The notes beneath the pieces were generated by a model. The model saw only the letters and a list, made by a program, of their open reading frames with translations, was not told the origin of the DNA and made no database searches. The translations under genes were made by a program, and so were the position numbers. A stretch of DNA of 64,000 bases from Herbiconiux sp. (GTDB lineage Bacteria; Actinomycetota; Actinomycetes; Actinomycetales; Microbacteriaceae): NCBI RefSeq assembly GCF_023264855.1, contig NZ_JAHFUW010000018.1, positions 1 through 64,000 on the forward strand, in the 5' to 3' direction. Of the stretch, positions 1-64,000 are shown one piece after another; the first letter of the stretch is position 1; each line of letters opens with the position of its first letter.

Positions 1-111
1 CGAGCCCGGGCAGCAGCTTGGCGGGTTCGGGCAGGCGCTGCTTCCGCGCACATGTTTGACGGTAAGCCCCGCCGCTCGAATGCCTTCACGCATACATGGT
101 TAAGGACGTAC
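1..111. other. sequence of unknown origin replacing the 3' part of yifB
   Basis: Read on the minus strand, yifB is normal up to the Gly-Pro-Pro-Gly of its P-loop (codons at 123-112). The next codons do not match the expected Ala/Thr-Gly-Lys-Thr and hit a TAA at 102-100. The remaining ~110 bases to the window edge show no recognisable YifB residues in any minus frame, and part of it (about 60-110) is less GC-rich than the surroundings. It could be the end of an inserted element, a rearrangement junction, or an assembly artefact at a contig end. The window is too short here to decide. Confidence 0.5.
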
Positions 112-783
112 CCCCGGCGGGCCAAGCATGAAGAGGTGATGGCCGCCGGCCGCCGCGACCACGAGCGCGTCCACGGCATCCGGGTTACCGACCACATCGG
201 CGAGATCGCCCGACACCACCGGAACGGCGGGCACCGGTTGCCGCAGCAGCGGCTCGACCGGTGCGGGGTCCAGCTCGGCACCGTGCCGGATGAGAGCGTC
301 CCGCAGCGATGCGACCGTCATGACCTCCACATCCGGAACCAGGCGCGCCTCGTCTTCGTTGCCGCGCGGCACCACGAAGCGCGTGTACCCGGCGGCACGG
401 CCCGCGACGATCGCGGCGAGAACCCCGTTCATCGGGCGCACCCGCCCGTCGAGGCTCAGCTCACCCAGGTGCACCACCGACTCGATCGCCTCGGAGGAGA
501 TCAGACCCTCGGCGGCCAGCACCGCGACGGCGATCGCCAGGTCGTAGGCGCTGCCGTGCTTGGGCAGCGCGGCCGGCGACAGGTTCACGACGATCTTCTT
601 CGCCGGGAGCGGGCAGCCGTCGTTCGCGGCCGCGGCCCGCACCCGGTCTTTGGCGTCGGACAGCGCGGTATCCGGCAGTCCGATGATCTGGAACCCAGGG
701 ATGGCGCTCGCGATGTGCGCCTCGACCTCCACGATGGCGCCCGACATGCCCTGCAGCGCCACGGAGAGCGTTCGGCCGACCAT
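100..783 (-). pseudogene. yifB: YifB/ComM-family Mg-chelatase-like AAA+ ATPase, truncated in the P-loop
   Basis: Only the N-terminal domain of this family (normally about 500 residues) is present: 227 codons with the typical opening MVGRTLSVALQGMSG, the IPGFQIIGLPD segment and the KIVVNLSPA segment. The reading frame reaches HHLFMLGPPG, the start of the Walker A motif, then reads VRP and stops at 100. The whole ATPase core is missing, so the product should be inactive. ATG at 783 is chosen because it overlaps the yraN stop (TGATG), as is usual for this pair. In other bacteria the ComM/YifB family acts in DNA branch migration during transformation and is a known insertion hotspot. Whether the break is biological or an assembly edge cannot be decided. 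Confidence 0.8.
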
Positions 784-1142
784 CAACACACCCCGCGCAG
801 GTGCTCGATCGACGGCGATCCGCCCGGTGGGCACAGGATGCCGATCACGTCGATGCGTGTCTCGGGCTGCCTGCCGGCCTCCCGCTCCTTCACCCACGCA
901 CCCGCCAGCAGGTGCAGGCGTTTGAGCTTCGCCGGGGTGATCGCCTCGAACGGATGCCCGTACGCATCCGAGGTGCGCGTCTTCACCTCGACGATCACGA
1001 GGGTGCGGCCGTCATAGGCAACCAGGTCGATCTCACCGACCGGACAGCGCCAATTGCGTTCCACCAGCCGGAAGCCGGATGCCTTCAGATGGTCGGCCGC
1101 GAGCTCTTCGCCGCGGAGACCGAGTGCGTCTTTCGCCTTCAT
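783..1142 (-). CDS. yraN: YraN/UPF0102 family endonuclease-like protein
   Basis: A 119-residue protein of the small UPF0102 family, related in fold to Holliday-junction resolvase and restriction-type nucleases. Visible signatures are LGLRGEELAADHL near the N-terminus, RNWRCPVGEIDLV (residues about 29-41) and TLVIVEVKTR (about 47-56), the last two giving the acidic and E-x-K residues of the putative active site. The start at 1142 has a good ribosome site (GCGGAGG). It overlaps the start of yifB by one base, so the two are translationally coupled, and follows DUF2469 and rnhB on the same strand. The true substrate of the family is not established. Confidence 0.93.
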   Translation of the reverse strand: MKAKDALGLRGEELAADHLKASGFRLVERNWRCPVGEIDLVAYDGRTLVIVEVKTRTSDAYGHPFEAITPAKLKRLHLLAGAWVKEREAGRQPETRIDVIGILCPPGGSPSIEHLRGVC

Positions 1143-1255
1143 GAGTACCTCCGCGACAAGGGTGCGGGAGGCACGGTCGCGGGAGGCGGCGAACGAGTGA
1201 TCTGTGGAGAAGTCCCCGGTGCTCGGCGCTGTGCAGAACTATCGGGGGGACGCAC

Positions 1256-1579
1256 TTACTCGTCGAGCGCGAGCTCCTTGGGCAGCTCGAAGTCTTTGCT
1301 GGAGAGCTCTTCGACGTTCACGTCTTTGAACGTGAGCACCCGCACCGACTTCACGAAACGGTCGGAGCGGTACACGTCCCACACCCAGACATCGTTCATC
1401 GTGAGCTCGAAATAGAAGTCGTGCTCGGTGTCGCGCCGGGTGAGCTCGACCTCGTTCGCGAGATAGAAACGCCGCTCCGTCTCGATCACGAACTTGAATT
1501 GCGAGACGACATCGCGGTACTCGCGGTACAGAGCCAGCTCGACCTCGCGGTCGTAGTCTTCGAATTCGTCGTCGTCCAT
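1256..1579 (-). CDS. DUF2469 family protein, actinobacterial
   Basis: A 107-residue, very acidic soluble protein beginning MDDDEFEDYDREVELALYREYRD, cut here in description at the conserved DYDREVELALYREYRD segment. It matches the DUF2469 family, which is nearly restricted to Actinobacteria and lies next to rnhB and yraN, exactly as here. No catalytic motif is visible. A TAGACT hexamer (reading leftward) sits just before a GGAG ribosome site and the ATG, so it may have its own promoter. Function unknown. Confidence 0.9.
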   Translation of the reverse strand: MDDDEFEDYDREVELALYREYRDVVSQFKFVIETERRFYLANEVELTRRDTEHDFYFELTMNDVWVWDVYRSDRFVKSVRVLTFKDVNVEELSSKDFELPKELALDE

Positions 1580-1591
1580 CGTGGCTCCAGT

Positions 1592-2311
1592 CTAGGCCGC
1601 GGATTCGCCGTCGGAGACGCCGGCCTCCTCGAACCCGTCCAGCATCACCGCGGTCTCCCCCGCCGTGATGCCGGAAAGCCAGCTGTGCCGGTGCAGGTCG
1701 GTGGGCCCCAGCGACAGGATCGCCGTCCGGTGCTCTTCGCTGCCGTAGCCCTTGTTGCGCGCCCAGCCGTAGGCGGGGTGCACGGCGTCGTGCTCCACCA
1801 TCATGCGGTCGCGCGCGACCTTCGAGATCACCGAGGCGGCCGCCACCGAGGCGCAGTCACGGTCGCCCTTGACCTGGGTGTGCACGGTCAGCGGATACGG
1901 CACCGCCCGCGACAGCCAGTCGAAATGACCGTCCAGGATGACCGGCACGGCCGAGACGTCGATGCCGGCCAGCACGATCTCGGCCAGCGCCCGGGCGCCT
2001 GCGAGGCCCAGGCAGGCGGTGATGCCGATGCGGTCGATCTCCTCCGCCGAGGCGTAGCCCACAGCGTGGGCGACACCCCACGATCCGGCGATCGGCGCGA
2101 GCGTCTCGCGACGCGCTTCCGAGAGCATCTTCGAATCGCGCAGGCCCTTCGGCACACGAGTCGACCGGCGAACCTCGAGCACGCAGATACCGACGGCGAC
2201 CGGACCCGCCAGCGCACCACGGCCGACCTCGTCGCAGCCGATGATCAGGCCGTCCTGCCGGCCGAGCAGCCGGCGCTCCAGCGCGAGCGTCGGATCGGCG
2301 ACCGGGCTCAT
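1592..2311 (-). CDS. rnhB: ribonuclease HII
   Basis: A 239-residue enzyme that cuts the RNA strand of RNA-DNA hybrids and removes misincorporated ribonucleotides. The hallmark IIGCDEVGRGALAGPV is at residues 23-38, with the metal-binding Asp27 and Glu28; the second acidic cluster is in VILDGHFDW, and HTQVKGDRDCASVAAASV follows. Length and order match type HII enzymes. The ATG at 2311 overlaps the lepB stop (ATGA), which fixes the start and shows coupling to lepB upstream. Confidence 0.96.
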   Translation of the reverse strand: MSPVADPTLALERRLLGRQDGLIIGCDEVGRGALAGPVAVGICVLEVRRSTRVPKGLRDSKMLSEARRETLAPIAGSWGVAHAVGYASAEEIDRIGITACLGLAGARALAEIVLAGIDVSAVPVILDGHFDWLSRAVPYPLTVHTQVKGDRDCASVAAASVISKVARDRMMVEHDAVHPAYGWARNKGYGSEEHRTAILSLGPTDLHRHSWLSGITAGETAVMLDGFEEAGVSDGESAA

Positions 2312-3189
2312 CGCGACGAACTCCCCACCAGCGGCAGCACGGGCGCCGAGACGGCCGCCTGCGCGGTGGCGGCAGCCGAATCGGTGCCGCTGCCCGTGTC
2401 CGCCTCGCCGGAGGGAGCCGACGCCGCCGGCGCCGGCGCATCCGGAATCCCGCTGAACACGCTGCCGTAGTTGTCGAGCCAAGCCCAATGGTCGATCGGC
2501 CAGGTCACCAGGATGGCCCGCCCCACCACGTTGCCCACCGGCACGAAACCCTTGCCCGGCTTCTCTTGGTTGAAGCGCGAATCGGCCGAGTTGTAGCGGT
2601 TGTCGCCCATCACCCAGAGCGAATCGGCGGGGACGGTGATGTCGAAGGGCTCCTGCGAGACGGCGGAGACGCCATCCGGGAGCTTGAGATAGGCCGACTC
2701 GTCCAGCGGCACGCCGTTCACCGACATCTGGCCGAGCGCGTTGCAGCACACCACGTTGTCGCCCGGCAGGCCGATGACGCGTTTGATGAGGTGGTCGTTG
2801 GCGTCGTCGGCCGCGAGGCCCACGCCCTCCAGCACCCAGTCGACCGCGGCGGCGAGCGGGTTCTTCTCGGGCTCGGCGACGGCATTCAGCCAGCCCCCCG
2901 GGTCTTTGAACACGACGACGTCGCCATGGGACAAGGGCAGGAGGCTCGGCTCGAGCTGGTTGACCAGGATGCGGTCGTTGATCTGGAGCGTGTTCTCCAT
3001 CGACCCGGAGGGGATGTAGAACGAGCGCACCAGAAAGGTCTTGATCAGCACCGAGGCGAGCAGGGCGATCACGAAGATGATGAGCAGATCGCGGGCGAAC
3101 AGCCACGCGCTCTTGGACCGCCTCGACCGGCGATCCCCCGCGCCGTCGCCGCCGCTGTGTTCGTGCGATGGCACGGATGTTTCTGTCAT
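2308..3189 (-). CDS. lepB: signal peptidase I
   Basis: A 293-residue membrane-anchored serine protease that cleaves signal peptides from exported proteins. A cytoplasmic tail of about 30 residues is followed by one transmembrane helix (LLIIFVIALLASVLI, residues 35-49). The nucleophile Ser63 is in IPSGSMENTL and the general base Lys136 in LIKRVIGLPGD; the later GDNR box (WVMGDNRYNSADSR) is present. The last ~50 residues are a Pro/Ala/Ser-rich tail not needed for catalysis. The gene lies between rplS and rnhB, as expected, and overlaps rnhB by 4 bases. Confidence 0.96.
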   Translation of the reverse strand: MTETSVPSHEHSGGDGAGDRRSRRSKSAWLFARDLLIIFVIALLASVLIKTFLVRSFYIPSGSMENTLQINDRILVNQLEPSLLPLSHGDVVVFKDPGGWLNAVAEPEKNPLAAAVDWVLEGVGLAADDANDHLIKRVIGLPGDNVVCCNALGQMSVNGVPLDESAYLKLPDGVSAVSQEPFDITVPADSLWVMGDNRYNSADSRFNQEKPGKGFVPVGNVVGRAILVTWPIDHWAWLDNYGSVFSGIPDAPAPAASAPSGEADTGSGTDSAAATAQAAVSAPVLPLVGSSSR

Positions 3190-3196
3190 TTAACCG

Positions 3197-3235
3197 CCTG
3201 AGCTCCCGGACCACTGTAGTGGTCGGGAGCTCAGG
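3197..3235. terminator. long hairpin between rplS and lepB
   Basis: CCTGAGCTCCC...GGGAGCTCAGG forms an almost perfect 18-bp stem with one bulged G and a loop of a few bases. It lies after the rplS stop and just before the lepB start, both leftward. No T-run follows on the minus strand, so it may be an inefficient terminator or an RNA-processing site separating rplS from lepB. Confidence 0.55.
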
Positions 3236-3276
3236 ATAACTCGTGTCGTGACCGGGTCACGCAGCGAATTCGGAGA

Positions 3277-3624
3277 CTACGCGTCGCGCTTCTCTTTGAT
3301 CTTCGCCTTCTTGCCACGGAGGTTGCGCAGGTAGTACAGCTTCGCGCGACGCACGTCACCGCGGGTGACGACCTCGATGTGGTCGATGACCGGCGAGTGC
3401 ACCGGGAAGGTCCGCTCGACGCCGACCTGGAAGCTGACCTTGCGGACCGTGAAGGTCTCGCGCACGCCCTCGTTCTTGCGGGCGATGACGACGCCCTGGA
3501 ACACCTGGATACGCGAGCGCGTACCTTCGACGATGTTCACGTGCACCTTGACGGTGTCACCGGCGCGGAAGTCGGGGATGTCGCTCTTGAGCGATGACGC
3601 ATCGACGTTGTCGAGGATATGCAT
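3277..3624 (-). CDS. rplS: 50S ribosomal protein L19
   Basis: A 115-residue ribosomal protein at the 30S-50S interface. The sequence [19 protein letters not shown] opens the protein, [18 protein letters not shown] follows, and it ends in the basic segment [20 protein letters not shown], all typical of L19. A longer in-frame extension to 3735 exists, but the ATG at 3624 gives the standard L19 length. A promoter lies about 120 bp upstream, leaving a long untranslated leader. In the usual actinobacterial order trmD would be directly upstream; here map and a membrane-protein gene intervene. Confidence 0.96.
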
Positions 3625-3741
3625 GGTGTTGTTCGCAATCTGTACCCGCCACAGGTCGAGCACGGCTTCGTTGTCAAAAAGAGGAGTGCCCGCGAGTTGC
3701 TGGTTCCCCTGTGGCAGAACCTGGCCGTGGCACAAGGGTCA

Positions 3742-3771
3742 ATTGTGCCACAGATCGGCGAGGCGGCGCAA
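3742..3771 (-). promoter_or_regulatory. predicted sigma70-type promoter for rplS
   Basis: On the minus strand TTGCGC (3771-3766) and CACAAT (3747-3742) are separated by 18 bases. Transcription would begin near 3735, leaving about 110 nt of leader before the L19 start. L19 leaders in other phyla are sometimes autoregulatory; nothing specific is recognised here. Confidence 0.55.
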
Positions 3772-3813
3772 AGCAGTCCGGGACCGGGGCCGACCGCGGC
3801 ACGAGGCGGCGGG

Positions 3814-4320
3814 TCAGACGCGAGGCGGAGCGGGCCTGTCCGAGGCCTGGATGACGATGTACTCGCCATCCGCGCGCGGCGGCCGAGCCGACTGCACCGG
3901 GGTCTGGATGCGGCTCGCCTGCTCTTCGAAACCGGCCAGCACGGTGCGCACCCGGCGCCTGGTCTCGACCACGAGCTGGATGATGCCGCTCCAGAACAGC
4001 GCGATGACGGCTACCACGGCGAGCGTGCCGAGCAGCGCTGTCGCCGGCGTGAAGAAGCCGACGGCGATGATGAGACCGTGCAGCACCGTCAGGAGCGCGA
4101 CGTCGAGCCAGGAGACCGCTCGCTCGGCGCGCACGTCTTTGCGCGCGAAGATGAGGCCGGCGGTGGCCAGCATGCCGACCGTGAGCATCATGACCCCCAC
4201 GATCAGCCCGATGATCTGCCAACCGGTGGCCGCGAACACGCCCCAGCCGACCAGGATCCACGCGGGGAGGATCACCGCGGCCGGGAACTGCCAGTAGAAG
4301 AAAGCCCGTCGGATGAACAC
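3814..4320 (-). CDS. membrane protein of unknown function, about four helices
   Basis: A 168-residue protein with hydrophobic stretches at about residues 12-30, 34-57, 72-94 and 98-118, followed by a basic and polar C-terminal tail of roughly 50 residues (RRRVRTVLAGFEEQ onward) likely in the cytoplasm. No catalytic or transporter motif was recognised; related genes in this family of bacteria tend to be annotated loosely as permease or hypothetical. It sits divergently from map and upstream of the rplS promoter. Confidence 0.75.
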   Translation of the reverse strand: MFIRRAFFYWQFPAAVILPAWILVGWGVFAATGWQIIGLIVGVMMLTVGMLATAGLIFARKDVRAERAVSWLDVALLTVLHGLIIAVGFFTPATALLGTLAVVAVIALFWSGIIQLVVETRRRVRTVLAGFEEQASRIQTPVQSARPPRADGEYIVIQASDRPAPPRV

Positions 4321-4405
4321 CCTTCAAGGGTATGCAGCCAGTCCGCATGTTCGCTGTGACCCAGGTGGGTAGGGTCTTCATGAAGCTTTTGCGAAGGAGA
4401 CCACC

Positions 4406-5176
4406 ATGATCGAGCTCAAGACGCCGGCCGAGATCGAGCAGATGCGCCCCGCCGGGGCGTTCGTGGCCTCCGTGCTCACCGAGCTCGCCGCCCGGGCCGC
4501 CGTGGGCGTCAACCTGCTGAAGCTCGACAAGATCGCGCACGACATGATCCGCGCCCGTGGCGCCGAGTCGTGCTACATCGACTACCACCCCTCGTTCGGC
4601 GCCTCCCCCTTCGGCAAGGTGCTCTGCACCAGCGTGAACGACGCCGTGCTGCACGGCCTGCCGCACGACTACGCACTCCGCGACGGCGACGTGCTGAGCG
4701 TCGACTTCGCGGCATCCGTCGACGGCTGGGTCGCCGACTCGGCGCTGACGGTCATCGTCGGCACGCCGCGCTCGGAGGAGGACACCCGGCTGATCCAGGT
4801 GACGACGGATGCGCTGGCCGCCGGCATCGCCGCCGCCCAGCCGGGCAACAAGATCGGCGACATCTCCGCCGCCATCGGCGCGGTCGCCACGGCCGCGGGC
4901 TACGGCGTCAACACCGACTTCGGCGGGCACGGCGTGGGGCGCACGATGCACGGCGACCCGCACATCCCGAACCAGGGACGCGCCGGGCGCGGACTGCCGC
5001 TGCGACCGGGGCTCGTGATCGCGATCGAGCCGTGGTTCCTCGAGACGACCGACAAGATCTACACCGACAAGGACGGGTGGACACTGCGCTCGGCCGACGG
5101 GTCGGTGGGTGCGCACATGGAGCACACGGTGGCCATCACCGAAGACGGGCCGCTGATCCTCACCGCCCGCGGCTGA
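4406..5176 (+). CDS. map: type I methionine aminopeptidase
   Basis: A 256-residue cytosolic metalloprotease removing the initiator methionine from nascent proteins. The N-terminal MIELKTPAEIEQMRPAG, the metal-ligand segments SVDFAASVDGW and DSALTVIVG, GGHGVGRTMHGDPHIPN and the C-terminal AIEPWFLE plus AHMEHTVAITEDG are all present and in order. There is no SH3-type N-terminal extension, so it is the short form. An AAGGAG ribosome site lies 7 bases before the ATG. The gene is on the opposite strand to the ribosomal operon that surrounds it, so it is an insertion into that order. Confidence 0.95.
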   Translation: MIELKTPAEIEQMRPAGAFVASVLTELAARAAVGVNLLKLDKIAHDMIRARGAESCYIDYHPSFGASPFGKVLCTSVNDAVLHGLPHDYALRDGDVLSVDFAASVDGWVADSALTVIVGTPRSEEDTRLIQVTTDALAAGIAAAQPGNKIGDISAAIGAVATAAGYGVNTDFGGHGVGRTMHGDPHIPNQGRAGRGLPLRPGLVIAIEPWFLETTDKIYTDKDGWTLRSADGSVGAHMEHTVAITEDGPLILTARG

Positions 5177-5197
5177 GGCCACCGGGCCGGCTCGACG

Positions 5198-5944
5198 CTA
5201 TTCGTTGGGCAGCAGGTCGGGAGGCAGCAGATCCGGCCGCACCCGGGTCGTGCGCTCGATCTGCTGCGTACGCCGCCAGTCGGCGATGGCCTTGTGGTTG
5301 CCGCTCAGCAGGATCGGCGGCACTTCGAGCCCGCGCCAGGCGGCGGGCTTTGTATAGCTCGGATACTCGAGCAGGCCGTCTTCGTGCGACTCCTCGACGA
5401 GACTCTCCGGGTTGCCGACGACACCCGGGATGAGCCGGCCGATCGCCTCGACCATGGCCATCACGGCGACCTCGCCGCCGTTCAGCACGTAGTCACCGAT
5501 GCTCACCAGGCGCACCTCGGCGCGGGTGGCGGTGTGGTCGAAGACGCGCTGGTCGATGCCCTCATAGCGACCGCAGCCGAACACGAGGTGCTCGCGCTGG
5601 GCGAGCTCGCGTGCCATCGCCTGCGTGAAGACGGTGCCCGCCGGCGACGGGAAGATGACGACGGGGGCCTCAGCGGATGAGACGATCTCGCCCTCCTCAC
5701 CGGCCGACGTTGCATCCGGACCCAGGATCGCATCCAGCGCCTCGCCCCACGGCTCGGGCTTCATCACCATGCCGGCTCCGCCGCCGTATGGAGTGTCGTC
5801 GACCGTGCGATGCCGGTCATGCGTGAACTCGCGCAGGTTGTGCGCGGTCACCTCGAGCAGACCGGTCTGGCGGGCCTTGCCGAGCAGCGAGATGTCGAGC
5901 ACGTCGAAGAACTCGGGGAAGATCGTGACGACGTCGATGCGCAT
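5198..5944 (-). CDS. trmD: tRNA (guanine37-N1)-methyltransferase
   Basis: A 248-residue SPOUT-class enzyme that methylates G37 next to the anticodon and prevents frameshifting. It begins [16 protein letters not shown], continues with [17 protein letters not shown], the knot segments [14 protein letters not shown] and [17 protein letters not shown], and [13 protein letters not shown], which together are diagnostic. Length is normal. The usual partner rimM lies about 1 kb upstream, separated by a DUF559 gene and a hairpin, so trmD may need its own promoter. Converges with map. Confidence 0.96.
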
Positions 5945-5980
5945 CCCCTCAGCCTATCCGCGCCGCCGATCCGCCCCGGC

Positions 5981-6901
5981 TCAGAGGGTGATCGCGAGCC
6001 CGGCCTTGTGATGCTTCGGCGACCAGCGGTGCTCGTCGCGCCCCATCATCTCCCGGATCAGCGCGACGACCCTGCCCCACTCCCCCATCACCTGGTCGTA
6101 CGTGAGGCGGATGATGGCGCACCCGCGTTCATGCAGGATGAGGTCGCGGCGTCGGTCCTCGTCGTAGGCCTCGTCGCTCGAGTGCCACTCGCGACCGTCG
6201 AGCTCCACCACGAGCCGGTCGCCGACCAGCAGGTCGACGAAGCCCACCCCCGCCACCTTCACCTGGCTGCGGTAGGGGATGTTGTATCGGCGCAGCCCCA
6301 GCCGCGCCTTCGTCTCCAGCCCGGACTGCGCGGCCGGGTCGACGAGGTCGAGGTAGCTGCGGTACGAACTGGGCAGCTCGCTCATCAGGAACTCGAGCTC
6401 GGTGCGGGAGATGCGCTTATTGTTCAGCGCGGAGTCGAGGCTGACTATGGCGTCGGCCTTGCTCTGGCAGCCCACGGCGTGCAGAAGCGCCCACTCGATG
6501 GAGTCGACGGGGCCCTCCGGCTCGTCGAGCCCGTACGCGCGGCGCGACCGGTGCAGCACGACGCCCCACCGCTCAGGATCGCCGAGCGGCACCGCCCGAT
6601 CGTGTGGCGCCGAGAGGCCTCGAGCGGTGGATGCGACGCGAACGTGGAGTCGATGATCGCGCACGCTCCACAGTTTCTCGTTCTGCAGCACCGAGAGACA
6701 GCTGAGGCGACCGCCGACACGGACCGCGCGCACGACGTCCTCAGGTGCCCCCTGAAGCCCCACCCATCCGTACCGGATCCGCTGAATGTCGCCGAGACGG
6801 ACGGCCCGTGTGATCGCCCTCAGGGGCACGCCCCGCGCCTGAAGTTGAACGGTCGAGGCGACCCCGCCTTCGAGGGTTAGCTCTTCTAAAACACGAGTCA
6901 T
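5981..6901 (-). CDS. AbiEi-like winged-helix / DUF559 endonuclease-domain protein
   Basis: A 306-residue protein from the ATG at 6901. The N-terminal ~60 residues (GGVASTVQLQARGVPLRAIT, then IQRIRYGWVGL) resemble the winged helix of AbiEi-type antitoxins. The C-terminal ~100 residues carry a DUF559/Vsr-like nuclease core: VDLLVGDRLVVELDGREWH with its acidic residues, then DRRRDLILHERGCAIIRLTY. It separates rimM from trmD, which are normally adjacent, and has a 76-nt palindrome directly upstream. Such proteins are common in Microbacteriaceae and their role is not established; a defence or DNA-repair role is only inference. No partner toxin gene is seen. Confidence 0.85.
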   Translation of the reverse strand: MTRVLEELTLEGGVASTVQLQARGVPLRAITRAVRLGDIQRIRYGWVGLQGAPEDVVRAVRVGGRLSCLSVLQNEKLWSVRDHRLHVRVASTARGLSAPHDRAVPLGDPERWGVVLHRSRRAYGLDEPEGPVDSIEWALLHAVGCQSKADAIVSLDSALNNKRISRTELEFLMSELPSSYRSYLDLVDPAAQSGLETKARLGLRRYNIPYRSQVKVAGVGFVDLLVGDRLVVELDGREWHSSDEAYDEDRRRDLILHERGCAIIRLTYDQVMGEWGRVVALIREMMGRDEHRWSPKHHKAGLAITL

Positions 6902-6921
6902 TCTCACATGATCGGGTGTGC

Positions 6922-6997
6922 GGTTCGAATATGCAGAAATAACGAGGAGCGATGCCGTATATGGCACCGCTCCTCGTTATTTCTGCAAGTTTGAACC
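6922..6997. repeat. 76-nt palindrome between rimM and the DUF559 gene
   Basis: TGCAGAAATAACGAGGAGCG at 6932-6951 is perfectly complementary to 6968-6987. The 16-base loop contains a further TGCC/GGCA pairing, and the outer GGTTC/GAACC ends (6922-6926, 6993-6997) extend the stem imperfectly. The arms are clearly less GC-rich than the genome. It starts about a dozen bases after the rimM stop and ends 20 bases before the next start codon. It would form a very stable hairpin in rimM transcripts and may isolate the downstream genes. No T-run follows. Confidence 0.9.
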
Positions 6998-7000
6998 GGA

Positions 7001-7564
7001 CTAGTCGGCTACCGGCTCCTCGGGAGCCTCGGGCGGCCCGTCGTCCGGCTCGTCGGGGAGCTCCTCGAAGAGGCCGGCCGGGGGCGTGACCGTCACCACG
7101 CCCGCCGCGAGGTCGACCGAGGGCACGATCGCCTTGACGAACGGCACCATCACCTCGCCCGCAGGGGTCTTGACGATCAGCAGGTCTTGCGCCGGCAGGT
7201 GCTCGACCAGCCGCACGGTTCCGATCTGCTCGCCGTCGCGCACCACCTTGAGGCCGACGAGCTGGTGGTCGTACCAGGCGTCTTCCTCATCGGAGACCGC
7301 GTCTTCGTCGAGGTCGATCCAGAGGATCGCCTTGACGAGGGCCTCGGCCGCCGAGCGGTCGGGGACTCCTTTGAAGAAGCCCACCGGATGCCCGTTGTAC
7401 ATGCGCAGTTCGGCCAGCTCGAGGGTCTTGCCGTGCCACGGCGACGACGTGGGCACCTGGAGGGTGAACACCGCGCCCGGAACGAAGCGTCGCTCCGGGT
7501 CGTCGGTGAACAGCTCCAGCTTCATGGCGCCCTTGAGGCCATGGGCTTTCGTGAGGCGACCCAC
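7001..7564 (-). CDS. rimM: 16S rRNA processing protein RimM
   Basis: About 187 residues; assists 30S assembly by binding S19 and the 16S 3' domain. The N-terminal GRLTKAHGLKGAMKLEL and the C-terminal PRC-barrel part (DDAWYDHQLVGLKVV-like segment, VPFVKAIVPSVDL) are typical, followed by an acidic Pro-rich tail. The start is uncertain. GTG at 7564 gives the core fold, while the frame is open back to an ATT at 7594 that overlaps the khpA stop and would encode the extra residues TENNKTQLR; neither has a clear ribosome site. It follows rpsP and khpA in one operon. Confidence 0.93.
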   Translation of the reverse strand: MGRLTKAHGLKGAMKLELFTDDPERRFVPGAVFTLQVPTSSPWHGKTLELAELRMYNGHPVGFFKGVPDRSAAEALVKAILWIDLDEDAVSDEEDAWYDHQLVGLKVVRDGEQIGTVRLVEHLPAQDLLIVKTPAGEVMVPFVKAIVPSVDLAAGVVTVTPPAGLFEELPDEPDDGPPEAPEEPVAD

Positions 7565-7586
7565 TCGCAGTTGGGTCTTGTTGTTC

Positions 7587-7823
7587 TCAGTAATCGGTGT
7601 CCACCACGTCTACACGCACGCGCTTGCCATCGGCCAGCGCCGTCACGAGGGTGCGCAGCGCCTTGGCGGTGCGACCCGAGCGCCCGATCACGCGGCCGAG
7701 GTCGTCGGGGTGCACGCGCACCTCGAGAACCTCGCCACGCGGCGAGCTCTTCGTGATGACCCGCACCTCACCGGGATTGTCGACAATCCCCTTGACGAGG
7801 TGCTCGAGAGCGGGAGCGAGCAA
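7587..7823 (-). CDS. khpA: KH-domain RNA-binding protein KhpA
   Basis: A 78-residue single KH domain protein (YlqC family) that binds RNA with its partner KhpB. ALEHLVKGIVDNPGEVRV opens the protein and the KH signature DDLGRVIGRSGRTAKALR, including the GxxG loop, follows. TTG at 7823 is taken as the start because it lies 2 bases after the rpsP stop and gives the family length. Always found between rpsP and rimM in this order. Confidence 0.93.
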   Translation of the reverse strand: MLAPALEHLVKGIVDNPGEVRVITKSSPRGEVLEVRVHPDDLGRVIGRSGRTAKALRTLVTALADGKRVRVDVVDTDY

Positions 7824-7825
7824 GG

Positions 7826-8293
7826 TCAGGCCTTGTCCGCGGCGTCTTCGACGGCTTCGACAGCGGCCTCGTTGGCCTCGGTGTCGGTCGCGGCGGCAGC
7901 CTCGGCGTCGGCAGCAGCCTCGGCCTCGACGGCGGCGGGCTTCTCGGCCTTCGGCTTCAGCACCGGCTTCTTCTTCTCGTCGGCGACGAAGGCTTCCTTC
8001 TCGCCCTTGACGCGAACGGTGGAGACCGCGTCCTTGTCGCCCTTGAACTTGCCCCAGTCGCCCGTGAGCTTCAGGAGCGCGGCGACCTGCTCGGTCGGCT
8101 GTGCGCCGACGGAGAGCCAGTACTGCGCGCGGTCGGAGTCGACCTTGATCACCGAGGGCTCCTCGGTGGGGTGGTACTGACCGATCTCCTCGATCACTCG
8201 ACCGTCGCGCTTGGTGCGCGAGTCGGCGACGACGATGCGGTAGTAGGGCGCACGGATCTTGCCGAGGCGCTTCAGACGGATTTTGACAGCCAC
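7826..8293 (-). CDS. rpsP: 30S ribosomal protein S16 with a long Ala/Glu-rich tail
   Basis: A 155-residue S16. The core ([20 protein letters not shown], then [17 protein letters not shown], then [17 protein letters not shown]) ends near residue 90. The remaining ~60 residues form an acidic Ala/Glu/Asp/Val-rich extension that is longer than in most bacteria but seen in related actinobacteria. GTG at 8293 is the start, with a GGAGAA ribosome site. It leads the rpsP-khpA-rimM operon. A GC-rich hairpin in the 5' region (8378-8402) may be part of its leader. Confidence 0.95.
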
Positions 8294-8470
8294 AATTCTC
8301 CTGTGTGTTCTTCGTGATTGGGCGAACCGACAGCCGTGAGCGTGGGGGCACACTCGGCAAAAGCTCTAAGGGAATCTGCCCGCCTGATTAGAGGGTCGGG
8401 CGGGAACAGACTCGACTGGCTATTCTGACAGAGATTGCAGTCGAAGCGGTAATTTCCTGAAAGGCTCCCT

Positions 8471-9610
8471 ATGCAGATCACCTTCGCCGAGTCGACGCGA
8501 TCCACTCTCGGCATCGAGTGGGAGGTCGCCCTGGTCGAGCAGAGCTCGGGCGATCTGGTCTCGGTGGCGGGCGAGGTGCTCGAGACCCTGCAGGGGGCGG
8601 ACGGCAGCCCGCATCCGCAGATCACCGGCGAACTGCTGCTCAACACCGTCGAACTGGTCACCCGGGTGCACGAGCGCGTCGGCGACGCCGTCGACGACCT
8701 GCAGGCCCAGCTCGCCGAGGTGCGCGCCATCACCGACCCGCTCGACGTCGAGCTGATGTGCGCCGGTTCGCACCCCTTCGGCCAGTGGTTCGAGCAGACC
8801 GTGACCGACAAGGAGCGGTACCACAAGCTCATCGACCGCACCCAGTGGTGGGGCCGCAACATGATGATCTGGGGCATCCACGTGCACGTCGGAATCGACG
8901 ACCGCGAGAAGGCCCTGCCGATCGTGAACTCACTGCTCAACTACTACCCGCACCTGCAGGCGCTCAGCGCGTCGAGCCCGTTCTGGGGCGGCGTGAACAC
9001 CGGATACGCCAGCAACCGCGCACTGATGTTCCAGCAGCTGCCGACGGCCGGCCTGCCCTACCAGTTCGGCAGCTGGGCGAACTACGAGGAGTACGTGGCC
9101 GACCTGATCAAGACCGGCGTCATCAGCGACCACACCGAGGTGCGCTGGGACATCCGGCCGAGCCCCCAGTGGGGCACCGTCGAGATGCGCGCCTGCGACG
9201 GCCTCTCCAGCCCCGAGGAGATCGGCGCGGTGGCCGCTCTCATCCAGTGCCTGGTCGACGACATGTCCCAGCGCCTCGACGACGGCGAAGAACTGCCGAC
9301 GATGCAGCCGTGGTTCGTGCGCGAGAACAAGTGGCGCGCCGCCCGCTACGGCATGGAAGCCGAGATCATCCTCAACTCCGCCGGCGACGAGCAGCTGGTG
9401 ACGGATGCCGTACGCGGCGAGCTCGAACGCCTCGCGCCGGTCGCCGAGCGGCTGGGCTGCGCGGCCGAACTGGATCAGGTGAACCTGATCCTCGAGCACG
9501 GGGCGAGCTACCAGCGGCAGCTGCGCGTGGCGGAGGAGAACGGCGGGAGTCTGCGGGCGGTGGTGGCGTCGCTGACCAAGGAACTGCGGCACGGGTTGGG
9601 GGTGCGGTAG
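8471..9610 (+). CDS. GCS2/YbdK-type glutamate-cysteine ligase-like enzyme
   Basis: A 379-residue carboxylate-amine ligase of the glutamate-cysteine ligase 2 family. It begins with STRSTLGIEWEVALV, the glutamate-binding start of the fold, and contains HPFGQWFEQ, MMIWGIHVHVGIDDREKAL, WDIRPSPQWGTVEMRACDG and RENKWRAARYG. ATG at 8471 follows a GAAAGG ribosome site. Actinobacteria make mycothiol rather than glutathione, so the physiological product is uncertain. Diverges from the rpsP operon; a three-copy repeat begins 40 bases after its stop. Confidence 0.88.
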   Translation: MQITFAESTRSTLGIEWEVALVEQSSGDLVSVAGEVLETLQGADGSPHPQITGELLLNTVELVTRVHERVGDAVDDLQAQLAEVRAITDPLDVELMCAGSHPFGQWFEQTVTDKERYHKLIDRTQWWGRNMMIWGIHVHVGIDDREKALPIVNSLLNYYPHLQALSASSPFWGGVNTGYASNRALMFQQLPTAGLPYQFGSWANYEEYVADLIKTGVISDHTEVRWDIRPSPQWGTVEMRACDGLSSPEEIGAVAALIQCLVDDMSQRLDDGEELPTMQPWFVRENKWRAARYGMEAEIILNSAGDEQLVTDAVRGELERLAPVAERLGCAAELDQVNLILEHGASYQRQLRVAEENGGSLRAVVASLTKELRHGLGVR

Positions 9611-9650
9611 GGCACGTCAGTGGTTGTTCGTGGGTGGCATGTCGCGCTGT

Positions 9651-9803
9651 GTTAGCTGCCGGGGCGCCGGGCTTCGCTCGGCGTCCCGGGTCGCGCCGGT
9701 CCCTGCCCGGCGCGACGCGACATGTGAGCGCGCGGTCGGTGGACGCGGCCTGCGGTCGCATCCCCCGGCCACACGCTCACCTTGGGTAGGCGAGTACGGC
9801 CTG
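9651..9803 (+). repeat. structured dispersed repeat, copy 1 of 3
   Basis: A 153-bp sequence almost identical in layout to the copies at 49695-49849 and 51375-51529 (both on the minus strand). It starts 40 bases after the stop of the upstream plus-strand gene. A perfect 10-bp stem closes around TCCCTGC (GTCGCGCCGG / CCGGCGCGAC), followed by GTGAGCG...CGCTCAC enclosing a second long stem. It ends with CTTGGGT and ACGGCCTG. The stem sequences differ from the other copies by paired changes. Confidence 0.93.
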
Positions 9804-9830
9804 GAACGTTTGTTGCGCGGCTTCCGTTGT

Positions 9831-10646
9831 TCAGTTCGTGACGCTGTCGCGCCACTTCACGAGGTCGCGGACGCCGCGCATGTCTTTTGCGAGGTCGGGG
9901 CCTGTTATTCCTAGGGTGAAGAGGGTTACTCCGAGCTCTAGCTGGCGGTCCATGTCGGGGAGGGCGTCGCCTCGGGCTCCGCGGGTGCCGACCGAGATCT
10001 CGATGTCGGAGAAGTCGCGGTCGACCTTTTCGCACCACTCACGCAGGATGCCGAGCTTGCGCTCGAGCGTCTCGGTGTCGGCGAAGGAGTGCCAGATGTC
10101 GGCGTGCTGGGCGACGATGCGGAGGGTCTTCTTCTCTCCGCCACCGCCGATCAGCACAGGGATGTCGCGGGTGGGCGCGGGGTTGAGCTTGGCCCAGCGC
10201 GCCTCGATTCGCGGCAGCGCCTCCGAGAGCGCGTCCAGGCGCTGGCCGGCCGTGCCGAACTCGTAGCCGTACTCGTCGTAGTCGCGCTCGAACCAGCCTG
10301 AACCGATGCCGAAGATGAGACGGCCCTCGGCGCCGTCCTTGGCGCTGATGTGGTCGACCGTCCGCGCCATGTCGGCCAGCAGGTCGGGGTTGCGGTAGCT
10401 GTTGCAGGTCACCAGCGGGCCGAACTGGATGCGCGACGTCTGCTCGGCCCAGGCGGCGAGCATCGTCCAGCCCTCGAAGTGCAGGCCGTCGGGCTCGCCC
10501 GAGAGGGGGTAGAAGTGGTCCCAGTTGAACGCGATGTCGACGCCGAGGTCTTCGAGCTCGGCGAGGGTGTCGCGGATGGTGGCGTAGGAGCTGTGCTGCG
10601 GGGCGATCTGCACGCCGATGCGCACCGGACGAGAAGAAGTTGTCAT
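9831..10646 (-). CDS. LLM-class F420-dependent oxidoreductase
   Basis: A 271-residue luciferase-like TIM-barrel protein. IGVQIAPQHSSYATIRDTLA begins the barrel. FNWDHFYPLSGEPDG, the cofactor-side IQFGPLVTCNSYRNPDLLA, IFGIGSGWFERDYDEYG and IPVLIGGGGEKKTLR are characteristic of the F420 group. Substrate unknown. The ATG at 10646 lies 6 bases after TATGCT on the same strand, consistent with a leaderless message. Its 3' end faces repeat copy 1. Confidence 0.88.
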   Translation of the reverse strand: MTTSSRPVRIGVQIAPQHSSYATIRDTLAELEDLGVDIAFNWDHFYPLSGEPDGLHFEGWTMLAAWAEQTSRIQFGPLVTCNSYRNPDLLADMARTVDHISAKDGAEGRLIFGIGSGWFERDYDEYGYEFGTAGQRLDALSEALPRIEARWAKLNPAPTRDIPVLIGGGGEKKTLRIVAQHADIWHSFADTETLERKLGILREWCEKVDRDFSDIEISVGTRGARGDALPDMDRQLELGVTLFTLGITGPDLAKDMRGVRDLVKWRDSVTN

Positions 10647-10652
10647 GGGGCA

Positions 10653-10658
10653 AGCATA
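10653..10658 (-). promoter_or_regulatory. -10 hexamer, leaderless type
   Basis: TATGCT on the minus strand ends 6 bases before the ATG of the LLM oxidoreductase, which places the transcription start at or next to the start codon. Confidence 0.45.
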
Positions 10659-10735
10659 TGCACGCCCGGGGGAACACGGGATGACGTGCGGTGCCCGAAA
10701 CCGGGACTCGCGACCCCGGCCTCAGGCGACAGAAC

Positions 10736-12313
10736 TCAGCGCAGGAAGCGCTGCAGAGCCTCGAGCTCTTCGGGGCTCGGGTTCGGCGTGCCGTCGGCCG
10801 CCTTGCTGCCGAGGCCGAAGCCCGCTCCCCCACCGGTGCCCGCGGCCACGGCCGGCTTCTCACCGGAGGCCCGTGCCGCGTTCTCGGCGGCGCGCTTGGC
10901 CGGGTTGCCCGACCGCGATCCGCTCTTTTTCTTGGCCTGCTGCTTGCCGCGCCCGCCGCCGAAACCGGCACCCGGGATGGGGCCCATGCCGGGCACGTTG
11001 GGCATCCCGCCCTTGGCCACGGTCTTCATCATCTTCGCGGCCTGCTCGAAGCGCTGCACGAGCGAGTTCACCTCGGTGACGGTCATGCCCGACCCCTTGG
11101 CGATGCGCAGGCGGCGCGATCCGTTCAGCAGCTTGGGGTTCTTGCGCTCGGCCTTGGTCATCGACTGGATGATCGCCTCGGTGCGCACGATCTCCCGCTC
11201 GTCGAAGTTCTCGAGCTGCTGCTTGAGACCGCCGGCGCCCGGAAGCATGCCCATCATCTTCTTGATCGAGCCGACGTTGCGCAGCTGCTGCATCTGCTTC
11301 AGGAAGTCGTCGAGCGTGAAGTTGTCGGTCGCGAACTTCTCCGCGACCGCACGCGCCTCTTCTTCATCGAAGGCCGACTGGGCCTGCTCGATGAGGGAGA
11401 GGATGTCACCCAGGTCCAGGATGCGCGACGCCATCCGGTCGGGATAGAACGGCTCGAAGTCGTCGAGCGTCTCACCCGTCGAGGCGAAGATGATCGGGCG
11501 GCCGGTGACCGAGGCCACCGAGAGCGCCGCACCACCGCGGGCGTCGCCGTCGAGCTTGGTGAGCACGACGCCGGTGAAGTCGACGCCCTCCTGGAAGGCA
11601 CGGGCCGTGGCCACGGCATCCTGACCGATCATCGCGTCGATCACGAAGAGCACCTCGTCGGGGTCGACGGCCTTGCGGATGTCGGCGGCCTGCTTCATCA
11701 TGTCGGCGTCGACACCCAGACGGCCGGCGGTGTCGATGATGACGGTGTCGTACTGCTTGTCGACGGCGTACTTGATCGAGTCCTTGGCCACGCGAACGGG
11801 GTTGCCGACGCCGTTGCCGGGCTCGGGAGCGAAGACCGGCACGCCCGCCTGGCCGCCCACGATCTGCAGCTGGTTGACCGCGTTGGGCCGCTGGAGGTCG
11901 GCGGCCACGAGGATCGGCGTGTGGTTGTCTTTCGCGAGCCACTTGGCGAGCTTGCCGGCGAGCGTGGTCTTACCCGCACCCTGCAGGCCCGCGAGCATGA
12001 TGATGGTCGGGGGCTTCTTCGCGAACTCGAGCCGGCGCTGCTGGCCGCCGAGGATCGTGACGAGCTCCTCGTTGACGATCTGCACCACCTGCTGCGCCGG
12101 GTTCAGCGCCTTGTTCACCTCGTCGCCGAGGGCGCGCTCGCGCACCTTGCCGGTGAACTCCTTCACGACCTCCAGCGCGACGTCGGCGTCGAGCAGGGCG
12201 CGGCGGATCTCGCGAACGGTCGAGTCGACATCCGCCGGGCTCAGCTTTCCCTTCGTGCGGAGGTTCTTGAAGGTTTCGGCGAGCCTGTCCGAGAGATTTC
12301 CAAAAGTAGCCAT
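10736..12313 (-). CDS. ffh: signal recognition particle GTPase Ffh (SRP54)
   Basis: A 525-residue SRP protein that binds signal sequences on ribosomes. The N domain begins MATFGNLSDRLAETFKNLR. The G domain carries LAGLQGAGKTTLAGKLA (near residue 105), VAADLQRPNAVNQL, IIDTAGRLG and the TKLDGDARGG motif. The Met-rich M domain contains RIAKGSGMTVTEVN and QRFEQAAKMMKT for 4.5S RNA binding, followed by GGMPNVPGMGPIPG and a basic tail. Its receptor ftsY is at 23.7 kb. Diverges from the marR gene. Confidence 0.97.
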   Translation of the reverse strand: MATFGNLSDRLAETFKNLRTKGKLSPADVDSTVREIRRALLDADVALEVVKEFTGKVRERALGDEVNKALNPAQQVVQIVNEELVTILGGQQRRLEFAKKPPTIIMLAGLQGAGKTTLAGKLAKWLAKDNHTPILVAADLQRPNAVNQLQIVGGQAGVPVFAPEPGNGVGNPVRVAKDSIKYAVDKQYDTVIIDTAGRLGVDADMMKQAADIRKAVDPDEVLFVIDAMIGQDAVATARAFQEGVDFTGVVLTKLDGDARGGAALSVASVTGRPIIFASTGETLDDFEPFYPDRMASRILDLGDILSLIEQAQSAFDEEEARAVAEKFATDNFTLDDFLKQMQQLRNVGSIKKMMGMLPGAGGLKQQLENFDEREIVRTEAIIQSMTKAERKNPKLLNGSRRLRIAKGSGMTVTEVNSLVQRFEQAAKMMKTVAKGGMPNVPGMGPIPGAGFGGGRGKQQAKKKSGSRSGNPAKRAAENAARASGEKPAVAAGTGGGAGFGLGSKAADGTPNPSPEELEALQRFLR

Positions 12314-12407
12314 CGTGCACCCAGTTTAACCGTTCGGACGCCGCTCGGGATCGCGCCCAGGGCGAACGCTCTTGGCGAACCGGTCGACGGATGCGCGTGA
12401 TTCATTC

Positions 12408-12435
12408 ATTAGCAAGGCTAATTAGCGTATGCTAA
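12408..12435. promoter_or_regulatory. double inverted-repeat operator over the marR promoter
   Basis: ATTAGC-AAG-GCTAAT (12408-12422) and TTAGC-GTAT-GCTAA (12422-12435) are two perfect inverted repeats placed end to end. The second contains TATGCT (12429-12434), a -10-like hexamer 5 bases before the marR ATG. This suggests autorepression by steric block of a leaderless promoter. Confidence 0.7.
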
Positions 12436-12439
12436 ATAC

Positions 12440-12865
12440 ATGCCGTCATCCCACGACCACCCCCTCAGCGCCGAGCTGCGCGTCGCCGTGCAGCGGCTCT
12501 CGAGGCGGCTTCGCCAGGAGAAGGCCGACGACGAGCTGAGCGATTCGCAGTCGAGCGTGCTCGCATACCTCTTGCGCAGCGGCGCCCGCACGCCCGCCGA
12601 GCTCAGCGCCTTCGAGCACGTCACACCTCCCTCGATGAACCGCACGCTCAACGCCCTGCAGACCGCGGGCTACGTCGTTCGTACGCCCGACGAGGCCGAT
12701 GGCCGCAAGGTGATCGTGACGCTGACGGGTGCCGGCCGCGACTTCGTGGTCGAGACGCGCCGCCGCCGCGACGAGTGGCTGGAGCAAGGGCTCGCCACGC
12801 TCTCCCCCGCCGAGCTCGCGCTGCTCGCCCAGGCCGCACCGATCATCCGGAAGCTCACCGAATGA
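12440..12865 (+). CDS. MarR-family transcriptional regulator
   Basis: A 141-residue winged-helix repressor. Helices and wing are visible in LSDSQSSVLAYLLRSG, TPAELSAFEHVTPPSMNRTLNAL (recognition helix) and the wing VVRTPDEADGRKVIVTLT. Its stop overlaps the start of an MFS exporter (ATGA), so it probably controls efflux of a compound that also acts as inducer; the compound is unknown. Two inverted repeats lie immediately upstream of the start. Confidence 0.92.
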   Translation: MPSSHDHPLSAELRVAVQRLSRRLRQEKADDELSDSQSSVLAYLLRSGARTPAELSAFEHVTPPSMNRTLNALQTAGYVVRTPDEADGRKVIVTLTGAGRDFVVETRRRRDEWLEQGLATLSPAELALLAQAAPIIRKLTE

Positions 12866-14223
12866 GCGCCATGTTCCGCTCGCTCGCGGGCATCGACTAC
12901 CGCATCTGGTTCGCGGGTGCCCTGGTGTCGAACGTGGGCACCTGGATGCAGCGCACCGCCCAGGACTGGATCGTGCTCACCGAGCTCAGCGACCACGACG
13001 CGGTCGCGCTCGGCATCACCACCGCGTTGCAGCTCGGCCCGCAGCTGCTGCTCGTGCCCGTGTCGGGCCTGATCGCCGACCGCTTCGACCGTCGGCACGT
13101 GCTGATGGCCACCCAGCTGGCGATGGGCCTGCTGGGTGCGGGGCTCGGTCTGATCGTGCTTCTGGGCGTCGCCCAGCTCTGGATCGTGTACGTATTCGCC
13201 CTGCTGCTCGGCATCGCGTCGGCGATCGACGCGCCGGTGCGCCAGACCTTCGTGTCGGAGCTCGTGGCCGGGCCGAACCTCGGCAACGCCGTGGCGCTGA
13301 ACTCGGCCTCCTTCAACGCGGCGCGCACCATCGGCCCGGCCGTCGCCGGCCTGCTCGTGGTGGCCGTCGGCGCAGGCTGGGTGTTCCTCATCAACGCCGT
13401 GAGCTTCGCGGCGGTGCTCGTGTCGCTCAAGGCGATCCGGCCGGCGCGGCTCGTACCCGTGGCGCGGGCGCCCCGGGCGAAGGGGCAGCTGCTGGAGGGC
13501 TTCCGGTACGTGCGCGGGCGGCCCGACCTGATGATCATCATGGTGATCGTGTTCGTGATCGGCACCTTCGGCTTCAACTATCAGATCTTCACTTCGACGA
13601 TGGCGACGGTGGAGTTCGGCCTCGACTCGGCCGGCTTCGGCGTGCTCACCTCGGTGATGGCGATCGGCTCCGTGGCCGGAGCGCTCGTGTCGGCGAGCCG
13701 CGACAAGCCGCGGGTGCGACTGGTGTTCATCGCGTCCGCCGGTTTCGGGGTGAGTGCTCTGCTGGCCGCGCTCTCGCCCTCGTACTGGCTGTTCGCCGGG
13801 GCGCTCGTGCTGATCGGCTTCGCCGGACAGATCCTGATGACCACCGCCAACGGCACGGTGCAGACCACGACCGACCCGCGGATGCGCGGCCGCGTGATGG
13901 CCCTGTACATGGCCATCTTCATGGGCGGCACCCCGATCGGGGCACCGCTGCTCGGCGCCGTGGCGAACACGCTCGGCCCGCGGTGGGCGCTCGGCGTGGC
14001 GGCGCTGGCCGGGATCGTGGCGTTCGGGATCGGGATGGTGTGGCTGGCCGTGTACCGCGATGCCCGCATCCGTCTGGTCGGCCAGCGCCCGCGGCTGGTG
14101 TTCGGAGCGCGTGACCGGATGGCGGGCTCGCTCACCGCGACCGGGTCGTTCCGCGCCGTGCCGCCCCGCGAGGAACTGGCCGAAGACCTCGAGCTCGACG
14201 AGGCGGAGGCCCGCCGCGCCTGA
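12862..14223 (+). CDS. MFS transporter, EntS/DHA3-like efflux family
   Basis: A 453-residue integral membrane protein with about 12 hydrophobic segments. It shows FRSLAGIDYRIWFAGALVSNVGTW at the N-terminus (described as two pieces: FRSLAGIDYRIWF, then AGALVSNVGTW), the loop 2-3 motif GLIADRFDRRHVL and VRQTFVSELV, common in the enterobactin-exporter-like branch. A polar tail of ~50 residues follows the last helix. ATG at 12862 overlaps the marR stop, indicating translational coupling and a drug or metabolite efflux role. A 73-bp palindromic repeat starts 4 bases after the stop. Confidence 0.9.
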   Translation: MSAMFRSLAGIDYRIWFAGALVSNVGTWMQRTAQDWIVLTELSDHDAVALGITTALQLGPQLLLVPVSGLIADRFDRRHVLMATQLAMGLLGAGLGLIVLLGVAQLWIVYVFALLLGIASAIDAPVRQTFVSELVAGPNLGNAVALNSASFNAARTIGPAVAGLLVVAVGAGWVFLINAVSFAAVLVSLKAIRPARLVPVARAPRAKGQLLEGFRYVRGRPDLMIIMVIVFVIGTFGFNYQIFTSTMATVEFGLDSAGFGVLTSVMAIGSVAGALVSASRDKPRVRLVFIASAGFGVSALLAALSPSYWLFAGALVLIGFAGQILMTTANGTVQTTTDPRMRGRVMALYMAIFMGGTPIGAPLLGAVANTLGPRWALGVAALAGIVAFGIGMVWLAVYRDARIRLVGQRPRLVFGARDRMAGSLTATGSFRAVPPREELAEDLELDEAEARRA

Positions 14224-14227
14224 CGGC

Positions 14228-14300
14228 GTTCACTCCAGCGAGTCAGAGCCCGAGCTCGTGCACTATGGCAGAGCTTGCCCTCAGACTCGCTGGGGGGAAC
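14228..14300. repeat. 73-bp palindromic dispersed repeat, copy A of 3
   Basis: Begins GTTCACTCCAGCGAGT and ends with the near-complementary ACTCGCTGGGGGGAAC. It aligns without gaps to 41630-41702 and 61196-61268. Located directly after the MFS gene stop, between two plus-strand genes. The inner part (GAGCTCGTGCACTATG) is also partly self-complementary. Confidence 0.92.
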
Positions 14301-14337
14301 CGAGAACCCTGCCGGAGCCCCGTGCCAGACTCGCAGC

Positions 14338-15249
14338 ATGCGCCACGGAATCGTCATCCTGCCCCAAGACCCCTGGATCGAAGGCCGCCGTAAGTGGCAG
14401 CTCGCCGAGGAGCTCGGCTTCGACCACGCCTGGACCTACGACCACCTCTCGTGGCGCTCGCTCGCCGGGGAACCGTGGGGCGCCACCGTGCCGACGCTGA
14501 CGGCCGCCGCGACCGCGACCTCGCGCATCCGGCTCGGCACCTTCGTGGCCTCGCCGAACTTCCGGCATCCGGTGCCCTTCGCCAAAGAGCTGGCGACGGT
14601 GGACGAGATCGCCGCTGGGCGACTGACCTTGGGCGTCGGATCGGGCGGCACCGGGTTCGACGCCTTCGTGCTCGGCCAGGCGGAGCTGACACCCCGTCAG
14701 CGGCACGAACGCTTCGCCGAGTTCGTGGAGCAGCTGGATACCCTGCTGCGCTTCGAGACCGACTCCGAATCCGACTCGGGCGAGGCCGACTCACCCGAGC
14801 CCCAGGGCTTCTCGTTCGAGGGCGAGTGGTACACCGCCAAGGACGCGCGGATGGTCGGCACCCCCGCCCAGACGCCCCGCCTGCCGTTCGTGCTCGCCGC
14901 GAACGGGCCGAAGGGACTCGCCCTCGTCGCGCGCTTCGGCCAGGGCTGGGTGACCACCGGCCCCGAGGGCCGCACCGGCGAGGAGTGGTGGAGCGCCGTG
15001 GCCGAGCTCGCGGGGCGCCTGGACGACGCGGCCGTCGCATCCGGCCGCGATCCCGGCACGATCGACCGCTATCTCTCGCTCGACTCCGGCGGCACGTACT
15101 CCCTCAGCAGCGTCGGCGCCTTCCAGGAGCTGTCGGGGCGCGCCGGCGAGCTCGGGTTCACCGACGTGATCGCCCACTGGCCGCGGCACGACGGCATCTA
15201 CGCCGGCTCGGAGGACGTGCTGCGGGAAGCGGCCTCCCGCCTCAGCTGA
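14338..15249 (+). CDS. LLM-class F420-dependent oxidoreductase
   Basis: A 303-residue luciferase-like protein. MRHGIVILPQDPWIEGRRKW, then EELGFDHAWTYDHLSW, IRLGTFVASPNFRHPVPFAKE, LTLGVGSGGTGFDA and PFVLAANGPKGLALVARFGQG follow the F420-dependent barrel pattern. An acidic low-complexity loop (DSESDSGEADSPEP) is inserted near residue 145. The ATG at 14338 is preferred over an upstream in-frame ATG at 14275 that lies inside the palindromic repeat. The gene overlaps the convergent GH51 gene by 8 bases. Substrate unknown. Confidence 0.87.
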   Translation: MRHGIVILPQDPWIEGRRKWQLAEELGFDHAWTYDHLSWRSLAGEPWGATVPTLTAAATATSRIRLGTFVASPNFRHPVPFAKELATVDEIAAGRLTLGVGSGGTGFDAFVLGQAELTPRQRHERFAEFVEQLDTLLRFETDSESDSGEADSPEPQGFSFEGEWYTAKDARMVGTPAQTPRLPFVLAANGPKGLALVARFGQGWVTTGPEGRTGEEWWSAVAELAGRLDDAAVASGRDPGTIDRYLSLDSGGTYSLSSVGAFQELSGRAGELGFTDVIAHWPRHDGIYAGSEDVLREAASRLS

Positions 15250-16753
15250 GCGTGATCACCGTCCACGACACCGGCGGCAGCTCGATCGTGGCCACGCCGT
15301 CGCCGAGCACCAGGGTGTCGTTCACGACCATGCCCACGCGCTCCGGGTTCTCGAGGGTGTTGACGGCGTGGACGTCGGTGTCGGCGAGCGTCTGAGCCAC
15401 GGCATCCGTCACCGGCGCCGTGCAGCTGAGATCGAGCTCCAGGGTCGCGGTTTCGCTCTGCGAGCGGTTCACCACGAAGATGCTGGTGCGACCGGTGGCC
15501 TCGTCGACCGTGGTGACGGCGTCGAGGGTGGGCACCGATCCGTAGTCGGCGGTGTCGTAGCGCTCGCATTCGACGCGGGTCGTCACCGTGCTTCCGGTGG
15601 CCAGCGCCGAGGTGAGGGCGAACGGGAAGAAGGTGGTCTGCTTCCAGGCGATGCCGCCGGGCTCGGTCATGATCGGCGCGATCACGTTCACCAGCTGCGC
15701 GAGCGAAGCGCTCTTGACGCGATCGGCGCGCTTGAGCAGCGAGATCAGCAGGTTGCCCACCACCACGGCATCGGCCACCGTGTAGGCGTCTTCGAGCAGC
15801 CGGGGCGCCACCGGCCAGTTGTCGGCGCCGGTGAGCTTGTCGACCTTCTCGAAGCGCTCGTTGTACCAGACGTTCCACTCGTCGAAGGAGATGTTCACGA
15901 CGTGGTCGCTGCCCTTCACGGCCTTGACGTGATCGATGGTGGCGACGACGGACTCGATGAACGCGTCCATGTCGACGGCGGAGGCCAGGAAGCTGCCGAG
16001 GTCGCCGTTCTTCTCCTCGTAGTAGGCGTGGCAGGAGATGTAATCGACGTCGTCGTAGGTGTGGTTCAGCACCACCCGCTCCCACTCGCCGAAGGTGGGC
16101 ATGTGCCGGCTCGACGAGCCGCACACCACGAGCTCCAGCGTGGGGTCGAAGGCGCGCATGGCCCGGGCGGTCTGCGCGGCGAGCTTGCCGTAGTCGTCGG
16201 CGGAGCGGTGGCCGAGCTGCCACGGGCCGTCCATCTCGTTGCCGAGGCACCACATCCGCACGTCGAAGGGCTCGCGGCGGCCGTTCGCCGCACGGCGGTC
16301 GGCGAGCGCCGTTCCCTGCGCCAGGTTGGAGTACTCGAGCAGATCGAGGGCCTCGAGAGTGCCGCGGGTACCGAGGTTCACGGCGAGCATGAGCTCGCTG
16401 CCCACCGACTCGAGCCACGACGAGAACTCGTGCAGCCCCACCTCGTTCGACTCGGTGGAGTGCCAGGCCAGGTCCAGGCGCGCGGGCCGCTCGGCCACCG
16501 GGCCCACGCTGTCCTCCCAGCGGAAGCCCGACACGAAGTTGCCCCCGGGGTAGCGGATGGCGCTGACCCCGAGCTGTTCGACGAGCTCGATGACGTCGCC
16601 GCGGAAGCCCCGCTCGTCGGCGGCCGGATGGCCGGGCTCGTAGAGGCCGTCGTAGACGCTGCGCCCCAGGTGCTCCACGAAGGAGCCAAAGACGCGGCGG
16701 TTGACCGCGCCGATGGGCAGGCGCGGGTCGAAGATCAGTCGTGCGGTGGCCAT
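15242..16753 (-). CDS. GH51 alpha-L-arabinofuranosidase
   Basis: A 503-residue intracellular glycosidase releasing terminal L-arabinofuranose from oligosaccharides. The acid/base Glu173 is in WCLGNEMDGPW and the nucleophile Glu292 in SFDEWNVWYNER. FGSFVEHLGRSVYDGLYEPG near the N-terminus and RYPGGNFVSGFRWEDSVGP are strongly conserved in the family. No signal peptide, so substrate must be imported, which fits the adjacent ABC transporter. Start fixed one base after the GH1 stop. Last gene of the LacI-controlled cluster. Confidence 0.95.
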   Translation of the reverse strand: MATARLIFDPRLPIGAVNRRVFGSFVEHLGRSVYDGLYEPGHPAADERGFRGDVIELVEQLGVSAIRYPGGNFVSGFRWEDSVGPVAERPARLDLAWHSTESNEVGLHEFSSWLESVGSELMLAVNLGTRGTLEALDLLEYSNLAQGTALADRRAANGRREPFDVRMWCLGNEMDGPWQLGHRSADDYGKLAAQTARAMRAFDPTLELVVCGSSSRHMPTFGEWERVVLNHTYDDVDYISCHAYYEEKNGDLGSFLASAVDMDAFIESVVATIDHVKAVKGSDHVVNISFDEWNVWYNERFEKVDKLTGADNWPVAPRLLEDAYTVADAVVVGNLLISLLKRADRVKSASLAQLVNVIAPIMTEPGGIAWKQTTFFPFALTSALATGSTVTTRVECERYDTADYGSVPTLDAVTTVDEATGRTSIFVVNRSQSETATLELDLSCTAPVTDAVAQTLADTDVHAVNTLENPERVGMVVNDTLVLGDGVATIELPPVSWTVITLS

Positions 16754-16754
16754 C

Positions 16755-18053
16755 TCAGCCTTTCGAGGTGGGGGTGGAGGAATCGGATGCCGCGAGCGCG
16801 TGCTCGCGGAAACGGGCGGCGACGGGGTTCTCGCGCCGAACGAGCGGGCCGCCGGCATCGGGGTCGCTGGGCTCGACGAGGTCGTAGAGGCCCATGCTGA
16901 GCTGGTGGGCGGCGCGCGGGGCGGTGCTGTGCCGGTAGGTCCACTCGTACATGTCGAACAGCGGCCACCAGGTGTAGCCGACGACCGGCAGCCCCTCGGC
17001 GCGCGCCGTCTGAACAGCCGCCACCGAGGCATCCAGCCACCGGATGCGCGCCTCGGGTGAGTCGGTGACGCAGGTCTCGGTGACCATGACCGGGGCGCCG
17101 TAACGGGAGGCGTAGGTGCGCAGCGAGGCGATCAGCCCCTCGGTGCCGTCGTCGAGCGTTGGTCGCGGGTCGGCGAAGCCGCCGCCGTGGGTCACGCCCG
17201 CCTCGAACAGCTCGGTCGAGTGCCGCGGGTAGTAGTTGACCCCCATCACGTCGGGGCGGACGGCGTTCTCGGCGAACCAGGCGAGGGAGTCGTCTGAAAC
17301 CCCGTTCGCGCTCAGCAGGGGGCGGAGCGGATGGTCGTCGGCCACCGATCCGGTGACCAGGTCCTCGACCAGGAAGGCCTGGTGCCGCAGCCGCTCGGCG
17401 GTCTCGCGGTGCTCGGGCGCATCCGTGTCGCCGGCGTAGCGGAGCGTGGCGTCGACGTGCACGAAGGTCGCCGCGTCTCCCAGCACCTCGGCGATGCCGC
17501 GCTGGGTGAGCACGAAGCCGCGGGCCAGCGCGGTCGAGATCGACACGAGACCGCGGGGACCGCTGAGGTAGGGCGGCCAGTAGGCGTACTCGCCGCTGAA
17601 CAGCGCGTGGATCATCGGCTCGTTCACGGGCGTGTAGTCGGTGGCCACGTCACGGTAGCGCTCGGCGACCGCCACGGCGTACTCGGCGACGCGCTGGGGG
17701 TAGTCCGGATGCGCGAACTCGCCCTCCAGCCAGAGCGGCGTTCCGTAGTGCAGCAAGTCGACGATCGGGCGCAAGCCGTGCTCGCCGAAGGAGGCCATCG
17801 CGCGGTCCAGCCACGACCAGTCCCACTCCCCCGGCGCCGGATTCACCCGGTGCCAGGGGATGCCCCAGCGCAGGAACGAGGCGCCGACGCCCGCGGCGAG
17901 CGCGAAGTCGGTGTCGAACTGCTCGTAGTGCTCGGTGAGCTCGTACTCGTCGACGGCCCGTTCGCCCGGACGCTCCTGGGGCACGAAGGTGTCTTCGATG
18001 CCGAGGCCGAAGTGCATCCGGCCGTCGTCGAACCATTTGGTGGTGTGGGTCAT
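16755..18053 (-). CDS. GH1-type beta-glycosidase
   Basis: A 432-residue TIM-barrel glycosidase lacking a signal peptide. The acid/base Glu145 is in DYTPVNEPM and the probable nucleophile Glu326 in VMVTETCVT. The upstream RWGIPWHRVNPAPGEWDW strand and the aglycone WWPLFDMYEWTYR region fit family GH1 or a close clan-A relative. Substrate is likely a beta-linked oligosaccharide imported by the adjacent system. Followed after one base by the arabinofuranosidase start, so both are cotranscribed. Confidence 0.85.
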   Translation of the reverse strand: MTHTTKWFDDGRMHFGLGIEDTFVPQERPGERAVDEYELTEHYEQFDTDFALAAGVGASFLRWGIPWHRVNPAPGEWDWSWLDRAMASFGEHGLRPIVDLLHYGTPLWLEGEFAHPDYPQRVAEYAVAVAERYRDVATDYTPVNEPMIHALFSGEYAYWPPYLSGPRGLVSISTALARGFVLTQRGIAEVLGDAATFVHVDATLRYAGDTDAPEHRETAERLRHQAFLVEDLVTGSVADDHPLRPLLSANGVSDDSLAWFAENAVRPDVMGVNYYPRHSTELFEAGVTHGGGFADPRPTLDDGTEGLIASLRTYASRYGAPVMVTETCVTDSPEARIRWLDASVAAVQTARAEGLPVVGYTWWPLFDMYEWTYRHSTAPRAAHQLSMGLYDLVEPSDPDAGGPLVRRENPVAARFREHALAASDSSTPTSKG

Positions 18054-18081
18054 AGGTGTCTCCTCTCGAGATCCGGCCGGC

Positions 18082-18978
18082 CTATTTCAGTCCCGTGCTG
18101 GCGACGCTCTCGATGAAGCGCTTCTGCACGAAGAGGAACATCACGGCCAGGGGCACCACGGCGATCAGCGAACCCGCCATCATCACGCCGTAGGGCACGA
18201 TGCCGCTCGGGCCGGTGAGAAGCGTCAGCCCCGAGGTGATGGTGCCCATCTCCTGCTGGGTGGTGAACACCAGCGGCCAGAGCAGGTCGTTCCAGTTGTT
18301 GACGAAGGTGTAGATGCCGAGCGTCAGCAGGGCCGGCACCGCGTTCGGCAGCACGATGCTGCGGAAGATGCGGAACTCGCTCGCCCCGTCGATGCGCGCG
18401 GCGTTGTCGAGGTCGCGCGGCAGGGAGAGGAAGACCTGGCGCAGGAAGAAGATACCGAAGGCATCCGCCGCCCTCGGGATGATCAGGCCCCAGAAGGTGT
18501 TCACCCAGCCGAGGTCGGCCACCAGCTGGTAGATCGGGATGAGGGTGGCCTGGAACGGGATCATCAGGCTCGCGACGATCACGATCAGCAGCACGCGACT
18601 GCCCCGGAAGTCGATCCGCGCCAGCACGTAGGCGGCGAGCGAGTCGAACACCAGGGCGCACAGCGTGACGCCTCCCGCGAACACGAAGCTGTTCAGGATC
18701 AGCCGGCCGAACGGGAGCTCGGTGAAGATGCGGGTGAAGTTGTCCAGCGTCCAGTCGCCCGGCACCAGCGAGGGCGGGAAGGCGTTGACCTCGGCCACCG
18801 GTTTGAAGGCGGTGAACACGATGATGATGATCGGCAGCAGCACCAGCAGGGCGACGGCGAGCATCGCCGCGAAGAAGAGCCACGGTCCGATCCGGCGCAG
18901 CGGGGCACTGCGCTTCGCCAAGGGGCGGGCGGCGGCCGCCTCCGGCCGACGGGGCGGTCGTTCGGTGAGAGCGGTCAT
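18082..18978 (-). CDS. carbohydrate ABC transporter permease, MalG type
   Basis: A 298-residue inner-membrane permease with six predicted helices after a Pro/Arg-rich cytoplasmic N-terminus. The EAA-loop that docks the ATPase is LPRDLDNAARIDGASEFRIF, close to the MalG consensus. Starts by a one-base overlap (TGATG) with the partner permease. No ATPase gene is present in this cluster, so a shared MsiK-like ATPase encoded elsewhere is expected, as usual for this transporter class in actinobacteria. Confidence 0.94.
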   Translation of the reverse strand: MTALTERPPRRPEAAAARPLAKRSAPLRRIGPWLFFAAMLAVALLVLLPIIIIVFTAFKPVAEVNAFPPSLVPGDWTLDNFTRIFTELPFGRLILNSFVFAGGVTLCALVFDSLAAYVLARIDFRGSRVLLIVIVASLMIPFQATLIPIYQLVADLGWVNTFWGLIIPRAADAFGIFFLRQVFLSLPRDLDNAARIDGASEFRIFRSIVLPNAVPALLTLGIYTFVNNWNDLLWPLVFTTQQEMGTITSGLTLLTGPSGIVPYGVMMAGSLIAVVPLAVMFLFVQKRFIESVASTGLK

Positions 18979-19928
18979 CAGCCCACATCCTTCTCGCGTC
19001 GGCCGGTGACGAAGAACTGCACCAGGCTGAGGATGAGCGTCGCGATCAGCAGCACGTACGACAGTGCCGACGCGAAGCCGAGGTCGAGGTCTTTGAAGCC
19101 GGACTGGTAGATCTGCATCACCACGGTCTGTGTGCTCTTGTAGGGGCCACCGCCGGTCATCACGTAGATCTGGTCGAAGGCCTGCAGCGCGGCGATGGTG
19201 GCGATGATCAGCACGAAGCCGGTCGTGTTGCCGAGCAGCGGCATCGTGACGTTGCGGAAGCGCGACCAGGGCCCGGCGCCGTCCATCTTCGCGGCCTCGT
19301 AGAGGCTGCCCGGGATCTCTTGCAGCCCGGCCAGGAAGACGATCATGTAGAAGGCGAAGTTCTTCCACACCGCCACGAGCACCACGGTGGGCATCGCCAG
19401 CACCGGGTCTTGCAGCACGTTGCCGATGCGGATGCCGAAGCCCTGCAGCCAGTAGTTGAGCAGGCCCACCTGCGGGTCGAGCAGGTACTGCCAGGCGAAC
19501 GCCGCCACGGCGAGCGACACGATGAACGGCAGGAACAGCCAGGTGCGGAAGACACCGCGGAAGGGCAGGTACGGGCTGTTCAGCGCGAGGGCGAGCGCCA
19601 GGGCCAGGACGACGGCGAGCGGCGTGAACATCACCGTGTAGAGCACCGTGTTGCCCATCGCCCGCAGGATGTCGGGGTCGGTGAACACCTCGGTGTAGTT
19701 CTCGAGGCCGATGAACTTCTCACGGCCGAAACCGCTGGCATCGGTGAACGACAGGCGGAGCGCCGACAGCATCGGCCAGAACACGAACAGGGTGAGGATG
19801 GCGAGGGCCGGCAGCAGGAAACCGGCGATCGTCAGCCGGCGCTTGGCCTGGCCGCCGATCGGTCCGCGGCCGCCGAGCTGGCCCGGGGGGCGGTAGCGGC
19901 GGGGCGGCCGGGTGGCGTGAGTGGTCAT
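18978..19928 (-). CDS. carbohydrate ABC transporter permease, MalF type
   Basis: A 316-residue permease with about six helices; the first follows a basic N-terminus (LTIAGFLLPALAILTLFVFW). The EAA-loop is IPGSLYEAAKMDGAGPWSRF. Forms a heterodimer with the downstream MalG-type permease, to which it is translationally coupled. It lies between the binding-protein gene and the second permease in the usual order for a CUT1 sugar importer. Confidence 0.94.
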   Translation of the reverse strand: MTTHATRPPRRYRPPGQLGGRGPIGGQAKRRLTIAGFLLPALAILTLFVFWPMLSALRLSFTDASGFGREKFIGLENYTEVFTDPDILRAMGNTVLYTVMFTPLAVVLALALALALNSPYLPFRGVFRTWLFLPFIVSLAVAAFAWQYLLDPQVGLLNYWLQGFGIRIGNVLQDPVLAMPTVVLVAVWKNFAFYMIVFLAGLQEIPGSLYEAAKMDGAGPWSRFRNVTMPLLGNTTGFVLIIATIAALQAFDQIYVMTGGGPYKSTQTVVMQIYQSGFKDLDLGFASALSYVLLIATLILSLVQFFVTGRREKDVG

Positions 19929-20016
19929 CTCGGGTCCTTCGCGTGGGGGCTCTGGTCGGGCAGCGGATGCGCGGGGCCGGGCGGGCTGGGCGGGCCGGCC
20001 CCGCGCATCCGTGGGG

Positions 20017-21288
20017 CTACTGCTCGTCGAGCGTGCTCTGGATGGCCGCCTGGGCGTCGCCGAGCAGGCTCGGCACGTCGCCGCCGGCGAGGGCCTTCTG
20101 CGTCGCCACGTCCATCTCGGCGAGCACGTCGGAGCTGTTCACCACTCCGGGCAGCAGCGCGCGGCTGGTTCCCGCGATCTCGGTGAGCGCGGCGACCGTG
20201 GGGTTGTCGGCCACGTCGGAGGCGGGGATGTCGGTGCGCAGCGGCGGCCAGCCCGAGCCGAGCGACCACGCGGTGGCCACTTCGGGCTCGAAGAAGTAGG
20301 AGAAGAACTCCTTCGCCGCGGCGGCCTTCGCGTCGTCGGCCTGCGCCGTGATGCCCATCGAGACGCCGATCGCCGAGGCGGCCTGCTGCTTCGGGCCGGC
20401 GGGGATCGCCGCGATGCCGTAGTCGATGGCGTTGTCTTTCGCGATCGAGGCCATCCACGGGCCGCCGATGGTCATCGCGACCTTGCCCGAGCTGAACAGC
20501 TCGTCGGCCTTCACCCCGTCGACACCGGTGGGCGAGATCTTGTCGTCGATGACGGCCTTGCTCCAGTACTCGAGCGTCTCGGCGTTCTCGGGCGAGTCGA
20601 TCACGGCCGTGGTGCCGTCTTCGACGACGTCGCCGCCGTTGCCGTAGAACAGGCTCGGCCAGACGCCGTTGGCCACGGTGGCGTGGTCGGGCAGCACCAT
20701 GCCGTACTGCTCGGGGGTGCCGTCGCCGTTCTGGTCTACCGTGAGCTTCTTGGCATCCGCCACCCACTCGTCCCAGGTGGTGGGGAACTCGGTGATGCCG
20801 GCGGCGGCGAACAGCGCCTTGTTGTAGAAGACCGAGAGCGGCACGAAGCCGGTGGGCACGCCGTAGGGGGTGCCGTCGACGGTCTCCATCGCGACCGCCT
20901 GCGGGTTGAGCTCGCTCGTGTTGCTCGCGTCGTCGGCGTAGAAGTCGGTGAGGTCGGCGAAGGCGCCCTTAGAGGCGTACACGGGCAGGCGCTCGGCCGG
21001 CATCGCCACGATGTCGGGGCCCTGATCGGCCGAGAGGGCGGTGAGCAGGGTGTCGTCGATGACGGCCCAGGTCTTGACCTCGGTCTCGATCTTCACGTCG
21101 TCGTGCGCCGCGTTGAAGTCGTCGACGATGCCCTCGAGCACATCGCCGTCGGCCTCGGTGTAGCCGTGCCAGAAGGTGAGGGTGACCGGGTCGCCGGAGG
21201 TCGATGCGGAATCGCTGCCGGACGAGCAGGCGGCGAGGCCGAGTGAGGCGACCGCCAGCACGGCGGCCGCCGTGAGGAGCTTTTTCAT
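20017..21288 (-). CDS. sugar-binding lipoprotein of the ABC importer
   Basis: A 423-residue extracellular solute-binding protein of the CUT1 class. A lipoprotein signal peptide ends at the lipobox LAAC with Cys21, followed by a Ser/Gly/Asp linker. PVTLTFWHGYTEADGDVLEG is the typical first strand, and GKVAMTIGGPWMASIAKDN the hinge-region motif. First gene of the operon; a promoter and a palindromic operator lie 100-150 bases upstream. Substrate is inferred from neighbours as an arabinose- or glucose-containing oligosaccharide. Confidence 0.94.
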   Translation of the reverse strand: MKKLLTAAAVLAVASLGLAACSSGSDSASTSGDPVTLTFWHGYTEADGDVLEGIVDDFNAAHDDVKIETEVKTWAVIDDTLLTALSADQGPDIVAMPAERLPVYASKGAFADLTDFYADDASNTSELNPQAVAMETVDGTPYGVPTGFVPLSVFYNKALFAAAGITEFPTTWDEWVADAKKLTVDQNGDGTPEQYGMVLPDHATVANGVWPSLFYGNGGDVVEDGTTAVIDSPENAETLEYWSKAVIDDKISPTGVDGVKADELFSSGKVAMTIGGPWMASIAKDNAIDYGIAAIPAGPKQQAASAIGVSMGITAQADDAKAAAAKEFFSYFFEPEVATAWSLGSGWPPLRTDIPASDVADNPTVAALTEIAGTSRALLPGVVNSSDVLAEMDVATQKALAGGDVPSLLGDAQAAIQSTLDEQ

Positions 21289-21382
21289 GAGGAGCCTTTC
21301 TGCCGGGTGACTGCTGTGTCGGCCGGCGCGACGTCTTCGTCTGTTCAGGGACTGCTGTTCGGGACTGCGCTGCGGGTGCGCT

Positions 21383-21396
21383 TTACAACGTTGTAA
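21383..21396. promoter_or_regulatory. LacI-family operator, importer operon
   Basis: TTACAACGTTGTAA is a perfect 14-bp palindrome just downstream of the predicted -10 (21414-21419). A second partial site (AAACGTTGTA, 21399-21408) lies beside it. The same ACAACGTTGT core occurs upstream of the lacI gene at 22528-22539. Confidence 0.85.
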
Positions 21397-21413
21397 GTAA
21401 ACGTTGTAGAAGT

Positions 21414-21442
21414 AATGTAACCCTGCCTTCGGGCAGTGTCAA
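21414..21442 (-). promoter_or_regulatory. sigma70-type promoter of the glycoside operon
   Basis: On the minus strand TTGACA (21442-21437) and TACATT (21419-21414) are 17 bases apart, a near-consensus promoter. The spacer contains a perfect CTGCC-CGAA-GGCAG inverted repeat. The operator covers the region just after the -10, so repression would block initiation. Confidence 0.75.
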
Positions 21443-21474
21443 CCTGGTTCGATCACGGGGTCGTCAGCACACCG

Positions 21475-22491
21475 TCAGGCCCGTGCGGGCGCCGATTCCC
21501 GGGGCACGACCGAGAAGTCGATCAGCACCTCCTGCGGCGCGGAGGGCCGGGCCTGCTCCCGGATGCGCTGCACCAGCAGCGAGACCGCACGCTCGGCGAT
21601 CTGCTCGCGCCCGGGATCGATCGTGCTCAGGCTGGGCACGGTGTACTGCGCCTCGTCGATGTTGTCGAAGCCCATCACCGCCACGTCGTCGGGCACCCGC
21701 ATGCCCTTCTCCTGCAGCACCCGCAGGGCGCCGAGCGTCAGGGCGTCGTTCAGGCCGAACACGGCGTCGAACTGCACGCCGCCGTCGATCAGCTCGCGCA
21801 TCGAGGCGGCACCGTTCGCGCGGTGCCAGAGCGTGGTGTGACTCACGAGCGCGGGGTCGTACGGGATGCCGGCGGCCTGGAGGGCATCCCGGTAGCCGCG
21901 CAGGCGCAGCGCCGCCGAGCCGACGACCTCGCCCTCGTGGGCGCCGATCACCGCGATGCGGCGACGCCCCGAATCGATCAGGAACCGCGTCGCGGCCTGC
22001 GCGGCCTCGACATTGCGCATGGTGACGTGATCGACGGGGCCGCCGAAGATCCGCTCGCCGAGCAGCACCATCGGGAAATCGACCTCGAGAAGGCCCACAT
22101 CGTCTTGGCTCATGCCGAGCGGGCTGAAGATGAGGCCGTCGGTGAGGCGCATCCGCGGGCTGGAGAGCACCGCGATCTCCCGATCGCGATCGGCACCGGT
22201 CTGCTCGATCAGCACGACCACGCCCTGCTTCTCTGCGTTGGCGATCACGGCATCCGCGAGCTCGGCGAAATAGCTCAGGCTGAGCTCGGGCAGCACGAGG
22301 CCTATCACGCCACTACGGCCACTGCGCAGGCTTCGCGCCGAGAGATTCGGCTGGTAACCGAGCTCGTCGATCGCGGCCTGCACCTTCTGGCGCGTCTCGG
22401 GCCGGATGTGCGGGTAGTCGTTGACCACGTTCGACACGGTCTTGATCGAGACCCCGGCGAGGTTGGCCACGTCGTGCAGCGTCGCAGCCAT
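21475..22491 (-). CDS. LacI-family transcriptional repressor
   Basis: A 338-residue regulator. The helix-turn-helix and hinge are in TLHDVANLAGVSIKTVSNVV and DELGYQPNLSARSLRSGRSG, and the rest is a periplasmic-binding-protein-like effector domain (VIGLVLPELSLSYFAELADA onward). It lies directly upstream of, and in the same direction as, the importer operon, with matching palindromes before both transcription units. It most likely represses the transporter and the two glycosidase genes, released by an arabinoside or related sugar. Confidence 0.93.
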   Translation of the reverse strand: MAATLHDVANLAGVSIKTVSNVVNDYPHIRPETRQKVQAAIDELGYQPNLSARSLRSGRSGVIGLVLPELSLSYFAELADAVIANAEKQGVVVLIEQTGADRDREIAVLSSPRMRLTDGLIFSPLGMSQDDVGLLEVDFPMVLLGERIFGGPVDHVTMRNVEAAQAATRFLIDSGRRRIAVIGAHEGEVVGSAALRLRGYRDALQAAGIPYDPALVSHTTLWHRANGAASMRELIDGGVQFDAVFGLNDALTLGALRVLQEKGMRVPDDVAVMGFDNIDEAQYTVPSLSTIDPGREQIAERAVSLLVQRIREQARPSAPQEVLIDFSVVPRESAPARA

Positions 22492-22527
22492 CTGAACCCC
22501 TTTGCCCTCACAGTGGTCCCCCTAGAC

Positions 22528-22539
22528 TACAACGTTGTA
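22528..22539. promoter_or_regulatory. LacI-family operator, autoregulatory
   Basis: TACAACGTTGTA, a perfect 12-bp palindrome 37 bases upstream of the lacI start, carries the same core as the operator at 21383-21396. It indicates negative autoregulation. Confidence 0.8.
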
Positions 22540-22554
22540 CTGCACCGCCCGGCG

Positions 22555-22725
22555 TCAGGAGCGCGTCGGATCCAGCTCGATACCGACCGGCTCGGCCGGC
22601 CGCACCGCCCACACCGCCTCGGGTCGCGAGGGCAGGCGGCGGTAGCCGTCGCGTACCAGGTCGAGCACCGCGCCGACGATGCCGATGAGGGCGGCGGTCG
22701 CGAGAAGAGCGAGAAAGAAGATCAT
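22555..22725 (-). CDS. small single-pass membrane protein
   Basis: A 56-residue ORF starting MIFFLALLATAALIGIVGAV, one hydrophobic helix, then a basic and Pro-rich soluble tail ending IELDPTRS. The ATG at 22725 has a strong GGAGGTG ribosome site 7 bases upstream, which supports a real gene. A longer frame to 22806 exists but lacks such a site. No family recognised; it lies between lacI and a divergent hydrolase gene. Confidence 0.65.
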   Translation of the reverse strand: MIFFLALLATAALIGIVGAVLDLVRDGYRRLPSRPEAVWAVRPAEPVGIELDPTRS

Positions 22726-22767
22726 GGGCGCACCTCCGTGCTGCGGATTGGTTGCGAGGCGAGGATC

Positions 22768-22788
22768 CACCTCATCGGGCATGAGGTG
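22768..22788. promoter_or_regulatory. inverted repeat between divergent genes
   Basis: CACCTCAT-CGGGC-ATGAGGTG is a perfect 8-bp inverted repeat. A second one, GCCTCAAGAGGC, lies at 22820-22831. Both sit between the small membrane gene and the alpha/beta hydrolase and could be operators for an unlinked regulator. Confidence 0.4.
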
Positions 22789-22857
22789 ATTGGTTGTACT
22801 CTGCACGCCGATTGGATATGCCTCAAGAGGCCAATAAATGAGCTCTGGCTGCGGCGG

Positions 22858-22863
22858 TATTCT
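22858..22863 (+). promoter_or_regulatory. -10 hexamer, leaderless type
   Basis: TATTCT ends 7 bases before the ATG at 22871 of the hydrolase; this supports that start over the in-frame ATG at 22838. Confidence 0.45.
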
Positions 22864-22870
22864 TTTGGGG

Positions 22871-23677
22871 ATGGACTACGCCACGAACCCCGCCGACGGC
22901 TCCCGGATCGCCTACCGCAGCACCGGCCAGGGCACACCGATCGTGCTGCTGCACGGCACCGCCCTCTCCCAGGCCATCTGGCGTGGCTTCGGCTACCTCA
23001 GCGCCCTGGGCCGCACGCACCGGGTCATCACACTCGACCTGCGCGGCCACGGCCGGAGTGACAAGCCGCACGCATCGACCTCGTACGGCATCGACCTCTT
23101 CGTCGGCGACGTGATCGCGGTGCTCGACGCGCTGGACGTGCCCGCCGCTCACGTCGTGGGCTACTCGCTCGGAGCGCGCGTCGCCCTCGCGGTGGCGGCC
23201 TCGCATCCGGATCGCGTGATCAGCCTCTCCAGCGTCGCGGGCGCGCCCGGTACGGGCCTCGGCGTGTTCGACCGGGTGTTCTTCGACGGCGCGATCGCAG
23301 CGCTCGAGCTCGGCGGAATGGCAGGGTTTCTTCAGGCGTGGGAGCGCGCATCCGGTCACCCCGTCGACTCCGCCACACGGATGGCGTTTGACGCGAACGA
23401 CGCCGCCGCCCTGGCCGCCTACATGCGCGAGGCGGAGCGCCTGCCCCGCGTGACGGATGCCGAACTCGCCGCCCTGCCCATGCCCGTGCTGCTGCTGGCC
23501 GGCACGCGCGACCGGGAGCGGCTCACGGCGATGGAGCACCTCCGCGCGCAGCTGCCCCAGGCCGAATGGCACGTTCTCGACGGAGCGACCCACGCCGACA
23601 CCCCGCGCCACCCGCAGACCCTGCCGTTGCTGGAGGCCTTCGTCGACCGGGTCGACGAAGGCCGGGCTTTCGCCTAA
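22871..23677 (+). CDS. alpha/beta-fold hydrolase
   Basis: A 268-residue single-domain hydrolase. The oxyanion-hole segment IVLLHGTALSQAIWRG, the DLRGHGRSDKP loop, the nucleophile elbow GYSLGARVALAVA and the catalytic His in DGATHADTPRHP are in order, with Asp of LLAGTRDRERL in the acid position. No signal peptide. Substrate cannot be predicted. The 3' end overlaps ftsY by 4 bases, convergent. Confidence 0.88.
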   Translation: MDYATNPADGSRIAYRSTGQGTPIVLLHGTALSQAIWRGFGYLSALGRTHRVITLDLRGHGRSDKPHASTSYGIDLFVGDVIAVLDALDVPAAHVVGYSLGARVALAVAASHPDRVISLSSVAGAPGTGLGVFDRVFFDGAIAALELGGMAGFLQAWERASGHPVDSATRMAFDANDAAALAAYMREAERLPRVTDAELAALPMPVLLLAGTRDRERLTAMEHLRAQLPQAEWHVLDGATHADTPRHPQTLPLLEAFVDRVDEGRAFA

Positions 23678-24549
23678 CCCACCAGGTTCTGCGCGAACAC
23701 GTGCGGCGTGAAGCCCGTCAAGTCGTTGATGCCCTCGCCCTGGCCGACGAGTTTGATCGGGATGCCGGTCTTCTCCTGCACCGCGAGCACGAAGCCAGCC
23801 TTGGCCGAGCCGTCGAGCTTGGTGATGACGAGGCCGGTCACGCCGGCGTGCTGGATGAAGGCATCCGCCTGGGCGAGTCCGTTCTGCCCGGTCGTCGCAT
23901 CCAGCACCAGCAGCACCTCGGCCACCGGGGCCTGCTTCTCGATGACGCGGCGGATCTTGCCCAGCTCGTCCATCAGACCGCCCTTGGTCTGCAGGCGGCC
24001 GGCGGTGTCGATGATGACGATCTCGGTGCCGGTGTTCTTGGCCATCTCGATGGTCTGGAACGCCACCGACGCGGGATCCTGCCCCTCGTGCTGCGGGCGC
24101 ACGATCGCCGCGCCCGCGCGCTCGGCCCAGGTGGCCAGCTGCTCGACGGCGGCGGCACGGAAGGTGTCGGCCGCACCCACGACGACCGTGCGATTGTAGG
24201 TCTTGAGGAAGCGCGCGAACTTGCCGATCGTCGTGGTCTTGCCGACGCCGTTCACGCCGACGACCAGCACCACGGCCGGCCGCTCGGTGAGTTTCAGCGT
24301 GGGGTCGTACGCGGCGAGGCGCTCTTCGATCGACTCGCGCAGCATCCGCTGCAGGTCTTTCGGGTCGGTGGTGTTGTAGCGCTGCACCTTGGCGCGCAGG
24401 TCGTCGACCACGGCCTCGGTGACGGTGGGCCCGAAGTCGGCCTTCAGCAGGGCGTCTTCGAGGTCTTCCCAGGTCTCGGCGTCGATCGTGCGCTTCGCGA
24501 ACATGCCGCGGAGAGCGCCCGAGAGCGACCAGGGGGTGCGATCGGCCAC
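23674..24549 (-). CDS. ftsY: signal recognition particle receptor FtsY
   Basis: A 291-residue GTPase that receives SRP-ribosome complexes at the membrane. The NG domain is intact: VVLVVGVNGVGKTTTIGKFA (P-loop), GAADTFRAAAVEQLATWAER, IIDTAGRLQTKGGLMDEL, TKLDGSAKAG and GVGE-type ending LVGQGEGINDLTGF. The acidic A domain of larger FtsY proteins is essentially missing, so membrane binding must rely on the amphipathic N-terminus. GTG at 24549 follows the mrx stop by 5 bases. Confidence 0.95.
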   Translation of the reverse strand: MADRTPWSLSGALRGMFAKRTIDAETWEDLEDALLKADFGPTVTEAVVDDLRAKVQRYNTTDPKDLQRMLRESIEERLAAYDPTLKLTERPAVVLVVGVNGVGKTTTIGKFARFLKTYNRTVVVGAADTFRAAAVEQLATWAERAGAAIVRPQHEGQDPASVAFQTIEMAKNTGTEIVIIDTAGRLQTKGGLMDELGKIRRVIEKQAPVAEVLLVLDATTGQNGLAQADAFIQHAGVTGLVITKLDGSAKAGFVLAVQEKTGIPIKLVGQGEGINDLTGFTPHVFAQNLVG

Positions 24550-24554
24550 GAGCC

Positions 24555-24827
24555 TCAGCCGATGCGCTCGGCGACTTCGCGCGCCGAGGGGTTGGTGGCC
24601 GTGGAGCCGTCGGGGAAGATGAGCGTCGGCACGGTCTGGTTGCCGCCGTTGACCGAGGCCACCAGCTCGGCCGTGCCCTCGACCTCTTCGATGTTCACCT
24701 CGGTGTAGGCGATGCCCTGCGCGTCGAGCTGCTTCTTCAGCCGCGCGCAGTATCCGCACCAGCTCGTGGAGAACATGGTGACGGCGCCCGCTTCGGGCGT
24801 GAAGGTGTCGATCGACGCAGTGCTCAT
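24555..24827 (-). CDS. mrx1: mycoredoxin-1-like glutaredoxin
   Basis: A 90-residue thioredoxin-fold protein with the active site SWCGYCARLKKQLD (Cys24, Cys27), the cis-Pro TVPTLIF and a C-terminal NPSAREVAERI. Length and the CGYC motif match mycoredoxins, which reduce mycothiol-mixed disulfides in actinobacteria. The ATG at 24827 lies 7 bases after TAAACT, suggesting a leaderless message. Upstream of ftsY on the same strand. Confidence 0.9.
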   Translation of the reverse strand: MSTASIDTFTPEAGAVTMFSTSWCGYCARLKKQLDAQGIAYTEVNIEEVEGTAELVASVNGGNQTVPTLIFPDGSTATNPSAREVAERIG

Positions 24828-24834
24828 GTGGCTT

Positions 24835-24840
24835 AGTTTA
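24835..24840 (-). promoter_or_regulatory. -10 hexamer, leaderless type
   Basis: TAAACT on the minus strand ends 7 bases before the mycoredoxin ATG. Confidence 0.45.
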
Positions 24841-24855
24841 AGCCCGAAACGATCC

Positions 24856-25833
24856 CTACGCGTCGCCGTCGAACATCGTGGTGACCGAGCCGTCGGAGAA
24901 CACCTCGTGGATCGCGCGGGCGATCAGCGGGGCGATCGGCAGCACGGTGAGGCGATCCCAGTGCTTCTCCGGCGGCAGCGGCAGGGTGTCGGTGACGACG
25001 ACCGAGTCGATGAAGTCGGACTGCAGGATCTCGGTGGCCGGGTCGGAGAACACGGCGTGCGTGGCCGCGACCACGACACCCGTGGCGCCGTTGGCCTTGA
25101 GCGCCTCGGCAGCGGCGACGATCGTGCGGCCGGTGTCGATCAGGTCGTCGACCAGCAGGCAGACGCGGCCGTTCACGTCGCCGACGATCTCGTGCACGCT
25201 CACCTGGTTGGGCACCCGCGGGTCGCGGCGCTTGTGGATGATGGCCAGCGGTACGCCGAGCTTGTCGCTCCAGATGTCGGCCACGCGCACGCGGCCCATG
25301 TCGGGGCTGACGACGGTGAGCGTGGCGGGGTCCAGCGACTTGCGCATGTGCTCGAGCAGCACCGGCATGGCGAAGAGGTGGTCGACCGGGCCGTCGAAGA
25401 AGCCCTGGATCTGCGCGGCGTGCAGGTCGACCGACATGATGCGGTCGGCGCCGGCGGCCTTGAACAGGTCGGCAACCAGGCGGGCCGAGATGGGCTCGCG
25501 GCCGCGGCCCTTCTTGTCCTGCCGGGCGTAGGGGTAGAACGGGGCGACCACGGTGATCCGCTTGGCACTGGCGCGCTTGAGGGCATCGACCATGATCAGC
25601 TGTTCCATCAGCCACTCGTTGATGGGAGCGGTGTGCGACTGGATGACGAACACGTCGCTGCCGCGCACGCTCTCGCCGTAGCGGATGTAGAGCTCGCCGT
25701 TCGCGAAGGTGCGGGCCTCGGTCTCGACGAGTTCTGTGCCGAGCTCGGCCGCGATGTCCTCCGCCAGCTTCAGATGCGCTCGCCCTGAGACGACGACGAG
25801 GCTCTTCTCACCGCTGGCCTTGATTCCGGACAC
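24856..25833 (-). CDS. prs: ribose-phosphate pyrophosphokinase
   Basis: A 325-residue cytosolic enzyme making PRPP from ribose 5-phosphate and ATP. Seen are FANGELYIRYGESVRGSDVF, the flexible-loop segment PYARQDKKGRGREPISARLV (20 residues), VDLHAAQIQGFF and the PRPP loop VCLLVDDLIDTGRT. GTG at 25833 directly follows the glmU TAG, with a GGAG ribosome site inside glmU, so the pair is one operon, a common arrangement. Confidence 0.96.
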   Translation of the reverse strand: MSGIKASGEKSLVVVSGRAHLKLAEDIAAELGTELVETEARTFANGELYIRYGESVRGSDVFVIQSHTAPINEWLMEQLIMVDALKRASAKRITVVAPFYPYARQDKKGRGREPISARLVADLFKAAGADRIMSVDLHAAQIQGFFDGPVDHLFAMPVLLEHMRKSLDPATLTVVSPDMGRVRVADIWSDKLGVPLAIIHKRRDPRVPNQVSVHEIVGDVNGRVCLLVDDLIDTGRTIVAAAEALKANGATGVVVAATHAVFSDPATEILQSDFIDSVVVTDTLPLPPEKHWDRLTVLPIAPLIARAIHEVFSDGSVTTMFDGDA

Positions 25834-27297
25834 CTATTCTCCGATCTCGTCCGGCGCCTGCGCCGAGTGCTGTGCGGACTGCTCCGCCTGGGCCGCCTGC
25901 GCCGCCGCCGATCCGGGCCGATTCTGCTCGACCCAGCCGGCCATGTTCCGCTGGGGAGCCACGTTGATCGCGAGAGCACCAGCGGGAACGTCTTTGCGGA
26001 CGACCGTTCCGGCACCCGTGTAGGCGCCGTCACCAATCCTAACGGGGGCGACGAACACGTTGTGCGATCCGGTGCGCACGTGCGACCCCACAACCGTGCG
26101 GTGCTTGTTCACGCCGTCGTAGTTCGCGGTGATCGTGCCGGCGCCCACGTTCGAGCCCTGGCCGACCTCGGTGTCGCCGATGTAGCTGAGGTGCGGCACC
26201 TTGCTGCCGGGGCCGATGTGCGAGTTCTTCGTCTCGACGAAGGTGCCGATCTTGCCGTCGGCGTCCAGCACGGTGTTGGGCCGCAGGTAGGCGAACGGGC
26301 CCACGGATGCTCCGACGCCGATCACGCTGAGGGTCGCGTCGGTGCGCTTCACGACCGCATCCTCGCCCACCTCGCAGTCCACCAGAGTGGTGTCGGGACC
26401 GACCGTGGCTCCGCGCGCGATGCTGGTGGCGCCCTTGATCTGGGTGCCGGGGAGGATCGTCACGTCTTCGGCGAGGCTCGACTTGAGGTCGATCCAGGTG
26501 GTGGCGGGGTCGACGACGGTGACGCCGTTCAGCTGCCAGCCGCGCACGATCAGCGCGTTGAGCTTGAGGGCCGCCGCCGAGAGCTGGGCGCGGTCGTTGA
26601 CACCGGAGACGAGCCACGGCTCGGCCACGGTGACGGCGGCCACGTCGGATCCGGCGCGGCGCAACAGGCCGATCACGTCGGTGAGGTACTTCTCGCCCTG
26701 GGCGTTCTCGGTGGTGACGCGAGCCAGCTGGTCGCGCAGCTCGTGCACGCCGAACACGTAGACGCCCGCGTTGATCTCGTGCAGGGCCCGCTCGGAGTCG
26801 GTGGCGTCTTTGTGCTCCACGATGCGGTCGAGCATCCCGTCGGCCGTGCGCACGATGCGGCCGTAGCCCGTGGCATCCTCGAGCTCGGCGCTCAGCAGCG
26901 TGGCGGAGGCGGCGGTGGCCCGGTGCTCGGCGATGAGACCGCGCAGGGTGTCGGCATCCAGCAGGGGGACGTCGCCGGAGACGACGAGCACGTCGCCGTC
27001 GAAGTCGTCGGGGAGGCCGGCGACGGCCTGCTCGACGGCGCGGCCGGTGCCCGGCAGGTCGTCCTGATCGACAATGATGCTCGACGGGAAGTGGTCTTCG
27101 ATCACCTCGACCACGCGGTCGCGCTCGTGCCGCACCACGCTCACGGTGTAGGCGGCATCCAGTTCGCCGGCCGTGGCGAGCACGTGGCCGATCAGCGGAA
27201 CGCCCGCGATCTCGTGCAGCAGCTTGGGGGTGGAGGACTTCATCCGGGTGCCCTGGCCTGCGGCCAGGACGATGATCGCGAGCTTCTGGTCAGTCAT
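25834..27297 (-). CDS. glmU: bifunctional UDP-GlcNAc pyrophosphorylase / GlcN-1-P acetyltransferase
   Basis: A 487-residue enzyme making UDP-GlcNAc for peptidoglycan. The N-terminal uridylyltransferase begins IIVLAAGQGTRMKSSTPKLL. The C-terminal half is a left-handed beta-helix acetyltransferase with hexapeptide repeats (GPFAYLRPNTVLDADGKIG, then VPHLSYIGDTEVGQGSNVGA, then ITANYDGVNKHRT). An Ala/Gln-rich tail follows residue ~455. ATG at 27297 has AGAGGAC upstream; the frame extends further but only into the palindrome and tRNA region. Confidence 0.96.
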   Translation of the reverse strand: MTDQKLAIIVLAAGQGTRMKSSTPKLLHEIAGVPLIGHVLATAGELDAAYTVSVVRHERDRVVEVIEDHFPSSIIVDQDDLPGTGRAVEQAVAGLPDDFDGDVLVVSGDVPLLDADTLRGLIAEHRATAASATLLSAELEDATGYGRIVRTADGMLDRIVEHKDATDSERALHEINAGVYVFGVHELRDQLARVTTENAQGEKYLTDVIGLLRRAGSDVAAVTVAEPWLVSGVNDRAQLSAAALKLNALIVRGWQLNGVTVVDPATTWIDLKSSLAEDVTILPGTQIKGATSIARGATVGPDTTLVDCEVGEDAVVKRTDATLSVIGVGASVGPFAYLRPNTVLDADGKIGTFVETKNSHIGPGSKVPHLSYIGDTEVGQGSNVGAGTITANYDGVNKHRTVVGSHVRTGSHNVFVAPVRIGDGAYTGAGTVVRKDVPAGALAINVAPQRNMAGWVEQNRPGSAAAQAAQAEQSAQHSAQAPDEIGE

Positions 27298-27332
27298 GAG
27301 GTCCTCTTCTCGTCCTTCAAGGTCGTGCGCGA

Positions 27333-27420
27333 GCTGTCCGGCCCTCGGATCTTTTGGTTTCCGCCGCCTTGGGCGCAGCCCACCGAAGGCCGAAACCAAA
27401 AGATCCGAGGGCCGGACAGC
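27333..27420. repeat. 88-nt palindrome between tRNA-Gln and glmU
   Basis: The 28 bases at 27333-27360 (starting GCTGTCCGGCCCTCGGATC) are perfectly complementary to 27393-27420. The loop holds a second pairing, TGGGC-GCA-GCCCA. It lies 14 bases beyond the tRNA 3' end and 36 bases before glmU, both leftward. It could terminate the tRNA transcript, but the stem is far longer than normal and no T-run follows. Confidence 0.92.
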
Positions 27421-27434
27421 GACCCACAAGACCG

Positions 27435-27506
27435 CTCCGCCTCCAGGGTTCGAACCTAGACCTAACAGCTCCAAAGGCTGTCGTGCTGCCATTACACCAA
27501 GGCGGA
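27435..27506 (-). tRNA. tRNA-Gln (anticodon TTG)
   Basis: 72 nt on the minus strand. The acceptor stem TCCGCCT pairs perfectly with AGGCGGA; the anticodon loop CTTTGGA carries TTG; the T arm GGTTCGAACC is standard; the discriminator base is G, as for Gln. The 3' CCA is not encoded. It lies upstream of glmU. Confidence 0.96.
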
Positions 27507-27558
27507 TCGCCGGGATGGCTCCCGGCGCAATAGTCCAGTCTGCCAGAGGTTCGGGCAC

Positions 27559-27564
27559 GATAAT
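27559..27564 (+). promoter_or_regulatory. -10 hexamer, leaderless type
   Basis: GATAAT ends 6 bases before the ATG of the MarR-family gene at 27571. Confidence 0.45.
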
Positions 27565-27570
27565 GGAGGG

Positions 27571-28071
27571 ATGAACGTCAGGGACTCCCGCGACACCGTC
27601 GACGAGATCGTCGACGCCTGGGCGCGCGAGCATCCGTCGCTCGACTTCTCGCCGCTGAAGGTTCTGTCGCGGGTCTCCCGCCTCGCGAAGCAGCTCGAGA
27701 AGACGCGTCGGGCCTCCTTCGCCACGGCCGAACTGGAGCCCTGGGAGTTCGACGTGCTGGCCGCGCTGCGCCGCGCGGGAGCGCCGCACGAGCTGAGCCC
27801 GAAGGCACTGCTGGAGCAGACGTACGTCTCCAGCGGCACCATGACCAACCGCATCGACGGCATGGTGCGCCGCGATCTCGTGCAGCGCCGCACCGACCCG
27901 AACGACGGCCGCGGTGTGCTCGTGTCGATGACGGCCTCCGGTCGCGACCGCGTCGACGCCGCGATCTCGCACCTCGTCCAGGCCGAGGCCGAGCTGCTCT
28001 CCGGCCTCTCCCGAGCCGACCAGGAGCGCCTCGCGGCCCTCCTCCGCCGCCTCAGCATCGAAATGGCCTGA
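27571..28071 (+). CDS. MarR-family transcriptional regulator
   Basis: A 166-residue winged-helix protein with an N-terminal helix of the longer MarR type (VDEIVDAWAREHPSLDFSPL). Recognition helix and wing are in YVSSGTMTNRIDGMVRRDLV and RTDPNDGRGVLVSMTASGRD. It stands alone between tRNA-Gln and a convergent ABC-F gene, so no regulated partner is evident. Confidence 0.9.
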   Translation: MNVRDSRDTVDEIVDAWAREHPSLDFSPLKVLSRVSRLAKQLEKTRRASFATAELEPWEFDVLAALRRAGAPHELSPKALLEQTYVSSGTMTNRIDGMVRRDLVQRRTDPNDGRGVLVSMTASGRDRVDAAISHLVQAEAELLSGLSRADQERLAALLRRLSIEMA

Positions 28072-28079
28072 CGGGCCGG

Positions 28080-29945
<1,866 letters not shown>

Positions 29946-30083
29946 CCGTCGAGAGTACAGGGCGCGGATGGGTGGGCCCCGCGCGCTGACCCGGCATGAG
30001 CGCCCCGGACAGCCCCGATCGGCCACGGGTGATTCGGTGGGTGAAGTCGCTGTTTTTACTGAGGTTTTCTCAGGCAGGGTTTT

Positions 30084-30089
30084 TAGGCT
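30084..30089 (+). promoter_or_regulatory. -10 hexamer, leaderless type
   Basis: TAGGCT ends 6 bases before the ATG of the spermidine-synthase-like gene; TGAGGT 18 bases upstream is a weak -35. Confidence 0.5.
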
Positions 30090-30095
30090 GGTGGA

Positions 30096-31019
30096 ATGGA
30101 TGATCGTCTCCCGGGTTTCTCGTTCGCCCTCGCTCACCACGGCGCACGCCTCGCCCTCGTCGACGATGCGACGCTCAGCTACGAGCTGCGGGTGGACGGG
30201 ATACCGCAGTCGCGGGTGTGCCTGACCGATCCGCGTCGCCTCGCCTACCCGTACGTGCGCCAGATCGCGCGGGCCGTGGAGGCCCACGCGCCGGCCGGTC
30301 AGCCGCTGCGCTGCCTGCACCTGGGCGCGGGGGCGCTGACGCTGCCGCGCTACCTCGCCGTGAGCCGTCCTGGGTCGGAACAGCTCGTCGTCGAGAAGGA
30401 GCGGGAGCTCTGCCGCGCGGTGCTGACGGCGCTCCCGCTGCCGCCCGGCAACCGCATCCGGATGCTGTACGGCGAAGCGCGGCGGGTGCTGGAGCGCACG
30501 CAGCGGCGCTCGTTGCTGGCTGCCGGACTCCGGGCTGACGGCACCGGAAGGAGCTCCGTCACCACGAGCGAGAAGCGTGCCGAGCTGGTGGTCGTCGACC
30601 TGTGGGAGGCGGCGCGGATCGACGCCCACGTGGCGAGCGCCGAGTTCTACGCCTCGGTCGCGGCGGTCACCGAGCCCGGCGGCCTGGTGGCGGTGAATCT
30701 GCTCGACGGCGGCGACTTCGACTACCTGCGCGCCCAGGCCGCCACGGTCGCGGCGGTGTTCGCCCATGTGGCGCTGGTGCTCGACGTGTCACCGCGGCTG
30801 CCGGCCCCGCTCGGCAATGCGCTGCTGTTCGCGAGCGACTCCCCCTTGGCGATCACCGCGACCGACGGCGTTCTGCGCGAGGCCGACGCTCCCGATGCCG
30901 AAGGCGATCCGTTCGTCTTGCACGGCGACGACCTGCGCGAATGGTGGGGCGATGCCCGCCCGATGACGGATGCGACCGCCACCGACTCCCCCGCGCTGGA
31001 CGACCCGCGCTTCGCCTGA
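30096..31019 (+). CDS. spermidine-synthase-like methyltransferase-fold protein
   Basis: A 307-residue soluble Rossmann-fold protein. The nucleotide-binding part RCLHLGAGALTLPRYLAVSR, the acidic turn QLVVEKERELC and the AELVVVDLWEAARID strand match spermidine synthase relatives, but the decarboxy-SAM/polyamine residues were not identified, so the reaction is uncertain. Such stand-alone proteins are common in actinobacteria. Starts at a leaderless-type site. Overall fold call is firmer than function. Confidence 0.75.
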   Translation: MDDRLPGFSFALAHHGARLALVDDATLSYELRVDGIPQSRVCLTDPRRLAYPYVRQIARAVEAHAPAGQPLRCLHLGAGALTLPRYLAVSRPGSEQLVVEKERELCRAVLTALPLPPGNRIRMLYGEARRVLERTQRRSLLAAGLRADGTGRSSVTTSEKRAELVVVDLWEAARIDAHVASAEFYASVAAVTEPGGLVAVNLLDGGDFDYLRAQAATVAAVFAHVALVLDVSPRLPAPLGNALLFASDSPLAITATDGVLREADAPDAEGDPFVLHGDDLREWWGDARPMTDATATDSPALDDPRFA

Positions 31020-31023
31020 GAGG

Positions 31024-31653
31024 CTAGCGCGCGAGGATCTTCGTGCGGCTGAGGGCTATCACCACGCAGGCCATCAGGCCGATGAAGCCGGCGATCGCCA
31101 CCACATACACGGCCACGGCGCCGTATCCGCCGGGCTGCGCCGGGTTCAGGAACGGGTACGGGTACCAGCCGACGAGCGGCCCGCGGATCATCGTGTAGAC
31201 CGACCAGGCCAGCGGGAAGGCGATGATCGTCCAGATCGAGGGCCACTTGAGAGCCGACTTGCCGGGCGTGAGGATCCAGACCAGCACGATGTAGATCGGC
31301 GCGATCAGGTGCAGCACCTCGTTCGACCACGGCACGGTGCTGCCCTGATCGAGGGGGATGTTTCGCAGCAGCAGGTTGTACACGACGCCCGTGGTCGCCA
31401 TGTAGGTGACGACCGCCGCGAGCGAGAGGTTGTACCAGGCCGGATCGCGACGACGGGTGAACGAGTAGTAGGCCCCGATCAGCAACGCGACGGCGGCCAG
31501 CGCGTTGGAGAGGATGGTGAAGTAGCTGAAGAAGTTCACCAGGAAGTGCGTCACATCCGGAACCAGCGTGATGCTGTGCACCAGCTGCGCCACGATGGCC
31601 GCGATGATGACACCGGCGGCGATGATGCGGATGACCCCGAACGCTGTGCGCAT
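31024..31653 (-). CDS. Pr6Pr family membrane protein
   Basis: A 209-residue protein with about six transmembrane helices. It shows the family features FLVNFFSYFTILSNALAAV near residue 45, TGVVYNLLLR, NEVLHLIAPIYIVLVWI and the aromatic YPYPFLNPAQPGGYGAVAVY. Pr6Pr proteins are widespread in actinobacteria and related to FAR-17a/AIG1 proteins; their role is unknown. Converges with the spermidine-synthase-like gene. Confidence 0.87.
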   Translation of the reverse strand: MRTAFGVIRIIAAGVIIAAIVAQLVHSITLVPDVTHFLVNFFSYFTILSNALAAVALLIGAYYSFTRRRDPAWYNLSLAAVVTYMATTGVVYNLLLRNIPLDQGSTVPWSNEVLHLIAPIYIVLVWILTPGKSALKWPSIWTIIAFPLAWSVYTMIRGPLVGWYPYPFLNPAQPGGYGAVAVYVVAIAGFIGLMACVVIALSRTKILAR

Positions 31654-31659
31654 GGCGCC

Positions 31660-31665
31660 ACTCTA
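31660..31665 (-). promoter_or_regulatory. -10 hexamer, leaderless type
   Basis: TAGAGT on the minus strand ends 6 bases before the Pr6Pr ATG at 31653. Confidence 0.45.
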
Positions 31666-31720
31666 CCGAGGGCGTGCCCTCTCGACCTGCGGCGCGTCGA
31701 GAGGCCCCCGCTGCGCTGGC

Positions 31721-31726
31721 TAGCAT
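31721..31726 (+). promoter_or_regulatory. -10 hexamer, leaderless type
   Basis: TAGCAT ends 6 bases before the apt ATG at 31733. Confidence 0.5.
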
Positions 31727-31732
31727 GGACGG

Positions 31733-32281
31733 ATGCCCCCCGCACCCGCCGACATCGCCGCCGTCATCCGTTCCGGGATGACCGAGACTCCTGACTTCCC
31801 GAGCCCGGGCATCCTGTTCCGGGATCTCTCGGGCCTGTTCGCCGACGCCGATTCGCTGCGCACTGTCGCCGGCGCCTTGCTCGAAGGACCCGAGGCGATC
31901 GACGCGGTCGTCGGCGTCGAGGCGCGCGGGTTCGTGCTCGGTGCCGCGGCGGCCGTGGCCGGTGGGCTCGGCATGCTCGCGGTCCGCAAGGCGGGCAAGC
32001 TGCCCGGTCGGGTGCTGGCCGAGAGCTACGCGCTGGAATACGGATCGGCGACCCTCGAGGTGCACCCCGACACGATGCCCGCCGGCTCCCGCGTGGTGGT
32101 CGTCGACGACGTGCTCGCCACGGGCGGCACCCTCGCCGCCACGCTGCGTCTGATGGCACGCGCCGGCCTGCAGGTGGCCGGCATCGCGGTGGTGATCGAA
32201 CTCGAAGAACTCGGTGGCCGAGCCGCCCTGGCGGATGCCGGCTTCGCCGCCGTCCCCGTGCGCGCCCTGCTCCCGCTCTGA
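31733..32281 (+). CDS. apt: adenine phosphoribosyltransferase
   Basis: A 182-residue salvage enzyme converting adenine plus PRPP to AMP. It shows TPDFPSPGILFRDLSGLFAD, AVVGVEARGFVLGAAAAVAG, KLPGRVLAESYALEYGSATL (20 residues) and the PRPP-binding VVVVDDVLATGGTLAATLRL. Length is typical. Convergent with ispE. Together with the nucleoside hydrolase system at 33-39 kb it would let the cell reuse imported purines. Confidence 0.95.
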   Translation: MPPAPADIAAVIRSGMTETPDFPSPGILFRDLSGLFADADSLRTVAGALLEGPEAIDAVVGVEARGFVLGAAAAVAGGLGMLAVRKAGKLPGRVLAESYALEYGSATLEVHPDTMPAGSRVVVVDDVLATGGTLAATLRLMARAGLQVAGIAVVIELEELGGRAALADAGFAAVPVRALLPL

Positions 32282-32299
32282 CCTCTCGAGGAAGGCGGA

Positions 32300-33235
32300 T
32301 CAGTCGGAGACGACTCGGGCGCCGGCCACGGGGCCGGTGACACGCACCACGTGGTGGCGCGCGGCGCTGAGGGCGATCTGCAGTTCCAGGGCGTTGTCGA
32401 GGTCGGCCGTCAGGAAGGCGACCGTGGGGCCGGAGCCGGAGACGAGGCCCGCGAGGGCGCCGTTCGCCTCGCCCGTCTCGAGCACGGTGGCAAGGCCCGG
32501 GTGCAGGTGCAGCGACGGGGCCTGAAGGTCGTTGTGCAACGACTCGGCGAGCATGTGGGGGTCGCCGGCTCGGAGGGCCTGCAGCACGTCGGCGTCGACC
32601 ACCGGCTGCCCCTGTGCCGGGAAGATGTCCTGCGCGTGCCGCTCACGATGGCGGTCCAGCTCCTGATAGACGGCAGGCGTCGAGAGTCCGTGCTCGGGCA
32701 GCACGAGCACCCATTGGAAGGTGCCCTTGGCCAGCGCCGGGCTCAGCTGATCGCCGCGGCCCGTCCCGATCGCCGTGCCGCCGGTGAAGGCGAAGGGCAC
32801 GTCGGCACCGAGCTCGGAGGCCAGGGAGATCAGCTCTTCACGGCCGATCTCGGTGCCCCACAGGGTGTCGCAGGCGAGCAGGGTGGCCGCGGCATCCGCC
32901 GATCCGCCGCCCATGCCGCCCGCGATCGGCACGTTCTTCTCGATGCGCAGGTGCACGCCCTCTCGGAATCCCGTGCGGCGCGCCAGCAGCCGGGCCGCAC
33001 GGATGGCGAGGTTCGAGCCGTCGGTCTCCAGGCCCGAGGTGTCGATGTGACCGCCGAACTCCACCGAGAAGTCGCTCGCCGGCGAGGCGTAGACGTCTTC
33101 GTAGAGCGAGACGGCCTGGTAGGCGGTGGCCACGTCGTGGTAGCCGTCGTCCATCACGGCGCCGACCTTGAGGAAGACGTTGATCTTGCCCGGGGCCCGC
33201 ACGTGCACGGACTTCGTGACGCCCCGACTGCTCAT
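32300..33235 (-). CDS. ispE: 4-diphosphocytidyl-2-C-methyl-D-erythritol kinase
   Basis: A 311-residue GHMP kinase of the MEP isoprenoid pathway. [20 protein letters not shown] carries the N-terminal Lys and Asn, [19 protein letters not shown] is the ATP-binding glycine-rich motif, and [13 protein letters not shown] the C-terminal motif 3. In relatives ispE normally follows rsmA directly; here they are 8.5 kb apart with the nucleoside operon and two other genes between. A TAGGTT hexamer 6 bases before the ATG indicates an own promoter. Confidence 0.95.
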
Positions 33236-33241
33236 GAAACC

Positions 33242-33247
33242 AACCTA
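33242..33247 (-). promoter_or_regulatory. -10 hexamer, leaderless type
   Basis: TAGGTT on the minus strand ends 6 bases before the ispE ATG at 33235. Confidence 0.45.
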
Positions 33248-33284
33248 TCCCAAGCGGCGGGATGCCCCGTGCACGGGGGTCGGC

Positions 33285-33315
33285 GCCCCGGGCCAGGGCA
33301 TCCGGCACCCGGGGC
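33285..33315 (-). terminator. hairpin after the nucleoside operon
   Basis: GCCCCGGG (33285-33292) pairs perfectly with CCCGGGGC (33308-33315), just beyond the nucleoside hydrolase stop. No T-run, so a GC-hairpin type terminator is proposed. Confidence 0.45.
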
Positions 33316-33323
33316 GGTCGGCG

Positions 33324-34304
33324 TCAGTGGCCCGACAGCACGCGGATGAAATCGGCCAGGAACGCCTGGCGGTCCACATCCAGCACGACGAGCGTGTCGG
33401 GCGCGTCTTCGGTGGGCCAGCTGACGGGCAGCCCTTCCGCGGTCTGCATCAGGTGCGCACGGGTGAAGAAGCCGTCGGTGGTGATGTTAACCGGGCCCGA
33501 CACCGAGGAGGTGATCCACTCGGGCTGCACGAGCAGCGCGGCGGCGAGGCCGTCGTGGGCGGGCGAGACGCGGCGGCCCCAGGCCACCTGGTAGAAGTCC
33601 ATGTAGGCCTCGAGGATCTGCGCCGAGAAGGTGCCCCACTCCGTGCCCGCGCGGTGCAACGCCTGCACGGCCTGCTCGTCGACGATCGTGCCGGCCGTGA
33701 CGTTCACGCCCACCATCACGAGCTGGTTGCGCGGGGCGGCGAACATCCGGGCGGCGGCCACGGAGTCGTTGTGGATGTTGGCGTCGACCATCTGCACGGT
33801 GCCGAGCGGCGGGAACGGGCCCGAGCCGCCCATGATGACCACCGAGCGGTAGAGCGTGAGCAGCTCGGGCTCGATCTCGAGCGCGAGGCCGATGTTGGTG
33901 AGCGGGCCGACCGGCAGCAGGTCGTAGTAGCCGGGGCGCGAGCGGCCGAGTTCGACCAGCAGTTCAGCCGAGCTGAGCGGCGAGAGGTTCTTCGGCACGA
34001 TCGGCTCCGACCACAGGTCTCCGAGGCCGTCGTGGCCGTGCACGTGCGAGGCGATCCGCGCCTCGCCCTCGATCGGTCCGGCGGCGCCCTTGGCCACGAG
34101 GGTGTCGTCAAGCCCCGCCACCTTCAGCACGCGCGCGATGTTGGTGAGTGCGGCCTCCACCGGGGTGTTGCCGTAGACGCTCGTGATGGCCGAGATCTCG
34201 ACGTCGTCGCGGCCCGCCAGATAGAGCAGCGCGAGGGCGTCGTCGATGCCCGTGTCGGTGTCGAGCACGATGTGGCGGGTCTCGCGGGGAGCGATGTCGG
34301 TCAT
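33324..34304 (-). CDS. inosine-uridine-preferring nucleoside hydrolase family protein
   Basis: A 326-residue cytosolic enzyme releasing base from ribonucleosides. The Ca-binding DTDTGIDDALALLYL motif is at residues about 15-29. SVYGNTPVEAALTNIARVLK, DLLPVGPLTNIGLALEIEPE, VVIMGGSG and EWITSSVSGPVNITTDG follow the IunH pattern, including the active-site Asn and His region. It is the last gene after the two nucleoside permeases, so imported nucleosides would be split directly. Confidence 0.94.
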   Translation of the reverse strand: MTDIAPRETRHIVLDTDTGIDDALALLYLAGRDDVEISAITSVYGNTPVEAALTNIARVLKVAGLDDTLVAKGAAGPIEGEARIASHVHGHDGLGDLWSEPIVPKNLSPLSSAELLVELGRSRPGYYDLLPVGPLTNIGLALEIEPELLTLYRSVVIMGGSGPFPPLGTVQMVDANIHNDSVAAARMFAAPRNQLVMVGVNVTAGTIVDEQAVQALHRAGTEWGTFSAQILEAYMDFYQVAWGRRVSPAHDGLAAALLVQPEWITSSVSGPVNITTDGFFTRAHLMQTAEGLPVSWPTEDAPDTLVVLDVDRQAFLADFIRVLSGH

Positions 34305-34378
34305 CGGGTGAGCCTTTCGGAAGGAGCCGGAGATCGGAGAGGTCGGTTACAGGTCTAGCGGATTCGCGACCGTGCGGG

Positions 34379-35278
34379 TCACGCCACGGTCTGGCGGCGG
34401 CGCGCGAAACGCACCCGGGTGAGCACGAGCACGAGCAGCGTGATGGCGTAGGGCGCGGCATCCGTCAGCTGCTGCGGAGCGCCGATGCCCTGCAGCCGGA
34501 AGCCGAGCGCCTCGGCCGCGCCGAAGCCGAGGCACGCCAACGGCAGCCACAGCGGGCGGCCCGCCACCAGCATCACGGCGGCCACGGCGATCCAGCCGCG
34601 GCCCGCGGTCATGTTCTCGGTGAACACGGTCACGTTGCCGAGGGCCAGCTGCGCTCCGGCGATGCCGCAGAGGGCGCCGGCGGCGATCGTGGTCCAGCTC
34701 TGGTAGCTCGCGACGTTCACGCCCAGGCTGGCGGCGGCATCCGGATGCTCGCCCACCCCGCGCAGGCGAAGACCGGCCGGTGTCGTCTTCAGCCACACCC
34801 CCACGGCCACGATCACCACGAAGGCGAGCGGCACGAGGGCTGTCTGCCCGGCGAAGACCGGGCCGATCACCGGCACGTCGGCGAGGAACGCCATCTTCGG
34901 CAGCCCCTGCAACCCGGTGGGCGAGAACGATCCCGAGACGTCGAACAGCACGCGCAGCAGAAAGCCGGTGAGGCCGATCGCGAGCAGGTTGGTGCCGATG
35001 GCGATGATGATCGGATCGGCCTTCCAGCGCGCCGCGCCGATCGCGAGGATGACCGCGAACAGCGCGGTGCTGATGACGGCGGTGAGCACCCCGCCCCAGG
35101 CGCTGCCGGTGTAGTAGCTGCCGGCGACCGCGGCGAACGCGCCCCACAGCATCTGGCCCTCGAGGGCGATGTTGAACACGCCCACCTGCGCCGAGATGGC
35201 GCCGGCCAGGGCGGCGTAGAGGATGGGCGTGGCCGCGAGCAGCACGGCCGCGATGAAGCCGAGTTCGAAGACGTGCAT
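34379..35278 (-). CDS. nucleoside-type ABC permease (YufQ/NupQ-like)
   Basis: A 299-residue permease with about eight hydrophobic segments. LLAATPILYAALAGAISAQV, GVFNIALEGQMLWGAFAAVA and LRLRGVGEHPDAAASLGVNV are typical of the BMP/ribose-like permease pair. ATG at 35278 overlaps the stop of the partner permease by one base. Part of the five-gene nucleoside operon. Confidence 0.92.
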   Translation of the reverse strand: MHVFELGFIAAVLLAATPILYAALAGAISAQVGVFNIALEGQMLWGAFAAVAGSYYTGSAWGGVLTAVISTALFAVILAIGAARWKADPIIIAIGTNLLAIGLTGFLLRVLFDVSGSFSPTGLQGLPKMAFLADVPVIGPVFAGQTALVPLAFVVIVAVGVWLKTTPAGLRLRGVGEHPDAAASLGVNVASYQSWTTIAAGALCGIAGAQLALGNVTVFTENMTAGRGWIAVAAVMLVAGRPLWLPLACLGFGAAEALGFRLQGIGAPQQLTDAAPYAITLLVLVLTRVRFARRRQTVA

Positions 35279-36384
35279 CAGGCGGAGCTCCGTTCGCTCC
35301 GGCGCTGGTCGAGAACTGTGCGCAGGGCCAGCACCACGATCACGACGCCCTGCAGCACGTCGGAGAGCTGACGCGGCACGTCGGCCGAGCGCTCCATCGC
35401 GGCGCCGCCGACCTGCAACACGGTGAACAGGATGGCGGTCACCGGGATGAGGGCCGGGCGGCCGCCCGCGAGCAGCGCCGCGGCGAGGCCGGCGAAGGTG
35501 TAGCCGGGCGAGATGAGGGCGCCGTCGATGAGGCGGTAGGGCGAGCTCATCACGATGATCGCCCCCACGATGCCGGCCGCGGCACCGGCGGCCACCATGG
35601 CGCCGAGGGCGAGGCGGCCGACGCGCACGCCGCCGTAGGCGCCGAAGCGGCGGTTGGCTCCGACCACACGCAGCTCGTAGCCGACCGCGCTGCGGGTGTC
35701 GACCAGCCAGAACACCACCATCATCGCGATGATGATCAGCAGACCGACGTTGGAGTAGGAGAGGTCGCCGAGCGCCCACATCCGGGCGCCCTCGGGAAGA
35801 CGCGGGGTCTGCGCGACGGCCGATCCGCTCTCCCCGATCTGGAACCGCACGAGGTAGGAGCCGACGGCGACCGCCACCGGGGAGAGCAGCAGAGTCGAGA
35901 TGATGATCGGGATGCCGAAGCGGGTGGCCAGTGGCGCCGAGAGGGCGCCGAACGCACCCGAGACCACGGCGGCGCCGAGCACGGCGAGCGGGATGACGAT
36001 CGGGCCGGGCAGCGGGGCGTAGCCGGCGATGACCGCGGCGGTGAGGCCGCCGAGCACGAGCTGGCCGTTGCCGCCCAGGTTGAACTCGCCCATCCGGAGC
36101 GGGATCGCGGCGGCCAGCGCCATGCCGCAGATGAACCCCCACACCGAGAAGGTGTAGTCGAGCGAGTCGGGGTTGAGGGCTCCGTCGATGACGGCGGCGT
36201 AGGCGGTGATGGGGTTGAGGCCGGCGGCCAGGATGATGACGGCGCCGATGAGCAGCGCGAGCACGACCGCGCCGATCGGCACGACAGCCGGATGCCGGAG
36301 CGCAGCGCCGAGCAGGCGCGCGGCGCGGTGCCGCGCGGGCGGGGCGTCTGCCGACGGCACGGGAGGGCGTTCGGTGGTACTCAT
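35278..36384 (-). CDS. nucleoside-type ABC permease (YufP/NupP-like)
   Basis: A 368-residue permease with a Pro/Ala-rich cytoplasmic N-terminus and about nine hydrophobic segments. FICGMALAAAIPLRMGEFNL, GGNGQLVLGGLTAAVIAGYA and YELRVVGANRRFGAYGGVRV match the larger permease of the BMP family. Coupled at both ends: ATG overlaps the ATPase stop by 4 bases and its stop touches the next permease start. Confidence 0.92.
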   Translation of the reverse strand: MSTTERPPVPSADAPPARHRAARLLGAALRHPAVVPIGAVVLALLIGAVIILAAGLNPITAYAAVIDGALNPDSLDYTFSVWGFICGMALAAAIPLRMGEFNLGGNGQLVLGGLTAAVIAGYAPLPGPIVIPLAVLGAAVVSGAFGALSAPLATRFGIPIIISTLLLSPVAVAVGSYLVRFQIGESGSAVAQTPRLPEGARMWALGDLSYSNVGLLIIIAMMVVFWLVDTRSAVGYELRVVGANRRFGAYGGVRVGRLALGAMVAAGAAAGIVGAIIVMSSPYRLIDGALISPGYTFAGLAAALLAGGRPALIPVTAILFTVLQVGGAAMERSADVPRQLSDVLQGVVIVVLALRTVLDQRRSERSSA

Positions 36385-37982
36385 GCGCGGGGCCCTTCGG
36401 GATCGAGCACGGGATCGGGAGCGGCGGGGGCGTCGTGGGCGGCCGCACCCGCCATCGCGGCGCCGATGCGGGCCGTGGTGGCCTCGGCGCCGGCGAGCTC
36501 GGCGACGATTCGGCCGGCGTACATCACCAGGACGCGGTCGGCGAGCGCGAGCAGCTCGCTGATCTCGTGCGAGACGAGCAGGATGGCGCCGCCGCCGGCG
36601 CGGTACTCCAGCAGGCGCCCGTGGATCGACTCGATGGCCCCCACGTCGACGCCCTGCGTGGGCTGCTCGGCGATCAGCACGGGAGCCTCGTGCGAGAGCT
36701 CGCGCGCGATGACGACCTTCTGCGCGTTGCCGCCGGAGAGCGAGCCGATCGGCTGCTGCTCGCCCGAGGTGCGCACGTCGTAGTCGCGGATGAGGTCGCG
36801 GGCCCGGGAGCGCTCGGCGCGCAGCGACATCCAGCCGCGGCGGATGCCCCGGGTCGCCCCGATCGGAGCACTGCGGTGATGCCCGAGGGTCACGTTCTCG
36901 GCCACCGACATCGTGACCGCGCTGCCCTCGCCGCGACGGTCTTCGGGGATGACCGCGAGCCCCAGTGCCCGGCGCTCGCGCACCGGTCGCACCGTCACGT
37001 CCTCACCCAGCAGGCGCACCGTGCCGGCCGTCGCCGGGATCGTGCCGAGCACGGCGGCCACCAGCTCGTGCTGGCCGTTGCCCGAGACGCCGGCCACGCC
37101 CACGATCTCGCCGCGGCGCACGGTGAGCGACACGGCGTCGATGTGGGTGACTCCCGCACCGGCATCCGTCACCGACAGATCCTCGACCGACAGCGCCACC
37201 TCGCCGGGCGTGCCCGATCGGGGGTTCTGCACGACCTCGATCTCGCGCCCGGTCATGGCGTGCACGAGCTGCTCCCCGGTGGCGGAGGCGGTGGCGAACC
37301 GCCCCGTCACACGGCCGTCGCGCAGCACGGTCACCTCGTCGCTCACCGCGAGCACTTCGTGGATCTTGTGCGTCACGATCACCACGGTGCTGCCGTCGTC
37401 GGCGGCCCGGCGGATGACCGCGAACAGCGAGTCGACCTCGCTCGGCGTCAGCACGGCGGTGGGCTCGTCCAGAATCAGGATGCGGGCCTCGCGGTGCAGT
37501 GCCTTCAGGATCTCGACGCGCTGGCGGGCGCCGGCCGAGAGTGTGCCGACCACGGCATCCGGTGACGTCTCGAGACCGTAGCGGTCGCTCAGCTCGCGCA
37601 CGCGTGCGGCCGCGGCGGCCCGGTCGAGCCGCCCCCGCCGGCGCGGCTCGGCGCCGTAGACGACGTTCTCGGCAACGGTCATCGAGTCGAACAGGCGGAA
37701 GTGCTGGTGCACCATCCCGAGCCCGGCGGCGATGGCGTCGAGCGGGCCGGTGAAGCGCACAGTCTTGCCATCGACCCGGATCTCACCCGCATCCGGCTCG
37801 AGCAGACCGAAGAGCATCGACATGAGCGTCGACTTGCCGGCCCCGTTCTCGCCCATCACGGCGTGCACGGAGCCGCGGCGCAGCACGAGATCGACGCCGT
37901 CGTTGGCCACGACGGCGCCGAATCTCTTGCCGATCCCGATCAGTTCGACCGCGGGAGCGGCGGTGCCGGTTTCAGAGGTCAT
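36381..37982 (-). CDS. nucleoside-type ABC ATPase with two nucleotide-binding domains
   Basis: A 533-residue fused ATPase (YufO/NupO-like). The first domain has VMGENGAGKSTLMSMLFG and GTLSAGARQRVEILKAL with LILDEPTAVLT. The second has VAGVSGNGQHELVAAVLG, a degenerate P-loop, and SLSGGNAQKVVIARELS with EQPTQGVDVGA. Degeneration of one domain is normal in the ribose/BMP family. Starts 7 bases after the binding-protein stop. Confidence 0.94.
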   Translation of the reverse strand: MTSETGTAAPAVELIGIGKRFGAVVANDGVDLVLRRGSVHAVMGENGAGKSTLMSMLFGLLEPDAGEIRVDGKTVRFTGPLDAIAAGLGMVHQHFRLFDSMTVAENVVYGAEPRRRGRLDRAAAAARVRELSDRYGLETSPDAVVGTLSAGARQRVEILKALHREARILILDEPTAVLTPSEVDSLFAVIRRAADDGSTVVIVTHKIHEVLAVSDEVTVLRDGRVTGRFATASATGEQLVHAMTGREIEVVQNPRSGTPGEVALSVEDLSVTDAGAGVTHIDAVSLTVRRGEIVGVAGVSGNGQHELVAAVLGTIPATAGTVRLLGEDVTVRPVRERRALGLAVIPEDRRGEGSAVTMSVAENVTLGHHRSAPIGATRGIRRGWMSLRAERSRARDLIRDYDVRTSGEQQPIGSLSGGNAQKVVIARELSHEAPVLIAEQPTQGVDVGAIESIHGRLLEYRAGGGAILLVSHEISELLALADRVLVMYAGRIVAELAGAEATTARIGAAMAGAAAHDAPAAPDPVLDPEGPRA

Positions 37983-37989
37983 CTAGAGG

Positions 37990-39045
37990 TCATCCAGCGG
38001 TCAGCGGGTCGGCCACGACGATCTCGCCGGAGATGATCTGGTCGCGCACGGCGGCGACCTTCTCGATCACGTCGGGGTGGTCGGCGATCAGGCACTGCGA
38101 GTCGGCCACGCCGTCTTCGAGGCCGGTGAGGCCCACGCCGCCTTCGGCCAGACCGTAGGAGGTGAAGCCGCCGGTCTTGCCGTCGAGGATGTCGCCGACC
38201 GAGTTCACCAGGGCCACGTCGACGCGCTTGATGGCGTTGTCGACCACGTTGCCGGGCGACTCGAGGCACTGGTTGGTGTCGACGCCGAAGGCCTTGAAGC
38301 CGTTCTCGGCCGCGGCCTCGAACACGCCGGTGTTACCGCCGGACGCGGCCGCCTGCACGTAGTCGGCGCCGCTGTCGGCGAGGATCTGCGCCTGCGCCTT
38401 GGCACGCGCCTGGTCACCGAACGGGTTGTCGCCGCCGACGAACTGCGCGGCCGTCTTGACGCCCGGGTCGACGCTCGTGGCGCCGGCGAAGAAGGGGTCG
38501 ATCCAGCGGTGGATGAAGGGGGTGTCGAGCGCGGCGACGACGCCGACGCTGTTCTTCTCGGTGAGCAGGCCCGCCTCGACACCGGTGAGGTAGGTGGCCT
38601 CGTACTCCTTGAAGACGGCGGCCGTGAGGTTCTCGGTGGGGTTCTCGGCCGAGGTGTCGATCAGCAGGAACTGCTGGTCGGGGTTGTCGGCGGCGGCCTC
38701 GGTGAACTGGTCGAGCACGCTGAAGCTCACGCCGATGATGATGCTGGGCTTCTCGCGGAGCGCGGCGTCGAAGTTCTGCTGGATGCTGGTGGGGTCTTCG
38801 CTCTCGTACACGTCGACGCTGGCGCCGTACTTCTCGCCGGCCTCCTCCGCGCCGTCCTTGGCCAGCTGCAGGAAGTTGTTCGAGCCGATCGGCGTGGGCG
38901 TGATCAGGATGATCGAGTTGTCGGAGGCGGCATCGGTGCTGGATGCGTCGCCCGAACCGGTGCCCGAGCTCGAGCAGGCGGCCACGGAGGCCACGAGGCC
39001 GGCGGCGATGGCGGCCGCGCCGAGCCGGCGTGCGAATTTCGACAT
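37990..39045 (-). CDS. BMP-family nucleoside-binding lipoprotein
   Basis: A 351-residue substrate-binding protein. The signal peptide ends at VAAC with Cys24, followed by a Ser/Gly/Asp linker. The core shows IILITPTPIGSNNFLQLAKD, SIIIGVSFSVLDQFTEAAAD and YVQAAASGGNTGVFEAAAEN, matching the BmpA/TmpC class that binds purine nucleosides. First gene of the operon. The ATG at 39045 has AAGGGGATA upstream. A possible -10 (TAGGCT, 39149-39154, minus strand) lies about 100 bases upstream. Confidence 0.92.
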   Translation of the reverse strand: MSKFARRLGAAAIAAGLVASVAACSSSGTGSGDASSTDAASDNSIILITPTPIGSNNFLQLAKDGAEEAGEKYGASVDVYESEDPTSIQQNFDAALREKPSIIIGVSFSVLDQFTEAAADNPDQQFLLIDTSAENPTENLTAAVFKEYEATYLTGVEAGLLTEKNSVGVVAALDTPFIHRWIDPFFAGATSVDPGVKTAAQFVGGDNPFGDQARAKAQAQILADSGADYVQAAASGGNTGVFEAAAENGFKAFGVDTNQCLESPGNVVDNAIKRVDVALVNSVGDILDGKTGGFTSYGLAEGGVGLTGLEDGVADSQCLIADHPDVIEKVAAVRDQIISGEIVVADPLTAG

Positions 39046-39250
39046 GGGTATCCCCTTATGGAAGCGGTCGGTGCTGTGTGATGACGGGTCGTGCTGCGGA
39101 TGACGGCCGTGCACGCGGGGTGTGGTCACCTGCGCAGGCCGTGTGTCCAGCCTACGAGACGTGCAGTCCCATTCTTCACACTCGGTCACACTCCGACATA
39201 TTGGCCGTCGCCGGGCCAGGATGCGCGCGCAGGCGTGCGCGGACTCCCGC

Positions 39251-39306
39251 GAGCGGGCCAAGCCGAGCGGGCCAGGGCGAGCGGATCAGGCCGAGCGGCT
39301 CAGGGC
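39251..39306. repeat. 14-bp tandem repeat, four units
   Basis: Four units of the type GAGCGGGCCAAGCC run head to tail at 39251, 39265, 39279 and 39293; the last covers the stop codon of the hydrolase at 39300. The remaining intergenic part (39046-39250) shows only the possible operon promoter. Confidence 0.8.
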
Positions 39307-40115
39307 AGCAGGGCGAGCACCTCGGCGAGCACCCGAGCCGGGTCGTCGCGGTGCACGGAGTGACCGGCATCCGGCACCACGGCGTAATCGAACAACGGCT
39401 GCCCCGCGCTCAGGCGCTCACCGGCCTCGGCCGTGAACGAGGCACCGCGCACCGGATCGGCGGCGAGGGCCCGCACCCGGACGCCGGCGCTCACGCGCTC
39501 GACGGCGTCTTCGAGCTGCCAGTCGGGATTGTCGAGCACGGTGCGCTCGACCACGCGGGGGCTCACCAGGCGCACCGCGTTCACCTTCTGCACGGCGTCT
39601 TCGCTGTCCCAGCGCGGGTTCGCCTGCCGCAGGGCATCGGCGTCGAGCTGTCGGAGGTCGGCGAGCAGCTCGGCCAGCAGGGAGTCGTGCTCTCTCTCGG
39701 TGACGGTGAGCACCGGATCCAGGAGCAGCAGCGCCCTGCTCCAGCCCGGATGCGATTCGGCGGCCTTCACCGCGACGGCTGCGCCGAGCGAGTGGCCGAT
39801 CACCAGGTCCCAGGGCCCATCTGCTCCCGGTCCACCGGCTCCGGGCCCACCGGGCCGCAGGGCCGCGACGTCGGCGGCATAGGCCGCCAGGCGATAGCCC
39901 TCGGTGCGGGGCGACGCGCCATGGCCACGCAGGTCGGGAGCAGTGACCGAATACCCGGCATCCGCCAGCCCGCTCGCGATACGCCACCAGGTACCGGCGG
40001 CCGACGTGAGCCCGTGAAGCAGGAGAACGGATAGGCGGGCGTCCGGGATTCCCCAGCGCAGCGCGGCCAGAGAGACGGGAGCCGGAGATTCTGTGGTCAC
40101 GCTCGATGGTCGCAT
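39300..40115 (-). CDS. alpha/beta-fold hydrolase
   Basis: A 271-residue hydrolase. VLLLHGLTSAAGTWWRIASG, APDLRGHGASPRTEGYRL, the nucleophile elbow IGHSLGAAVAVKAA and the catalytic His in VPDAGHSVHRDDP are clear; Asp is likely in LDPVLTV or ALAADPVRG. A short Gly/Pro loop (GGPGAGGPGADGP) is inserted before the elbow. Start uncertain: ATG at 40115 or the in-frame GTG at 40097. Substrate unknown. Confidence 0.86.
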   Translation of the reverse strand: MRPSSVTTESPAPVSLAALRWGIPDARLSVLLLHGLTSAAGTWWRIASGLADAGYSVTAPDLRGHGASPRTEGYRLAAYAADVAALRPGGPGAGGPGADGPWDLVIGHSLGAAVAVKAAESHPGWSRALLLLDPVLTVTEREHDSLLAELLADLRQLDADALRQANPRWDSEDAVQKVNAVRLVSPRVVERTVLDNPDWQLEDAVERVSAGVRVRALAADPVRGASFTAEAGERLSAGQPLFDYAVVPDAGHSVHRDDPARVLAEVLALLP

Positions 40116-40190
40116 GCGCCGGAAGGCATATGCACTCGCGGCACTGCCAGATGACGTCGGATTGCGGACAACCGGTGATGACGCCGAGGA

Positions 40191-41504
40191 TCAGCGCGAG
40201 GCGAGAGCGGCGGCCCGGCGCTCGCCCTTCAGCGAGAAGGCGGCGGGAGCGCGGATGCCCTCCACCAGATCAGCGAGCAGCTCGCCGATCGTCGGCGCCA
40301 GCGCGAAGTCCCGTCGCGAGAACGCGGTCGCCACGGCCACCGGCCCCACACGGTCGAGCACGAACCGGCCATCCCGTGTCGCAGCGCGCACGGTCGCGAA
40401 CTCGTCGAACCGGTCGGCATCGACGCCCGGCAGCCAGTCGTGGGCGTAGCGCAGCAAGGCGGAGCGCTCGCGCTCGTCCGGGCGCGGGTCACGGGCATCC
40501 GGCTCGGTCGCCGCCCCAGGTGCCGCCCAGCCGAGCGAGAGGTCTCCGTGCTCGAAGATGGCGGGCGCACCCTCACCGGCGGGCGCGCCGATGCCGGGTG
40601 AGGTGCGCGCGGTGCCGCCGCCGCCACCGGCGGCGAGGCGGCTGCCACTTCCGAGAGCGCGTGTGCCTCCCGTGCCGGAGTCCGGCACCCGCCCGGGCGC
40701 CACCGCTCCGGAGAGCGACGAGGGCCAGAACCGGTAGTGCGGATCGCTCGAGCGCGGGTGGTGCGTGAACGAGGGCACGCCCGCATCCTCACCCCTCAGG
40801 GCGAAGCGGATGCCGTACTCCTGCGAGACGGCGAGCCGGGGAAGCACGAGCACCGATCCGAGCAGCTTGGCCGTCCAGGCGCCGAGCGTCACGATCAGGC
40901 GCCGGCTGTCGAACTCCTCGGGTTCCCCCGATGGCTCACCATCGGAGTCGACGGGCACCACCTCGATCCGTGTGAGGTCGTCGCCCAGGATGCGGATGCG
41001 CGTGACCTGGTGCGCGGTGTGCAGGGCGGCGCCGGCGCGGCCGGCCTCACGCTGCAGGGCCTGGACGGCGGCACCGGCGTCGAGCGATCCGGCCTCCGGC
41101 GTGTGCAGGGCGGCGCCGTCGGCGCGCAGTCCCGGCCATCGGGCCTGCGCCTCGGCACCGCTGACGGGTTCGGCGGCGAAGCCCAGGTGCGGGAGCACCC
41201 GTGCGAGCTCGTCGAGCTCGGCCGGGTCACCGTGTTCGACACCACCCGTCCGCGCGAGCACGGCCGTGCCGGACTCGCGCTCCAGCGTGCGCCAGAGGGC
41301 GTGCGCATCGGCCAGCAGGCGCAGCTCGAGCGCGTCCGTGCGAGCCAGCGAGAACGGCGCCGTGCGCGCCGCCGCGCGGGCACCTCCCCGCGCTCCGGAG
41401 CGCCCGAACAGCGCCACTTCGGCACCCCGGCGGGCCAGCTGCCAGGCCGCGGCGGAGCCCATGACTCCCCCGCCGACCACGATGGTGTCGATGTGCGTGG
41501 GCAT
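40191..41504 (-). CDS. FAD-dependent oxidoreductase, sarcosine-oxidase/DAAO-like
   Basis: A 437-residue flavoprotein. The N-terminal dinucleotide fold TIVVGGGVMGSAAAWQLARR matches monomeric sarcosine oxidase relatives; the second strand ends LFGRSG rather than the usual acidic residue. RRLIVTLGAWTAKLLGSVLV and EFATVRAATRDGRFVLDRVG follow. A Gly/Ser/Ala-rich stretch of about 45 residues (around 270-315, including SRLAAGGGGGTARTS) interrupts the substrate domain and is unusual. ATG at 41504 lies 6 bases after TACGGT. Substrate, probably an amine or amino acid, unknown. Confidence 0.8.
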   Translation of the reverse strand: MPTHIDTIVVGGGVMGSAAAWQLARRGAEVALFGRSGARGGARAAARTAPFSLARTDALELRLLADAHALWRTLERESGTAVLARTGGVEHGDPAELDELARVLPHLGFAAEPVSGAEAQARWPGLRADGAALHTPEAGSLDAGAAVQALQREAGRAGAALHTAHQVTRIRILGDDLTRIEVVPVDSDGEPSGEPEEFDSRRLIVTLGAWTAKLLGSVLVLPRLAVSQEYGIRFALRGEDAGVPSFTHHPRSSDPHYRFWPSSLSGAVAPGRVPDSGTGGTRALGSGSRLAAGGGGGTARTSPGIGAPAGEGAPAIFEHGDLSLGWAAPGAATEPDARDPRPDERERSALLRYAHDWLPGVDADRFDEFATVRAATRDGRFVLDRVGPVAVATAFSRRDFALAPTIGELLADLVEGIRAPAAFSLKGERRAAALASR

Positions 41505-41510
41505 CTGCCG

Positions 41511-41516
41511 ACCGTA
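41511..41516 (-). promoter_or_regulatory. -10 hexamer, leaderless type
   Basis: TACGGT on the minus strand ends 6 bases before the ATG of the FAD oxidoreductase. Confidence 0.4.
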
Positions 41517-41629
41517 TTCGGCGCGGCCGCGCCGACGCGAGCCGGCCCGCAACACGGGGTAAGAAGAAGACGCATTGTGACGCGGGGGTGCGCGCGGCAG
41601 CCCTCAGCCGCCCCGCGACTCGCGTGACC

Positions 41630-41702
41630 GTTCACTCCAGCGAGTCTCACGCCGAGTTCGTGCACAGTGCACGAGGTCCGTCTGAAACTCGCCGGGGTGA
41701 AC
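41630..41702. repeat. 73-bp palindromic dispersed repeat, copy B of 3
   Basis: Same length and ends as 14228-14300 and 61196-61268, with no gaps. The centre TCGTGCAC-A-GTGCACGA is a perfect inverted repeat, so the whole element can form a long hairpin. Located between rsmA (stop at 41720) and the FAD oxidoreductase. Confidence 0.93.
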
Positions 41703-41719
41703 CGGATGCGGGGCGCGGG

Positions 41720-42703
41720 TCAGGCCAGCGAGGCGCGGGCGATCGCCAAGAAGTCGTGCACCGTGAGCTCTTCGCCGCGCGCGGTGGGGGCGACGCCGGC
41801 CGCCTCGAGCAACCGCGAAGCCTCCTGCGAGTCGCCGAGCACCACCGAGAGCGCCTGCCGCAGCATCTTGCGGCGCTGCTGGAACGCCGCGTCCACGATC
41901 TCGAAGGTGCGCACCCGCAGCTCCTCGGTGTCGAGCCCCGAGCCGACCCGCTCGAAGCCCACGAGCACCGAGTCGACGTTCGGCACCGGCCAGAACACCT
42001 GCCGGCTCACCTGCCCGGCCGTGCGCCAGTCGCCGTACCAGGCGGCCTTCACCGACGGCGATCCGTAGACCTTCGAGCCGGGCGCCGCGGCGAGCCGGTG
42101 CCCCACCTCGGCCTGCACCATGACGACGCCGGAGCGGATCGACGGGAAGTGCTCGAGAAAGTGCAGCAGCACCGGCACCGAGACGTTGTACGGCAAATTC
42201 GCCACCAGCCGAGACGGGGCATCCGGCAGTTCCCGGATGCGCAGCGCGTCTTCGCGGATCACCGTCAGGTCGGCCTCGGGCGCCAGCTGCGACACCGTCA
42301 GCGGCAGCTGTTCGGCCAGTCGCGAGTCGATCTCGACCGCGACCACCGCCGCCCCCGCCTCCAGCAGCCCCAGGGTCAGCGAGCCGAGCCCGGGGCCCAC
42401 CTCGACGACCGTGTCGCCGGCCTCGACCTTGGCCACCCGCACGATCTTGCGCACCGTGTTGGCGTCGATGACGAAGTTCTGGCCCAGCTTCTTGGTGGGC
42501 GTGAGGTCGAGCAGCGCCGCCAGGTCGCGGATCTCGGCGGGGCCGAGCAACGAGACCGAGGGGCTCGGGGAGCCCGCCGCGCCGTCGGTTCCGGACGCGC
42601 CGGCGGTTCCGGATGCGCCGGCGGTTCCGGATGCGCCGGCGGTTCCGGATGCGGCGCCGGTTCCGGATGCGGCGCCCGCGCCGGTGCCGGAGGCGTCGCT
42701 CAT
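41720..42703 (-). CDS. rsmA: 16S rRNA dimethyladenosine transferase
   Basis: A 327-residue enzyme (KsgA) dimethylating A1518 and A1519 of 16S rRNA. The core begins at PTKKLGQNFVIDANTVRKIV. TVVEVGPGLGSLTLGLLEAG binds SAM and RLVANLPYNVSVPVLLHFLE contains the NLPY catalytic motif. The first ~45 residues are a Gly/Ala/Ser/Thr repeat encoded by five 18-bp units, absent from most homologues. ATG at 42703 overlaps the tatD stop. Loss or mutation of this gene elsewhere gives kasugamycin resistance. Confidence 0.95.
   Translation of the reverse strand: MSDASGTGAGAASGTGAASGTAGASGTAGASGTAGASGTDGAAGSPSPSVSLLGPAEIRDLAALLDLTPTKKLGQNFVIDANTVRKIVRVAKVEAGDTVVEVGPGLGSLTLGLLEAGAAVVAVEIDSRLAEQLPLTVSQLAPEADLTVIREDALRIRELPDAPSRLVANLPYNVSVPVLLHFLEHFPSIRSGVVMVQAEVGHRLAAAPGSKVYGSPSVKAAWYGDWRTAGQVSRQVFWPVPNVDSVLVGFERVGSGLDTEELRVRTFEIVDAAFQQRRKMLRQALSVVLGDSQEASRLLEAAGVAPTARGEELTVHDFLAIARASLA
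42588..42677. repeat. 18-bp tandem repeat, five units, inside rsmA
   Basis: Units of GTTCCGGATGCGCCGGCG or one- to three-base variants start at 42588, 42606, 42624, 42642 and 42660. On the coding strand they give repeated Gly-Thr-Ala-Gly-Ala-Ser near the RsmA N-terminus, so unit changes keep the frame. Confidence 0.93.
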
Positions 42704-43701
42704 CGAGCCTCCACCGCGTCGTCTTCCCAGCGGCCGTAGACGAGTTCGGTGTTGGACGAGATCTGCGCCGCCAGCATCGAGACGTCGGTGCCGAGGTGTG
42801 CCGCCATCGCCCGCAGGGTGTGCGGAACCAGGTAGGGGGCGTTCGGCCGCCCGCGGTACGGGGTGGGCGTGAGGTAGGGCGCATCCGTCTCCACCAGCAG
42901 CAGCGCGCGCGGGGCGACCTCGAGGGCCTCGCGGAGCGTGCCGGCGTTCTTGAACGTGACGTTGCCGGCGAACGACATGTACCAGCCGTTGTCGGCGCAC
43001 AACCGGGCGAACTCGGCGTCGCCCGAGAAGCAGTGGAACACCGTGCGCTCCGGGGCTCCGACGCGCTTCAGCGTGGCCACCACCTCGGCGTGCGCGTCGC
43101 GGTCGTGGATCTGCAGCGCGATGCCGTTCTCCTTCGCGATGGCGATGTGCGCCTCGAACGAGCGGTACTGCGCGTCGCGGCCGTCTTCGCCGGTGCGGAA
43201 GAAGTCGAGCCCGGTCTCGCCTACCGCGCGCACCCGCGGCCAGGTGGCCAGCTCGGCGATCTCGGCCAGCGCGTCGTCGAGCTCACCGGCGGCCGCCAAC
43301 TCGGGGGCCTCGTTGGGGTGCAGGGCGACGGCCGCCAGCATCCGCGGTTCTCGGGCGGCCTGCCGGGCCGACCAGCGGCTGGTCTCGACGTCGGTGCCGA
43401 CTTGCACGACACCGCGCACGCCGACCGCCGACGCGCGGTCGAGCTGCTCGCGGAAGTCGATCGGGTCGTCGCCGTCGGCGATCTCGAGGTGCGTGTGGTT
43501 GTCGTACACCGGCACCACGAGCGCTTCGGGCAGCGGCGGGTAGGCCTGGTCGCCGCGCTCGGAGGGCTCGCGGGTGCGCAGGTACGGGGGCAGCTCGTCG
43601 GGATCGCTCGAGTCGAGGCCGGCGCCGGCGCCGGCCGGGCCTACCGAGTCCGGGCCGACCCGGTTCGGGCCGCCGGAATCCCGCGGGCTGAGCGAACTCA
43701 C
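42700..43701 (-). CDS. tatD: TatD-family metal-dependent hydrolase
   Basis: A 333-residue amidohydrolase-fold nuclease. After a ~65-residue Gly/Pro-rich N-terminal extension come DNHTHLEI (metal ligands), AVALHPNEAPELAA, VGETGLDFFR, ALQIHDRDAH, VFHCFSGDAEFA and LLVETDAPYLTP, the full TatD set. GTG at 43701 overlaps the metG stop (GTGA) and the stop overlaps rsmA. The role is probably in DNA or RNA quality control. Confidence 0.94.
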   Translation of the reverse strand: MSSLSPRDSGGPNRVGPDSVGPAGAGAGLDSSDPDELPPYLRTREPSERGDQAYPPLPEALVVPVYDNHTHLEIADGDDPIDFREQLDRASAVGVRGVVQVGTDVETSRWSARQAAREPRMLAAVALHPNEAPELAAAGELDDALAEIAELATWPRVRAVGETGLDFFRTGEDGRDAQYRSFEAHIAIAKENGIALQIHDRDAHAEVVATLKRVGAPERTVFHCFSGDAEFARLCADNGWYMSFAGNVTFKNAGTLREALEVAPRALLLVETDAPYLTPTPYRGRPNAPYLVPHTLRAMAAHLGTDVSMLAAQISSNTELVYGRWEDDAVEAR

Positions 43702-45266
43702 GAGGCGTCGACCTCGATCCGCGGGAACAGCGGCTCGAGCGCGGCGACGTGCGTGCCGCCGGTCCACTCCCACGCCGTGCGGATGGGCTGATCCTGCACC
43801 GAACCGGTGCCGGCCAGCGCCGTCCAGAGCTTCGCGGCGGCCTCGGGCACGACCGGCGAGAGCAGCACGGCGAGCGTGCCGACGCCGCGCACGACGGTGT
43901 TGAGCACCGTGGCGAGACGGTCGGCCTTGGCCGGGTCTTTGGCCAGAACCCACGGCTCCTGCAGCGTGATGTAGCCGTTCAGCTCGTCGACCAGCTGCCA
44001 GATGGCGGCGATGGCCTCGTGCACGGCGAGGCGCTCGATCGCGGCGTCGGCGGCGGCGGTGACCCGGCGCTCGGTGTCGCGGATCGCGGTCTCGGCGGCC
44101 GTGATCGAGTCGGCCACGGCATCCGGGATCGCGCCATCGAAGTACCGCGTGACCATGGCGACGACCCGCGAAGCGAGGTTGCCGAAGCCGTTCGCGAGCT
44201 CGGCCTGGTAGCGCGCGGACAGGTCTTCCCAGCTGAACGAGCCGTCTTGACCGAAGCTGATGGCGCGCAGGAAGTAGTAGCGGAACGCATCCGAACCGAA
44301 GGTGTCGGTGATCTGCTCGGGCGCGATACCGGTGAGCTTCGACTTCGACATCTTCTCGCCGCCCACCAGCAGCCAGCCGTGGCCGTAGACCTGCTTGGGC
44401 ACTTCGAGCCCCGCGGCCATCAGCATGGCCGGCCAGATGACGGCGTGGAAGCGCGCGATGTCTTTGCCCACGATGTGGGTGGCGGGCCAGAGCCGCTCGA
44501 ACTTATCGTCGTCGGAGCCGTAGCCGGCCGCCGTGGCGTAGTTGAGTAGGGCGTCGAACCACACGTACACGACGTGCGACTCGTCCCACGGCACCTTGAT
44601 GCCCCAGTCGAAGGTCTGCCTCGAGATGGAGAGGTCGGTGAGGCCGCGCTTGACGAACGCCACGATCTCGTTGCGCACGCTCTCGGGCTGCACGAACTCG
44701 GGGCGCTCCTCGTAGAGCGCCAGCAGCTTCTCGGTGAAGTCGCTCATGCGGAAGAAGTAGTTGCGCTCCTTCAGCAGCTCGACCGGCTTGGAGTGGATGG
44801 CGCAGACCAGCTGCCCCTCGTGCTGCCCCGTGCCGTCGACCAGGTCGGAGAGCTGCTTGTATTCCTCGCAGCCCACGCAGTAGTAGCCCTCGTACTCGCC
44901 GGTGTAGATGTACCCGGCGTCTTGCAGACGCTGCAGGAACAGCTGCACGTTCTTCTCGTGCCGCTCTTCGGTGGTGCGGATGAAGTCGTCGTTCGAGATG
45001 TCGATGGTCTCCAGCAGCGGCTGCCACGACTCGGCCACGAGCTTGTCGGCCCACTCCTTGGGGGTCACGCCGTTCGCGGTCGCGGTGCGCAGGATCTTCT
45101 GGCCGTGCTCGTCGGTTCCGGTGAGGAACCACGTGGGGTCACCCGCCTGGCGGTGCCAGCGCGCGAGCACGTCGGCGGCCACCTCGGTGTAGGCGTGCCC
45201 GATGTGGGGCACGTCGTTCACATAGAAGATCGGCGTGGTGATGTAGAACGAAGAGCCGTCGGACAT
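43698..45266 (-). CDS. metG: methionyl-tRNA synthetase
   Basis: A 522-residue class I synthetase. FYITTPIFYVNDVPHIGHAY carries the HIGH-type signature, YYCVGCEEYKQLSDL the knuckle cysteines, LLVGGEKMSKSKLTG the KMSKS loop, and FDWGIKVPWDESHVVYVWFD the methionine pocket. The C-terminal dimerisation domain is absent. ATG at 45266 is chosen because TAGGAT lies 7 bases before it; ATG at 45275 is not in frame with better support. Leads the metG-tatD-rsmA operon. Confidence 0.95.
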   Translation of the reverse strand: MSDGSSFYITTPIFYVNDVPHIGHAYTEVAADVLARWHRQAGDPTWFLTGTDEHGQKILRTATANGVTPKEWADKLVAESWQPLLETIDISNDDFIRTTEERHEKNVQLFLQRLQDAGYIYTGEYEGYYCVGCEEYKQLSDLVDGTGQHEGQLVCAIHSKPVELLKERNYFFRMSDFTEKLLALYEERPEFVQPESVRNEIVAFVKRGLTDLSISRQTFDWGIKVPWDESHVVYVWFDALLNYATAAGYGSDDDKFERLWPATHIVGKDIARFHAVIWPAMLMAAGLEVPKQVYGHGWLLVGGEKMSKSKLTGIAPEQITDTFGSDAFRYYFLRAISFGQDGSFSWEDLSARYQAELANGFGNLASRVVAMVTRYFDGAIPDAVADSITAAETAIRDTERRVTAAADAAIERLAVHEAIAAIWQLVDELNGYITLQEPWVLAKDPAKADRLATVLNTVVRGVGTLAVLLSPVVPEAAAKLWTALAGTGSVQDQPIRTAWEWTGGTHVAALEPLFPRIEVDAS

Positions 45267-45273
45267 GCTGACC

Positions 45274-45279
45274 ATCCTA
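45274..45279 (-). promoter_or_regulatory. -10 hexamer, leaderless type
   Basis: TAGGAT on the minus strand ends 7 bases before the metG ATG at 45266. Confidence 0.45.
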
Positions 45280-45353
45280 AAGCCCGGCATCCGGCCCGGG
45301 GTTCCGTGTGACGGGCCTGTGGAGAACGCGGGCAGCAGCCCGGGCCTGTGCGA

Positions 45354-46175
45354 TCAGGGGCGGCGGGCCGCCAGGGCGCCCTCGTAGAGGTCGCGCTTGG
45401 AGAGGCCGGTGGCCTCGGCGATGTCGGAGGCGGCGTCTTTGAGGCGACGGCCGTCGGAGACGAGTTCGAGCACCTGCGCGATGCCGGTGCCGATGTCGAT
45501 CGCGAGGGCTTCTGCTCCGGCCACCACGAGGCAGATCTCGCCGCGCACTCCCCCGGCGGCCCACTCGGCGAGCTCGGCCGCCGTGCCGCGCTTGGCCTCC
45601 TCGAAGAGCTTGGTCAGCTCGCGCACCACCACCACCCGGCGGTCGGCGCCGAACACCGAGGCCAGGTCGGTCAGCGAATCGGCCAGCCGGTTGGGCGACT
45701 CGAAGAACACCATCGTGCGGGGCTCGCGCACGAGCATCCGGAACGTGCTCACCCGGTCGCCGTGCTTGCGCGGAAGGAAGCCCTCGAAACTGAAGCGGTC
45801 GGTCGGCAGGCCCGAGAGCGCGAGCGCGGTGACGACGGCGGACGGCCCGGGCAGCACGGTCACGTCGACGCCGGCCTGGATGGCGGCGGACACCAGCAGG
45901 TAGCCGGGGTCGGAGACGGTCGGCATCCCCGCATCCGAGAGCAGCAGCAGGTCGCCCTCGCGGGCGAGCTCGACCAGCTCGGCCGCCTTCTCACGCTCGT
46001 TGTGCTCGTGCAGCGGCAACAGGCGCGGCCGGTTCAGGATGCCGAGCCCGCGCAGCAGCTTGACGGTCACGCGGGTGTCTTCCGCGGCGATCACCTCGGC
46101 GGCCTCGAGCATCTCGATCAGCCTCAGCGACGCATCCTTGAGGTTGCCGATGGGCGTGGCCGCGAGGATGAGCAT
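45354..46175 (-). CDS. rsmI: 16S rRNA (cytidine1402-2'-O)-methyltransferase
   Basis: A 273-residue tetrapyrrole-methylase-fold enzyme modifying C1402 in the decoding centre. MLILAATPIGNLKDASLRLI, AAEDTRVTVKLLRGLGI, LLLLSDAGMPTVSDPGYLLV, VTVLPGPSAVVTALALSGLP and FEGFLPRK are the family signatures. ATG at 46175 fits other RsmI starts; the longer frame to 46238 runs into the palindrome region. Upstream of metG on the same strand, divergent from pmt. Confidence 0.95.
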   Translation of the reverse strand: MLILAATPIGNLKDASLRLIEMLEAAEVIAAEDTRVTVKLLRGLGILNRPRLLPLHEHNEREKAAELVELAREGDLLLLSDAGMPTVSDPGYLLVSAAIQAGVDVTVLPGPSAVVTALALSGLPTDRFSFEGFLPRKHGDRVSTFRMLVREPRTMVFFESPNRLADSLTDLASVFGADRRVVVVRELTKLFEEAKRGTAAELAEWAAGGVRGEICLVVAGAEALAIDIGTGIAQVLELVSDGRRLKDAASDIAEATGLSKRDLYEGALAARRP

Positions 46176-46231
46176 GCCCCCAGTCTCGCATCCGCCACCC
46201 TGCGCCGCCGAGCATCCGCCACCCACCCGCC

Positions 46232-46319
46232 CCTCCAAAACGAAGGAGTTTTTGGTCGCCGCGCCGGCACGCGCGAGCGGCCATCGGCGTGGCAGCGAAA
46301 AACTCCGTCGTTTTGGAGG
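46232..46319. repeat. 88-nt palindrome between rsmI and pmt
   Basis: CCTCCAAAACGAAGGAGTTT (start of 46232-46253) is complementary to 46298-46319 at 21 of 22 positions. The 44-base loop is GC-rich and may pair further. The arms are AT-richer than the genome. It lies between two divergent genes, so it is not a normal terminator. Confidence 0.9.
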
Positions 46320-46357
46320 AGAGCGCCCGCTCCAGGATGCGGGTCGCGCGCACCCGT

Positions 46358-46363
46358 TAGCAT
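46358..46363 (+). promoter_or_regulatory. -10 hexamer, leaderless type
   Basis: TAGCAT ends 6 bases before the GTG start of the mannosyltransferase gene at 46370. Confidence 0.5.
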
Positions 46364-46369
46364 GGCCCG

Positions 46370-48031
46370 GTGAGCACAGAGGTGACGACCGCGCCCGAGC
46401 CGGCGCCGCAGCCCGCCGGCCCCGCCGCGCCTGTGCCCACCGGTTCGCGCCTGGACGACTGGTGGCTGCGCCTCATGAGCACGCCCGGCCGCGAGCGCCT
46501 CTGGCGATGGGGTGGCCCGATCGCGGTCACCCTGCTGGCCGCCGTGCTGCGCCTGGTGAACCTGGGGCATCCGCATTCCCTGGTGTTCGACGAGACCTTC
46601 TACGTGAAAGACGCCTGGACCACCTGGAACCTCGGCTACGAGTCCAGCTGGCCGGCCGATGCCGACGCGCAGTTCAACCAGGGCGCGACGCAGATCTTCC
46701 AGACCAGCGCCTCGTTCGCCGTGCATCCGCCGCTCGGCAAGTGGATCATCGGGCTCGGCATGGCCCTGTTCGGCGCCGACAACTCGTTCGGCTGGCGCAT
46801 CTCGGTGGCGGTCTGCGGCATCCTGCTGGTGCTGCTCACGGCCCTGATCGCCACGAAACTCACCAAGTCGACCCTGCTCGGCACCATCGCGGGCTTCCTG
46901 TTGGCCATCGACGGCCACGCCATCGTGATGAGCCGGGTGTCCATCCTCGACGGCATCTCGGCCCTGTTCCTGCTGCTGGGCTTCGGGGCCGTGCTGATGG
47001 ATCGCGAGTGGAGCGCCACTCGGCTGGCCGTGCTCACGGCCGCCCGCTCGAGGCCGTACTCGACGACGGATGCGGACGGCATCACGACCAGCGGCGACCG
47101 ACCGCCGGCCTGGGGTCCCGTGCTCTGGAACCGCCCCTGGGTGCTCGCCGCCGCCGTCGCGTTCGGCGCGGCCGGCTCGGTGAAATGGACCGGCCTCTAC
47201 TTCCTGGCCGCATTCGGCGTCTATCTCGTGGTGGTCGACGCGCTCGCCCGGCGGCGTCTCGGCATCCCGTTCTGGTTCAGCGCAGCCGTGCTGAAGCAGG
47301 GCCCGGTGACGGCACTGCTGCTCGTGCCGCTCGCGGTGTTCACCTACATGCTCAGCTGGATCGGCTGGTTCAGCACCTCCGGCGGCATGTACCGCACCTG
47401 GGCGCAGACCGCGGGCGGCGAGTGGACGGGCGGACTCAGTTGGGTGCCGCTGTCGATCCAGAACTTCTGGCACCTCGAAGCGGCCGTGTACAACTACCAC
47501 GTCAACGAGCACTCGCCGCATCCGTACCAGGCGAACCCGTTCACCTGGCTGTTCCTGGTGCGGCCCACGCAGATGTTCGTGCAGTCGGACGACCCGAGCC
47601 TGTGCGGCGGCCAGACCTGCTACGAGAACATCACCTCCATCGCGAACCCCATCATCTGGTGGTGCGCGACCGCCGCGATCTTCTACCTGGTGTACCGCCT
47701 GGTCCGTAAGCGCGAGTGGCAGGTGGGGCTCATCCTGATGGGCATGGTGGCCGGCTACCTGCCCTGGCTGCTCTACGTCAACCGCACGATCTTCCAGTTC
47801 TACACGATCGCGTTCGAGCCCTACATGATCCTCGGGCTGACCTTCGTGATCGGGCTCGCGCTCGGGTCGCGCGGTGATCCGCGCCCGGTTCGCACGAGGG
47901 CTCTGATGATCGTGGGCGCGTTCCTGGTGATCTGCGTGCTGGTGAGCGCCTTCTTCTGGCCCGTCTGGACGGGGATGCCGATCCCCGCCTGGTTCCTGAG
48001 CCTGCACTACTGGCTGCCCAGTTGGCGATGA
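46370..48031 (+). CDS. pmt: polyprenol-phosphate-mannose-protein mannosyltransferase (PMT family)
   Basis: A 553-residue membrane enzyme that O-mannosylates exported proteins, a known actinobacterial pathway. After a Pro-rich N-terminus about ten helices follow. The conserved luminal acidic motif is VFDETFYVKDAWTTWNLGYE (20 residues), with SRVSILDGISALFLLLGF and PVLWNRPWVLAA further on. HPPLGKWIIGLG is characteristic. GTG at 46370 gives a leaderless start. Divergent from rsmI, as in many actinobacteria. Confidence 0.94.
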   Translation: MSTEVTTAPEPAPQPAGPAAPVPTGSRLDDWWLRLMSTPGRERLWRWGGPIAVTLLAAVLRLVNLGHPHSLVFDETFYVKDAWTTWNLGYESSWPADADAQFNQGATQIFQTSASFAVHPPLGKWIIGLGMALFGADNSFGWRISVAVCGILLVLLTALIATKLTKSTLLGTIAGFLLAIDGHAIVMSRVSILDGISALFLLLGFGAVLMDREWSATRLAVLTAARSRPYSTTDADGITTSGDRPPAWGPVLWNRPWVLAAAVAFGAAGSVKWTGLYFLAAFGVYLVVVDALARRRLGIPFWFSAAVLKQGPVTALLLVPLAVFTYMLSWIGWFSTSGGMYRTWAQTAGGEWTGGLSWVPLSIQNFWHLEAAVYNYHVNEHSPHPYQANPFTWLFLVRPTQMFVQSDDPSLCGGQTCYENITSIANPIIWWCATAAIFYLVYRLVRKREWQVGLILMGMVAGYLPWLLYVNRTIFQFYTIAFEPYMILGLTFVIGLALGSRGDPRPVRTRALMIVGAFLVICVLVSAFFWPVWTGMPIPAWFLSLHYWLPSWR

Positions 48032-48038
48032 GCCGGCG

Positions 48039-49070
48039 ATGAAGTCGCCCGGATGGCTCCCCGGCATCCTCGTCGCCGGTGTGGCCGCCGCAGTGGCCTT
48101 CGGGGTGCACCTGCTGCTGCCCGCCGTTCCGATGCTGACGGCAGCCGTGGGGCTCGGGATGATCGCCGGACAGATCCCGGCGGCCCAGCGCATCCTGGAC
48201 AGGCTCCTGAAACCCGGAATCGCCCTCGCCGCCCGGCGGCTGCTGCGGATCGGCATCGTTCTGCTCGGCCTGAAGCTCAGCCTGGTCGACATCGCCGGGC
48301 TCGGCTGGGAGACGATCCTGGTGATCGTGCTGGTGGTCGGGTTCACCTTCGCCGCCACTCTGCTGCTCGGCCGGCTGCTGCGGCTGCCGGGCACCCAGCC
48401 GATCCTGATCGCCGCCGGCTTCTCGATCTGCGGCGCGTCTGCCGTCGGTGCGATGGCGGCCGTGACCCGCAGCAAGGACGAGGACACCGCCACCCCGATC
48501 GCGCTGGTCACCCTCTGCGGAACGCTGGCGATCTTCGTTCTGCCCGTGCTGCGCTTTCCGCTCGGCCTCTCCGACGCCGACTTCGGGCTCTGGGTGGGCC
48601 TCAGCGTGCACGACGTCGGCCAGGTGGTGGCGACCGCGCAGATCGCCGGCCCGGTGGCGCTGGCCGCCGCCGTGGTCGTCAAGCTCACCCGGGTGCTCAC
48701 CCTCGCGCCGATGGTGGCGATCGTCGGCCTGGTGGAACGGCGAGCGGATGCCCGCAACGCCGCCCTGGGCGCCGGCCACCCCGACTACATCGAGCGCCCC
48801 GCCGCGAAGCGCCCGCCGATCGTTCCCCTCTTCATCGTGGGCTTCCTGGCGGCGGTCCTGGTGCGCACCGTCGTCCCCCTCCCCGAGGTGGCCCTGGGTG
48901 TCGCCGACACGGCGCAGACCGTCCTCTTGGCGATGGCCCTGTTCGCGCTCGGCACGAACATCCGTTTCCGCACCCTGGCCCGCACCGGCTGGCGCGCCCT
49001 GATCGTAGGCCTCACCTCCTGGGCCCTCATCGCGAGCCTCTCGCTCGTGGCCGTCTGGCTGCTGCGCTGA
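48039..49070 (+). CDS. YeiH/UPF0324 family putative transporter
   Basis: A 343-residue protein with about ten hydrophobic segments. The family motifs ILLGLKLSLVDIAGLGWETI (written from residue ~73), AAGFSICGASAVGAMAAVTR and LWVGLSVHDVGQVVATAQIA are present. Members are annotated as sulfate exporters without firm proof. Begins 7 bases after the pmt stop and probably shares its transcript. No LysR regulator is adjacent. Confidence 0.88.
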   Translation: MKSPGWLPGILVAGVAAAVAFGVHLLLPAVPMLTAAVGLGMIAGQIPAAQRILDRLLKPGIALAARRLLRIGIVLLGLKLSLVDIAGLGWETILVIVLVVGFTFAATLLLGRLLRLPGTQPILIAAGFSICGASAVGAMAAVTRSKDEDTATPIALVTLCGTLAIFVLPVLRFPLGLSDADFGLWVGLSVHDVGQVVATAQIAGPVALAAAVVVKLTRVLTLAPMVAIVGLVERRADARNAALGAGHPDYIERPAAKRPPIVPLFIVGFLAAVLVRTVVPLPEVALGVADTAQTVLLAMALFALGTNIRFRTLARTGWRALIVGLTSWALIASLSLVAVWLLR

Positions 49071-49085
49071 CCCGATCGCCCAGGC

Positions 49086-49535
49086 TCAGTAGCTGAGCGG
49101 GATCGGCACGACGGCAGCGGTGTAGCCGGGCGCGGTGGCGGTGGCGAACACCGTCCAGACCTCGCCGGGCTGCAGCGACGACGGGGCATTGTAGGAGACC
49201 GTCAGGGCATTATCCGGTGAGTGCCCACCCGCCGGCAGTGTGTACGAGAACATCCCGTCCGAGTACGACCATCCCAGACGATAGGTAGCTCCGGAGAAGT
49301 CGGCGACATCGAATGTTGCGGTCACGGCCGCGGGGCCCGGATTGTCGAGGACGTAGGCCACCGTGAAGCGGCGATTGACCGCGTTCCAGCTGCTCGTGTA
49401 GTCCACCCCGATCGTCAACTCGCCCGGCCCGGATGCTGCGGCCCCCGGCGCAGCCACCGACAGCGCGATCACCGGCACCGACCAGGCGGCCCCCACCACA
49501 ACGGCCCGCCGCGAAGGCCCCTCGACGTCACTCAT
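49086..49535 (-). CDS. secreted protein of unknown function with twin-arginine-like signal
   Basis: A 149-residue protein. PSRRAVVVGAAWSVPVIALS followed by VAAPGAAAS is a signal peptide of the actinobacterial type with Arg-Arg, the AWSVPV core and an AAS cleavage end. The mature ~120 residues (from GPGELTIGVDYTSSW) look beta-rich with no known domain, resembling an immunoglobulin-like module (TVAYVLDNPGPAAVTATFDV). ATG at 49535 has a GGGGGAG ribosome site. A single-gene unit convergent with the YeiH gene. Confidence 0.75.
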   Translation of the reverse strand: MSDVEGPSRRAVVVGAAWSVPVIALSVAAPGAAASGPGELTIGVDYTSSWNAVNRRFTVAYVLDNPGPAAVTATFDVADFSGATYRLGWSYSDGMFSYTLPAGGHSPDNALTVSYNAPSSLQPGEVWTVFATATAPGYTAAVVPIPLSY

Positions 49536-49694
49536 CCGATCTCCCCCACCCGCCGCACCCCCGCGCGGCACACCTGTAGAACAACACTGTATCCGCGCGA
49601 GCGCTCCGGCACCACGCCCCCAAGCACAACGCACCGCGACGCACCAGAACACACCGCACCAAAACGAGATGCCACAGAGCAAACCACAACGCAA
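49536..49694. other. gene-free A/C-rich strand-asymmetric stretch
   Basis: No gene is seen between the secreted-protein gene and repeat copy 2. The plus strand is strikingly rich in A and C (for example 49615-49695) with few G or T. It may hold the secreted-protein promoter near 49575. Confidence 0.5.
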
Positions 49695-49849
49695 CAGGCC
49701 GTACTCGCTGACCCAAGGTGAGCGTGTGGCCGAGGGATGCGACCGAAGGCCGCGTCCCTCGACCGCGCGCTCACATGTCGCGGCTCGCCGGGCAGGGACC
49801 GGCGAGCCCCGGGAGCGCCGAGCGCAGCCCGGCGCCCCCGGCAGCCAAC
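49695..49849 (-). repeat. structured dispersed repeat, copy 2 of 3
   Basis: 155 bp; begins immediately after the rtcB TGA stop on the minus strand. Stem II is GGCTCGCCGG / CCGGCGAGCC around TCCCTGC. The distal stem is GGTCGAGGGA / TCCCTCGGCC inside GTGAGCG...CGCTCAC. Ends CTTGGGT...ACGGCCTG. Confidence 0.95.
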
Positions 49850-51025
49850 TCAATCCCCCTTCACGTTCACCAGCTGCCGCAGCGTCCGCCGAACCCGCAC
49901 CAGATCGCGCGCGTCCTCCATCACCCGGTCGATGGGCTTGTAGGCCTGCGGGATCTCGTCGATGAAGGCGTCGGTGTCGCGGAACTCGATGCCCGTCATC
50001 GCCTCCCGCAGCTGCTCGTGCGTGAAGGTGCGGCGGGCGGCCGACCGCGAGTACTCCCGACCCGCACCGTGCGGCGAGGAGTTCAGCGCGAGCGGGTTGC
50101 CCGCGCCCTCCACCACGTACGACGCGGTTCCCATCGACCCCGGGATGAGCCCGGCCGCCCCGTCGGAGGCGATGATCGCGCCCTTCCGGGACACCCATAC
50201 CTCCTTGCCGAAGTGCCGCTCCTTCTCGGTGAAGTTGTGGTGGCAGTTGATCCGCTCCTGCTCGTCGACGGGCACGCCCATCCACTCGCTCAGCTGGCGA
50301 ACGACCCGGTCCATCATCTCTTCGCGGTTCAGCAGCGCGTAGTGCTGCGCCCACCGCAGTTCGGCGATGTACCGGTCGAACTCGGCCGTTCCCTCCACGA
50401 GGTAGGCCAGGTCGGGGTCGGGCAGCGCGATCCAGTACTGCGTCATCAGCCTCTTGGCCACGTCGATGTGATGACCGGCGATCCGGTTGCCCACACCCCG
50501 GCTGCCGGAGTGCAGGAACAGCCAGACGGCATCCGTCTCGTCGACCGAGACCTCGATGAAGTGGTTGCCGGAGCCGAGCGTGCCGAGCTGCTCACGCCAC
50601 CGCTTCGCCCGGTGTGCCGGGTCGAAGCCCGCCTCCTCGGCGAGCGCCTCGAGCTCGGAGACCCTCGCCGCCGCGGTGGCCACGATCTTGTTGTTCGCGC
50701 CGCCGGCCGACAGCGGGATGGCGCGCTCGATCTCCTGGCGCAGTGCGCCGAGCCCCTTCGGGTTGCCGGTCAGGTCGCCGCGCACGAACTGCGTGCGCAC
50801 GGCGATCATCCCGCAGCCGATGTCCACGCCCACGGCGGCCGGGATGACGGCGCCGAGCGTGGGGATGACCGAGCCCACCGTGGCACCGAGGCCGAGGTGC
50901 GCATCCGGCATCAGGGCGAGGTGCGGGTAGATGAACGGCATCGTCGAGGTCGTGAGGGCCTGCGCCCTCGCGTTCTCGTCCAGGATGCTCGCCCAGGAGA
51001 ACAAGCGGTCGGTGATCTTTTCCAT
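49850..51025 (-). CDS. rtcB: RtcB family RNA-splicing ligase
   Basis: A 391-residue GTP- and Mn-dependent ligase joining 2',3'-cyclic phosphate to 5'-OH RNA ends. Metal-binding AAVGVDIGCGMIAVRTQF (Cys71), LGTLGSGNHFIEVSVDE, LFLHSGSRGVGNRIAGHH and the histidine in NSSPHGAGREYSRSAAR, the guanylated one, are visible. The shorter form typical of actinobacteria. ATG at 51025 follows GAGAAAGGA. Flanked by two direct copies of the structured repeat and preceded by a 31-codon ORF with a terminator. Confidence 0.95.
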   Translation of the reverse strand: MEKITDRLFSWASILDENARAQALTTSTMPFIYPHLALMPDAHLGLGATVGSVIPTLGAVIPAAVGVDIGCGMIAVRTQFVRGDLTGNPKGLGALRQEIERAIPLSAGGANNKIVATAAARVSELEALAEEAGFDPAHRAKRWREQLGTLGSGNHFIEVSVDETDAVWLFLHSGSRGVGNRIAGHHIDVAKRLMTQYWIALPDPDLAYLVEGTAEFDRYIAELRWAQHYALLNREEMMDRVVRQLSEWMGVPVDEQERINCHHNFTEKERHFGKEVWVSRKGAIIASDGAAGLIPGSMGTASYVVEGAGNPLALNSSPHGAGREYSRSAARRTFTHEQLREAMTGIEFRDTDAFIDEIPQAYKPIDRVMEDARDLVRVRRTLRQLVNVKGD

Positions 51026-51104
51026 AATCCTTTCTCTCTTCGTGTCGAGCCCTGAGGTACGGGGCCGCCTCACCCGAACGGGCTGGAAGACGGAGGAAGG
51101 CATG

Positions 51105-51137
51105 AAAAAAGCCCCGGGCCACGACGGGTGCGGGGCT
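51105..51137 (-). terminator. rho-independent terminator before rtcB
   Basis: On the minus strand AGCCCCG pairs with CGGGGCT, followed directly by six T. It ends the transcript of the small ORF 16 bases after its stop and lies 80 bases before the rtcB start, so it could be a simple terminator or an attenuator. Confidence 0.85.
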
Positions 51138-51152
51138 CTCGGAGTCGATGAC

Positions 51153-51248
51153 TCAGATCGCGTGCACCACGTCGGCGTACTGAAGGTCGCGCTGCTGCTG
51201 CAGCGCGCGCAGCTCGGTGCTGCGAAGCGTGAGCGTGAGTTTCTCCAC
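51153..51248 (-). CDS. 31-residue small protein or leader peptide upstream of rtcB
   Basis: GTG at 51248 has an excellent ribosome site (GAAGGAAGG, 7-9 bases upstream) and opens a frame of 31 codons: VEKLTLTLRSTELRALQQQ then RDLQYADVVHAI, stop at 51153. The peptide is amphipathic and predicted helical. Length, ribosome site and the terminator right behind it argue for a real translated unit. It may be a leader peptide controlling rtcB or an independent small protein. No family recognised. Confidence 0.6.
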   Translation of the reverse strand: MEKLTLTLRSTELRALQQQRDLQYADVVHAI

Positions 51249-51374
51249 GGTGTCGCGCCTTCCTTCGTTAGCGGGGTGCTGGTGCGATTTGCACAGCCTC
51301 GCAACGCTAGTGCGTCCACCCGCCGGCGCGCAAGACCATCGCCCACGATCACCACGGCCCCCACAACCACGCCG

Positions 51375-51529
51375 CAGGCCCTACCCGGCGACCCAAGGTG
51401 AGCGTGTGGCCGCCGGGTGCGAGCGCAGCCCGCGCCCGGCGACCGCGCGCTCACATGTCGCGGCTCGCCGGGCAGGGACCGGCGAGCCCCGGGAGCGCCG
51501 AGCGAAGCCCGGCGCCCCCGGCAACAAAC
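51375..51529 (-). repeat. structured dispersed repeat, copy 3 of 3
   Basis: 155 bp; begins immediately after the TGA of the guanidinium exporter gene. Stem II is identical to copy 2; the distal stem is GGTCGCCGGG / CCCGGCGGCC, with paired changes relative to copy 2. In direct orientation with copy 2, so rtcB lies between them. Confidence 0.95.
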
Positions 51530-51844
51530 TCAGTGCACGAGCTTCAGCCCCACCACGCACGCCACGATCCCCAGCACCAGCAGCACCTTGAGCAGCGAGA
51601 AGCTCTCGCCACCCAGGGTCATCCCGTAGAGGACGGTGAGGGACGCGCCGATCCCCACCCACACGGCGTAGCCGGTGCCCACCGGGATGGTGCGCAGGGC
51701 GTAGGCGAGGCCGGCCATGCTGGCCAGCAGACCCACGCCGAAGATCACGGTGGGCCAGAGCTTGGTGAAGCCTTCGCTTCGGCCGAGTGCGGTGGCCCAG
51801 ACGGCCTCGAGCACACCGGATGCGATCAGAACGATCCATGACAT
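51530..51844 (-). CDS. gdx: guanidinium exporter, SMR family (Gdx/SugE)
   Basis: A 104-residue four-helix membrane protein of the small multidrug resistance family. Glu13 in IASGVLEAVWATALG is the proton/substrate residue. GLAYALRTIPVGTGYAVWVG and the downstream GESFSLLKVLLVLGIV are typical of the SugE branch, now known to export guanidinium. A guanidine-III riboswitch upstream confirms this assignment. Works presumably as a dual-topology homodimer. Confidence 0.95.
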   Translation of the reverse strand: MSWIVLIASGVLEAVWATALGRSEGFTKLWPTVIFGVGLLASMAGLAYALRTIPVGTGYAVWVGIGASLTVLYGMTLGGESFSLLKVLLVLGIVACVVGLKLVH

Positions 51845-51860
51845 GACGACTCACTCCTGC

Positions 51861-51903
51861 GTGGTCAGTCTTGTCGCTGTCCGGGTACTGCGCCCTCGTC
51901 CGG
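51861..51903 (-). promoter_or_regulatory. guanidine-III (ykkC-III) riboswitch
   Basis: The minus strand reads CCGGACGAGGGCGCAGTACC, then CGGACAGCGACAAGACTGAC. This is nearly the established ykkC-III aptamer with its CCGGACGAGG, UACCCGG and GACAAGAC blocks. It ends about 16 bases before the gdx ATG, so guanidine binding would expose the ribosome site. Confidence 0.92.
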
Positions 51904-51969
51904 AAGCCGCTCTGCGGCCTTGGTTCCAGGATGGCACGGCTGCCTGATCACGGGCTGGGCAGCGCTCAC

Positions 51970-51975
51970 TAGGCT
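51970..51975 (+). promoter_or_regulatory. -10 hexamer, leaderless type
   Basis: TAGGCT ends 7 bases before the GTG at 51983 of the SARP regulator gene, supporting that start. Confidence 0.5.
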
Positions 51976-51982
51976 TGCGGGG

Positions 51983-54900
51983 GTGAGCGAGAACCAGCAT
52001 CCGGACCCCGTGCGCGTAGCCGTGCTCGGCCCCGTCGCGGTCGGTTCCCCCGGCGCTCTCGTGGAGCCGGCCGGACACCGCGCCAAGGCGCTCCTCGCCG
52101 CGCTCGCGCTGGCCGCCCCGCAGCCGATCGGGGCCGACCGCCTGGTCGACGAGGTCTGGGGCGACGACGCCCCCCGCGGCGCCCGGGCCGCGCTGCAGAC
52201 GCAGGTGTCGCGCATCCGCTCGGCCTTCGGCGAGCAGCTGATCGAGTCGACGCCGTCGGGGTACCGGCTCGCAGCGGCCGTCGAGGTCGACGTTCTGCTC
52301 GCCCAGCGGATGCTCGACGACGCCCGCGCCCACCTCGCCACCCACGAGTGGCCGGCCGCCGTTGGGGCCTGCCGCGCGGGTCTCGCGCTCTGGCGCGGCG
52401 AGCCCGGCACCGACCTGGAGGGAGCGGGACAGACGTCCGCCTCCGGCTCCGATTCGGTCGCCGAGGCGCTCGCCGCGCGCGGCGGCCAGCTGCGTGATGG
52501 CCTGGAATCGGTTCTGTCGACGGCCCTGCTGGAGGCCGGAGACCCTGCCGCCGCCGAGCCGCTCGCGCGCCGGCTCACCGAGCGCGCCCCCTTCGACGAC
52601 AGCGCCCATCTGTTGCTCATGCGCGCCCTCGATGCGATGGGCCGGCCCACGGAGGCGGTGGCGGTGTACGCGCGGTTCCGCCGGCAGGTGCAGGATGCCT
52701 TCGGCACCAGCCCGGGGCTCGAGCTGCAGCAGCTCAATCTGGAGTTGCTGGAACGGGATCTGACGGACGCGCGGTCGGATGGCACGCCGACGACCGTCAC
52801 CGCGAGCCCGCAACGCTTGCCGGGAGCGGCCCGCCCGCCCGCCGGGGCGGTCGCTCAGGCGTCGGACGCCCGGTCGGGGGCGACGGCACACACGGCGGCG
52901 ATCTCGCCTGACGAGCACTCCGCCGCGGATTCGTCCCGGGGCGCGTCGGGCTCGGGCTCTGCGACGACGACGCTCCCCCGCCGCGCGGCGGTCGGCCGCG
53001 GCATCCGTGCGGCGCCGAACGAGCTGATCGGGCGCGAGACGGCGATCGCCGAGATCGAAGCGCTGCTCGCGAGCACCCGGGTGACCACGGTGCTCGGGCC
53101 GGGCGGACTGGGCAAGACGCGGATCGCGCACGAGCTGGCCGCCCGGGCTCTGGAGCGCTACGGCGCCGTGATCGTGGCCGAGCTGGCGAGCGTGCGCAGC
53201 GCCGACGACCTCGTGTTCGCCCTCGCCTCGGCCCTGGGCATCCGCGAGGTGGCGACCGGCACCCGGCTCGGCTCGACCGTGCTGCGCGCCGACCTGCGCA
53301 CGCGCATCCTGAACCGTCTCGGCGAGACCCCGACGCTGCTCGTGATGGACAATTGCGAGCACCTGATCGAGGCCGCCGCCGAGTGGTGCGCCGAGCTGAC
53401 GGCGGAGGTTCCGGAGCTGAGCGTGCTGGCCACGAGCCGCACGCCGCTGGCGATCTCGAGTGAGCGCGTGTTCCTGCTGGCTCCGCTGGGAGCAACGGGT
53501 GTCGCGGATTCGGTGAGCGATCTCGAAGGCGACGCCGCCGTGCGCCTGTTCGTCGACCGGGCGACGGCGGCTCGCCCCGGCGCGAGCCTTCCACTGGACG
53601 TCGTCGGCCGCCTCTGCCGCCGACTGGACGGGCTGCCGCTCGCCATCGAGCTCGCGGCCGCGCGCATCCGTTCGATGCCGCTGGAGGAGATCGAGCGGCG
53701 ACTCAGCAACCGCTTCGCGCTGCTCACCGGCGGGGATCGCAGCGCTCCCGAGCGGCACCGCACGCTGCGCGCGGTGATCCAGTGGAGCTGGAACCTGCTC
53801 GGCGCGGCCGAACAGCGAGCCCTCGCCCGGTTGTCGGAGTTCGCCGACGGCTTCAGCGCCGAAGCCGCGGCGGCGGTCGTGGCGGGAGTGGCAGGAGCCG
53901 CGGGAGCCGCGAGCACGGCGAGACCGGCCGCCGACGCCGACCTCGACGCCGTGCGCGAGATCCTCGACGCCCTCGTCGACCAATCGCTCGTGATGCTGCG
54001 CGAATCCCCCTCGGGACTTCGCTACCGGATGCTCGAGACCGTGCGCGAATTCGGCCAGCTCCAGCTGGACGAGTCAGGCACCCGCACCGAGGTGCGCGAT
54101 GCCCTCTTCGCCTGGGCGGAGGGCTTCTGTGCGAGTCGGTACGCCTTCACCGACGGCCCGCGCCAGGTCGCCACGTTCGCCGAGATCGCGGTCGAGGAGG
54201 ACAACCTGATCGACGTGCTGCGGCGCGCGATCGACGCCGGACGGCCGCAGACGGTCGTGACGGTGTTCTCGCTGCTCGGCTACGTCTGGTCTCTGCGGAG
54301 CGCTCACTCGGAGGTGATCGCGTTCGGGCCCCCCGTTTTCGGCGCCATTCGGCGCTACCGGCCCGACGCGGCCCACGTCGACGCGATGGCCTCGTGCCTC
54401 ATGCTGATCGCCGGCACGACCGTGTTCAGCGACCTGCGCTTCGCCGTGCGGCCGCGCTCGCTGCTGCGCAAGCTGACGGCCGAGCATCCGCTGTCCGACC
54501 CGCGGCTGGCCATGATGAGCGCGCTGGTGACCTCGAGCGACGAGGAGGGTGTGCGGCAGGTCGTGGCCGCCGGGATCGCATCCGGCCACCGTCCCAGCGC
54601 CCTGCTCGGCACCATCGTCTCGAGCCTGATGGCCGAGAACTCCGGCGATCAGGATGCCGCCATCCGCTTCGCCGTCGCGGGCGCGAACCTCGCGGTGTCG
54701 CTGCAGGACACCTGGGGCGAGGCGATGGCGAGCCAGATGCTCGGCGCGCTCTACAGCCAGAACGCCGAGCCCGTGGAGGCCCTGCGCTGGGCGCGCCGGG
54801 CACGGATCGGCCTGCAGGCGCTCGGCGCGAACGACGACATCCGGCAGCTCGAGTGGACCATCGCCATCAACGAGCTCGATGTCGGGGACGTCGACGAGGC

Positions 54901-55591
54901 GATCCGCCTGTTCGACCGGCTGATCGAGTCGCCGGGCGAGTCCGACGGCGTCGACATCGCCTCGATCGGCCTCGCCGGGCGGGCCGAGGTGTACCGTCGC
55001 CAGGGTCTGCACGAGGAGGCACGCCGGGCGAACGACCGGGCGATCGCGGCCTTCGACGTGCCGCGCACGCGGGCCTCGCCCTGGTATCGCATCATGGTCT
55101 CGAACGTGCTCGCCGGCCGGGTGCTCGACGGCGACGGAACGCCCGCGGAACTGCAGCGGATGGCGCGGCACCTGCGCTCGCGCACCCTCGCGAACCTGCG
55201 CTGGCAGCCCGGCCACGTCGATCGCCCCGTGCTCGGCGCCTCGCTGACCGGCCTCGCGGTGTGGCTCGAGAGCGTCACGGGCGAAGCGGCGGACGCGGCT
55301 GCCGCCGGCGACTTGGCCGGCATCCAGGCGGGCGGAGTCTCCGACGCGGATCCCCGCCTGCGGCGGCTCGCCCTCGATCTGCTGGCCTTCGCGGAGGCCC
55401 TGCGCGCCCGGCAGGATCCCTCGGCGCTGCACCTGGCACCCCTGTTCGAGCGTTTCGCGGAGCGCTACCTGGCCGCGGACGTCGCCGCAGCGCGCGCGGC
55501 CGCCGCGGCGGTCCCGAACGACGAACGACCCGGGCGCGTCGCAGAACTGCTGCGCACGCCCGGGCCGTGGTCGGTGCCGCGGATGGTCTAG
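51983..55591 (+). CDS. large AfsR/SARP-type transcriptional regulator with STAND ATPase domain
   Basis: A 1202-residue regulator. A winged helix (about 9-97: VRVAVLGPVAVGSPG, AALQTQVSRIRSAFG) and bacterial transcriptional activation domain (about 98-255) are followed by a disordered linker and an NB-ARC ATPase with VTTVLGPGGLGKTRIAHELA (Walker A near 371-379) and LLVMDNCEHLIEAAAEWC (Walker B). PLAIELAAARIRSMPLEEIE and the helical C-terminal third resemble TPR-type sensor repeats. GTG at 51983 fits a leaderless start. No biosynthetic cluster is adjacent, so its targets are unknown. Confidence 0.92.
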   Translation: MSENQHPDPVRVAVLGPVAVGSPGALVEPAGHRAKALLAALALAAPQPIGADRLVDEVWGDDAPRGARAALQTQVSRIRSAFGEQLIESTPSGYRLAAAVEVDVLLAQRMLDDARAHLATHEWPAAVGACRAGLALWRGEPGTDLEGAGQTSASGSDSVAEALAARGGQLRDGLESVLSTALLEAGDPAAAEPLARRLTERAPFDDSAHLLLMRALDAMGRPTEAVAVYARFRRQVQDAFGTSPGLELQQLNLELLERDLTDARSDGTPTTVTASPQRLPGAARPPAGAVAQASDARSGATAHTAAISPDEHSAADSSRGASGSGSATTTLPRRAAVGRGIRAAPNELIGRETAIAEIEALLASTRVTTVLGPGGLGKTRIAHELAARALERYGAVIVAELASVRSADDLVFALASALGIREVATGTRLGSTVLRADLRTRILNRLGETPTLLVMDNCEHLIEAAAEWCAELTAEVPELSVLATSRTPLAISSERVFLLAPLGATGVADSVSDLEGDAAVRLFVDRATAARPGASLPLDVVGRLCRRLDGLPLAIELAAARIRSMPLEEIERRLSNRFALLTGGDRSAPERHRTLRAVIQWSWNLLGAAEQRALARLSEFADGFSAEAAAAVVAGVAGAAGAASTARPAADADLDAVREILDALVDQSLVMLRESPSGLRYRMLETVREFGQLQLDESGTRTEVRDALFAWAEGFCASRYAFTDGPRQVATFAEIAVEEDNLIDVLRRAIDAGRPQTVVTVFSLLGYVWSLRSAHSEVIAFGPPVFGAIRRYRPDAAHVDAMASCLMLIAGTTVFSDLRFAVRPRSLLRKLTAEHPLSDPRLAMMSALVTSSDEEGVRQVVAAGIASGHRPSALLGTIVSSLMAENSGDQDAAIRFAVAGANLAVSLQDTWGEAMASQMLGALYSQNAEPVEALRWARRARIGLQALGANDDIRQLEWTIAINELDVGDVDEAIRLFDRLIESPGESDGVDIASIGLAGRAEVYRRQGLHEEARRANDRAIAAFDVPRTRASPWYRIMVSNVLAGRVLDGDGTPAELQRMARHLRSRTLANLRWQPGHVDRPVLGASLTGLAVWLESVTGEAADAAAAGDLAGIQAGGVSDADPRLRRLALDLLAFAEALRARQDPSALHLAPLFERFAERYLAADVAAARAAAAAVPNDERPGRVAELLRTPGPWSVPRMV

Positions 55592-55611
55592 CTTAACTGA
55601 GCATTCCTCTC

Positions 55612-55617
55612 TATTCT
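55612..55617 (+). promoter_or_regulatory. -10 hexamer, leaderless type
   Basis: TATTCT ends 3 bases before the GTG at 55621 and 6 bases before the ATG at 55624; the latter spacing favours ATG as the true start of the surface-protein gene. Confidence 0.45.
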
Positions 55618-55620
55618 TAG

Positions 55621-57663
55621 GTGATGACCCCCGTCTTCTCCGTCCGCTCACGCGGCGCACTCTCCGTCATGATGTGCGTCGGCCTGCTTCTCATTCAGCA
55701 GGCCCCGGCAGCCACCGCGCTCCCGATCACCCATCACGAGTTCCAGGTCACGACGACCATTCCCTACGATGCGACACACGGCATCGGCAGACGCCCGAAC
55801 GGCATCACAATCGACCAGGACCATGGCCGCGCGTACGTCGCGAACAACGGTGGTGGTACCGTCTCGGTCATCGATACCGCGAGGGACGAGGTCATAGCCG
55901 TCATTCCGCACGATGTCGCGACGGGTATCGGAGACGGCCCCAACTCGATTGCACTCGATCCTTCGACCGGGCGCGGATTCGTGACCAACACCGTGAGCAG
56001 CACGGTATCGGTCTTCGACCTCGCGTCGAATGCTGTGGTTTACGTCATCCCTAACGATGTGACGGGTGTCGGTGAATACCCCATGGGAATCGCAGTCGAT
56101 CCAAGCACACATCGGGCGTACGTCACCAACTGGGACGACGGAACAGTGAGCGTTATCGACACCACCACGTTCGCGCTCCTGACGACCATTCCACATGATT
56201 CGACGAACGGCATCGGCGAGCTGCCGTTCGACATCACCCTCGACTCCGCCCAGGAGAAAGGCTTCGTCACCAACTCCGCCTCGGGATCCGTGTCGGTGAT
56301 CGATCTGGCCACCGACACCGTCTCCGCTGTGATCGCGGACCTCTCGACGGGCCGCACCCACAGCTACCCTGCCGGAATCACCGCCGACATCGCCGCCGGC
56401 TTGATCTACGTAGCGAACTCGAACGACAACACGATCTCGGTCATCGATGCCGCGACTCTGGTGGTCACGAAGGTCCTCGACCTAAGGGATGTCGAATTCC
56501 CCAAAGTGGCCCTCGCCGACGTGGCAGTCGATCCGGCCAAGGGGCTCCTCTACGTATCGAGCGGCGGAGCAGGCACTGTCGTCGTCGTCGACACGAAGGA
56601 CCAGACGATACGGGCGACCGTCTCGCTGAATAGGCTTTACGATCCGTCCGAAACGTCTGGGCTTGCTGTTGAGGCTGCGACCGGCCGGGTGTTCGTGTCC
56701 GACTATGGCCGGCATGAGGTCGCAGTCGTCGAGGACAAAGCCGTGCGGCCCGATTCAACCGTCACCCGGATCGACGGCGCAGACCGCTACGAGGTATCCG
56801 CACACGCGTCGGCGGCGAGCTTTGATGCGGGGGTGCCGGTGGCCTACGTCGCATCCGGGGAGGTCTTCCCCGATGCCCTGTCGGGCTCGGCTGCCGCGGG
56901 ATATACCGGGGGCCCGGTGCTATTGACGGCAAAGGATTCCCTGCCGGCATCGATCCGCGCGGAACTCGGCCGTCTTCGGCCCAAATCGATCTTCCTCCTC
57001 GGCGGCAGCGCCACCATCTCTCCCCGAGTGGAGAGCGCGCTCGCCGCTCTTGCCCCGGTCGTTCGGCGGATCGACGGCCACGATCGTTTCGCGGTGTCGG
57101 CTGCCGTGTCCGCCGGAACATTCAGACCGAACGTCCCCGCGGCCTACATCGCTTCGGGCGCGACGTTCGCGGATGCGCTCTCCGCATCGGCAGCGGCTGG
57201 CGCGAGCAGTGGACCTGTGCTGCTGGTGAGTAAAGATGGCGTCCCGGACTCAGTATCCGACGAACTCGAGCGGCTTCGTCCGGCCAAGATCGTCGTAGTG
57301 GGCGGGGCCTCGAGCATCGCCGATTCGGTCGTGTCGACGCTCGGGCGGATCGCCCGGACAACACGGATAGGCGGCGACGACCGCTACGCCGTCGCAGCGC
57401 TGGTGTCCCAGAACACGTTTACCCATCCGGCACTCGGAAGCACGGTGTACGTCGCGTCCGGCGCGGTGTTCCCCGATGCGCTCTCGGCGGCGTCGCCTGC
57501 GATCCTCGACCGTGCGCCCATCCTGCTGGTGCCGCGTGACTCGGTGCCACAGGCGACCGCCGCGGAGCTGCAACGGCTCGCCCCCGAGCACATCGTGGTC
57601 CTAGGCGGACCGAACACCATCGATTCCGCGACGTACGACACCCTGATGACCTACCTGCGCTGA
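55621..57663 (+). CDS. secreted YVTN-type beta-propeller protein with three cell-wall-binding repeats
   Basis: About 680 residues. A signal peptide (ALSVMMCVGLLLIQQAPAAT) is followed by a propeller of about seven blades (residues ~40-385), each with AYVANNGGGTVSVIDTA-like strands. Three cell wall binding repeat 2 modules follow (about 388-482, 483-580, 581-680), each opening with RIDGxDRYxVSA and containing VAYVASGEVFPDALSGSAAA-like and LGGxxTI segments. Codon use is visibly less GC-biased than in neighbours, suggesting transfer or fast evolution. Probably a wall-anchored surface protein; ligand unknown. ATG at 55624 is an alternative start. Confidence 0.9.
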   Translation: MMTPVFSVRSRGALSVMMCVGLLLIQQAPAATALPITHHEFQVTTTIPYDATHGIGRRPNGITIDQDHGRAYVANNGGGTVSVIDTARDEVIAVIPHDVATGIGDGPNSIALDPSTGRGFVTNTVSSTVSVFDLASNAVVYVIPNDVTGVGEYPMGIAVDPSTHRAYVTNWDDGTVSVIDTTTFALLTTIPHDSTNGIGELPFDITLDSAQEKGFVTNSASGSVSVIDLATDTVSAVIADLSTGRTHSYPAGITADIAAGLIYVANSNDNTISVIDAATLVVTKVLDLRDVEFPKVALADVAVDPAKGLLYVSSGGAGTVVVVDTKDQTIRATVSLNRLYDPSETSGLAVEAATGRVFVSDYGRHEVAVVEDKAVRPDSTVTRIDGADRYEVSAHASAASFDAGVPVAYVASGEVFPDALSGSAAAGYTGGPVLLTAKDSLPASIRAELGRLRPKSIFLLGGSATISPRVESALAALAPVVRRIDGHDRFAVSAAVSAGTFRPNVPAAYIASGATFADALSASAAAGASSGPVLLVSKDGVPDSVSDELERLRPAKIVVVGGASSIADSVVSTLGRIARTTRIGGDDRYAVAALVSQNTFTHPALGSTVYVASGAVFPDALSAASPAILDRAPILLVPRDSVPQATAAELQRLAPEHIVVLGGPNTIDSATYDTLMTYLR

Positions 57664-57665
57664 CT

Positions 57666-57700
57666 AGCGGTCCGGTCGGCCGCAGCCGATCCGGACCGCT
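57666..57700. terminator. bidirectional hairpin between convergent genes
   Basis: AGCGGTCCGGTCGG pairs with CCGATCCGGACCGCT apart from one bulge. It lies between the surface-protein stop (57663) and the exporter permease stop (57706), so it can serve both. Confidence 0.7.
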
Positions 57701-57705
57701 ACGGG

Positions 57706-58517
57706 TCAGGCCTTCTTCATGTAGGCGCGCACGGTGAGCGGGGCGAAGATCGCCACGATCACGGCCGCTCCGAGCAGGGCCAACCAGGCGTCGGCACCGA
57801 AGACGCCGTTGTTGGCGAGGTCGCGCACCGCCGTCACGAGGTGCGAGACCGGGTTGACGTTCACGAACGCCTGCAGCCAGGTCGGCATGGTGTCGGGCTG
57901 CACGAAGGCGTTCGAGAGGAAGGTCAGCGGGAACAGCACCAGGAACGAGATGCCCTGCACGCTCGACGCGCTGCGGGCGATCACGCCGAAGAACGCGAAG
58001 ATCCAGCTGATCGCCCAGGAGCAGGCGATCACGAGCAGGGCGGCCAGCACGACCGCGCCGAATCCGCCGGCGGGGTGGTAGCCCATCAGGAATCCGACGA
58101 CGAAGGTGATCGTGGTCGCGATGGCGTACCGGGCGGTGTCGGCCAGGAGCGCACCGGCCAGCGGGGCGATCCGGGCGATCGGCAGCGACTTGAAGCGGTC
58201 GAAGACCCCCTTGTCCATGTCCTCGCGGAGCTGGATGCCCGTGACGACCGAGGTGGTGATCACCGTCTGCACGAGGATGCCGGGGATCAGCAGCGGCAGG
58301 TAGTCCTGCACGCTGCCGGCGATCGCGCCGCCGAAGATGTAGGAGAACATCAGGGTGAAGATGATCGGCTGCAGCGTCACGTCGATCAGTTGCTCGGGCG
58401 TGCGGCGGATCTCCAGCAGCCCGCGCCAGGCCATGCTGAACGAGTTCTGCACGGTCTGGCTGAGGCTGACGTGGTTCTTGAGGGTGCGCGAGACACCGGG
58501 GGCGATGGTGAGCTGCG

Positions 58518-58521
<4 letters not shown>
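57706..58521 (-). CDS. ABC-2 type exporter permease, DrrB-like
   Basis: A 271-residue membrane protein with six hydrophobic segments. LEIRRTPEQLIDVTLQPIIF, LPLLIPGILVQTVITTSVVT, GVFDRFKSLPIARIAPLAGA and the terminal VNPVSHLVTAVRDLANNGVF are typical of daunorubicin-resistance permeases. ATG at 58521 overlaps the ATPase stop by 4 bases. Substrate unknown. Confidence 0.93.
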
Positions 58522-59567
<1,046 letters not shown>

Positions 59568-59723
59568 CCGATCTCCTTCTCGATGACCGGCACAGGATGG
59601 CGCCGGGTTCGGGAACGAGTCTGCGCGGGCGCGCTTACGGCCCGCTTACGCGCCGCTGTCGTGGCGCTGACGCGGCGCCCGCGGTACCCAGTTCCACCCT
59701 CGCCGACCCGTCAGATAGTGCCG

Positions 59724-61970
59724 CTATTCGGTGCTCTGAGCGGGACTGAGTGACGGGTCGGCGAGTTGCTCGGGGGTGGTGGCGGGGAGGCGGCAGACGA
59801 AGTCGGTGCAGCGGTAGGCGGTGAGGAGTCCGTGCTGGGCGGGGCGGCCTTCGAAGAGCTCGAAACCGGATGCCGCGAGCTCGCGCGCCTGGGAGTCGGT
59901 GACGCGGGCCGAGAGGCCGGTGGTCTGGCGGCGAACGTAGTCGCGGAGTGCAGCGGATGGTCCGGGGGAAGCGGATGGCCTGACCGAAGTGGATGGCGCG
60001 ACGGGAGTGGATGGTGGGGGCGGCGCGACCGGAGCCGACGGGGCGGCGGCGGGGATGCCTGGGGTGGCGGAGGTGGGGACCCCGGAGGTGGCGGAGGTGG
60101 CGGGGATCGCGGAGTTGGGGACCCCAGAGGTGGCGGGGATCGCGGAGGTGGCGGAGCGGGCCTCGCCCGCGGCATCCGGCTCGATGAGGACCAGCTGGGT
60201 GGCGGGGCCGGCGAGCTCGGTGAGCACCCGGAGGGCGGCGCCGAACGCGATCGGCTGCGTGGGGGCGAGCTCGCGGACGGGGGCGAGCAGTTCGGCGGCC
60301 GCGTCGCGGTAGCGGCGCTCGGCCGTGAGGCCGTGCAGCAGCAGGAGCGCCGAGGCGGCGGCGCTGCGGCCCGAGGGGTAGGCGCCTTCGGAGGGATCCA
60401 GTTCGGCCGAGAGGCCCTGGCCGCGCAACACCGGGTCGCCCGAGCCGGTGTCGCCCGCCACAACCGCGTCGAGCAGCGCGCGGCCCGCGGTCGCGTACCG
60501 CACCGAACCGGTGACTGTCGCGAGGCGCAGCAGGCCGTCGGCGAGCATCCCGTAGTCCTCGAGGGTGGCCACGGCATCCGAGAGGCGACCGCCGATCGAC
60601 ACGCGGGCGAGCGGATGTCCCGGCCGCACGTGGGTGCCGAGCACGTGGTCTGCGGCGCGGCAGGCGGCTGCCAGCCAGTCGTCGCGGTCGAACACGAAGG
60701 CGGCGCGGGCCAGGGCGCCGAGCGCGAGACCGTTCCAGCCGGCCAGCACCTTCTCGTCGAGGGCGGGCGGGGTCTGCGCGGCACGTGCCGGCGCATCGAG
60801 GGCGTAGTAGCCGCCTTCAACCCGCAGGCCGTCGACCGTGCTCTCGGAGTCCTGCGCCGAGGCGAATCCGCCGGAGGGCAGCTGCATCACGCCGAGCAGG
60901 AATCCCGCGATCCCCTCGGCCGCGTCGCGCGCCCAGTCGGCGGCATCCGGAGCATCCGGAGCCGGGTCACCGACCGACCGGGAGGGCTCGGCCTGCGCCT
61001 GCGCCCAGGCCTCGGTGTAGGCATCGAGCAGCTGGGCGTTGTCGTAGAGCATCCGCTCGTAGTGCGGATCGCTCCAGTCTCGACGCGTGGCGTACCGGAA
61101 GAACCCGCCCTCGACCGGGTCGCGCAGCGGCGACGCCGCCATCGCCCGGAGCGCGCGGTTCGCCAGCGCTCGGGCCTCGGCCGCGACGCGTTCCGGTTCA
61201 CTCCAGCGAGTTTCGGCGGAAGCTCCTCCACTGTGCACGAGGTCGGCCTCAGACTCGCTGGACTGAACCGGCCCCGCCCCCGCGGCCAGCAGAAAGCGCA
61301 GCACGGGCGCCACCGGGAACTTGGGCGCACCCCCGAAGCCGCCGTACTGGCTGTCCTCGTAGGCGGCGAGCTCGCTCACGATGGCGCCGAGGGCGGGTGC
61401 GATCGTAGGGGCGACGCCATCCGGAGCCGAGGCTTCGGGATGTACGGCGCCGGCGGCCGCCAGCCGCTGCTGCCCGGCGGCGAGCGCCGCCGCGAGCTGG
61501 TCGGCGGTGGCGAGCACGTCGGCGTGCCGCACCTGCCACGCCTCCGTGACCGCGTCGAGAACCTGCCGGAACGAGGGGTGCCCCTCCACCGGCACGGGCG
61601 GCGAGTACGTGCCCGCGAAGAACGCCTTGCCCGCGGGCGTGGTGAACACGTTCAGCGGCCAGCCGAGCCCTTCGGTGAACGCGCCCGCGGCGGCGAGGTA
61701 CACCGAGTCGACCTCCGGATGCTCCTCCCGGTCGACCTTGATCGCCACGAAATGCTCGTTGAGGTACGCGGCCAGCGCCGGATCGGAGAAGCTCTCGCGC
61801 GCCATCACGTGGCACCAATGGCAGGTCGAATACCCGATCGACACGAGCACGGGCACGTTGCGAGCCGCGGCCGCCGCGAACGCCTCCGCACCCCACGGGA
61901 ACCAATCCACGGGGTTCCCCGCGTGCGACCTCAGGTACGGGCTGATCGCATCCGAAAGCCTGTTCACCAC
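59724..61970 (-). CDS. YyaL/DUF255 thioredoxin-fold and six-hairpin protein with an internal repeat insertion
   Basis: About 748 residues. The N-terminal thioredoxin domain has [18 protein letters not shown] and [19 protein letters not shown] with Cys50 and Cys53, and [14 protein letters not shown]. The rest is the alpha/alpha six-hairpin part ([20 protein letters not shown], then [12 protein letters not shown]). Residues about 235-259 are encoded by a 73-bp palindromic repeat and lie where homologues have no such sequence. Another insertion of Ala/Pro/Thr/Ser repeats lies at about 602-677. GTG at 61970 has AGAGGAC upstream. Cellular role of the family is unclear. Confidence 0.9.
59940..60165. 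repeat. degenerate tandem repeats inside the yyaL-type gene
   Basis: Imperfect units such as GGCGGAGGTGGCGGGGAT and GGAGTTGGGGACCCCAGAGG (plus strand) repeat several times. On the coding strand they give a low-complexity [21 protein letters not shown] linker, so copy-number change would keep the frame. Confidence 0.7.
61196..61268. repeat. 73-bp palindromic dispersed repeat, copy C of 3, inside a coding region
   Basis: Aligns gap-free to 14228-14300 and 41630-41702. GTTCACTCCAGCGAGT opens and ACTCGCTGGACTGAAC closes it. On the coding (minus) strand it reads without a stop as [20 protein letters not shown] followed by RWSE, placed between two conserved parts of the host protein. Confidence 0.93.
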
Positions 61971-62057
61971 AGTGCGTCCTCTCTTCGACTTGCCGTTCGG
62001 TCGCAATTTCGGTCACAAAGGCCGGCTCACGCGAACAAGATTGCGACCAAACGCCCG

Positions 62058-62774
62058 TCAGTGCCGCACGACCTGCTTCTCGCCCGCGCGCACGGGGGCT
62101 TCGATCACGTTCTGCGGCGCGGGCAGCGGGCACAGGTAGAAGTCGGCGAAGGCGCAGGGCGGGAGCACGGCGCGGTTGAAGTCGACCTCGATCTCGCCCG
62201 AGCCGGCGTCGGCGCGCAGGAAGAGGAAGCGGAACCGGTAGCTCTCCTCGCCACTGGTGGCATCCTTGAACACCACGTGCAGCCGGGTCAGGGGCCCGGT
62301 GGCCAGGAGCTCGAGCTTCTGCCCGGCGACCTCCACCTCCACCACTCCCGCCAGCTCCTGGTTCTCGACGTAGCCGTCGATCTCGGTCACGTCGATCCGC
62401 TCGCCATCGGCCGGCCGGAAGTGCCCCTTCAGTACCCAGGCAGGGTCGGGCTCATACGCCTCGATGTCGGCCACCGACGCCCGCGACGGCGCGTCGGGGT
62501 CGAGGATGCGCAGCGCCACGTCGTCGTCGCGCCGGTGGTTGCGCAGCAGGCGGCCGCCGAGCAGCACCTCGCCGCCTTCGTCGATCGTGAAGGTCGGGCC
62601 GACGATGGCCGCGCCGTCGAGCGACCATTCGCCCTCGAGCCCCTCGACGGGCTGCGGATCGGGCGAGAGCCAGTGCGTGCCCACGAGCGACGCCAGCCCG
62701 TGCGGAGCGGTCACCGTGCGCAACCGCGCCTTGTGCCAGGCCTGCCAGTCTTCGTCGAATTCGGTGTCGCTCAC
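62058..62774 (-). CDS. DUF1684 domain protein
   Basis: A 238-residue soluble protein. FDEDWQAWHKARLRTVTAPH, LASLVGTHWLSPDPQPVEGL and the C-terminal VLPPCAFADFYLCPLPAPQN are conserved features of DUF1684. The conserved C-terminal residues CAF...CPLP may form an active or metal site. GTG at 62774 lies 6 bases after TAGGCT. Stands alone. Function unknown. Confidence 0.9.
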   Translation of the reverse strand: MSDTEFDEDWQAWHKARLRTVTAPHGLASLVGTHWLSPDPQPVEGLEGEWSLDGAAIVGPTFTIDEGGEVLLGGRLLRNHRRDDDVALRILDPDAPSRASVADIEAYEPDPAWVLKGHFRPADGERIDVTEIDGYVENQELAGVVEVEVAGQKLELLATGPLTRLHVVFKDATSGEESYRFRFLFLRADAGSGEIEVDFNRAVLPPCAFADFYLCPLPAPQNVIEAPVRAGEKQVVRH

Positions 62775-62780
62775 GCTCCG

Positions 62781-62786
62781 AGCCTA
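62781..62786 (-). promoter_or_regulatory. -10 hexamer, leaderless type
   Basis: TAGGCT on the minus strand ends 6 bases before the GTG of the DUF1684 gene. Confidence 0.5.
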
Positions 62787-62889
62787 CGCTCGCGGGCATC
62801 GCGGAGGGCCGGCCATGACGAACGAAGTCGGCGCCATCTGCGACGCATCCGCTCTACCGCTCGACGCCGCAGCCCACGATGATGGAGAC

Positions 62890-63153
62890 ATGACCCACAC
62901 CCGCGTGACCGTGCTCGACTACACCGTGAACGCCGACGTCTACGCCCGCTACGGCGCCGACTTCGACCCTGAAGCGGTGAACGACGAGATCCTGCGGATC
63001 GTGAACGAGGCTGCTCCGGCCGGCGTGACGGTGGAGCGCAACGGCGCGGTGATGGCCGAGGACGACGCCATCCGCACCGCCCGCGAATTCGACTGGGCAA
63101 CGCTGCTGAAGCGCATCGACCTCGACACGATCCTCGCCAAGCACGGACGCTGA
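62890..63153 (+). CDS. hypothetical small protein
   Basis: An 87-residue acidic soluble protein (MTHTRVTVLDYTVNADVYAR, then YGADFDPEAVNDEILRIVNE, ending LAKHGR). ATG at 62890 follows GGAG at close spacing. No family recognised. Codon use is like its neighbours, so it is probably real. Divergent from DUF1684 and upstream of hrpA. Confidence 0.65.
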   Translation: MTHTRVTVLDYTVNADVYARYGADFDPEAVNDEILRIVNEAAPAGVTVERNGAVMAEDDAIRTAREFDWATLLKRIDLDTILAKHGR

Positions 63154-63186
63154 CGCCGCCCGGGCCCGGGCCCAGGGCCAGGCCCG

Positions 63187-63192
63187 TAGAAT
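63187..63192 (+). promoter_or_regulatory. -10 hexamer, near-leaderless
   Basis: TAGAAT ends 9 bases before the hrpA ATG at 63202. Confidence 0.5.
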
Positions 63193-63201
63193 AGAGGGCT
63201 G

Positions 63202-64000
63202 ATGTCTTCCGACTCCCCGCTGCGCCCAGCCCCCCTCACCATCGTCTTTCCTCCCGAGCTGCCCGTCAGCCAGAAGAAGGACGACATCGCGCGCGCCATC
63301 CGCGACCACCAGGTCGTGATCGTGGCCGGCGAGACCGGATCGGGCAAGACCACGCAGCTGCCGAAGATCTGCCTCGAACTCGGCCGCGAGAACATCGGGC
63401 ACACACAGCCGCGCCGGCTCGCCGCCCGCACCATCGCCGAACGCATCGCCGAAGAACTCGGTCAGGAGGTCGGCGGCCTCGTCGGTTATCAGGTGCGCTT
63501 CACCGACAAGGCGAGCAAGGCCACGCGCATCAAGCTGATGACCGACGGCATCCTGCTGAACGAGATGAACCACGACCGGATGCTCAGCCGGTACGACACG
63601 ATCATCATCGACGAGGCGCACGAGCGCAGCCTCAACATCGACTTCCTGCTCGGCTACCTCAAGCAGCTGCTGCCGAAGCGGCCCGACCTCAAGCTCATCA
63701 TCACGAGCGCGACGATCGACCCCGAGAGCTTCGCGCGACACTTCGCGGATGCCGCGGGCGAGCCGGCGCCCATCGTGGAGGTGTCGGGGCGCACGTTCCC
63801 GGTCGAGGTGCGGTATCGGCCGCTGGCTCCGGATGCGCCGTCCGACGACCCCGACGACGAGGACGACGACGAGCTGGGCGACGCCCCTCACCCGTCCGCG
63901 AACCGCCCGCGCACCTCCGCGAGCCCCGCCCGGGCATCCGGGAACCCCCGATCGGGGAACCCGGGCCGCCCCGCCGGCCGTTCCAAGCCCGGCCAGGGTG
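63202..64000 (+). CDS. hrpA: ATP-dependent RNA helicase HrpA, 5' part
   Basis: The first ~266 codons of a DEAH-box helicase continue past the window end with no stop. [20 protein letters not shown] (Walker A, residues 43-50), [37 protein letters not shown] and [17 protein letters not shown] are motifs I, Ia, II and III. Past residue ~205 an acidic stretch ([13 protein letters not shown]) and a Pro/Arg/Ser-rich segment are inserted before the second helicase half, which is not in the window. Confidence 0.93.

Follow-up and report, generated by a model that had tools for sequence, protein, structure and literature searches.

Control of an RtcB-type gene by a short leader ORF has been described in P. 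aeruginosa, where the 13-aa leader PA5471.1 controls PA5471/armZ, whose product is termed an 'RtcB-like RNA ligase'. Attenuation is the proposed mechanism, with full translation of PA5471.1 leading to the terminator and stalled ribosomes leading to read-through; ArmZ is raised by deletion of PA5471.1 or by a stop at its codon 3, and the Gln codon at position 3 matters in a cca mutant (PMC12057347, PMC13041342, PMC3516279). Comparable upstream ORFs precede other types of genes. In Actinobacteria, a uORF attenuator allows ribosome stalling to induce whiB7/wblC (PMC13236596), and in E. coli the toiL uORF of topAI-yjhQ is described as sensing several translation stresses (PMC12121999). The enterobacterial rtcBA genes are controlled by RtcR, a sigma-54 activator that recognizes tRNA fragments through its CARF domain (PMC7790460, PMC12606134), and RtcB itself is established as sealing broken RNA, tRNA included (PMC7790460).

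We analyzed the region upstream of rtcB in a 64,000-nt stretch of DNA from Herbiconiux sp. (hereafter the window). As shown in Table 1, the minus strand carries, in this order, a putative promoter, a hairpin, a ribosome site, a short ORF, a terminator, a second ribosome site and rtcB, whose product matches Pfam PF01139 with 393.6 bits. The ORF, its ribosome site, the six-T terminator and the rtcB ribosome site had been proposed in an initial annotation made from the letters alone, and all four are present at the coordinates of Table 1. A generic scan listed neither a terminator nor a sigma-70-like (consensus) promoter at the locus; terminator loops of 3-8 nt were allowed, and the 14-nt loop of the window terminator exceeds this limit. 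A search of positions 49000-53000 against Rfam gave the Guanidine-III riboswitch upstream of the SMR-family exporter gene as the sole pass, and the leader itself had no match at or above the gathering score, so that none of the known RNA families was recognized in it. Both the SMR gene and rtcB have their stop codons adjoined by one copy of a 179-nt direct repeat, whose 68-nt core matches at least 34 places of the genome (40 of 108 candidates were scored). The repeat is therefore a repeated element, sited in the window immediately 3' of stop codons.

Table 1. Features of the rtcB leader and its surroundings in the window
Feature	Position	Strand	Details
Guanidine-III riboswitch	51923-51861	(-)	54 bits (gathering 36); upstream of SMR-family exporter gene
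SMR-family exporter gene	51844-51530	(-)	Pfam PF00893; gene preceding the rtcB leader
Direct repeat, 179 nt	49672-49850 and 51352-51530		copies 86% identical
Putative promoter	51333-51304	(-)	inferred; -35 TTGCGC 51333-51328, 18-nt spacer, -10 TAGCGT 51309-51304
Hairpin GGCTGTGC-AAATC-GCACCAGC	51298-51278	(-)	close to the likely transcript 5' end
Leader ribosome-binding site GAAGGAAGG	51266-51258	(-)	read from sequence
Leader ORF MEKLTLTLRSTELRALQQQRDLQYADVVHAI	51248-51153	(-)	GTG start 51248, 31 sense codons, stop TGA 51155-51153
Candidate sensing codons CAG CAG CAG CGC	51200-51189	(-)	CGC at codon -12, counted from the stop
Antiterminator strand 1 GACGUGGUGC	51173-51164	(-)	within the last codons of the ORF; predicted pairing
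Intrinsic terminator	51140-51105	(-)	stem AGCCCCG 51137-51131 / CGGGGCT 51116-51110; loop 14 nt; six T 51110-51105
Antiterminator strand 2 GCACCCGUC	51131-51123	(-)	covers the final base of the 5' arm of the terminator and a portion of its loop
rtcB ribosome-binding site GAGAGAAAGG	51038-51029	(-)	read from sequence
rtcB, RNA ligase RtcB	51025-49850	(-)	ATG 51025; 391 aa

With PA5471.1-armZ this locus shares a short leader ORF, an RtcB-type target and, in the model developed below, read-through upon failed leader translation, which makes for a striking parallel. However, PA5471.1 has 13 aa and belongs to a gammaproteobacterium, whereas the leaders considered here have 18-44 aa across relatives and precede a gene of another RtcB subfamily. 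The product of armZ is assigned to PRK09588 and acts on MexZ, and its gene may share an operon with that of a release factor. The window RtcB is not of the PRK09588 type, scoring 160 bits against NF007153 (cutoff 407) and 128 bits against TIGR03073 (cutoff 271.8). No protein of the genome exceeds the cutoff for PrfH (TIGR03072, 166.65 bits), and two sub-cutoff matches (102.4 and 101.7 bits) lie on contigs other than that of rtcB. The whiB7/wblC device, likened here by its description, is also an actinobacterial, stalling-induced uORF, but its target is a transcription factor. As for toiL, it is described as acting on topAI translation and Rho termination rather than on an intrinsic terminator. 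The RtcR-rtcBA system shares with our model a control of rtcB that responds to damaged RNA; RtcR (PF06956) was found in none of 16 Herbiconiux genomes, with a positive E. coli control, so that these genomes offer no known activator of rtcB. The proposed switch would be of a known kind, attenuation, on a gene for which the literature matches listed describe no control in this group; among the matches listed from open-licence PMC literature, none describes a leader of an actinobacterial rtcB.

The layout is real and recurrent before rtcB. A single fixed detector found it at 50 of 91 rtcB loci of a first set and at 19 of 52 further loci (69/143 together). In the controls it appeared in 2 of 143 upstream regions taken as reverse complements and in 3 of 507 regions preceding other long ORFs, so that its association with rtcB exceeds chance; related species are not independent in these leader counts. 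The first set comprises L003-L094 without L013, L003 being the window's own locus, and includes two pairs (L004/L015 and L007/L016) that are identical places drawn from two collections. The second set came from a survey of 299 genomes of the family, 64 of which have rtcB at E <= 1e-60, and its 62 loci were reduced to 52 by removal of 10 duplicates; one more duplicate within the 52 (L125, identical to L057) was scored as a miss. Among the 33 second-set misses, 13 have no SD-led short ORF and 20 have one, which by eye could be a leader in 17 cases. The detector misses cases with a weak T run, and the T run is weak or poor in Curtobacterium and some others.

In the upstream DNA of the 91 loci, a short ORF with a ribosome site and, after it, a GC-rich hairpin occur in many Microbacteriaceae, and a terminator of the form GCCCCGCACC..GGTCCGGGGC is frequent among relatives; for L048 and L051, the hairpin picked in this survey differs from the conserved one. 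By eye, relatives also show promoter-like boxes comparable to the -35 and -10 of the window and hairpins like the one near its transcript start, and the same layout is seen at two Brevibacterium loci and at single loci of a few other Micrococcales. Moreover, 27 class-level rtcB loci (from 76 genomes with a match) have no SD-led short ORF, and therefore the device seems to be centered on Microbacteriaceae. Some rtcB genes have other surroundings. One genome (G011) has two copies, L005 with a leader and L014 without an SD-led short ORF upstream, and the neighborhood of L014 may be phage-like, as judged by eye. Four leaderless genes from one other family (L160, L161, L163 and L166) have in common, again by eye, an upstream stretch of approximately GCACAC-AAAACC..GTGCAAG..TTTCGGGCACCTA, which might represent another type of promoter or regulatory site. 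RtcB relatives also occur in 428 of 50,697 phage records, 213 of them from Mycobacterium phages, and 426 are less than 60% identical to the window's protein.

For quantitative comparison, 60 first-set leaders were hand-picked from the SD-led ORFs and condensed to 43 with a similarity limit of 0.75; L049 and L089 look leader-like by eye but were excluded, and L055, L059 and L087 are doubtful but were retained. A 62-leader set was formed by adding all 19 strict hits of the second set, whose similarity to first-set leaders is 0.88 for L111, 0.81 for L120 and at most 0.70 for the others. Within these leaders, the last codons of the ORF are complementary to the 5' arm and loop of the terminator, in Herbiconiux through GACGUGGUGC with GCACCCGUC and in Agromyces and Rathayibacter through different, longer matches. 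In Curtobacterium L033, L035, L042, L050, L053 and L066, most of the antiterminator strand is made up of the stop codon and linker instead of the final codons, a second architecture based on the complementarity seen for L035, L042 and L053 and on ranks in the swap test described below.

Pairing of the ORF end with its own terminator half was stronger than that of shuffled ends in the 43 leaders, with a mean z of -1.86 for nucleotide shuffles and -1.16 for synonymous shuffles, the latter being below -1 in 27 of 43. Since the helices shift register between genera, we used a partner-swap test, in which the ORF end and linker of each leader were paired with its own terminator 5' arm and loop or with those of others. 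Native pairs reached -19.6 kcal/mol, versus -15.3 kcal/mol for swapped ones (62 leaders; Wilcoxon p = 2.4e-9), and none of 20,000 permutations was as good as the native assignment. The linker was added after a first result had been seen, in which the ORF end alone gave p = 1.5e-4 and Curtobacterium-like leaders, whose antiterminator lies in the stop codon and linker, ranked poorly. In the final test, the native partner fell in the worse half for 13 of 62 leaders, with L045 and L087 near the bottom. Column covariation in an alignment of 22 leaders (A1; 22 of 28 sequences) gave a double change at one of seven pairs, which is not above shuffles, and the antiterminator columns of the alignment pair in 76.6% of cells, compared to 20.8-48.7% when slid by one to three columns. 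Furthermore, four Microbacterium groups have fewer synonymous changes per site in the last eight codons than elsewhere in the ORF, as expected if the RNA there matters. Of these results, the partner-specific pairing speaks most strongly for a joint evolution of the ORF end and the terminator.

Folding predictions link this pairing to the position of the ribosome. With the A site on the CGC at codon -12 of the window leader, the antiterminator is predicted at 0.95-0.96 and the terminator at 0.04, and moving the A site to codon -8 brings the predicted terminator close to 1.0; by a second measure, the terminator stands at 0.06 at codon -11, 0.83 at -10 and 0.95 at the stop. When the window leader is left untranslated, neither fold clearly prevails, the terminator being predicted at 0.6 and the antiterminator at 0.4. 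A trp-like third hairpin for the untranslated state was not needed in the folds. For the window, exclusion of the terminator by the antiterminator according to ribosome position therefore holds by prediction. Across the 62 leaders, the mean predicted terminator probability rises from 0.67 at codon -18 to 0.94 at the stop (60 leaders), against a flat 0.88-0.93 in shuffled controls. An equilibrium flip is predicted in 21 of 62 leaders versus 4-8 in shuffles, and the 41 that do not flip would need co-transcriptional timing, with the antiterminator forming first. Folds of 41 chosen leaders that still lack the 3' arm of the terminator show a drop of at least 0.3 in 5'-arm pairing with ribosome advance in 34 leaders, although just 23 of them have reached it by codons -7 to -4. 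The drop is absent in seven (the window's own L003, L004, L005, L007, L018, L020 and L022), which for the window counts slightly against the model proposed below. Mean 5'-arm pairing was slightly above that of shuffles (0.69 versus 0.61-0.62).

Based on these observations, the rtcB leader is probably a ribosome-mediated (leader-peptide) transcription attenuator, and its input may be failing translation caused by tRNA or ribosome damage that RtcB can repair. The ORF, its ribosome site, the terminator, their recurrence, the partner-specific complementarity and the bias and placement of codons can be read directly from the DNA, and the two folds and their dependence on the ribosome are predicted. 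RNA polymerase would make the leader, apparently from its own promoter, with a ribosome trailing through the short ORF. A ribosome reaching the ORF end would cover the antiterminator strand, which in the window and a large share of relatives is formed by the final codons and in others by the stop codon and linker, and the terminator would then fold and keep rtcB off. Conversely, a ribosome stalled or slowed on the Gln/Arg-rich stretch would leave the ORF end free to pair with the terminator loop and 5' arm, and this pairing would block or delay the terminator and allow read-through into rtcB. We infer that such a switch operates in cells with this damage-related input; since RtcB repairs RNA, failing translation by RNA damage would be its most natural signal.

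Codon content bears on what the ribosome might sense. The initial annotation had seen no obvious sensing codon run, a view that needs amending: Gln CAG and Arg CGC both occur in 62 of 62 leaders, whereas the two are found together in 66 of 339 SD-led short ORFs from elsewhere and in 343 of 885 gene windows of 31 codons. A CGC stands at codon -11 or -12 from the stop in 34 of 62 leaders, for a mean of 10.3 and a maximum of 22 in 5000 within-ORF permutations, in which related species are not independent; at -11 it is absent in four Microbacterium leaders (L025, L047, L048 and L051). Gln, Arg and Leu account for 9.5, 11.9 and 12.8% of the 62 leaders versus 2.9, 7.6 and 9.3% of gene windows, and Gly, Ile, Met and Trp only 2.4, 1.9, 0.6 and 0.3% versus 9.0, 4.4, 1.8 and 1.7%. 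Such a universal presence and frequent placement of CAG and CGC would also suit a classical attenuator of the trp/his type that senses a single aminoacyl-tRNA, either that of Arg or that of Gln. However, the remaining ORF is mixed, with Leu, Ala, Glu, Pro and Ser also common, and rtcB is no biosynthetic gene, which makes this reading rather unlikely. Within the attenuator that we favor, we tentatively raise the possibility, itself somewhat doubtful, that the leaders are sentinels for damaged tRNA, in which cleavage of the cognate tRNAs would make ribosomes stall at the CAG and CGC codons. The cuts could come, for example, from anticodon nucleases leaving ends that RtcB can seal; the ribosome would report the damage at codons that often keep a constant spacing ahead of the switch point, and the repair enzyme would thus be induced.

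The same codons argue against a non-ribosomal RNA switch, a leader binding a ligand or protein in which the ORF is incidental. The two competing folds and the hairpin upstream of the ORF would fit such a device; the region of that hairpin folds only weakly above shuffles (mean z -0.84, with z below -1 in 24 of 62 leaders). Yet the 43 leaders have 121 CAG triplets in frame versus 7 and 15 out of frame, and the 19 further ones have 49 versus 2 and 2; the ribosome site is kept, as is the distance between stop and stem (in 49 of 60 leaders the hairpin begins 10-21 nt past the stop), and, as noted above, Rfam offers no match. We therefore regard this reading as highly improbable, and the in-frame codon bias, the ribosome site and the recurrence suggest that the leader ORF is translatable. 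In Microbacterium, a CCTCCGG motif may, as judged by eye, pair with the leader ribosome site.

A free-standing small protein was the other reading that the initial annotation had set beside attenuation; in such a case the ORF would have its own terminator and rtcB a separate promoter. This reading would account for the strong ribosome site and for a terminator directly 3' of the ORF, but the peptide itself lacks conservation. A protein search found the window peptide in none of 15 congeners, leader peptides vary from genus to genus, and neither Pfam nor NCBIfam gave a match. Coding constraint, likewise anticipated for a genuine peptide, was hardly apparent: pN/pS was 0.71-1.86 in six of nine groups (0.35, 2.63 and undefined in the remaining three), and therefore the peptide as such seems little constrained. 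Together with the specific match of the ORF end to its own terminator, these results make a functional free-standing peptide highly improbable, and comparison and predicted folding lend good support to the attenuation part of the original proposal. Loci do not share the amino-acid sequence; they share the presence of an ORF with a ribosome site, the codons that it uses, its location ahead of the terminator and the base pairing formed by its end. Finally, an ordinary terminator with a chance ORF upstream, with which the blank generic terminator and promoter scans would agree, is contradicted by the recurrence at 69 of 143 rtcB loci and is scarcely credible.

The attenuator model predicts that rtcB is induced by failing translation, and it names the codons and bases that would be involved. 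Together with armZ, it suggests that leader-peptide control of RtcB-type genes exists in two distant bacterial groups. If the leaders are indeed sentinels for cut tRNAs, they would be a stand-in, in these Actinobacteria, for the enterobacterial RtcR sensor. The described control of rtcB is that by RtcR, and for a genus without RtcR the recurrent attenuator offers a directly testable answer to how this gene may be controlled.
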